Notes under the pieces: model-generated
What the model saw: only the letters and a program-made list of their open reading frames with translations
Told to the model about the DNA's origin: nothing
Databases searched by the model: none
Virus record (IMG/VR): IMGVR_UViG_3300044833_000050
Location: 1-26,311 of that record
DNA: 26,311 nt
Origin: a virus
Reading direction: 5' to 3' (one strand)
Part shown: positions 1 to 26,311 of the stretch, one piece after another
Layout of the letters: every line of letters begins with the position of its first letter
Position numbering within the stretch: the first letter of the stretch is position 1
Position numbers and translations under genes: made by a program

Positions 1-68
1 CCGTAATTGCAACAGCCAGACTCAACATGCTCTAGGTAGGCTCGCCGGGCTGATTCGTACCCCTCCAT
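1..68 (-). CDS. Hypothetical protein, N-terminal fragment
   Basis: A minus-strand frame starts at an ATG whose first base is 68 and runs off the left edge, giving 22 visible residues (begins MEGYESARRAYLEHV). A GAGGGG Shine-Dalgarno lies 6 nt upstream of the ATG, and the start is only 3 nt past the stop of the preceding gene, so it fits the leftward operon. The protein is too short to assign; no domain is recognised. Confidence 0.55.
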   Translation of the reverse strand, partial: MEGYESARRAYLEHVESGCCNY

Positions 69-71
69 ATC

Positions 72-293
72 TCACCCCTCAGATCCAGACCCGTACTCAT
101 ATTCCAGTTCCATTTCGTCCAAAAGGGCCATTTCCCGGCGAAAGAGTAATCCGCGAGCTTCAAAATGTGCCATCGCTTCATCGCGCGTCATTGAATCCCT
201 GTACTGCGTGGCGAGGTATTGCACGGCGTGATGCATGACATCTAAGGCTGCAAAACCTTCTTGGTAAGTCCGCACAATGTACGAATCGTTCAC
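72..293 (-). CDS. Hypothetical phage protein, 73 aa
   Basis: Small acidic protein with a GTG start preceded by an AGAGGGGG ribosome-binding site about 9 nt away. The sequence is predicted to be mostly helical, with a Glu/Gly/Ser-rich C-terminus. It lies in the leftward replication and methyltransferase operon between a 48-aa zinc-type protein and the edge-truncated gene. I do not recognise the family. Confidence 0.6.
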   Translation of the reverse strand: MNDSYIVRTYQEGFAALDVMHHAVQYLATQYRDSMTRDEAMAHFEARGLLFRREMALLDEMELEYEYGSGSEG

Positions 294-320
294 AAACTTT
301 CCCCCTCTAATCCACTAAGG

Positions 321-335
321 TTCATTTCAGCTTCG
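321..335. repeat. 15-bp direct repeat at gene ends, copy 1 (copy 2 at 489-503)
   Basis: TTCATTTCAGCTTCG occurs at 321-335 and again at 489-503. Each copy covers the 3' end of a leftward gene: the end of the 48-aa gene, and the last codons of the cytosine methyltransferase. The two copies are read in different frames (one contains the stop codon, the other encodes EAEM), so the match is at DNA level, not protein level. Confidence 0.6.
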
Positions 336-473
336 TAACCAGTAGTGCATTCGGATACGCCAACCGACATCTGTACCCCATCCGCAATGGGCACAGTGCG
401 TAACAAGGCCCCATTGAACCTTCTTTGTTGAGTGCTTTCCAAAAAAGCATTTTATGGATTGAAGCCAATTCAT
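327..473 (-). CDS. Small zinc-ribbon-like protein, 48 aa
   Basis: ATG at 473 on the minus strand, 8 nt past the methyltransferase stop, with an AGGAC-type ribosome-binding site overlapping that gene's end; stop TGA at 327-329. The 48-residue product has one Cys-x2-Cys pair (THCAHCGW, about residues 27-30) followed by a Trp/Arg-rich tail. It resembles the half-zinc-ribbon microproteins common in phage operons, and the two Cys alone may bind metal only as a dimer or partly. Function unknown. Confidence 0.5.
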   Translation of the reverse strand: MNWLQSIKCFFGKHSTKKVQWGLVTHCAHCGWGTDVGWRIRMHYWLRS

Positions 474-481
474 TGTCCTAC

Positions 482-1330
482 CTATAGTTTCATTTCAGCT
501 TCGATGATTCTTTTCCCGATCCACTCCGCGATTTGCGGGACGATACTGTTTCCGAGTCCTTTAAGTCTGTCCACCCGAGCGGGTATCCCATGAGCCACTC
601 GACCCACGTCGGGTTCAGTTGCCCACCAATCGCCGTTCTCAAGTTCTCCCCTCCATCTCTCCCCGAAGATCCTGGGCCGCCCGTTCCGTCGCTTTTCGTC
701 GGAGTCGGCCAGAAGTGAATTGCGCCCGTTAGGTGGCTCGGGTCTGTCATGCCGGGATGTTCCCCGTAAATCGCCCGAGGTGTCGGGAGGTACGTCCGCG
801 CTGGCCTTCCCTTGGTTCGTAGATGGACGGCTTTGGTATTGGTCGCTGTCGGGGTAGGCAATAATCCAGACTCGATCACGGATGTGCGGGGCACCAATCG
901 CGGCAGCCGATATGCTTTGCCACTCCGCGTCATACCCGACGCTGGCCAGCCCGGAGATAACGTCCCCCATCCCGGCAGCAAGCAGCCCTGGGACATTTTC
1001 CACGACGACGTAGGCTGGTCGAAGTAGGCGAATGATGCGTTCATATTCAGGCCAGAGCCATCGTTCATCGGACTGTGCTCGTCGGAGGCCGGCGAGACTG
1101 ACGGGCTGGCAGGGAAACCCTCCGGTGATAACGTCGACTGGTCGCAGGTTTGTGCTGTCACAGTGCCGAATGTCTCCATACTGCTCCGCACCCGGAAAAC
1201 GCTTCGCCAATAACCGTCGATTCCACTCGCCAATCTCTACCTGCCAAACTGTTTTAATTCCTGCTCGCTCAAAGCCAAGATCAAATCCGCCAATTCCTGC
1301 GAAAAGCGACCCGTGAGTAAGTTGCTTCAT
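482..1330 (-). CDS. DNA (cytosine-5-)-methyltransferase
   Basis: Transfers a methyl group from AdoMet to C5 of cytosine in a DNA recognition sequence. Motifs appear in family order: motif I FAGIGGFDLGF (residues 10-20), motif IV GGFPCQPVS with catalytic Cys74, motif VI VVENVPGL (about 109-116), motif VIII GAPHIRDRVW (146-155), and motif X GLGNSIVPQ near the C-terminus. At 282 aa it is short for the family, because the target-recognition region (about 160-250) is compact. ATG start with a GAGGGG site. It has no restriction partner nearby, so it is an orphan phage methyltransferase, probably protecting against host restriction. A second long frame overlaps most of the gene (see 490-1179). Confidence 0.93.
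   Translation of the reverse strand: MKQLTHGSLFAGIGGFDLGFERAGIKTVWQVEIGEWNRRLLAKRFPGAEQYGDIRHCDSTNLRPVDVITGGFPCQPVSLAGLRRAQSDERWLWPEYERIIRLLRPAYVVVENVPGLLAAGMGDVISGLASVGYDAEWQSISAAAIGAPHIRDRVWIIAYPDSDQYQSRPSTNQGKASADVPPDTSGDLRGTSRHDRPEPPNGRNSLLADSDEKRRNGRPRIFGERWRGELENGDWWATEPDVGRVAHGIPARVDRLKGLGNSIVPQIAEWIGKRIIEAEMKL
490..1179 (-). CDS. Possible overprinted ORF within the cytosine methyltransferase gene
   Basis: Same strand as the methyltransferase but a different frame. It is open for about 248 codons (from a TTG at 1233); an ATG at 1179 has a GGAG motif 4 nt upstream and would give 229 aa. The product contains SSWKMSQGCLLPGW, WPASGMTRSGKAYRLP, repeated LPTPTA/WPTPT and a tail NPTWVEWLMGYPLGWTDL then SSRKS. 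From memory, proteins with exactly these signatures are widely deposited from phages. Part of the likeness may arise because that frame is simply the alternate frame of conserved C5-methyltransferase motifs (SSRKS lies opposite GNSIVPQ). Whether it is translated is uncertain. Confidence 0.3.
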   Translation of the reverse strand: METFGTVTAQTCDQSTLSPEGFPASPSVSPASDEHSPMNDGSGLNMNASFAYFDQPTSSWKMSQGCLLPGWGTLSPGWPASGMTRSGKAYRLPRLVPRTSVIESGLLPTPTATNTKAVHLRTKGRPARTYLPTPRAIYGEHPGMTDPSHLTGAIHFWPTPTKSDGTGGPGSSGRDGGENLRTAIGGQLNPTWVEWLMGYPLGWTDLKDSETVSSRKSRSGSGKESSKLK

Positions 1331-1371
1331 TTCCCCTCTATCTCACCTGATCCAAAAATGTTTCCAAGCTC

Positions 1372-1572
1372 TTACTGGGGTTTCTCGTGGATTCGCTTGC
1401 CCTTGGCATCGATCCTGAAAGCCCGTAGCTGAATGAATGTTCCTCGTCCATTCTTGAGCACGCGAAAATCTATACTGTGAACTAATCCGCATTCGCAGCA
1501 CTGCATCAGATAACCCTTTCGCACTGGTTGCTGCCATTCTCCGGGGCCAACCGGCTTGAATTTAATTTTCAT
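1372..1572 (-). CDS. Small Cys-rich protein, 66 aa
   Basis: ATG at 1572 lies inside the last codons of the upstream adenine methyltransferase (11-bp overlap), so translation is probably coupled. The product begins MKIKFKPVGPGEW and has a CCECG cluster near residues 25-29, followed by a basic, beta-rich tail. Longer upstream starts would run far into the methyltransferase and have no ribosome-binding site. I recognise it only as a common type of phage small protein; a metal-binding or DNA-associated role is an inference. Confidence 0.6.
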   Translation of the reverse strand: MKIKFKPVGPGEWQQPVRKGYLMQCCECGLVHSIDFRVLKNGRGTFIQLRAFRIDAKGKRIHEKPQ

Positions 1573-1972
1573 GGACTTCGCCGAACAATAAAAGTACGCA
1601 ATCCACGGGCGAGTTCCACTTTCCTCCGAAGTTCGGTTTCCCGAGAAAATATTCCGGCTTGGCTCCCAACTCCAGCGCGTAATGAAACCATCGGCAATTT
1701 GTTCGCGCAGGGACGAGTAGACATGCAAAATCAGCAGTTCCAGCTAATGCCACAAACGGACGAATATCACCCCACGGCGGATTGCAAAACACGCGCTCCC
1801 CTTTCCATGATTGGTGGGCGGCGAAGTATCTCGGAAGAAGCGCATTAGAACCGTCAGAGTTGGCCGCGCCGTCAACGGTAAAGTTAAATCGCTTATGCAA
1901 CTTCTCGAAGAAATCGCGCGGTGTCGGCCTGTCCTGTTTTCGCTCACCTTCGTAGTGCTTGACGTAGCTCAA
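1562..1972 (-). CDS. Dam-type DNA N6-adenine methyltransferase (phage family)
   Basis: Predicted AdoMet-dependent adenine methyltransferase of the phage DNA N-6-adenine-methyltransferase type. The catalytic motif is CNPPW (residues 63-67). An N-terminal TPRDFFEKL and an aspartate-containing DGAANSDGSN stretch with RYF (34-50) match the usual start of the family, and FLLF-like hydrophobic strands follow. At 136 aa it is on the short side. The start is TTG with a good GGAGGT site 6 nt upstream. It follows dnaB in the leftward operon and overlaps the next gene by 11 bp. It probably modifies phage DNA against restriction; specificity cannot be read from the sequence. Confidence 0.8.
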   Translation of the reverse strand: MSYVKHYEGERKQDRPTPRDFFEKLHKRFNFTVDGAANSDGSNALLPRYFAAHQSWKGERVFCNPPWGDIRPFVALAGTADFACLLVPARTNCRWFHYALELGAKPEYFLGKPNFGGKWNSPVDCVLLLFGEVHEN

Positions 1973-2009
1973 CTGACCTCCGACTCATTCGTTTGTAGAT
2001 TCCAAGCTC

Positions 2010-3308
2010 TTAGACTCGTTCCTCAAACTGCAATCGCTTCGTGTTGAACCGGACTGGGATCTCGCCCACACTCCCGTTGCGGTTTTTCGCCACAATTAAC
2101 ACCTGATCGTTCGGCACCAATTCACCCTTCTCGTCTACTGGCATGTAGGGCATCACAATCACATGGCTATGGGCTTCCACATCGCCAGATTCCTTGAGTT
2201 GAATCATGGTCGGTCGGTCGTTGATGTTCTTCGGCCGCGCCAGTTGCGAAAGTTGTACGACTGCCACGTTCTCGGACTTCGCTAACTGCCTCAAAGCATT
2301 AGAGACTGCCGCTACTCGATCCCTCGTTTCGCGTCCTGGGGCCTGCACAATTTGTAAGTAATCCACCACGATCAACTCGACCTTGTGCCGACGAATAAAT
2401 AACCGTGCGCTCGCTAGTATCTGGTCGATCTTCAGGCTGCCGCGGTCGTCGATCCAGATTGGCAATTTCGCTACTTCCGCGATTGATTCAACCAGTTCCT
2501 TATCGCGGTCCCGCGCAATGTACTTCGGGTTTCTGATTAAACTCGCTGAGAATTTAGAGTTGGATGCCAGCAGCCTTTTGCCTAATTCTATGTCGCTCAT
2601 TTCAATCGAGAAAGCCATCACTGGGACGCTTTCGAGTGCGTTGGACATTAAGACTTGAACGCCGGTTGCGGTTTTCCCCTTCCCTGGTAGCGCTCCAATC
2701 GTCCAGAGTTCGCCTTTTCGTATGCCGCCGGTCATCACATCGAGTCCCGTAAGTCCGGTCGTGTACCCAACTAACCCTTCGTGATTGCGCTGGTTTTCAA
2801 CTTCTACTCCAACGTCTTGCATGATTGGATGCACAAACCTAGCCGCCCGCTTTCCACTGTCCGCCTCGATCGCTAGTAAAGCCTCCTGAATCTGCCGCGC
2901 ACAATCGTCGGTCTGCGTTCTGCCATCTTCCGCTGCTGCCTGTAAAGCTACGGCCGCTGCGTGCATCTTCCGGCGCCGCGATTTATCGAGAATCGTTTTC
3001 GCGTAGCCCTCAATGTTTGCCACTCGCGCCATACCCATCGCGATGTTTGTGCTGAGGTTGCTCACTGTCGCCATTCCACCGACTGACTCGAGTTGGCCGG
3101 CAGCCGTTAAAGCCTTACAAACACTGAAATCATCCACCGCTTCGCCAGCGTTCGCCAACTCAATCATTGCGCGGTAGATCCGCCGATGCGCGTCGAGCGA
3201 GAAATCTTCTGGCGATAACAACGGCGTTACCCGAAACAGCGCGTCTTTATCGAGAATCGCGCAGCCCAACACTGATTGCTCCGTTTCCACACTTGAGAGT
3301 GCGCTCAC
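2010..3308 (-). CDS. dnaB: Replicative DNA helicase, DnaB type
   Basis: Hexameric 5'-3' helicase that unwinds DNA at the fork. The N-terminal domain (about 1-150) begins SVETEQSVLGC as in DnaB. The RecA-like ATPase has Walker A GALPGKGKT (205-213), Walker B ELIVVDY with Asp316, an H4-like VVQLSQL (350-356) and an arginine finger in AKNRNGSVG (Arg410). Length 432 aa is normal. The start is GTG, overlapping the upstream initiator gene's stop by 4 nt (GTGA). It should work with the primase at 11446-13119 and the probable initiator/loader just upstream. Confidence 0.95.
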   Translation of the reverse strand: MSALSSVETEQSVLGCAILDKDALFRVTPLLSPEDFSLDAHRRIYRAMIELANAGEAVDDFSVCKALTAAGQLESVGGMATVSNLSTNIAMGMARVANIEGYAKTILDKSRRRKMHAAAVALQAAAEDGRTQTDDCARQIQEALLAIEADSGKRAARFVHPIMQDVGVEVENQRNHEGLVGYTTGLTGLDVMTGGIRKGELWTIGALPGKGKTATGVQVLMSNALESVPVMAFSIEMSDIELGKRLLASNSKFSASLIRNPKYIARDRDKELVESIAEVAKLPIWIDDRGSLKIDQILASARLFIRRHKVELIVVDYLQIVQAPGRETRDRVAAVSNALRQLAKSENVAVVQLSQLARPKNINDRPTMIQLKESGDVEAHSHVIVMPYMPVDEKGELVPNDQVLIVAKNRNGSVGEIPVRFNTKRLQFEERV

Positions 3309-4072
3309 TTGGTTCCAGCACCCTCAGCTACCATCTCCGCGTGTTCCTTCCACACCCGCTCCATTGTGGACATACCGCTTTGGCGGGGAATTACTTTGGC
3401 CGGTTCTTCGCCGGGCTTAACTTCAACCCACTCCGCCGGGTCGGTCAGATACTTGGCTTCCCGATACCACCTGTCGGCGCTCGGGATGAATTGACGGCGG
3501 TGAGCGGGCCACTTCTTAACAGCTTCCGCGAACGCTTTGGTTCCCTTTAAGACTTCGTTTCCGTCAACAAGAAGAGCTCCGAGAATTGCTACCTCATGGG
3601 CGTTGGGTAGAGATTTTCCCTTGAGTGTCCTATTTCCGGGATAAGTGTGACCGATGGCGTCTACGAGTTTTGATTTGTCTTCCTGAGAATCAGGAACGAG
3701 CGGGCCCTCTGCCTCTGTCTCTTCTCTGTCTCTGTCTCTGTCTCTAGACGACTGTGTTGCTAGCGAGTTGCTAGCGTTCAACGACTCTTGCGCTAGCGAC
3801 ACAAGGAACCCTTTGCTTATCAACGGGTTAATGCCGTCTACTACCTCATCCAGTGGTAGTCTCAACCGTAAAGCCAAGTCTTTATTTGATAGCGTGATGC
3901 TTCCATCTGGCGATTCAGACGCTAGCAGCCAGAGATAAGGTGCTAGCGCCCTGCTAGCAATCGGCAACTTAAGGAAGTCGAGGTCATCCAGTGTGGAGCG
4001 GTGCAGTTTTATCCACGGCGGATTCCTCTTTTTGTAGTGCTGGTACATCTTCCAATTCTTCACCTTAAACAC
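3305..4072 (-). CDS. Probable phage replication initiator / helicase loader
   Basis: 255 aa with an N-terminal winged-helix-like region (about 15-95) like those of phage O-type and DnaD-like replication proteins: WIKLHRSTLDDLDFLKL, then a strand-helix pattern with ITLSNKDLALRLRLPLDEV. A low-complexity linker RDRDRDRE follows, then a C-terminal region rich in Trp and basic residues. GTG start with GAGGTGG upstream; it overlaps the upstream zinc-finger gene by 8 bp and dnaB by 4 bp. Position before dnaB and an iteron-like array inside the gene (3759-3958) support a role in origin recognition. The exact family is not certain. Confidence 0.65.
   Translation of the reverse strand: MFKVKNWKMYQHYKKRNPPWIKLHRSTLDDLDFLKLPIASRALAPYLWLLASESPDGSITLSNKDLALRLRLPLDEVVDGINPLISKGFLVSLAQESLNASNSLATQSSRDRDRDREETEAEGPLVPDSQEDKSKLVDAIGHTYPGNRTLKGKSLPNAHEVAILGALLVDGNEVLKGTKAFAEAVKKWPAHRRQFIPSADRWYREAKYLTDPAEWVEVKPGEEPAKVIPRQSGMSTMERVWKEHAEMVAEGAGTK
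3723..3745. repeat. (TCTCTG)n microsatellite in the initiator gene
   Basis: Three tandem TCTCTG units plus TCTCT (3723-3745), preceded by a degenerate copy from 3713. On the coding (minus) strand it encodes alternating Arg-Asp, forming a linker between the two halves of the initiator. It ends 13 bp before the first GCTAGC box, so this pyrimidine-rich tract abuts the candidate origin. Slipped-strand length change in multiples of six would keep the frame. Confidence 0.8.
3759..3958. repeat. GCTAGC iteron-like array, candidate replication origin
   Basis: GCTAGC occurs six times: 3759, 3770, 3792, 3921, 3942 and 3953 (start positions). Start-to-start spacings are 11, 22, 129, 21 and 11 bp, so two triplets lie as near mirror images, with near-helical phasing inside each triplet. 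Flanks agree with TTGCTAGCG when the boxes are oriented. The boxes are read in two different codon phases (GCT AGC and xxG CTA GCx), so they are not a by-product of a peptide repeat. The array lies inside the probable initiator gene, as in lambda-type origins. Origin function is inferred. Confidence 0.65.
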
Positions 4073-4289
4073 TGGCCACCTCGCGCTTCATCGGCGGCCG
4101 ACCGCGGCCACCAGGTCGCCATTCCTTGTATCCCTTAAGTGCGCGTTGACGCTCGACGGCTAACGCAACGCAGTAGTCGCACCGGGAAGAGAAGGTCTCG
4201 ATCAGTTCCCCGCAAATCCGACACCTGCCCGCCGCTACCTGTTTTTGCTGCCACCGTTTTTGTCTGGATACTACTTTTTGTCTCGTCAC
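4065..4289 (-). CDS. Small zinc-finger protein, first gene of leftward operon
   Basis: 74 aa with two Cys-x2-Cys pairs, CRICG (about 23-26) and CDYC (about 37-40), flanked by basic helices, and a Gly/Arg-rich tail GGRGRPP that resembles an AT-hook. It resembles small HNH-like or DNA-binding zinc proteins of phages, but no HNH His/Asn set is complete. The GTG start lies exactly 7 nt after the -10 box of the promoter at 4297-4324, so the transcript would have almost no leader. As first gene before the initiator it could be a regulator or replication accessory. Confidence 0.6.
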   Translation of the reverse strand: MTRQKVVSRQKRWQQKQVAAGRCRICGELIETFSSRCDYCVALAVERQRALKGYKEWRPGGRGRPPMKREVASV

Positions 4290-4296
4290 GCGGCCT

Positions 4297-4324
4297 AATA
4301 TACATGACTTACTGTAGAAATCAA
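4297..4324 (-). promoter_or_regulatory. Leftward promoter for the dnaB operon
   Basis: Read on the minus strand: TTGATT (4324-4319), 16-bp spacer, TATATT (4302-4297). The -10 matches the sigma70-type consensus at five of six positions. Seven bases later is the GTG of the 74-aa zinc-finger gene, implying a leaderless or nearly leaderless mRNA. Confidence 0.6.
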
Positions 4325-4371
4325 GCAGCGATTGAGCGTAAGTGACTTTGTTATCAACGTCAAAAAAGTTG

Positions 4372-4400
4372 TTGACAGCGTTGCGACGCTATGGCAATAT
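4372..4400 (+). promoter_or_regulatory. Rightward promoter with operator-like inverted repeat
   Basis: A perfect TTGACA -35 box (4372-4377) is followed after 17 bp by a weak -10 CAATAT (4395-4400); AATATT one base on is an alternative. Between them AGCGT-TGCG-ACGCT (4377-4390) is an inverted repeat placed where a repressor would block polymerase. A GGAGGG site and the TPR gene start follow. Promoter identity is fairly secure from the -35; the operator is an inference. Confidence 0.5.
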
Positions 4401-4426
4401 TCTCGCGTTGTGAATTGGAGGGATTT

Positions 4427-4924
4427 ATGACCGCCGAAGAGATCATCCTAAAAGGTGCTGAGGAATTTCAAGCAGGGAACATCTGTTCTGCCGAAGGCTG
4501 GTTTCGACTGGCTGTCAAGCGCTATCCAGATTTCCAGCCTGCCCACTTCTCCCTCGCGGAGCTACTTTACGCCACGAAGAATTACACCGGAGCGGTCTAC
4601 GGATTCAGGAAGGCCGCCGAGTTAGATCCCTACTTCTCGTTGGCACACTTCAATCTGGCCGTCTGCTATGACCACCTAGGGATGACAAGGGACTGCATGT
4701 TAAGCCTGCGCCGGGCGTTGAAACTCCATAGCCTAACGTTTGATGTGGCGACCGAAGCGCGCCGACGCTATCAGGAACTGGCTCGCGAAGATTCCCTAAA
4801 GATTGTCTGGCGCAATCTCCAGCGCGTTGAGAAGACGCCACCGGCTGAGTTGTTCGCGGTCCAGCCGGTCTATCTCGTGGATTCAGTTGACGAGTTCCTA
4901 CGCATCACGGAGGCAGGAAGGTGA
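4427..4924 (+). CDS. TPR-repeat protein
   Basis: 165 aa from the ATG at 4427, chosen because GGAGGG lies 4 nt upstream; the longer frame from 4391 begins inside the promoter. Two to three tetratricopeptide repeats are visible: AEEFQAGNICSAEGWFRLAV, PDFQPAHFSLAELLYATKNY and PYFSLAHFNLAVCYDHLGM, with the usual Gly/Ala/Pro positions. TPRs mediate protein binding; no catalytic motif is seen. It heads the rightward operon and overlaps the next gene by GTGA. The partner is unknown; a host protein is possible. Confidence 0.75.
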   Translation: MTAEEIILKGAEEFQAGNICSAEGWFRLAVKRYPDFQPAHFSLAELLYATKNYTGAVYGFRKAAELDPYFSLAHFNLAVCYDHLGMTRDCMLSLRRALKLHSLTFDVATEARRRYQELAREDSLKIVWRNLQRVEKTPPAELFAVQPVYLVDSVDEFLRITEAGR

Positions 4925-5412
4925 AAGTCAAGGATATTACATGCGACCGCTTTGGAAAGTTAGTGGCCCATTGGCCGGTTGGGCAAAACCGCCGCGGGTC
5001 GGTCCAGTGGTTATGTTCGTGTGATTGCGGAAATCTCCGAGTAGTGGATGGCAATTGTCTACGATTGTGGCGCTCCAAGACTTGCGGATGCTACCGACGC
5101 CTGTATATCACCCACGGCGAGGGTCGCAAGGGACACAAAACCATTGAGTACCGCACATGGACGAGCATTCAAGGACGTTGCTTTAATCCCCGCACTAAAC
5201 AGTGGAAAGACTGGGGCGGTCGCGGCATCACCGTCTGTCAACGATGGAGTAAGTTTGAGAACTTCCTAGCCGACATGGGCCGTCGCCCGCCCGGTTTATC
5301 CATTGACCGCATCGACAATAACGGCAACTACGAACCGGGCAACTGCCGTTGGGCGACACGTCTGGAGCAGAACCGCAATAAGAGGAACGTTATAGCACGG
5401 AGGGAAGCATGA
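4921..5412 (+). CDS. HNH/AP2-type homing-endonuclease-like phage protein
   Basis: 163 aa, GTG start overlapping the previous stop (GTGA). The N-terminal part has Cys-rich WLCSCDCGN and KTCGCYR (about 30-60) typical of a zinc-stabilised module. The C-terminal half carries the phage HNH-like signature: YRTWTSIQGRCFNP, WGGRGITVCQRW, FLADMGRRPPGLSIDRID and GNYEPGNCRWAT. Proteins of this type are often free-standing homing endonucleases or DNA-binding relatives. Nuclease activity is likely but not shown; no intron or disrupted gene is evident nearby. Confidence 0.75.
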   Translation: MKVKDITCDRFGKLVAHWPVGQNRRGSVQWLCSCDCGNLRVVDGNCLRLWRSKTCGCYRRLYITHGEGRKGHKTIEYRTWTSIQGRCFNPRTKQWKDWGGRGITVCQRWSKFENFLADMGRRPPGLSIDRIDNNGNYEPGNCRWATRLEQNRNKRNVIARREA

Positions 5413-5645
5413 CAACCTTATCGCAGCGAAAGACGAAACTCACGTTCGAGACGGACAACTCGCTCCGTGGCCGCGCACTGGTGGTCGAGCCGCAACCGTT
5501 GTACTGCTCGATCCGACTCAAGGGAACGCGGAAGCGCTATGACATTAACTGGGAAACGATCTTTTACCACGCCGCTGAGATCGCGGCAGACCGCCTGCGT
5601 GCCGAGCGTAAAGCCGCGCGCAAGGCGAAACGGTTTGGGAGGTAG
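5409..5645 (+). CDS. Hypothetical phage protein, 78 aa
   Basis: ATG overlaps the previous stop (ATGA). Beta-rich N-terminal half (TLSQRKTKLTFET, ALVVEPQPLYCSIRLKGTRKRYDINW) and a very basic helical C-terminus (RLRAERKAARKAKRFGR). It belongs to a type of small protein common near recombination genes in phages; no function is known to me. The basic tail would suit nucleic-acid binding. Confidence 0.65.
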   Translation: MTTLSQRKTKLTFETDNSLRGRALVVEPQPLYCSIRLKGTRKRYDINWETIFYHAAEIAADRLRAERKAARKAKRFGR

Positions 5646-5649
5646 AGCG

Positions 5650-5856
5650 ATGACACAAGAAGCGAGAAATCACAAGAGGCGCGACGACGAGTTGATTTGT
5701 ATTTGTGGGCATGAGTATCACAGCCATTCCAGAGTGTGGGACCCCAAGAAGCAATTAACCAGTTTCGCGAACGTTGGAAGTTGCACAGCCTGTGACTGCG
5801 TGACTTACACGTTTAACCGTATAGGGCGAGCAAAAGCTCGGGAGGTTTCAAAGTGA
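5650..5856 (+). CDS. Zinc-ribbon-like microprotein, 68 aa
   Basis: ATG at 5650 sits 5 nt after the previous stop, with weak GGTAGAG upstream. Cys/His pattern: CICGHEYHSHS (about residues 17-27) and CTACDC (about 48-53), consistent with one zinc site, then a basic tail. A longer in-frame extension upstream would cover the previous gene and is not supported. Similar C-x-CGH...C-x2-C-x-C microproteins are common in actinophage- and soil-phage-like genomes; role unknown. Confidence 0.6.
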   Translation: MTQEARNHKRRDDELICICGHEYHSHSRVWDPKKQLTSFANVGSCTACDCVTYTFNRIGRAKAREVSK

Positions 5857-6209
5857 CAGTACCAACACAACAAACGACTAATGAATACATCGCACAGTGG
5901 AATTCCTACAAGAGTCTGCGCGAACGTCTGCGAAGTGGACCGACTCCAGATCAATTTCACTTAATAACTACGGGCCATTTAATGGCGAGTGAGTGCAAGC
6001 AATACGGATTTAGACCGATGACGTGCGGCGAATGCAGGGAGCATTATCTGGATTTTATTTACAACGAAGGGCCGATTTCATGGCCGCCAATAAAGGGCCA
6101 AAAGCCATACTCCACCGTCTGGGGTAAGGATATAACGCCAATCTGTCCATGCTGTTCGTTTGACGGGTGCCAGCATCGGGAATCGCAGAAAAAAGTGAGC
6201 ACGTTATGA
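5853..6209 (+). CDS. Cys-rich hypothetical protein, 118 aa
   Basis: GTG start overlapping the previous stop (GTGA), with GGAGG 6 nt upstream. Two Cys clusters, MTCGECREHYL (about 51-61) and ICPCCSFDGC (about 97-106), suggest a zinc-binding fold. The first 18 bases (GTGACAGTACCAACACAA) recur with two changes at the start of the next gene, so both proteins begin MTVPTQ. No family recognised. Confidence 0.6.
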   Translation: MTVPTQQTTNEYIAQWNSYKSLRERLRSGPTPDQFHLITTGHLMASECKQYGFRPMTCGECREHYLDFIYNEGPISWPPIKGQKPYSTVWGKDITPICPCCSFDGCQHRESQKKVSTL

Positions 6210-6577
6210 CGGTACCAACACAAGAAGCCATGCATACGCCGGGACCGTGGATTGTAAACGGCCTCACTCGAACGAACATGTGGCGGATTGATGATTGCGG
6301 CGAAAACTCGAAAGTTGGATTAGAGATGCTGATGAATCCTCTTGCTCTAGTGAAAGAGCGAGCTGACGCCGAACTGATTGCCAATCTCCCTGCCCTATTA
6401 GAGAGCCACAAACAGCTTGTCGAAGCCGCAAAATCAGCACACTTGTTACTCGCGAGATTAATCGAAGGCTGCGAGAAAGGCAGCAACGTCCAAGCAGTCT
6501 ACTACTACGACGATGCAAAAATGGCCGACTTCTCGATTACTCGGGCGTTGGCTAAAGCTAAGGAGATTAAATCGTGA
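6206..6577 (+). CDS. HTPGPW-family phage protein, 123 aa
   Basis: ATG at 6206 overlaps the previous stop (ATGA); upstream in-frame codons are excluded because they run inside the preceding gene. After MTVPTQEAM comes HTPGPWIVNG, then ADAELIANLPALLESHKQLVEAAK, an arrangement seen in a very common phage protein family of unknown function. The C-terminus (AKAKEIKS) is encoded by the first copy of a repeated junction sequence that also forms the next gene's ribosome-binding site. Confidence 0.7.
   Translation: MTVPTQEAMHTPGPWIVNGLTRTNMWRIDDCGENSKVGLEMLMNPLALVKERADAELIANLPALLESHKQLVEAAKSAHLLLARLIEGCEKGSNVQAVYYYDDAKMADFSITRALAKAKEIKS
6557..6576 (+). promoter_or_regulatory. Translation-start cassette, copy 1
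   Basis: GCTAAGGAGATTAAATCGTG: the AAGGAG ribosome-binding site and the GTG start of the lipoprotein gene, also encoding the last residues of the preceding protein. Near-identical copies lie at 6826-6845 and 7005-7024. Confidence 0.75.
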
Positions 6578-6822
6578 AGAAATCCTTGTTTGCAATCGTG
6601 TTGCTTATTGCATTGGTCGGCTGCACGGACGAATCGACTGCCCGTCGAACCTTACAGGATCAAGGCTATTCGGACATTCAGCTTACTGGCTATAGACCGT
6701 TTGCTTGCGGCGACGATTACACGTTCCACACTGGATTCTCGGCCAAGTCAATCGCGGGAAGGCCAGTCACGGGAACTGTCTGCTCTGGCTTGCTAAAAGG
6801 GTCGTCAATAAAAACAGATTGA
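6574..6822 (+). CDS. Small phage lipoprotein
   Basis: 82 aa with GTG start. A signal peptide MKKSLFAIVLLIALVGC carries a lipobox LVGC, so the mature protein should be lipidated at Cys17 and membrane anchored. The mature part (TARRTLQDQGYSDIQLTGYRPFACGDDYTFHTGF...GRPVTGTVCSGLLKG) matches a small lipoprotein type that I recall from enteric phages and prophages; two conserved Cys could form a disulfide. A role in superinfection exclusion or envelope change is an inference. Confidence 0.75.
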   Translation: MKKSLFAIVLLIALVGCTDESTARRTLQDQGYSDIQLTGYRPFACGDDYTFHTGFSAKSIAGRPVTGTVCSGLLKGSSIKTD

Positions 6823-6825
6823 AGG

Positions 6826-6845
6826 GCTAAGGAGATTAAACCGTG
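6826..6845 (+). promoter_or_regulatory. Translation-start cassette, copy 2
   Basis: GCTAAGGAGATTAAACCGTG, differing from copy 1 at one base. Here it lies between genes, just after the lipoprotein stop, and supplies the ribosome-binding site and GTG of the 60-aa zinc-ribbon gene. Confidence 0.75.
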
Positions 6846-7025
6846 ACCTGCGACGACTGCGGAACTCGATTGGAATTGAACGGAACATGCCCTAACTGCC
6901 ACGAAGAATTATTCATAGCAACGTGGCAAGCAGAGTTCATGGACTACCCGTTATCCGACGAGTTCAGCCGAAAGGTATCCGAGCAACAACAAGCAATCCA
7001 CCGGGCTAAGGAGATTCAATCATGA
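6843..7025 (+). CDS. Zinc-ribbon microprotein, 60 aa
   Basis: GTG start from the repeated cassette. Two Cys-x2-Cys pairs, CDDC (3-6) and CPNC (15-18), make a compact N-terminal zinc ribbon, followed by a polar helix. The C-terminus AKEIQS repeats the AKEIKS end of the protein encoded at 6206-6577, because both are encoded by the same junction cassette. Function unknown. Confidence 0.65.
   Translation: MTCDDCGTRLELNGTCPNCHEELFIATWQAEFMDYPLSDEFSRKVSEQQQAIHRAKEIQS
7005..7024 (+). promoter_or_regulatory. Translation-start cassette, copy 3
   Basis: GCTAAGGAGATTCAATCATG, the third copy, ending in the ATG of the membrane protein gene and encoding the last residues of the previous protein. Confidence 0.75.
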
Positions 7026-7219
7026 GCGCCCTCTACCTATACACCGCGAAACCAGCAAAGCGCCGCGTCGACTGGATAAAACTAACCGCCGTCATCGGCT
7101 CCCTGACGTTCTGCGTTCTCGTCTGGCGCCTTGTCTATCTCTACATCGTGCTGCCGATTCAGGATGTCATGCCCGCACTGGCCGAGATTATAGGGAAATT
7201 AGGGAAGTTATTGCGATGA
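7022..7219 (+). CDS. Single-pass membrane protein, 65 aa
   Basis: ATG overlaps the previous stop (ATGA). A basic N-terminus (KPAKRRVDWIK) precedes one hydrophobic segment, about residues 23-45 (LTAVIGSLTFCVLVWRLVYLYIV), then an amphipathic helix ending KLGKLLR. It predicts an inner-membrane protein with the N-terminus inside. Role unknown; a holin-like or exclusion function cannot be assigned. Confidence 0.65.
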   Translation: MSALYLYTAKPAKRRVDWIKLTAVIGSLTFCVLVWRLVYLYIVLPIQDVMPALAEIIGKLGKLLR

Positions 7220-7401
7220 GCGAAGATCGTGACTTTTTCGCTGCCATAAATAGCCTGCAAGGGACAAACCGAATCCTGTGGGACGCGCAAGCCTACTTTA
7301 CATATAAGGCCAAACCGCCAGACCAAGGTGATCGAGACGCGCTGCGGATACTGGAAGCCTGTCGCGTATTGGTAGCTTTGACTGAATGTAGAAAACCATG
7401 A
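7216..7401 (+). CDS. Hypothetical protein, 61 aa
   Basis: ATG overlaps the previous stop (ATGA) and its own stop overlaps the next start (ATGA). Mostly helical and soluble (DRDFFAAINSLQGTNRILWD, DALRILEACRVLVALTEC). No motif recognised. Confidence 0.6.
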   Translation: MSEDRDFFAAINSLQGTNRILWDAQAYFTYKAKPPDQGDRDALRILEACRVLVALTECRKP

Positions 7402-7778
7402 GCGAATTTACGCTATCCCTAAATCGCGCCGTCCTCTGCATGGACTGTGAAGCGATCAGTGACGAATGCGGCCAGCACTGCCCTGCGTGCGCCGGTGGGC
7501 CGTTGGTGTCCCTGAGTGCCATGCTCAACCGGGGAGTCGTTTACAGCCCCTGTGCGCTAGGCGCACACGTCAATCTAGGCGCTGAGGTAACCACGTTCGG
7601 CGGTCTTTTACCCAACGGTCGGTCGCCCATTGATAACGCTGCACCGCTATGTACGAATTTCGTTGACAATGATAGCGTCATAGCGCATATTGCTAATGAC
7701 CGTGGACATCACGCTACACAAGAAGCTCGGCAAGATGCCCCGGAAGCCGAAAGAGTTTCGGGCCAAGAAGCGAGTTAA
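7398..7778 (+). CDS. Zinc-ribbon protein with unusual C-terminal extension
   Basis: 126 aa; ATG overlaps the previous stop. The first 45 residues (LNRAVLCMDCEAISDECGQHCPACAG...LSAMLNR) look like a complete phage zinc-ribbon microprotein, with CMDC and CPAC ligands. Such proteins usually end near here. The remaining 80 residues are of different character and start at a 17-bp palindrome (7551-7567). The last 44 bases overlap the HNH gene. The tail may be acquired or read-through sequence. Confidence 0.55.
   Translation: MSEFTLSLNRAVLCMDCEAISDECGQHCPACAGGPLVSLSAMLNRGVVYSPCALGAHVNLGAEVTTFGGLLPNGRSPIDNAAPLCTNFVDNDSVIAHIANDRGHHATQEARQDAPEAERVSGQEAS
7551..7567. repeat. 17-bp palindrome, copy A
   Basis: TGTGCGC-TAG-GCGCACA: perfect 7-bp arms around 3 bases. 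The same 17 bp occurs in the opposite orientation at 21327-21343. Both copies lie in zinc-finger genes and in both the gene strand encodes CALGA. It may be a hairpin, protein-binding site or small mobile palindrome. Confidence 0.7.
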
Positions 7779-8088
7779 GCCAGCAGTCAAGGTATGTCGC
7801 GATGGAAGAGAGATTTGCAACGACCACACTCATGCAGGCCGAGAAGAGTACGCACGACGACGGGATGAGATGTGGGGGCGGGATGGCGGAGTCTGCTGTA
7901 TCTGTCGCCATCCAGTCGCAAGAGAGTTGGCAACGTTTGAGCACGCAAATGGCAGAGGAGGTGGACGCCGCGATGACCGGATCGAGCACAACGGTATCGC
8001 CCACCTACTCTGTAACTCACGTAAAGGAAGTCGGAGGGACTATGAACACAGAACTACAGGTTTACCAGAAGCCGCTCAGCGCCGTTGA
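7735..8088 (+). CDS. HNH-family endonuclease-like protein
   Basis: 117 aa from ATG 7735 (MPRKPKEFRAKKR); an earlier in-frame start at 7690 has no ribosome-binding site. Metal-site and active-site pattern: CCICRHPV (about 53-60), FEHANGRGGGRRDDRI and HLLCNSRKGS, as in phage HNH proteins where EH, Asn and His carry the nuclease fold. Basic N-terminus fits DNA binding. It overlaps neighbours on both sides by about 45 bp. Phage HNH proteins often assist packaging or act as homing enzymes; which applies here is open. Confidence 0.7.
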   Translation: MPRKPKEFRAKKRVKPAVKVCRDGREICNDHTHAGREEYARRRDEMWGRDGGVCCICRHPVARELATFEHANGRGGGRRDDRIEHNGIAHLLCNSRKGSRRDYEHRTTGLPEAAQRR

Positions 8089-8965
8089 AATCAGGTCGCA
8101 AGTCAACCTGATTCAAGAGGTGATGAAGTCGGTAATGAAGGACGCAACTCACTACGGGATCATTCCAGGATGCCAAAAACCTTGTTTGTGGAAGCCGGGC
8201 GCAGAAGTCTTATTCGCCACGTTCCATATCGCGGTCGATCCGACCGTTGAAGATTTGAGCACGCCAGATGAAGCGCGCTTCCGTATTACTGCCCACGCCA
8301 AGAGCAATAGCGGTACGCCGCTAGGCTCGGCGGTCGGGGAAGCGTCGAGCGACGAGGAAAAATACAAGTGGCGTGAGATGGTCTGTCAAGAAGAGTTTGA
8401 CGAGACGCCGGGTGATCTCCGCCGCAGGAAGTGGAAGAAAAGCAAGAACGGCGCCTACGCCGTCAATCAGGTCCGCACGAACATCGCGGACTGCCGCAAC
8501 ACCATCCTGAAGATGGCCAGCAAGAGAGCCTATGTCGCGTTAGCCCTTCAGGTCACGGCCGCGTCGGACATATTTACGCAAGACGTAACTGACTTGCCCG
8601 CCGAGATTCAAGACATCGCCATCAACGGCGACGCCGAGCCGGTAGTCCAACCAATGGAGATTAGGCGCAAGGAGCCAGCATCGGTGACGACTCCGCAGGC
8701 GCAAGTGCTTCCCCCGAAGGCCGGGCCGGTGGTGACGCCGCGCCCGGTTGTTCAATCTCCCAAGCCAGCGGCAGGACGGGTTATCACCGAGCCGCAGAGC
8801 CGCCGGTTCTATGCCATCTACAAACAGGCTGGCCGGACGAATGACGAAGTGAAGGCTTATCTGCAAGAGCATTGCGGAGTCACTGACAGTCGGCAGATTC
8901 CAGCCGATCCGAAGTCACTGTACGAGAACGCCTGCGCATGGGCTGAAGGAAAGGAGGCATTCTAA
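8042..8965 (+). CDS. Putative recombination mediator (annealing-protein-like)
   Basis: 307 aa from ATG 8042, chosen for GGAGGG 4 nt upstream. The core has MKSVMKDATHYGIIPGCQK, EEKYKWREMVCQEEF, RRRKWKK and CRNTILKMASKRAYVALAL then TAASDIFTQD, a widespread phage family without an established name that I know. The C-terminus (ITEPQSRRFYAIYKQAGRTNDEVKAYLQEH) resembles tails found on ERF/RecT-like annealing proteins. The gene is directly upstream of an exonuclease, overlapping by one base. An annealing role is inferred from this pairing. Confidence 0.6.
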   Translation: MNTELQVYQKPLSAVEIRSQVNLIQEVMKSVMKDATHYGIIPGCQKPCLWKPGAEVLFATFHIAVDPTVEDLSTPDEARFRITAHAKSNSGTPLGSAVGEASSDEEKYKWREMVCQEEFDETPGDLRRRKWKKSKNGAYAVNQVRTNIADCRNTILKMASKRAYVALALQVTAASDIFTQDVTDLPAEIQDIAINGDAEPVVQPMEIRRKEPASVTTPQAQVLPPKAGPVVTPRPVVQSPKPAAGRVITEPQSRRFYAIYKQAGRTNDEVKAYLQEHCGVTDSRQIPADPKSLYENACAWAEGKEAF

Positions 8966-9606
8966 TGGCGGCCACCGCTCTATTTCACTTCGACGAAGCG
9001 CAACACATCTACCGCGATGGTAATGGCGTAGTCATCCCGAGCACTACCCAGGTACTCAAGAGTGCAGGGCTGATTTCGTTTGACCACATCAACCAGCGCG
9101 TCCTTGAGTATAAGCGCCAACTCGGGACCGTCGTGCACAAGGTCACGGAGATGTGGGAGAACGGCGCGAACCTTGACGAGTTCGAGATCCCGCAGGAGGT
9201 CTGGCCGTACTTCGAGGGCTACCGCAACTTTATTGAGGACTGCCAATTCAAGCCGCGGTTGGTCGAGTATCGCCAAGTGGCCGCGTGCCACGGGATGCGT
9301 TGGGGCATGTGTACCGATCGCGTCGGGATGATTAACGGAGTGGATCACATTATTGAACTGAAGTGCGGCGCCGCGCATCCGGCGCACGGCGTCCAGCTTG
9401 CCTCTTACGACATGGGAATAAACGGCAAGCAGAAGTTTCAGCGCGCATCGGTGCAACTCGGGCCGGACTTCCCGCGCGGATACAAACTTTTCCCGTGGGA
9501 TGACACTGCCGACTATCAGGTTTGGTTGTCCGCGCTCGCCTGCACCATCTGGAAATTAAACCGTAAGTTTGCTTTAGACGCGATCGAGGAACGGTTGGTC
9601 GCTTAG
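8965..9606 (+). CDS. PD-(D/E)XK exonuclease (lambda Exo/RecB-like)
   Basis: 213 aa. Nuclease motifs: GTVVHKVTE with His58/Glu62, CTDRVG with Asp118, IIELKCG with Glu131-Leu-Lys133, then QLASY with Gln144, in the order of RecB/YqaJ-type nucleases. The early segment STTQVLKSAGL is also typical. ATG start shares one base with the previous stop (TAATG), with AAGGAGG upstream. Likely a 5'-3' exonuclease making single-stranded tails for the upstream protein. Confidence 0.82.
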   Translation: MAATALFHFDEAQHIYRDGNGVVIPSTTQVLKSAGLISFDHINQRVLEYKRQLGTVVHKVTEMWENGANLDEFEIPQEVWPYFEGYRNFIEDCQFKPRLVEYRQVAACHGMRWGMCTDRVGMINGVDHIIELKCGAAHPAHGVQLASYDMGINGKQKFQRASVQLGPDFPRGYKLFPWDDTADYQVWLSALACTIWKLNRKFALDAIEERLVA

Positions 9607-9615
9607 GAGGATTTT

Positions 9616-10320
9616 ATGACGCCAGTAAGTGATGTCTCTCTCGAACAGGAAGCGCGACAGGTTGGCCAAGAAGCTCTGACCGTCGTCCAACAAGCCAATG
9701 GGTTAGAAGTCGTCGACTTCGATAGTCGCAACCGAGCCGCCGAACTCGGGCGCGTAGTCGCCGGACTGGACAAGCAGGCCAAGGAGAAATTCGACGCGAT
9801 CAAGGAACCGCTGAACCGCGCGAAGGACGAGATTCTAGCATGGGAACACTCAGTACGAGATCCGCTCGCCACTGCGAAAACCTACCTCTCGAAGCAGATT
9901 GGCGGATTCGACGCGGAGCAAGAGAAGTGTCGGCGGGCCGAGGAAGCCCGGTTACAGGAAGAAGCGCGCAAGGAGGCCGAGGCCGAGGCGAGGCGACTGG
10001 CCCAAGAACAGGCGATCAATGATGCAGTTGAACTCGAGGCCGCCGGCGACAAGGCTGGTGCGCAGGCAGTTCTCAATAACCCTGTTCCGGTAGCCGTCTA
10101 TGTGCCACCCGTCATCGTGCCACGGTTGACACCGAAAACGGATGGCGTAAGCACGTCCACGAATTGGACGTTCCGCATCACGAATGAAGCGCTGGTGCCG
10201 CGAGACTACCTCGTCATAGACGAAAAAAAGATTCGTGCGGTGGTGAAGGCGCTGAAGAACAAGGCGAACATTCCGGGAATTGAGGCGTATCCCGAAAGCG
10301 GTGCCAGATTCAGATCGTAA
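9616..10320 (+). CDS. Coiled-coil phage protein near recombination genes
   Basis: 234 aa. Long coiled coil (about residues 30-150) with a charged EEARLQEEARKEAEAEARRL stretch, followed by Pro/Val-rich PVAVYVPPVIVPR. A C-terminal domain has RITNEALVPRDYLVIDEKKI...VVKALKNKANIPGIEAY, the conserved end of a common phage family of unknown role usually found beside recombination genes. Start has TAGGAGG upstream. A structural or scaffolding role in recombination is possible but unproven. Confidence 0.7.
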   Translation: MTPVSDVSLEQEARQVGQEALTVVQQANGLEVVDFDSRNRAAELGRVVAGLDKQAKEKFDAIKEPLNRAKDEILAWEHSVRDPLATAKTYLSKQIGGFDAEQEKCRRAEEARLQEEARKEAEAEARRLAQEQAINDAVELEAAGDKAGAQAVLNNPVPVAVYVPPVIVPRLTPKTDGVSTSTNWTFRITNEALVPRDYLVIDEKKIRAVVKALKNKANIPGIEAYPESGARFRS

Positions 10321-10335
10321 AGGAGGAAGTTAAAA

Positions 10336-10599
10336 ATGAATTTAGACGTTGATGACATGTGGTCGTATGTCGGCATGATTGTTGTCTTAACCGGGTTGGC
10401 CGTGGGGGTTATGGCGTTAACTTTTCCCAAGAAGGTTGACGGATATTACCTGTCTCAGGGCGGAGGCGGCACTGTTAAGCAAGCAACATGTGTATGGGCG
10501 CACTGGACCTGGCACCCCGACGAAACCTCGTTTTGCACCAATAACTATCAAGAGGCCTTGGACTTTATGAATAAGGCCAATGCCTCACTAGGGAAATAG
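10336..10599 (+). CDS. Single-pass membrane protein, 87 aa
   Basis: ATG with AAGGAGG upstream. A hydrophobic segment near residues 9-30 (WSYVGMIVVLTGLAVGVMALTF) is followed by a soluble part with two Cys and several Trp (CVWAHWTWHPDETSFC), possibly a disulfide-bonded extracytoplasmic domain. Function unknown. Confidence 0.6.
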   Translation: MNLDVDDMWSYVGMIVVLTGLAVGVMALTFPKKVDGYYLSQGGGGTVKQATCVWAHWTWHPDETSFCTNNYQEALDFMNKANASLGK

Positions 10600-10615
10600 C
10601 CGTAAGGAGGAAGTC

Positions 10616-11443
10616 ATGCTGCCAACAATGGACAAGGTTAAGTCAGAGATGTTTAGCCACGCCGGATTCAGCGAGGAAACCGGCGCATACCTCACATTCG
10701 GGAACGGGACCACCTATGTGTACCCAACCATCCCGAAAGACACTTACGAAGCTCTGCGAGCCGCCGAGTCGATGGGGAAGTATTTCATAAAGAATATTCG
10801 CGGCCAGCACACGGGCGCAAAAGTTTCGACGGACATGGCGAGTTCGTCGGGAGCGCCTCCGGGAGCCGCGACACCTCCAGCGGTTACCCCGGAGGCAACA
10901 CTAGTTCTAAAGACGGCCGCATTGGCGCTCATTCTCACGTGCAGCGCTTTGTGGGTCGGTTGCGGGAAGTCGCTGCCTCCCGTACCTAAACCGTCTGCGA
11001 TAACTACTGGTGCAGCCACTCTTTCGGACTGGCGCATCACCGGAACCGCCTCAGCCACAACCGTGCCAGTAATTGTCGAGGAACCGTGGGCCGCTGCCCT
11101 GCGCGTCAAGGCGGCGAAGATGGGACTGCGCTGGAAAGTGTTTTGTTCTCCCCTCGAAGACAACAGATATGTGTCGGTCGCGGAACACTTAGATGCGCCA
11201 GAATCTGCCCAATACGCCGAAGACGGCGCTAAGGATCAGTGGATAGAAAGTGGCCGCACGCGAGAGTTAGCGGGACGTGCTCTCTTGAAAGCTCTTAATC
11301 GACCCGCCCCATACCTAGTTCAGCATCGCCAACAAGAAACAGCAAAAGAAAAGAAGCACTGTTTGCGGGAAGTATCTGGCGGATACCAGCACGGCGACCA
11401 TCTAGCCACGGACTGCAAAGACTGCACGGATGACAACGAGTAG
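10616..11443 (+). CDS. KTSC-domain protein with internal membrane segment
   Basis: 275 aa, start preceded by AAGGAGG. Residues about 8-65 match the KTSC domain (SHAGFSEETGAYLTFGNGTTYVY, then ESMGKYFIKNIRG), a small lysyl-tRNA-synthetase-associated fold found in phage proteins. A Pro/Ala linker leads to a hydrophobic segment (about 96-115) ending VGCGKS, which looks like a lipoprotein signal misplaced in the middle. The rest is unassigned, with a Cys/His cluster at the end (HGDHLATDCKDC). It may be a fusion of a cytoplasmic KTSC protein and a lipoprotein or membrane protein. Confidence 0.65.
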   Translation: MLPTMDKVKSEMFSHAGFSEETGAYLTFGNGTTYVYPTIPKDTYEALRAAESMGKYFIKNIRGQHTGAKVSTDMASSSGAPPGAATPPAVTPEATLVLKTAALALILTCSALWVGCGKSLPPVPKPSAITTGAATLSDWRITGTASATTVPVIVEEPWAAALRVKAAKMGLRWKVFCSPLEDNRYVSVAEHLDAPESAQYAEDGAKDQWIESGRTRELAGRALLKALNRPAPYLVQHRQQETAKEKKHCLREVSGGYQHGDHLATDCKDCTDDNE

Positions 11444-11445
11444 CC

Positions 11446-13119
11446 ATGACAACCGACTTCACAGCGAACCTAAAAGCGCAGGCGGACATAGTTCGGGTCA
11501 TAGAATCCTACGTCCGCCTGAAGAAGTCCGGCGCGAACTGGATGGGGTCGTGCCCCTTCCACAACGAAAAGACGGGTTCATTCTCTGTCCACGCCGCGCG
11601 GCAGTTTTTTCATTGCTTCGGCTGCGGAAAGTCAGGTGACGTATTCAGCTTTGTGCAAGAGATTGAGAACGTGGCATTCCCGGACGCGGTGAGAAGTGTT
11701 GCCGCAAAGTTCGGGATCGAAGTTCCCGAGGCGCACGGGAGCCCGGAAGATGCGAGGCTGCGGAACACCTTACTGGATATTCATGCCCAGGCCGCAGCCT
11801 TCTTCCGGGAACAGCTATTTTCGCCAAGCGGCGTTAACGCGATGGCTTATCTGGCAGATCGCGGACTTCAACCTGAGAGCGTCGCCACGTTTGGCATTGG
11901 ATTCGCGCCGGATCAGGGCATAGGGACACCATTGCAGGCTATGGCATCGCCCCACTTCGCGGAATGCGGCCTATTCAACGAGAAGGGCTATCCCAAATTC
12001 CGCGGTCGCATCATGTTCCCGATCCGCAACGAGCAAGGCAAAGTCATTGCCTTCACTGGCCGCGCGCTCGACGAGAAGGGACCGAAATACCTTAACTCCC
12101 CCGAGACTCCGATCTACTCCAAGAGTCGCGTTCTCTACAACCTCGATCTGGCGAAAGATGCAATCCGCAAACTCGATTACGCGATTCTCGTCGAGGGCCA
12201 GATGGACTGCATCTCGGTCTACGCTGCCGGCTTCCACAATGTTGTTGCTAGTTCCGGGACGGCGTTCACTCCCGAGCAAGCAAGACTCTTGGGCAGGTTC
12301 ACGAAGAACGTAGTTGTCTGCTTCGACCCGGACGATGCGGGAGAGAAGGCAACGGAACGCGCGATCGGTTCACTCTTAGCGGAAGACTTTGAAGTCAAGG
12401 TAGTCGTGCTGGACATTGGCTACGATCCCGACACGTACATCAAACGTCGCGGGAAGCACGCATTCACCGCAGAACTGAAAGAGTCGAAGCCGTGGCTTGA
12501 CTACCTCCTGAGACGGGCCGCCAAGCATTTTCCGCCGACCTCACCACAGAACAAGCAGCGAGCTGTCAACTACCTACTCCCGTTTCTGGCGCACATCTCG
12601 AGCAGGATTGTGCGGGACGAGTACGCCAAAGAGATTGCGGCCAAATTGCAGATTACCGCGTCGGTCTTGGAGCAAGAGTTACAGCGGGCCGCATTCTCGC
12701 GCTCGACTACGACGACCGTACCTAAGGCAATCCAGATCAGTGACGCGGAACGGGCGATTCTGGTTGCGCTCCTATCGGAAGACGGCGAACTGGCGGAACT
12801 GGTCGAAAGCGCATTGTGGAACGAACGATTACACGAAGGCTGCGCAAGTGAGGGGCTTATAGAGGCCATTATTAGCTGCAAGTCTAGTTCGCCTTTTGAC
12901 TGCGCCAAGACGGACGCCGAGAAAAACCTACTCGCCGGGATTCTCCTTTCCGACGAGCAGGCTAACGAGATCACTGTCGACGCGGCGCTAGGAGCGATGC
13001 GCCAGGTTCGATTGCGCGGACGGTACAACGCCATCCAGCGGGAACTCAAAAAGGTGCCCACCGATTCACTGCTTCGCGAGCAATTAGAGATTAAGCGGCA
13101 ATTATCCGAAAAGGAGTAA
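11446..13119 (+). CDS. dnaG: DNA primase, DnaG type
   Basis: Synthesises RNA primers at the fork. Zinc-binding CHC2 domain: CPFH (36-39) and CFGC (57-60). TOPRIM catalytic core: ILVEGQMD (about 247-254, acidic Glu/Asp) and CFDPDDAG (about 291-298). The C-terminal third is the helical helicase-interaction region. At 557 aa it is close to full bacterial length, longer than many phage primases. It starts 2 nt after the previous stop. It should pair with the phage DnaB encoded in the opposite operon. Confidence 0.95.
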   Translation: MTTDFTANLKAQADIVRVIESYVRLKKSGANWMGSCPFHNEKTGSFSVHAARQFFHCFGCGKSGDVFSFVQEIENVAFPDAVRSVAAKFGIEVPEAHGSPEDARLRNTLLDIHAQAAAFFREQLFSPSGVNAMAYLADRGLQPESVATFGIGFAPDQGIGTPLQAMASPHFAECGLFNEKGYPKFRGRIMFPIRNEQGKVIAFTGRALDEKGPKYLNSPETPIYSKSRVLYNLDLAKDAIRKLDYAILVEGQMDCISVYAAGFHNVVASSGTAFTPEQARLLGRFTKNVVVCFDPDDAGEKATERAIGSLLAEDFEVKVVVLDIGYDPDTYIKRRGKHAFTAELKESKPWLDYLLRRAAKHFPPTSPQNKQRAVNYLLPFLAHISSRIVRDEYAKEIAAKLQITASVLEQELQRAAFSRSTTTTVPKAIQISDAERAILVALLSEDGELAELVESALWNERLHEGCASEGLIEAIISCKSSSPFDCAKTDAEKNLLAGILLSDEQANEITVDAALGAMRQVRLRGRYNAIQRELKKVPTDSLLREQLEIKRQLSEKE

Positions 13120-13122
13120 CAG

Positions 13123-13365
13123 ATGATCACTTTCACTGTCGAATTAAACAACAACCTCACCTCACGGGCGCGGCAAACAGTTAAGGCAGATTCCGTATCC
13201 CTCGATCCTCGCGGGAATATTGAGTTCACGAGGAACGATAAAACTACCGTCGCGGTGTTCGCGGCTGGCTGCTGGGTTGGAGTCAAAGAGAAGGAGCCTG
13301 AGAAGCCATTCGAGTTCATAGATCCATCTGCGAAGTCGACTCCACTCGCTACAACGGGACTATGA
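13123..13365 (+). CDS. Hypothetical protein, 80 aa
   Basis: Follows dnaG by 3 nt with AAGGAG upstream, and its stop overlaps the next start (ATGA). Beta-strand pattern (MITFTVELNNNLTSRAR, VSLDPRGNIEFTRND, TVAVFAAGCWVGVKE) suggests a small beta-barrel-like fold; family not recognised. Confidence 0.6.
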   Translation: MITFTVELNNNLTSRARQTVKADSVSLDPRGNIEFTRNDKTTVAVFAAGCWVGVKEKEPEKPFEFIDPSAKSTPLATTGL

Positions 13366-13535
13366 CGATCACTGACAAGCAGCGCGCGGACTGGCAAGCG
13401 CTAGTCGATTACTGCCGCGATAAAAACTACCGCGCTACATACTTCTCGCTGGTTGAGGATGGGCCGGACGACAAGACAGACTTTGCCGGATTGCTCACGA
13501 AATTCAGGTCGCAAGATGCACGGGAGGGAAAATGA
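13362..13535 (+). CDS. Hypothetical protein, 57 aa
   Basis: ATG at 13362 overlaps the previous stop and the TGA at 13533-13535 overlaps the next ATG, giving a continuous ATGA-linked chain. Sequence starts MTITDKQRADWQALVDYC and is acidic and mostly helical. Supported mainly by this tight chaining; no family known to me. Confidence 0.5.
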   Translation: MTITDKQRADWQALVDYCRDKNYRATYFSLVEDGPDDKTDFAGLLTKFRSQDAREGK

Positions 13536-13717
13536 AAGCAGCGGACTATTTAGAAGAACTCAACGACCTCGGCCGATACCACGAATGCGGTACGTGGACT
13601 CTAAGGATGGTCAGAACAATGTGTGCGTTCGCGGAGGAATACCACGACAACGAACGACAAATGGGCCAACAGGCTTACCGTGACACGCAAACGAAGGCCA
13701 ATCCCCATGCCAAGTAA
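13532..13717 (+). CDS. Hypothetical protein, 61 aa
   Basis: ATG overlaps the previous stop, with a strong GGGAGGG site upstream. Helical, with many charged residues (KAADYLEELNDLGRYHECG, MCAFAEEYHDNERQ). Overlaps the VRR-NUC gene by 11 bp. Function unknown. Confidence 0.55.
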   Translation: MKAADYLEELNDLGRYHECGTWTLRMVRTMCAFAEEYHDNERQMGQQAYRDTQTKANPHAK

Positions 13718-14054
13718 CAACTCTGCCCACAACGCTCTCGTGAAAGAAGTCTTGCAGGTCTTCCACGCGCACCGCGCTTTTGCATTCCAGACGAACGTTA
13801 TGCAGTTCAACTTTACTGGTAGTAACGGGAAGCGTTACCACGTCCAGCAAGGCGTCAAGGGGATGGCCGACGTTCTGGCGCTACGCGATGCCGAGGCGTG
13901 GGGAAACAATGCCCCGGTATGGGTGGAGTGCAAAACCGGACGCGGCGAGCAGTCCGAATTTCAGAAGTCATTTCAAGAGGACGTTGAAATGCGCGGCCAT
14001 CGCTACATCCTTTGCCGCGATACCAGGGAGCTAGAAAAAGAACTGTGGGGTTGA
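13707..14054 (+). CDS. VRR-NUC domain nuclease
   Basis: 115 aa from ATG 13707 (MPSNNSAHNALVKEV). Nuclease pattern: GVKGMADVLAL with Asp55, then VWVECKTGRGEQS with Glu74-Cys-Lys76 and Gln82, then FQEDVEMRGHRYILC. This is the GxxD...ExK...Q layout of stand-alone phage VRR-NUC proteins, which act on flap or branched DNA. A second protein of this kind is encoded at 16422-16748. Probable role in resolving replication or recombination intermediates. Confidence 0.78.
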   Translation: MPSNNSAHNALVKEVLQVFHAHRAFAFQTNVMQFNFTGSNGKRYHVQQGVKGMADVLALRDAEAWGNNAPVWVECKTGRGEQSEFQKSFQEDVEMRGHRYILCRDTRELEKELWG

Positions 14055-14056
14055 GC

Positions 14057-14203
14057 ATGAAACCACGAGTCTTCAAGAATGGGAAGTTCTGGTTGGTCCA
14101 GTTGAACGGCCAGCTATCAGCCTTTTTACGTTGGAGCATTGCAATCAAATTCGCAATTCAACAATCACCCCTACGGAGAAGCGATGCTACTGGAATCCAC
14201 TAA
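14057..14203 (+). CDS. Hypothetical protein, 48 aa
   Basis: ATG 2 nt after the VRR-NUC stop, with GGGG-TTGAG as a weak site. Basic (MKPRVFKNGKFWLVQLNGQL...RWSIAIKFA). Ends by overlapping the next gene by 20 bp. Weak coding support beyond spacing. Confidence 0.4.
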   Translation: MKPRVFKNGKFWLVQLNGQLSAFLRWSIAIKFAIQQSPLRRSDATGIH

Positions 14204-14423
14204 GCCGCCGCAAGCAATAGATGAACGCTACCGCGCCCCTATTCCGGGCACGCAAGAGGGATGGGTTTACGAACGCTACTACCTGACGTACTGCGACCGC
14301 GCCGGGATTCCGCCAATGACGTTCGAGAAATGGCTTGGCTTGCAGGACATCACCATCAGCTACAACGTGGGCGGCGTACAACAGGCGCTCAAGATGGACG
14401 AGGGAACACATGCGAAGAATTAA
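14184..14423 (+). CDS. Hypothetical protein, 79 aa
   Basis: ATG at 14184 with ACGGAG upstream. Contains aromatic-rich EGWVYERYYLTYCDRAGIPPMTFEKWLGL. Overlaps the following 54-aa gene by 14 bp. Unrecognised. Confidence 0.55.
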   Translation: MLLESTKPPQAIDERYRAPIPGTQEGWVYERYYLTYCDRAGIPPMTFEKWLGLQDITISYNVGGVQQALKMDEGTHAKN

Positions 14424-14574
14424 GCGGCTCTGGCGACTCTGGAAGTGCGAACGCACGGTGTTCAAGCTAGACCGCGTGTTCGTTTATTTGGCGGACAGGG
14501 GTCAGTATGAAGCGGCAAAGCTGGTGCTAGACGCCACACGAAAGACGCTCGACGAGATCCACGATGTCATGTAA
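14410..14574 (+). CDS. Hypothetical protein, 54 aa
   Basis: ATG at 14410 with GAGGG a few bases upstream. Strongly basic start (MRRIKRLWRLWKCER) followed by a helical part with FVYLADRGQYEAAKLVLD. Overlaps the next ORF by 11 bp. Unknown. Confidence 0.5.
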   Translation: MRRIKRLWRLWKCERTVFKLDRVFVYLADRGQYEAAKLVLDATRKTLDEIHDVM

Positions 14575-14728
14575 GTTCACCTCCGAATTTCTGGAACGAC
14601 GCCTTCTAGAGCACCGCGAATGGCAAGAGAGCGAACTCGAACGGCTCTGCGCGGAAGTGACGTGCTTTACGTTTGACGACTACATGCCGCCGGAAACTGA
14701 GGCGATTCTTGAAGGACTGGGAAGATGA
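14564..14728 (+). CDS. Hypothetical acidic protein, 54 aa
   Basis: ATG at 14564 in the end of the previous gene; TGA at 14726-14728 overlaps the excisionase ATG (ATGA). Acidic and helical (ERRLLEHREWQESELERLCAE). It directly precedes the excisionase-like gene and could be co-regulated with it. No family recognised. Confidence 0.5.
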   Translation: MSCKFTSEFLERRLLEHREWQESELERLCAEVTCFTFDDYMPPETEAILEGLGR

Positions 14729-14928
14729 CAATGGAAACTCTTTGGACTGTTCAGGACGCTGCGAAGTATCTGCACGTTAATAAAATCACCGTGTACAGGT
14801 GGCTCGCCGAAGGGAAAGTGATGCGAACAAAAGTAGGCGGCCGTACCCTAATTCGCGAATCAGAACTCCTCCGGATAATAGAGGACAATGCTCCGGCGCG
14901 GGAACTCCGCAGACACGTAAAGGCGTAG
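14725..14928 (+). CDS. Excisionase-like HTH protein
   Basis: 67 aa with a MerR/excisionase-type winged HTH: LWTVQDAAKYLHVNKITVYRWLAEGKV, then RTKVGGRTLIRESEL, the standard helix-turn-helix and wing of this family. ATG overlaps the previous stop and the gene lies directly upstream of the integrase, so it probably directs excision. Some members of the family are repressors instead. Confidence 0.78.
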   Translation: MTMETLWTVQDAAKYLHVNKITVYRWLAEGKVMRTKVGGRTLIRESELLRIIEDNAPARELRRHVKA

Positions 14929-14946
14929 AGGTGGTAGACTCCCCCG

Positions 14947-14965
14947 CAGCGAACACCAGCGCTCC
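14947..14965 (+). repeat. Inverted repeat flanking int-att, left copy
   Basis: CAGCGAACACCAGCGCTCC between the excisionase and integrase genes. Its reverse complement, with one mismatch in 19, lies at 16756-16774, so the pair brackets int, the tRNA-like att and the second VRR-NUC gene. May be an arm-type integrase or excisionase site, or regulatory. Confidence 0.7.
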
Positions 14966-14990
14966 CATCACTCACAAGGAGATGGAGCGT

Positions 14991-16142
14991 ATGGCAAGAA
15001 GAAGATTTCAACGCGGCAGTCTTGTGCTTCGGGGGACGCGCAGGAAGGTGTGGGTTGCAAGATGGCGCGAGGATGTGATTCTGGCGGACGGGTCGGTACA
15101 GCGTCGAAGAAACGCTGAGGTACTCGGCACGCTTCAGGATTACAAAACCAAGCGTCTTGCGGAGCGCGCACTCGAACAGCGACTCTCTGAAGTAAACTCG
15201 TTAACCTATAAACCGCGCCCGACCGCGACATTCCGCGAGTTTGCGGAGCGCTGGCAACGGGACGTGCTGTCCCAACATAAACGGTCTACGCAGTCGGCGG
15301 ACAAATCCAGACTGCGTAAACACCTAATCCCGGATCTAGGCGATAAGTGCATGAAGGACGTTACTAGAGAGGTTCTCCAAACCTTCGTAGCTCGCAAGGC
15401 GAAAGTCTTGTCAGGCAAGTCGGTGCGCAACCTTCTGGCACTCCTCGCGGAGATGTGGGCCCAGGCAAAGGCAGATAGCTATTCCCAGATTGACCCGTTC
15501 GTTTCGCTGGTCCTTCCAGATTGCGGGCTGACCAACGAGCGCTGCCTCACGCTGAATGAAATGAAGCTGGTTATCGACACGGCGCCGGAGCCGTACAAAA
15601 CCTATTACTGGATTCTCGCGGAAACAGGTATACGGTGCGGCGAGGCTTGCGGTCTCCCTGTCAAAAATCTAATGCTGGACCTGGGAGCTCTCAAGATCGA
15701 CCAAAAGGTGTGGCACGCGAAGATCGAGACGGTGAAGTCAAAGAAGGGGAACCGGCTGTGTGAAATATCCCCTCAACTGGCCGAGCACCTTCGCGGCTTC
15801 TTGCGCACCTGGCGGCCAAACCGTTTGGGGTTACTTTTCTCAACCTCGAACGGAACGCCATGGGATGCCGACGTAGTACGGAAACGCAAGCTCTATCCTC
15901 TCCTTGAACAGCTAGGGATCGAGCGCTGCGGCTTCCACGCCTTCCGGCACGGCAACGAAACCGTGATGGATGGTGAAGGCGTTCCGATGGCGACTCGACA
16001 GAATAGATTAGGTCACTCTGACGCGCGGACCACAATGAAGTATTCCCACGTCGTTTCTGAAGATGGACGTAAGATCGCGGCTCACTTCGGAAACCTCTTA
16101 ACGACCGCATCGGCAACAACGATGCCGGCAGGAAACGCATAA
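14991..16142 (+). CDS. int: Tyrosine recombinase (phage integrase)
   Basis: 383 aa from ATG 14991, preceded by AAGGAGATGGAG; an ATG at 14982 is an alternative. N-terminal arm-binding domain (about 1-75), SAM-like core-binding domain (about 80-175), then catalytic domain with Arg215 (TGIRCGE), Lys in VKSKKGNR (about 251), His316-x2-Arg319 (FHAFRH), His342 (RLGHSD) and nucleophile Tyr351 (MKYSHV). All catalytic residues are present, so it should be active. It faces the tRNA-fMet-like att site 64 bp downstream. Confidence 0.93.
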   Translation: MARRRFQRGSLVLRGTRRKVWVARWREDVILADGSVQRRRNAEVLGTLQDYKTKRLAERALEQRLSEVNSLTYKPRPTATFREFAERWQRDVLSQHKRSTQSADKSRLRKHLIPDLGDKCMKDVTREVLQTFVARKAKVLSGKSVRNLLALLAEMWAQAKADSYSQIDPFVSLVLPDCGLTNERCLTLNEMKLVIDTAPEPYKTYYWILAETGIRCGEACGLPVKNLMLDLGALKIDQKVWHAKIETVKSKKGNRLCEISPQLAEHLRGFLRTWRPNRLGLLFSTSNGTPWDADVVRKRKLYPLLEQLGIERCGFHAFRHGNETVMDGEGVPMATRQNRLGHSDARTTMKYSHVVSEDGRKIAAHFGNLLTTASATTMPAGNA

Positions 16143-16145
16143 ATT

Positions 16146-16164
16146 ATGGACTCAAATGGACTCA
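16146..16164 (+). repeat. Tandem ATGGACTCA pair beside att
   Basis: ATGGACTCA at 16146-16154 and again at 16156-16164, a 10-bp period, directly after the int stop and about 45 bp from the tRNA-like core. Placement suits integrase arm or accessory sites. Confidence 0.45.
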
Positions 16165-16205
16165 CGACAACTGAGCAACAGGACGTAAGTGATTCAAAAG
16201 AATCG

Positions 16206-16252
16206 TTGCGGGGGGTGGATTTGAACCACCGACCTTTGGGTTATGAGCCCAA
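16206..16252 (-). other. attP: attP core: 3' half of an initiator tRNA-fMet
   Basis: Minus strand reads anticodon stem-loop TTGGG-CTCATAA-CCCAA (anticodon CAU), variable AGGTC, T-arm GGTGG-TTCAAAT-CCACC, then 3' acceptor CCCCGCA and A73. The GGG/CCC anticodon stem and A72-A73 end are hallmarks of initiator tRNA. The D-arm and 5' acceptor strand are absent, and CCA reads CGA. Tyrosine integrases commonly use tRNA 3' halves. The 3' end faces int and phage genes lie on both sides, as expected for attP rather than attL or attR. Confidence 0.85.
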
Positions 16253-16339
16253 GAGGACACCGCTAAATGGTAGTAAAAACAGTAAGGTTAGGCTTGGCGT
16301 TCGCACCGATACGCCCCCTGACCCTAGGGTTTTTGGTCT

Positions 16340-16357
16340 CAACTTGGCCTCAAGTTG
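16340..16357. repeat. Inverted repeat between att and the nuclease gene
   Basis: CAACTTG-GCCT-CAAGTTG, perfect 7-bp arms with a 4-base loop, in the non-coding stretch 16253-16398. It could be an operator or an RNA hairpin; there is no T-run directly after it. Confidence 0.45.
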
Positions 16358-16421
16358 GGGTGGGAGAAGTAAGTGGCTCACCCGTGAGGAGGTCGAGAAT
16401 GACAGTTCCCCGACTGACGGA

Positions 16422-16748
16422 TTGACGCCGCTCGAGCATATGATCCGTGACGAGATGGCATTCAATGGCTGGTACATAATCAGAGGAGGATGGCCAGACT
16501 TCCTCTGTATCACCATCGACGCCGAAGGCAATATGCACCACGTATGCCTAGAAGCTAAGTGCCGGTCAGACAAACTCTCCAAATCACAACGCAGAATGAT
16601 TATGGCTTTAGAGTCGATGGGCCTACCGACCTACGTCGTCAAGAACCCGCGTGAGATTCGCGGCATATTGAAAGATTACATTGGCCGCTGCCCTGCCCCG
16701 TTTGTGGCTGACGACATCCGGTTGGACGAAGAAGATTGGTTAGGTTAA
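16422..16748 (+). CDS. Second VRR-NUC-like nuclease
   Basis: 108 aa if started at the TTG at 16422. Motifs: WYIIRGGWPDFLCI with Asp26, VCLEAKC with Glu44-Ala-Lys46, LSKSQRRM with Gln56, then GLPTYVV, the GxPD...ExK...Q layout of PD-(D/E)XK VRR-NUC proteins. The frame extends upstream through the tRNA fragment, which is not plausible coding. The clear GAGGAGG site precedes an ATG at 16399 in another frame, whose 8-codon ORF ends on this TTG (TTGA), so the start is unsettled. Being beside attP it could be a late-acquired gene. Confidence 0.65.
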   Translation: MTPLEHMIRDEMAFNGWYIIRGGWPDFLCITIDAEGNMHHVCLEAKCRSDKLSKSQRRMIMALESMGLPTYVVKNPREIRGILKDYIGRCPAPFVADDIRLDEEDWLG

Positions 16749-16755
16749 CTCACTT

Positions 16756-16774
16756 GGGGCGCTGGTGTTCGCTG
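16756..16774 (-). repeat. Inverted repeat flanking int-att, right copy
   Basis: Minus strand reads CAGCGAACACCAGCGCCCC, matching 14947-14965 at 18 of 19 positions. It lies in the short gap between two convergent genes, just past the stop of the 54-aa zinc protein. Confidence 0.7.
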
Positions 16775-16786
16775 ACTTCAGCTCTC

Positions 16787-16951
16787 TCATTTGGTCTTTA
16801 CCGACTTCTTCGGGCGCCCGCCGCGCTTTCCCCACACTGACATTTTATCGGCGTAGACTTTCGCTGTTTTCGCTCCGCCCTTTTTCCCCTGACAGCTTGG
16901 GCAAATCAGGACCGTCATCGGATGCTTGGGGCAGTACATTTCTTTTTTCAT
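16787..16951 (-). CDS. Zinc-binding microprotein with basic tail, 54 aa
   Basis: ATG at 16951 with AAGGGG about 9 nt upstream, TGA at 16787-16789. Sequence: MYCPKHPMTVLICPSCQG at residues 5-22 has CPKH and CPSC, a full C-x2-H...C-x2-C zinc site. The tail GKKGGAKTAK ... WGKRGGRPKK is basic, with an AT-hook-like GRP core. It fills what would otherwise look like an empty region. DNA binding is likely; role unknown. Confidence 0.6.
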   Translation of the reverse strand: MKKEMYCPKHPMTVLICPSCQGKKGGAKTAKVYADKMSVWGKRGGRPKKSVKTK

Positions 16952-17104
16952 TGATGGTCCCCTTCGCTCTCTAGTGCATCACACTCAGTGGGTAAACAAC
17001 CTAGCGGCCCGCTTTTTACGGAATCCGAACAACAAAAAATAAAGCTGGCGGCTGGCTTCGGGATGGGCGTATATTTAACGCAGCAAAGCAATCTACATTT
17101 TGCA

Positions 17105-17146
17105 CCTTAGGGGAATCACCTTAAGGTCAATCCCTTAGGAAAGATA
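17105..17146. repeat. Three CCTTA(A)GG boxes at 14-bp spacing
   Basis: CCTTAGG (17105-17111), CCTTAAGG (17119-17126) and CCTTAGG (17133-17139), start-to-start exactly 14 bp; AAT follows at a similar position in the first two. The middle box is a perfect palindrome and the outer pair is roughly symmetric about it. The array lies 60-100 bp upstream of the gene at 17205 in a 253-bp gene-free stretch (16952-17204), which also has TATATT at 17070-17075 as a possible -10. Operator cluster is the likeliest reading. Confidence 0.55.
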
Positions 17147-17204
17147 GTGAATAAAGTCCCTCCCCCACGGGCCCTTGTTTCTACTCTGAATTTTCAAGAG
17201 GCTA

Positions 17205-17624
17205 ATGATGAATGACAACAAATTCGACATGCACCTCGTCCCGTTCTTAACCGACACTTCCTCTCAGTTCCATCCAGTTCTTCGCCAAGCCCTGCGCGAA
17301 TACTTCAACCTCACGCCAGATGAGTACCTAGCCCTGCGTCGATGCGAAATTGGATTCTCAACGCATGACGCCATGAAAACCGCTGGGCTTCGTCTCGCTA
17401 AGGGGTTTTTAATTGAGCGGCGCAGAGCATCGATCGATAAGGTCTCGACCACGATTGCCGGAAGCGCCATCCTAAAGGCGGCCACAGTCGTTATGGGCGA
17501 TATACTACAAAAGATTACCGACAACGCAATCCCACTGCCAACGAAAGATAGAATAGTGCTTGACGTGGTGCACCGCTGTAATGTATTTTATTATCGTTGC
17601 CGGGGACTGCTCTTGTCGCACTGA
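17205..17624 (+). CDS. Hypothetical protein, 139 aa
   Basis: Tandem ATGATG start with AAGAGG upstream. Helical protein: FHPVLRQALREYFNLTPDEYLALRRCEIGFSTHDAMKTAGL looks like a possible HTH-containing segment (about 25-65), followed by helices and a Cys/Tyr-rich end (HRCNVFYYRCRGL). It lies behind the CCTTAAGG array, so it is probably regulated. Not recognised; a DNA-binding role is a guess. Confidence 0.6.
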   Translation: MMNDNKFDMHLVPFLTDTSSQFHPVLRQALREYFNLTPDEYLALRRCEIGFSTHDAMKTAGLRLAKGFLIERRRASIDKVSTTIAGSAILKAATVVMGDILQKITDNAIPLPTKDRIVLDVVHRCNVFYYRCRGLLLSH

Positions 17625-17654
17625 TTCCCGGCTCCCAGGGAAGAAGGTGCCACT

Positions 17655-18221
17655 TTGAACTCGAAGATCATTGAGATCCTTCAGACTGGGCGGGGAACGT
17701 TGCAAGCGGAGCTCAAGCAGATTGATGTCGGTATAGAGTCTCTAACGTCCGCCCACGGACGGGACAGTCAAGCAGTGAAGATGTTAGTAGACGGAAGAGG
17801 CAGGATTCAGGCCCAGATTGACGTACTCGAGGAGACGATCAATCGTGTCCGGCAAATCGAGGAAGGGAAAGCCAAACAACCAACAGCGGAAAGGGCAATC
17901 ACGCCGGGCCAATACTCAGGCATGAAGCTCAGCACGGCAGCGCAAGCGTATCTTGGGGATCGGGGTCGAGGACCAATCAGTTGCTCCCGCGTCGTACAGG
18001 ATCTTACTCTGGCCGGGGTAGTTGTAAAGCAGACGCGGAGCAAGCACAACAAAGACTTACAGCGGAACCTGAATACGCGGGACATCCGGCTTCTGGCCGC
18101 CAACAATACAAAGCGGTTCTCTTACGACTCCACCACCGACTCTATCTCTATGACTACGGCACTTGGGCCGGACACGGGGTGGAAACGCAAGAGAGGGACA
18201 CGGGAATTAGTAACAACGTAA
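17655..18221 (+). CDS. Coiled-coil plus winged-helix-like protein, 188 aa
   Basis: TTG start with AAGAAGGTG about 6 nt upstream. Residues 1-75 form a coiled coil (LQAELKQIDVGIESLTSA, AQIDVLEETINRVRQIEE). Residues about 90-165 have TAAQAYLGDRGRGPISCSRVVQDLTLAGVVV then KDLQRNL...NTKRFSYDSTTDSISM, which reads as a winged helix with a beta hairpin like HARE-type domains. Downstream is a terminator. Probable dimeric DNA-binding regulator, by inference. Confidence 0.6.
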   Translation: MNSKIIEILQTGRGTLQAELKQIDVGIESLTSAHGRDSQAVKMLVDGRGRIQAQIDVLEETINRVRQIEEGKAKQPTAERAITPGQYSGMKLSTAAQAYLGDRGRGPISCSRVVQDLTLAGVVVKQTRSKHNKDLQRNLNTRDIRLLAANNTKRFSYDSTTDSISMTTALGPDTGWKRKRGTRELVTT

Positions 18222-18229
18222 TCTGGCCG

Positions 18230-18259
18230 GGGCGCAGCAGACCATCGCGGCGCCCTTTT
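18230..18259 (+). terminator. Rho-independent-type terminator
   Basis: GGGCGC (18230-18235) and GCGCCC (18250-18255) form a 6-bp GC stem around 14 bases, followed by TTTT. It lies 8 bp after the stop of the rightward gene and just before the end of the convergent methyltransferase gene, where termination is expected. Confidence 0.6.
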
Positions 18260-19294
18260 CTATTGGGCCATCGCATTTAACAGTGGGGCATCATCGGTGA
18301 TTCGGCGTTCTGCCATTGCCGCGTACTCAGGGTTGAGTTCGATGCCAACGAAGTTCCGGTTGTAGCGCAGGGCTACTACTCCGGTCGTTCCAGCACCGCA
18401 GAACGGATCGAGCACCGTGTCACCTTCGCGCGATCCGCACACGCAGCATATTTCAGCAACCCTCTCAGGCATGACAGCGTAGTGATTGTCGCCGTACTGC
18501 GCTGGCGAAATCCACCATACAGAGCGGAGATTAGCTCCGCTAGCTTGCTGTTCTGACTTCTCCATCGCGTCCCATCGGTCGTTAAACCCATCGTGGCGTC
18601 GTGAGTGGCCGCGCTGCTTGTCCGTGCTTCTAGCGACTGCCTTCATTGGTCCGTTGCTTTTCTCGCCTCCATTGGCACGCAGTGATCCAGTTTGTGATTC
18701 GACATCTTGAGACAGTCTCGTTTCAGAACTTGGCTGCGCGGGAGTACGGGCCGCGTCCGTGTCATAGAAATAGTCGGTGCTCTTTGTCAACTGGAATACG
18801 TATTCGTGAGAAATTGTCGAGCGATCGCGCACTGATTCTGGCATACAGTTCGGCTTTGCCCACACGTTACACTGCCGCAAGTACCAACCATCGGCGCGCA
18901 GAGCGAACGCCACCATCCACGGGATGCCGACGAGATCCTTGTCCTTATACCCGACCGGAGGTTTGCGCCAGCCCTTCGACTCCTTGGCGTGGCTCCATGC
19001 GTCGGATCGTTGCTCCATGAAGCTACCTCCGCCGCCATTCCCGCCAGAAGCCCACTTGTCCCCCAGGTTCAACCACAAACTGCCGTCCGCCGAAAGGACG
19101 CGCCTTACATCTCGGAACACTTCAACCATTCGCGAGCAATACTCGTCAGGAGTTCTCTCTAGGCCGATCTGCTCGGGGATGCCGTAATCCCTCTGTCTCC
19201 AGTACGGCGGGGACGTGACTACGCACTGCACGGATTCATCAGGCAACTGCCGTAAGCCCTCCAGGACATCAGCGTTGATGATTCTGAAGGTCAT
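18260..19294 (-). CDS. Beta-class DNA amino-methyltransferase (N4-cytosine or N6-adenine)
   Basis: 344 aa. Catalytic motif IV TSPPYW (27-32) precedes the AdoMet-binding motif I DPFCGAGTTG (296-305), the order of the beta class. An FVGIELNPEY segment follows as in motif II. SPPY is more usual in N4-cytosine enzymes but also occurs in N6-adenine ones. The region about 195-245 is low-complexity and likely part of target recognition. ATG start overlaps the DUF4406 gene's stop by 4 bp. It is the third methyltransferase of the window, again without a restriction enzyme. Confidence 0.9.
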   Translation of the reverse strand: MTFRIINADVLEGLRQLPDESVQCVVTSPPYWRQRDYGIPEQIGLERTPDEYCSRMVEVFRDVRRVLSADGSLWLNLGDKWASGGNGGGGSFMEQRSDAWSHAKESKGWRKPPVGYKDKDLVGIPWMVAFALRADGWYLRQCNVWAKPNCMPESVRDRSTISHEYVFQLTKSTDYFYDTDAARTPAQPSSETRLSQDVESQTGSLRANGGEKSNGPMKAVARSTDKQRGHSRRHDGFNDRWDAMEKSEQQASGANLRSVWWISPAQYGDNHYAVMPERVAEICCVCGSREGDTVLDPFCGAGTTGVVALRYNRNFVGIELNPEYAAMAERRITDDAPLLNAMAQ

Positions 19295-19605
19295 TGACCG
19301 TCGTCGTAAATAATGATCTTCGCCAGTGATTCAGCGTGCCGCAGTTCTTCCCGCGCACCTTGAGATTTCTCCCATCCATGCATCATTACAACGGTGTCGC
19401 AGCGCGCAAGGATTTCCAGGTCACCATCGAGCCACACGTTGTCAGGGGCGGCGCCGTCGAACATAGAGGTGTTCTTGTGTGGGCAGATGACGGCGTATCC
19501 TAACTTCCAATACTTCAAAGCCACGGCTTCGGCGCGGCGCACGTTTATGACAATGCCGTGAACAGTTGCGGAGCGATAAGGACCTGCGATGTATGCGACC
19601 TTCAT
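19291..19605 (-). CDS. DUF4406 / nucleoside deoxyribosyltransferase-like protein
   Basis: 104 aa from ATG 19605 (MKVAYIAGPYRS), chosen for GGAGG upstream and ATGA overlap with the previous stop. YIAGPYR at the N-terminus, a Rossmann-like middle (AEAVALKYWKLGYAVICPH, DLEILARCDTVVMM) and catalytic-type Glu in SQGAREELRHAESL match DUF4406, related to nucleoside 2-deoxyribosyltransferases. It may act on nucleotides or modified bases, which would fit beside a DNA methyltransferase. Substrate unknown. Confidence 0.8.
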   Translation of the reverse strand: MKVAYIAGPYRSATVHGIVINVRRAEAVALKYWKLGYAVICPHKNTSMFDGAAPDNVWLDGDLEILARCDTVVMMHGWEKSQGAREELRHAESLAKIIIYDDGQ

Positions 19606-19874
19606 TTCACATCCTCCGGTGGCAACGTCCGCCACACAACGAAAGCCCATCCAGCAACCTTCTCCATTATCACGGGCCGCGGCGCTCGCAGGAACTCAGC
19701 GCACTTATAAATTATCTCGCCAATGCTGTGCTGATTGTGGATGCCTAGGGAAACGCAGATATTCAGGAGTTGGTTGTCTCCGTCGATTCCGTCAGTCGTA
19801 TAGTTCTTCCGCTGCGCATGAACTTCGCATGACTCTTTAACCGCTGCCGCAAACTCTTCAAACGTTCTCGCCAC
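19602..19874 (-). CDS. Hypothetical protein, 90 aa
   Basis: GTG at 19874 preferred because AAAGGAAG lies about 5 nt upstream; a TTG at 19898 is an alternative. Helical start ARTFEEFAAAVKESCEVHAQR, then GIHNQHSIGEIIYKCAEFLR. Stop overlaps the DUF4406 start. Unrecognised. Confidence 0.6.
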   Translation of the reverse strand: MARTFEEFAAAVKESCEVHAQRKNYTTDGIDGDNQLLNICVSLGIHNQHSIGEIIYKCAEFLRAPRPVIMEKVAGWAFVVWRTLPPEDVK

Positions 19875-19954
19875 TGTCTTCCTTTCCAACTTACGCAAAC
19901 CGCGTTCGCTTCTTCATCAAATTCAAGTTCATCGAGTCCATCTGGCCAGAGCAC
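19763..19954 (-). CDS. Uncertain overlapping ORF, 63 aa
   Basis: GTG at 19954 with a good GGGAGG site upstream gives MLWPDGLDELEFDEEANAV and a basic tail. It overlaps the next gene by 112 bp. An ATG two bases earlier in another frame would give a 21-residue peptide from the same site. Either a translated overlap, a short leader or decay; I cannot decide. Confidence 0.3.
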   Translation of the reverse strand: MLWPDGLDELEFDEEANAVCVSWKGRQWRERLKSLRQRLKSHAKFMRSGRTIRLTESTETTNS

Positions 19955-20041
19955 ATTAGAACCTCCCGATCACCGCAGCCTTGGCCGCTTTCGATCAAGA
20001 TGTTATGAGCACATACAGCCGCAGCAGGAGCAGGTAGGGAA

Positions 20042-21049
20042 TTAGTCAAACCGTTTCTCGTAAAACTTCCGATCGTACCTCGGGTTCCATTCCACACTCA
20101 GGCGGGTGATGTGCCCGTCCGCCGGGTCTTGCTTGATCTTGATGAGGGAGAATCCGACGTGGGCCGCGATTTTGTTCTTACGCAGAAACGCAGTTTGGTC
20201 GACCGTGCAGCCGCCGGAGATACAATGGACTTCTCGTGGATAGCAGTAATCCCACTTGTGGTAGTGGCCGATGAAGAGGATAGCCGGCTTCTCTCCACCC
20301 TGAAAACTCTCGACTAACTTCTGCGGTGCGTAACTCAGCGCGTAAGCCGATCCGCCGCCTGGGTGCATCAGTCGCGCTACCGCCGAACCTTTGCCGCAGG
20401 ACAGCCTCACATCAGATTCGACGTGGCCGAGATAGTGTAAGTCGGTCCTACCAGCTCGCTCAGCTTTCATTTGCGCGTATTCTCCAACGTTGATGCACTC
20501 GCGCTGAATCCACCAGCCTTCATGATCGTCACCAGTGACGTAGTGAGTAGTGATTCCTTTGCGTAGTGGGTAGCGGTCAATCCAGTAGTCAAGCTGCGGG
20601 TCCATACCCGGCGCGACAATCAATTCCTGTCGGTTGAATCTTGCTTCGCCCTCAACCCAGTTGCCAGCATTAAGGACGTGTTTTACTCCCTCGCGCTCGA
20701 ATACGTCGTAAGCTGCATTCAGAACATCCAGCCGCTCGTGCTTGTTACAGAGATGGTTGTCAGTGGTGAATCCGAGGACGGTCCAGCCGTCGCCGCGATC
20801 CTCGGCGCGCAAGGTCAGGCTTCCACCCTGCTCAAGCAAGCTGTGCAGAAATAGCTTCTGCCCGGCAAGCTGTGAGACGTTGGCCCCGGATGCCTTCAGT
20901 TCCTTGACTGCCTTGCGGACGGCGGTAGGCTTGCAGTTCAACTCCTCCGCAATCTCAACTTCGCTCATGGGCCGCTTCGTGATGAGTTTGCGGATTGCTA
21001 ACGGCAAGTCTGCCGCCTGCTTCGCTAAGACTTCCTTTGCGGATGTCAT
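20042..21049 (-). CDS. Winged-helix metallophosphoesterase
   Basis: 335 aa. Residues about 15-65 form an HTH (MSEVEIAEELNCKPTAVRKAVKELKA). The calcineurin-like domain has TDNH (Asp97, His99), AGNW (129-131), GDDHEG (173-178), MHPGGG (His229) and GHYHKWDY (261-268). Usual motifs are DxH, GD and GNH[DE]; here the second metal-bridging Asp is Asn130 and the third motif is GDDH, so metal binding may be altered. It could be a phosphodiesterase or nuclease targeted to DNA by the HTH. ATG overlaps the upstream stop. Confidence 0.8.
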   Translation of the reverse strand: MTSAKEVLAKQAADLPLAIRKLITKRPMSEVEIAEELNCKPTAVRKAVKELKASGANVSQLAGQKLFLHSLLEQGGSLTLRAEDRGDGWTVLGFTTDNHLCNKHERLDVLNAAYDVFEREGVKHVLNAGNWVEGEARFNRQELIVAPGMDPQLDYWIDRYPLRKGITTHYVTGDDHEGWWIQRECINVGEYAQMKAERAGRTDLHYLGHVESDVRLSCGKGSAVARLMHPGGGSAYALSYAPQKLVESFQGGEKPAILFIGHYHKWDYCYPREVHCISGGCTVDQTAFLRKNKIAAHVGFSLIKIKQDPADGHITRLSVEWNPRYDRKFYEKRFD

Positions 21050-21309
21050 TTCACCCCTGCCTGTTTCTTGAAGTCCGCAATGGTTGCCGGTTTGCCGAAG
21101 TAACGCTCCGTTCCGTATCGAACGCTGTAGCTGTCTAATACGTGAACTGAGTTAAAAAGCATCTGCCGGCAGCACGGCACCAGATTGACCAACTCGGACG
21201 GCTTGTACAGTTCACCCTTGGCCGATGAGTCTAGGACGTGCTTTATCTTCGCTTCGATCGGAGTCAGTTTCCGTTTAAGCGCAACCTGGATCGAGATGGG
21301 CAATGGCAT
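21046..21309 (-). CDS. Hypothetical protein, about 87 aa
   Basis: Start uncertain: ATG at 21309 follows AAGGAG with almost no spacing; a TTG at 21303 is better spaced; a TTG at 21321 lacks a site. Helical (LTPIEAKIKHVLDSSAKGE), then a Cys pair LVPCCRQM and VHVLDSYSVRYGTERYFGK. Its start region lies 18 bp after the palindrome 21327-21343. It may be an HTH-type partner of the following phosphoesterase; not recognised. Confidence 0.55.
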   Translation of the reverse strand: MPLPISIQVALKRKLTPIEAKIKHVLDSSAKGELYKPSELVNLVPCCRQMLFNSVHVLDSYSVRYGTERYFGKPATIADFKKQAGVK

Positions 21310-21553
21310 CTCCTTCTGCAATAGGTTGTGCGCCTAGCGCACAGCCCTCAAAATCAATAGTTGGTAGTTCGGTGGTGGTCTTAGGCTTACGAATCTTGCG
21401 ATGGCACAGACGGCAGCTTCTCGAGGCTAGGAGCGCCCGGCGTTCTTTACGGTCCGCCTCACGGCAGTCGTCGGAACAGAAGTTGCTCCCACGGATGGCC
21501 CGGTTCTCGTCAACCTGATTACGGCAGTGAGTACAGAATCGAACGTAAGCCAC
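21275..21553 (-). CDS. Zinc-finger protein, first gene of leftward operon
   Basis: 92 aa from GTG 21553. Cys sets: CTHC (7-10), CSDDC (26-30) and CRLCH (47-51), suggesting two zinc sites, with basic ERRALLASR between. The earlier ATG at 21580 lies inside the promoter, so it cannot be the start if that promoter is used. The GTG is exactly 7 nt after the -10 box, as for the zinc-finger gene at 4065-4289. The C-terminal part carries the palindrome-encoded CALGA. Role unknown. Confidence 0.6.
   Translation of the reverse strand: MAYVRFCTHCRNQVDENRAIRGSNFCSDDCREADRKERRALLASRSCRLCHRKIRKPKTTTELPTIDFEGCALGAQPIAEGDAIAHLDPGCA
21327..21343. repeat. 17-bp palindrome, copy B
   Basis: TGTGCGC-CTA-GCGCACA, the exact reverse complement of 7551-7567. 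It lies at the 3' end of the leftward zinc-finger gene and just upstream of the next gene's ribosome-binding region, so as RNA it could form a hairpin near that start. Confidence 0.7.
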
Positions 21554-21560
21554 GGATGTG

Positions 21561-21589
21561 ATTATCCGATAGCGCACCATCGCTGTCAA
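21561..21589 (-). promoter_or_regulatory. Leftward promoter for the zinc-finger/phosphoesterase operon
   Basis: Minus strand: TTGACA (21589-21584), 17-bp spacer, GATAAT (21566-21561), 11 of 12 consensus positions. The GTG of the zinc-finger gene follows after 7 nt, implying a leaderless mRNA. Confidence 0.75.
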
Positions 21590-21622
21590 TGAATTTATGC
21601 ACCATCTAAGGTGAATATTGCA

Positions 21623-21651
21623 TTGACACGCTCTCCCTGGTGTACTACTGT
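21623..21651 (+). promoter_or_regulatory. Rightward promoter for the PEP-CTERM gene
   Basis: Perfect TTGACA (21623-21628), 17-bp spacer, weak TACTGT (21646-21651). A CGGGAGGG ribosome-binding site and the ATG at 21675 follow. It diverges from the leftward promoter, so the cargo gene has its own transcription unit. Confidence 0.5.
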
Positions 21652-21674
21652 TCCATGCTCGGGAGGGTATTGAC

Positions 21675-22220
21675 ATGAAAACCATTTTAGTGCTGTGTCT
21701 ACTTTCGGCCTTCGCTTTTGCCGATAGCATCCTGGTCAACAACGCCGGAGGAACCAACGCCTTTACGGTTAACCCGTTATCCCTGACTGCCTCTGGCAAT
21801 AATTACAACTTCGCCTTTACGGGGGGGACGACGAGCGCCGCTGCGGTCATTGGGAAATTCACTACCGGATTTATTACGATGTCCAGTGCCGCCTATTCCT
21901 TAGAAGGGCAGGTTTCTCACATCTTCTTTAATCCTAAGACTGGACTCCTGCAAGGGCAGTTCGTCGGGCAGCAAATCTTTGCCAGTACCGGTAACCACTT
22001 CCACATTTACCACGCGACATTCTACGAACGCTTCGACCTGAAGAATCACACGAACCTAGGTGGTTACGTGGCGTTCAGCACCGCGCCGGAGCCTGAGACC
22101 TATGCCCTGTTCCTGACGGGACTGCTTATGTGTGCTTATCGGTGGAGCGGTTCATCCGCCTACGCGCGCTTCCGCCAACGTAAACTGGATCTTCCGAGTC
22201 CTCTGCTTCCTCAGCTTTGA
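21675..22220 (+). CDS. PEP-CTERM exported protein (phage cargo)
   Basis: 181 aa. Sec signal peptide MKTILVLCLLSAFAFA (cleavage near 16/17), a beta-rich Ser/Gly/Asn-rich body, then APEPETYALFLTGLLMCAYRW: PEP at 138-140, a membrane helix (about 142-155) and Arg156, the tripartite signal recognised by exosortase. Normally the protein ends within a few residues; here another 25 residues follow, read antisense through the end of terL. The host should therefore have an exosortase. Having its own promoter marks it as a moron. Function of the exported domain unknown. Confidence 0.75.
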   Translation: MKTILVLCLLSAFAFADSILVNNAGGTNAFTVNPLSLTASGNNYNFAFTGGTTSAAAVIGKFTTGFITMSSAAYSLEGQVSHIFFNPKTGLLQGQFVGQQIFASTGNHFHIYHATFYERFDLKNHTNLGGYVAFSTAPEPETYALFLTGLLMCAYRWSGSSAYARFRQRKLDLPSPLLPQL

Positions 22221-23793
22221 CGATGCGCTGGTAATTGATCATCGCGCTAGTTAGCCGCATGGGGTCGTCGGTCTCAACGATAGCCTTCAATCGCTCCTTG
22301 ATCCGCTCCGAGGACGGCTTGCGCTCGGTGTCGAGGAAGCCGTAGACGGCGTGACACAGTGAATCCATGTAATCGTCAAGATGACTACCGGGATCTTTCT
22401 TGATCTTCATGGGCTCTTTGTCGTCATGGAGCCTAGATTCCAGAGCCTCGATCGTGTTGCGGCAGTGCCGCGCAATCCTCAATTCGTCATTCGCCAGCTT
22501 GATGTAGATGAGCTGAGCGCCGCCCGCGCGGTCGTCTGACACGGGGATAAACTCAAGGTCGTGCGGCCGCATCTCCTCATTCATCAGTTCCGCAAGGCTA
22601 TGATCAGCACCCCTTTCAGCCCACGAATCTCTACCTAAGTACATTGCTGATAACAACTTTGGTTGTTCGTAGGTGCTGTCAGACTGCCATTTGATCAGGG
22701 CCTCATAATGCGCGCGGGCAAAGGTCTTAGCATCCTGCCGGCGCGCGCCCTGAATATCTCCGCTTGGGTACTCGTCGAGAACGTAGACTACTCCGTCAGG
22801 TCCACGGGCAAGCAGATGACTAGCCGCGGCCGAGCCTGAATAGCCGTAATCGGTTCCCGTCCAGTGCGGCCACCAATACTCTGTTTTGAGTGAAGGAAGC
22901 GCGAACGTCATACGCGCGTAATCCCATATGTCGAAGTACTGCCCCTCGAATATCCGCCAGCAGCCATCAAGTAAAGCCTTCGCCACTGCCGGGCTCTGCA
23001 TCTTTAGTCGGGCGATGTACCGCGATCCCAACAGATCGTGGTCTCGGACATAGCTTAAAATGTAGCTGAGCGACATGGCGTCGCCGGTCGGGTCAGTCAG
23101 CGGCACGCCGTCGTGCCACTTCGCATCCCATCGCAACTTGTTTTGTGGAGGAGCGTTCTGCGGCTCACAGTGTGGACAGACACCGTTAAAGAACATCTTT
23201 TGATGGTCTTTGTGCCCAATGTTTCCGGGGTTGGTTCCAAGCCTTACCCTGACTCTCAGTCCGGCGTCCGTGCTGCGGTTTCTGGTTACGAGATACCGAA
23301 TCATGTCCATCGACCAATGCGTGCTCTCGTCGATGCCGATTGCTGACATGCCCGCGCCCTGGTATCTATGAATATCCTTTTCATGCTGGCAGTGGCGGAA
23401 ATAGAACTCGAAGCCGGAGGGGAATTTCCACGTATGTGTGCCGCCGTTGTACGTTGCTCCCATTTGACTGAAGATGGAATGCGACTGGTCAATAGCGCCG
23501 TCTCCACCTTCCAGTTCGGCGTAGGTACGGCGAAAGAAGTATGATCGTGCCCGCGGGGATTTTCGCTCTTGGATTAGGTCGACGAGCAGCGTGGAAGTCT
23601 TAAGCGATCCTGCGGCGCCGCCGAGCAGTAGAATGTCCGCAGGGTTGTCGAGGGCGTTGCACTGGGACTGGGTAGCTGGATACCATTTCTTCCCTAAACG
23701 CGCGCATTCCTTGGCAAACTGAGCGCCTAACCAGCGGTGCGTCGGGTCTGGTAGAACCTCAACGTCACTCGGTTTCAGTGGGGTCGTTCCCAT
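22126..23793 (-). CDS. terL: Terminase large subunit
   Basis: Packaging motor ATPase and nuclease, 555 aa. Walker A GGAAGSLKTS (58-67), Walker B AIGIDESTHW with Asp155-Glu156, a coupling-like GTNPG (186-190), then the RNase H-like nuclease with Asp315 (GTDYGYSG) and acidic HLDDYMDSLCH (471-481). Start ATG 23793 with GAGGAG upstream, overlapping the preceding gene by 29 bp. The 3' end overlaps the PEP-CTERM gene by 95 bp in antisense. Full-length for the family. Confidence 0.92.
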   Translation of the reverse strand: MGTTPLKPSDVEVLPDPTHRWLGAQFAKECARLGKKWYPATQSQCNALDNPADILLLGGAAGSLKTSTLLVDLIQERKSPRARSYFFRRTYAELEGGDGAIDQSHSIFSQMGATYNGGTHTWKFPSGFEFYFRHCQHEKDIHRYQGAGMSAIGIDESTHWSMDMIRYLVTRNRSTDAGLRVRVRLGTNPGNIGHKDHQKMFFNGVCPHCEPQNAPPQNKLRWDAKWHDGVPLTDPTGDAMSLSYILSYVRDHDLLGSRYIARLKMQSPAVAKALLDGCWRIFEGQYFDIWDYARMTFALPSLKTEYWWPHWTGTDYGYSGSAAASHLLARGPDGVVYVLDEYPSGDIQGARRQDAKTFARAHYEALIKWQSDSTYEQPKLLSAMYLGRDSWAERGADHSLAELMNEEMRPHDLEFIPVSDDRAGGAQLIYIKLANDELRIARHCRNTIEALESRLHDDKEPMKIKKDPGSHLDDYMDSLCHAVYGFLDTERKPSSERIKERLKAIVETDDPMRLTSAMINYQRIVKAEEAEDSEDPVYVGGSARRRMNRSTDKHT

Positions 23794-24355
23794 GCTTCTC
23801 CTCTAACTGTTTTTGCCATCCACGGTTTCTCTCTCGCAGCCATTCCGACTCGTAGACTTCATAGGAACTGCTCGTCGCTGACACGCCAACCTGATTACTG
23901 TTCTGGTTGATGACGGTGGTTCCAGACTTTCCAATGAGCCCAATGCGTTCGTAACCAACCTTAATAGCAGCTACCACGTCAGCCAGTCCGCGACGTTCGT
24001 GGTCTGGACTTTTGACGGCACGCATCAGATTCTCGTCGAGCAGGTTTTCGGTGACATAAACACACTTGACAGACGCATCCCATGCCAACTTGAGTTCGCG
24101 CGGCCATGAGTCATTGTTGCCCGCCTTTACCAGTTCGATAAGTTGTTTAACTATCGGCTTCTTGGCGAGTTCATATCCGTACTCCCGTCGCCATTCCATC
24201 GCTTCGGCAGCCTTGCCCAGACTCTTTAGGAAGAAGGTGTAGCAGGCGAAGGTGTGCCATTCTGGCGGACAGGTGGCGAGGGATGAGGCAGGTTTGCCCT
24301 TAAGGTTGGGCCGGAGATTCTGGAGGGAGACTTTATTTATTTTCTTTTTTGCCAT
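23765..24355 (-). CDS. Probable terminase small subunit
   Basis: 196 aa from ATG 24355 (MAKKKINKVSLQNLRPNLKGK) with GGAG upstream. Basic N-terminus, then helices (PPEWHTFACYTFFLKSLGKAAEAMEW, KPIVKQLIELV), and a hydrophilic C-terminus. It is immediately upstream of terL with a 29-bp overlap, the usual place for TerS. No diagnostic motif is seen, so the call rests mainly on position, size and charge. Confidence 0.55.
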   Translation of the reverse strand: MAKKKINKVSLQNLRPNLKGKPASSLATCPPEWHTFACYTFFLKSLGKAAEAMEWRREYGYELAKKPIVKQLIELVKAGNNDSWPRELKLAWDASVKCVYVTENLLDENLMRAVKSPDHERRGLADVVAAIKVGYERIGLIGKSGTTVINQNSNQVGVSATSSSYEVYESEWLRERNRGWQKQLEEKHGNDPTETE

Positions 24356-24379
24356 GTTTGGCTCCGGCGCCTGCCGAGC

Positions 24380-24390
24380 GTACAATGTAC
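24380..24390. promoter_or_regulatory. Palindrome in a possible rightward promoter
   Basis: GTACA-A-TGTAC is a perfect 11-bp palindrome containing TACAAT (24381-24386, a five-of-six -10 box). A weak TTGGCT lies 17 bp upstream (24358-24363). It sits upstream of terS on the other strand and of a mini-ORF on this strand, so it could regulate either. Confidence 0.35.
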
Positions 24391-24394
24391 AGCC

Positions 24395-24484
24395 GTGGTC
24401 AACCTGCTTGATCTCTCTCTGCGAATCCTGACTGTCGCTGCCCTGATCGCGTGGGGAATGTATCTAGTCCGAAGGAAGGGTTAG
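24395..24484 (+). CDS. Possible 29-aa membrane peptide
   Basis: GTG start 8 nt after the TACAAT box, TAG at 24482-24484. Encodes MVNLLDLSLRILTVAALIAW and a basic end YLVRRKG: one hydrophobic helix with positive tail. It ends one base before the stop of the convergent polyvalent-protein gene. No ribosome-binding site; translation would have to be leaderless. Length alone makes it uncertain. Confidence 0.3.
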   Translation: MVNLLDLSLRILTVAALIAWGMYLVRRKG

Positions 24485-24485
24485 C

Positions 24486-26311
24486 CTATTCCTCAGCCTC
24501 AGTGACTTCTTTCCCTTCGCCTTTGTTGAACATCGCAGCTCGCTTCTTGGCCATCATCCGATTAAGGACTCGCGACTCTTCTTCGGTAATTCCCTTCGTC
24601 TGCGACAACTGAAAGAGCTGCGAGTAGACTTGCTTGTCGCTTTTCATAAACGCCAAGCCCTTAATCTTGTCTTCGATAGGGTTCGTCCTAGCCCGCATCC
24701 GTAACTTTTGCGCTTCCTTTCGGTTTATCTTCCCGTCGTCGATAGCCTTCTCAAGCGGGGCAGAGTCGCCGTTCCGCAGTGCCCCTAGGACGGAGTGCTT
24801 GAGGTCGATCTGTGCTCGCGTCTCGGGTGCCATTGGGCCACCGGGATTCGCAGCCTGCATCTCCGCAATCTTTTTTTCGAGCGGAGACTGACTGATCCAC
24901 GCCGGTGCCGGGCTGAATCCGACTGCTCCCAAAACCGCTTTTGCTTTCGATTCACCGTACTGCTTCTCGCGTTGAAAATTGGAGATGCTGATAGGCGAAC
25001 CAAGAACGTGCGCAGCGTCGTCATATCTTTGTTTCCACCACTTGTCTTCGGGGTTGTGAATCATGGCATGGCGGAAGTCCTCGTTGTTGACGACTTCGCT
25101 GATGCCGGAAATTAGATCAGATTCCTTGGAGCGCATGTAACTCCACGGGCCATGCCCCCAAAGAGACATCGCATCCTTCAATACAATCGCAGGCGCGACC
25201 ACGCGCAATGGTTTGCCGTATGCGTCCACGCCGCCGATGCGCGCGGCGAACAGATCCCTTGCGTCCTTTGGCTTCTCGCGTGTCATCGAATACTGAAGCG
25301 CAGCGTTGGCTGCCATATAGACAAGCCCGAGTCCTAGAATCTTCGCGAACGCAGGGTCGATGCGCGGGATCGGTCCCGAGCTCGGTAGCGGTTCGGAGTC
25401 TCCACCTAAACGCTCGTTCCACCATCGGGCGGATTCCCACGCTTCTTGTGACTGGCCGATACCCGCATCCTTTACGAGTCGCACGTTGCCCGAGAACCAG
25501 GTGAAGGCGCGGAAGGCAAGTTGAATCGAACTCTTCAGTGTCCGGTCCCACCATCGGGCGTCCCAGTTCATGGCCCCGTATATATTCTCGGTTGTGTCCC
25601 ACGTTTTGCGCGCTACCTCGCCGCGGCTCTTGATGCCGGAAGATATATCGGCGCCGCGATCCGTCAACTCAAAACTGTGATCCTTGAGAAACGTGGCCAA
25701 CTTGATTCGCGGAATGTAGTACCCAAACAGGGGCCGCATAACCTGCTGGTTCAGCGCGATCGGCGTCTTCAGGAGTGCCGCGATGTAGTGATTCTCCGCT
25801 ACAGCCTGCCGCAGTCCTTCGATCCCGTGGAGTCGTTCATCTTCGTGGAGAGACAATTTTGCGCCAGCGGAAAACAGGTCATCGACGAGTTGAGCAGCTT
25901 CAGGGTATCGCTTGATAAAATCCAGACCGCGTTGCGATCTCACGAACTCTTCAGGGTTTGTGACGTAGCGGACGACCGATGTTCCCAGCCGGTAATCCAT
26001 GATGGGCGCGATGGGTGTCGTCGCAATGTCTTTTGCGCCTTCGACTAAGGCTGTAAGACTTGCGTTGCGCGCCGCGTAGTTTACGTGTTGCAGTCCGCGC
26101 CCAACTGCGTTCGCCCACGATGACACAGTGGTTGTAAGCGCGTGAAACGGGGAGAGCGATAAACGGAATGCGGTCAAGTTATTCTTGACCGACATCAGGC
26201 CGTTGCCGATAGTCGATTCCCTGATGTAGTCGTGGCTGAGCATGTTGCTCAATAGACGGTGCCAGTCCTCGCGAACTGCCCACTGTCCAGCCTGCACCAT
26301 TCCCGCGTCTG
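24486..26311 (-). CDS. Phage polyvalent-type protein, C-terminal part (LPD38-like), partial
   Basis: At least 608 residues; the frame stays open through the right edge and the ATG at 26300 is internal or uncertain. The pattern RPLFGYYIPRIKLATF ... RKTWDTTENIYGAMNWD ... WWDRTLKSSIQLAFRAF ... GNVRLVKDAG, then a hydrophobic helix (ILGLGLVYMAANAAL) and DLFAARIGGVDAYGKPLRV ... DAMSLWGHG, matches my memory of the LPD38 region of large polyvalent proteins. These giant phage proteins are packaged and injected. It lies upstream of the terminase genes on the same strand. Confidence 0.7.
   Translation of the reverse strand, partial: DAGMVQAGQWAVREDWHRLLSNMLSHDYIRESTIGNGLMSVKNNLTAFRLSLSPFHALTTTVSSWANAVGRGLQHVNYAARNASLTALVEGAKDIATTPIAPIMDYRLGTSVVRYVTNPEEFVRSQRGLDFIKRYPEAAQLVDDLFSAGAKLSLHEDERLHGIEGLRQAVAENHYIAALLKTPIALNQQVMRPLFGYYIPRIKLATFLKDHSFELTDRGADISSGIKSRGEVARKTWDTTENIYGAMNWDARWWDRTLKSSIQLAFRAFTWFSGNVRLVKDAGIGQSQEAWESARWWNERLGGDSEPLPSSGPIPRIDPAFAKILGLGLVYMAANAALQYSMTREKPKDARDLFAARIGGVDAYGKPLRVVAPAIVLKDAMSLWGHGPWSYMRSKESDLISGISEVVNNEDFRHAMIHNPEDKWWKQRYDDAAHVLGSPISISNFQREKQYGESKAKAVLGAVGFSPAPAWISQSPLEKKIAEMQAANPGGPMAPETRAQIDLKHSVLGALRNGDSAPLEKAIDDGKINRKEAQKLRMRARTNPIEDKIKGLAFMKSDKQVYSQLFQLSQTKGITEEESRVLNRMMAKKRAAMFNKGEGKEVTEAEE

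Follow-up and report, generated by a model that had tools for sequence, protein, structure and literature searches.

Palindromic boxes on an 11-bp lattice inside a phage initiator gene: a candidate replication origin of lambda-like position and new layout

Several phages place their origin of replication inside or beside the gene for the protein that recognizes it. For example, the origin boxes of SPP1 (G38P/oriL) and of the lactococcal replisome organizers (Rep2009, TP901-1 Rep) lie inside or beside the replisome-organizer gene, as at the locus described here, although their sequences and spacing differ from those of the present array. In bacterial oriC, short tandem repeats (the DnaA-trio, or initiator single-strand repeats) stand beside double-strand boxes; the AGAGAC repeats of the present locus, which also lie beside boxes, could likewise serve as a single-strand binding track, but their unit is a hexamer and that of the DnaA-trio is the TAG trio. 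The lambda origin lies in the middle of gene O; it has imperfect inverted repeats of 19 bp as iterons and needs an AT-rich tract for opening (PMC7466680). Lambda O/ori-lambda and the origins of Stx phages share with this locus the inverted-repeat iterons inside the initiator gene, the adjoining tract and the loader gene next door (PMC7466680). In lambda, the initiator binds the iterons and the strands open at the tract (PMC7466680), whereas here we infer both steps. Lambda has four and the Stx phages six 19-bp imperfect repeats, while the boxes reported here are perfect palindromes of 6–8 bp that follow a lattice of 11 bp and form two clusters some 130 bp from each other, with a purine-rich tract in place of the AT-rich tract of lambda. 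Phage origins inside initiator genes are hence known already; what is new is the layout, of which no description was found in the open-access literature, most subscription papers lying outside it.

The window, meaning the whole stretch of DNA analysed, is a 26-kb IMG/VR virus fragment of 26,311 nt. Its replication initiator gene (3305..4072, minus strand, GTG start) encodes 255 aa with a predicted N-terminal HTH domain, a low-complexity linker and a C-terminal domain. The product matches phrog_26426 ‘replication protein’ over residues 4–121, the N-terminal domain (E=1.2e-25), and phrog_186 ‘DnaD-like helicase loader’ (E=3e-7), and has no match in Pfam. By profile it thus belongs to the same protein family as the DnaD-like loaders and phage initiators, whose entries come without a described origin array. 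In the AlphaFold2 model, residues ~20–100 have a pLDDT of 87–98 and the linker (residues 112–129) falls below 50; no PDB fold matches the protein at E≤0.001, no solved structure being close, and the best viral structure match is gp04 of phiPLPE. The next gene downstream encodes a DnaB-like replicative helicase (2010..3308, minus strand; PF03796, E=1.5e-54). A DnaG-like primase of the same phage (11446..13119, plus strand; PF08275, PF01807) provides context outside the array, and an integrase and a terminase are also encoded, the latter 18 kb from the array. Judged by sequence motifs only, two further ORFs resemble methyltransferases, of the C5-cytosine type at 482–1330 and of the DNA-methylase type at 18260–19294.

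Six copies of GCTAGC lie at 3759, 3770, 3792, 3921, 3942 and 3953, with spacings of 11, 22, 129, 21 and 11 bp, and the seventh and last copy of the window is at 18539. These positions, spacings and counts agree with the original prediction, which had put the chance expectation at about 0.05 copies per 200 bp; dinucleotide shuffles give ~0.04 per 200 bp, or 5.55 per window. No hexamer of the window other than GCTAGC and CGCTAG, which overlaps it, reaches six copies within 200 bp, and 3759–3958 is the densest hexamer cluster. In the orientation of the gene (minus strand), the upstream cluster (3921..3958, codons 39–51) holds three boxes spaced 11 and 21 bp. The downstream cluster (3759..3797) holds three boxes spaced 22 and 11 bp, which span four 11-bp slots, the second being empty, as a GCTAGC at that place would bring a TAG into frame. 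The window boxes use codon phases 0 and 2, the two phases noted in the prediction, and the third cannot occur, since it would put a TAG in frame. In the downstream lattice, the two slots barred by a stop (289 and 322 in gene coordinates) both read AGTCGT, which is not a one-base variant of GCTAGC. The variable 123-bp ‘centre’ between the clusters is coding sequence for the predicted HTH domain. Adjacent to the downstream cluster is a purine-rich tandem repeat (3705..3745, minus strand), (AGAGAC)n on the coding strand and TCTCTG on the other, which encodes an RDRDRD linker.

The whole protein found no relatives among viral contigs, but a search with its N-terminal 92 residues recovered 80 loci, to which seven phage records were added; plasmid records contained no relative of the initiator. 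All 104 aligned relatives match phrog_26426, 48 of them phrog_186 and 21 phrog_678 ‘replication initiation O-like’, and none matches the Pfam model of the lambda O N-terminus (Phage_rep_O) at E≤0.01. The relatives span 35–66% GC. Most carry two to six GCTAGC at matching positions, e.g., 117, 128, 149, 279 and 290 from the start codon, so the boxes, whose loss from relatives was to count against the prediction, are kept in many of them. The boxes are perfect palindromes, often GCTAGC within TGCTAGCA, with modal spacings of 11 and 21 bp. In representatives with at least two boxes, 123 GCTAGC fall in the initiator gene versus 12 in the flanks (5.9 versus 0.065 per kb), and in phiPLPE all five copies of the 47-kb genome are inside this gene. 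Avoidance of CTAG was considered as a cause of the rarity of the box and rejected, with 1720 CTAG observed against 1639 expected.

Shuffling synonymous codons within each gene of 37 representatives gave an expectation of 21 boxes against the 130 observed, and this null is conservative because codon bias is kept. Likewise, Leu-Ala is written with GCTAGC in 60 of 90 cases within the clusters, in 7 of 40 in the remainder of these genes and in 13 of 558 in other ORFs; for Ala-Ser, the corresponding figures are 53/82, 9/24 and 16/439. Together with the matching positions in relatives, the codon shuffles and the dipeptide control bear out the earlier claim of selection on DNA and not on peptide, and from these sequence comparisons the array is judged to be selected at the DNA level within coding sequence.

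The arrangement of the boxes had been described as two mirror-image triplets, a special design. This part of the prediction did not hold, and mirror symmetry was rejected as a function. The positions of the boxes follow a lattice of 11 bp, which puts one box on each turn of the helix, all facing the same side of the DNA. As 11 mod 3 = 2, the codon phase changes from each slot to the next and comes round again every third slot; in one of the three phases GCTAGC reads GC-TAG-C, an in-frame stop, which bars one slot in three to it. Across the genes, 274 GCTAGC are in phase 0 and 365 in phase 2, and an 11/11 run of GCTAGC occurs in none of 137 genes; both observations are logical necessities of an open gene. 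In relatives, the upstream cluster has the 11/21 spacing, and about four boxes at 11-bp intervals make up the downstream cluster, those in the stop-forbidden slot being degenerate. The closed slot, at +22 counted from the first box of the downstream pair, holds a hexamer with one mismatch to GCTAGC in 32 of 50 representatives, versus 1% at positions off the lattice, the recurring ones being GCAAGC (12), GCTTGC (11), GCTATC (7) and GCGAGC (2). The gene copes with a closed slot by skipping it, by shifting 1 bp, or by filling it with GCAAGC, GCTTGC or GCTATC. The closed slot therefore gives rise to the 11/22 and 21/11 spacings of the two clusters, and hence to the ‘mirror’ look.

Relatives without GCTAGC have GATATC at 11-bp spacing instead. 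GATATC hides no stop, which permits uninterrupted runs of three perfect boxes, and such runs are found. When 124 N-terminal domains were placed in a tree, the genes with GATATC fell into one clade with a support of 100/99 (the bootstrap being rough), so the box was switched once; the spacing of 11 bp was kept through this switch, and so was the distance to the tract. The link between box and protein is accordingly a single event and not a statistical correlation, and their pairing is suggested by linkage in cis and by this one switch. Four GATATC members recovered by the protein search (L010, L011, L012 and L083) show an 11/11 run and a fifth, L009, has one exact pair only; the rate of 88 of 89 with 11/11 runs in the GATATC set is biased, the set having been selected by the pattern. 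L009 (PQ492659, Limnohabitans phage DC33) is filed under Inoviridae though it is 39 kb long with a replication gene of tailed-phage type, and its taxonomy may be an error.

The TCTCTG tract which the prediction had placed beside the left triplet is present and is moreover a conserved part of the element. In both clades, (AGAGAC)n lies directly downstream of the second cluster, and in each consensus its start is 41 bp past the first of the downstream boxes. Of 124 representatives, 57 contain the repeat AGAGACAGAGAC; of these, 54 read it as ETETET and three, including the window, as RDRDRD; it is therefore the DNA that is conserved rather than the peptide. The number of AGAGAC copies varies, up to 12. 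The tract encodes the low-confidence part of the AlphaFold2 model, a probable disordered linker, a position in which the sequence can presumably vary without harm. An AT-rich unwinding tract beside the boxes was not found, the AT content of the purine-rich tract being 46% for the window and 54% for the family, unlike classical unwinding elements.

The element can be retrieved by its DNA pattern alone. When viral contigs were scanned for GCTAGC-N5-GCTAGC-N15-GCTAGC (11/21 bp) without protein information, at least 119 stretches were found, and 79 of 80 among the matches listed are inside the initiator gene family. The sole outsider among these 80 (locus L172, 11962–12163) is a tandem GCTAGC array with SSMLASADTTA repeats in a non-initiator gene. 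A control pattern with the first spacing changed from 11 to 13 had four matches in the whole viral collection. Similarly, the 11/11 pattern of GATATC occurs in at least 120 stretches, and 71 of 80 among the matches listed are in the initiator gene family. Bacterial and archaeal genomes, 257 Gb in all, contained 21 matches to the GCTAGC triplet, eight of them in the initiator gene, including Bradyrhizobium, Micavibrio and Phycisphaerae loci; the other 13 are simple tandem arrays, lone matches near the number due to chance in 257 Gb, and one array in L347.

The array is probably a phage replication origin inside its own initiator gene, and a lambda-like intragenic iteron origin of new layout is the best reading of these sequences. 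Its features in common with lambda-type origins are repeated boxes (candidate initiator boxes) confined to the initiator gene in relatives, inverted repeats at helical spacing, and a helicase or loader gene downstream. The downstream gene is dnaB in the window and in Cr-LKS3, encodes a DnaC-like loader in phiPLPE and locus L223, and a P-like one in L213 and, weakly, L117; this evidence consists of named annotations and PHROG matches only, and several other sampled neighbours are without assigned function. By analogy with lambda, dimers of the N-terminal HTH domain of the initiator would bind the boxes, and the bound boxes would form a wrapped complex like the lambda O-some. The strands would then separate at or beside the AGAGAC tract, and the exposed strand would take up the DnaB helicase, in several relatives possibly through the DnaC-like or P-like loader. 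Hundreds of mostly uncultured phages carry what looks like a replication start site in the gene of its probable recognition protein. Of the original proposal of a candidate phage origin, it stands that an origin is the best explanation and strongly supported by comparison. GC skew was tried as origin evidence and rejected, as it is confounded by gene direction and inconsistent among genomes: the minima of the window (4312) and of phiV208 (~2 kb from the array) each fall where the genes change direction, and no clear minimum is seen at the array in two other genomes.

The same boxes could be imagined as an operator array, bound by the initiator or another phage regulator that represses or times transcription of the replication operon, with no replication start. 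Cooperative HTH regulators typically have palindromic boxes spaced by one turn, and the PHROG and Pfam matches are compatible with a regulator. Nevertheless, the boxes of the relatives are at codons 39–105 of the initiator gene and not at a promoter, they are absent from the rest of the phiPLPE genome and rare outside the gene in general, the AGAGAC tract at its fixed distance has no obvious operator role, and the downstream genes, where they can be named, are helicases and loaders. An operator is therefore unlikely. A different cis-acting site, for packaging, recombination or plasmid-prophage partition, that happens by chance to lie in the initiator gene is very unlikely. It would suit the tandem repeats of the tract, and iteron arrays are known to serve partition and copy control too, but the terminase of the window is far from the array, the matches found from DNA alone stay in the initiator gene in both scans, and a similar box pair recurs in other families of replication initiators.

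There is hardly any room left for the remaining explanation, that the DNA similarity is a by-product of peptide conservation (Ala-Ser and Leu-Ala in an amphipathic helix, and an acidic linker). The upstream cluster does encode a conserved ASxALAPxLWLLAS, with W48, L49, A51 and S52 nearly invariant. The same dipeptides elsewhere, however, seldom use the box codons, the boxes vanish under codon shuffling, the tract persists in either of two reading frames, whose peptides are unrelated, and GATATC encodes other residues on the same lattice, by which this explanation is largely refuted.

Taking the array as an origin, its interest lies in the fact that for uncultured phages the origin is hardly ever known. 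One DNA pattern points, directly in contigs, to a candidate origin, to the protein likely to bind it and to the helicase context, and it works for viruses of different phyla and of 35–66% GC. The stop-codon rule is a case in which a DNA-binding code and a protein code negotiate the same bases; it predicts which slots carry imperfect boxes, and unbroken runs for boxes without a hidden stop. The natural switch from GCTAGC to GATATC makes initiator specificity testable through domain swaps.

The layout may recur in initiator families that are unrelated by profile. CTTGCAAG, the box of locus L086, occurs as pairs 11 bp apart in 46 loci, one of them in the initiator family and many in other genes before low-complexity tracts. 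Of ten such proteins tested, five have PHROG matches to replication initiators or DnaD-like loaders, and purine-asymmetric tracts flank 9 of 44 sites versus 1.5% of control positions. Whether palindromic boxes on an 11-bp lattice with a tandem purine hexamer tract inside the initiator gene, the stops deciding the slots and the box being switchable, amount to a general origin code of tailed phages is an evenly balanced proposition. In L385, L387, L378, L363, L397 and others, the CTTGCAAG pairs immediately precede (QE)n, (DK)n or Glu/Lys-rich tracts. The 11-bp-spaced arrays of two further loci, their families assigned by eye, are of GCTAGC in a DUF1376-like, initiator-like gene of an Acidobacteria MAG (L347, ~2908–2950) and of GATATC in a DUF6291-like phage gene (L251, ~1200–1260).
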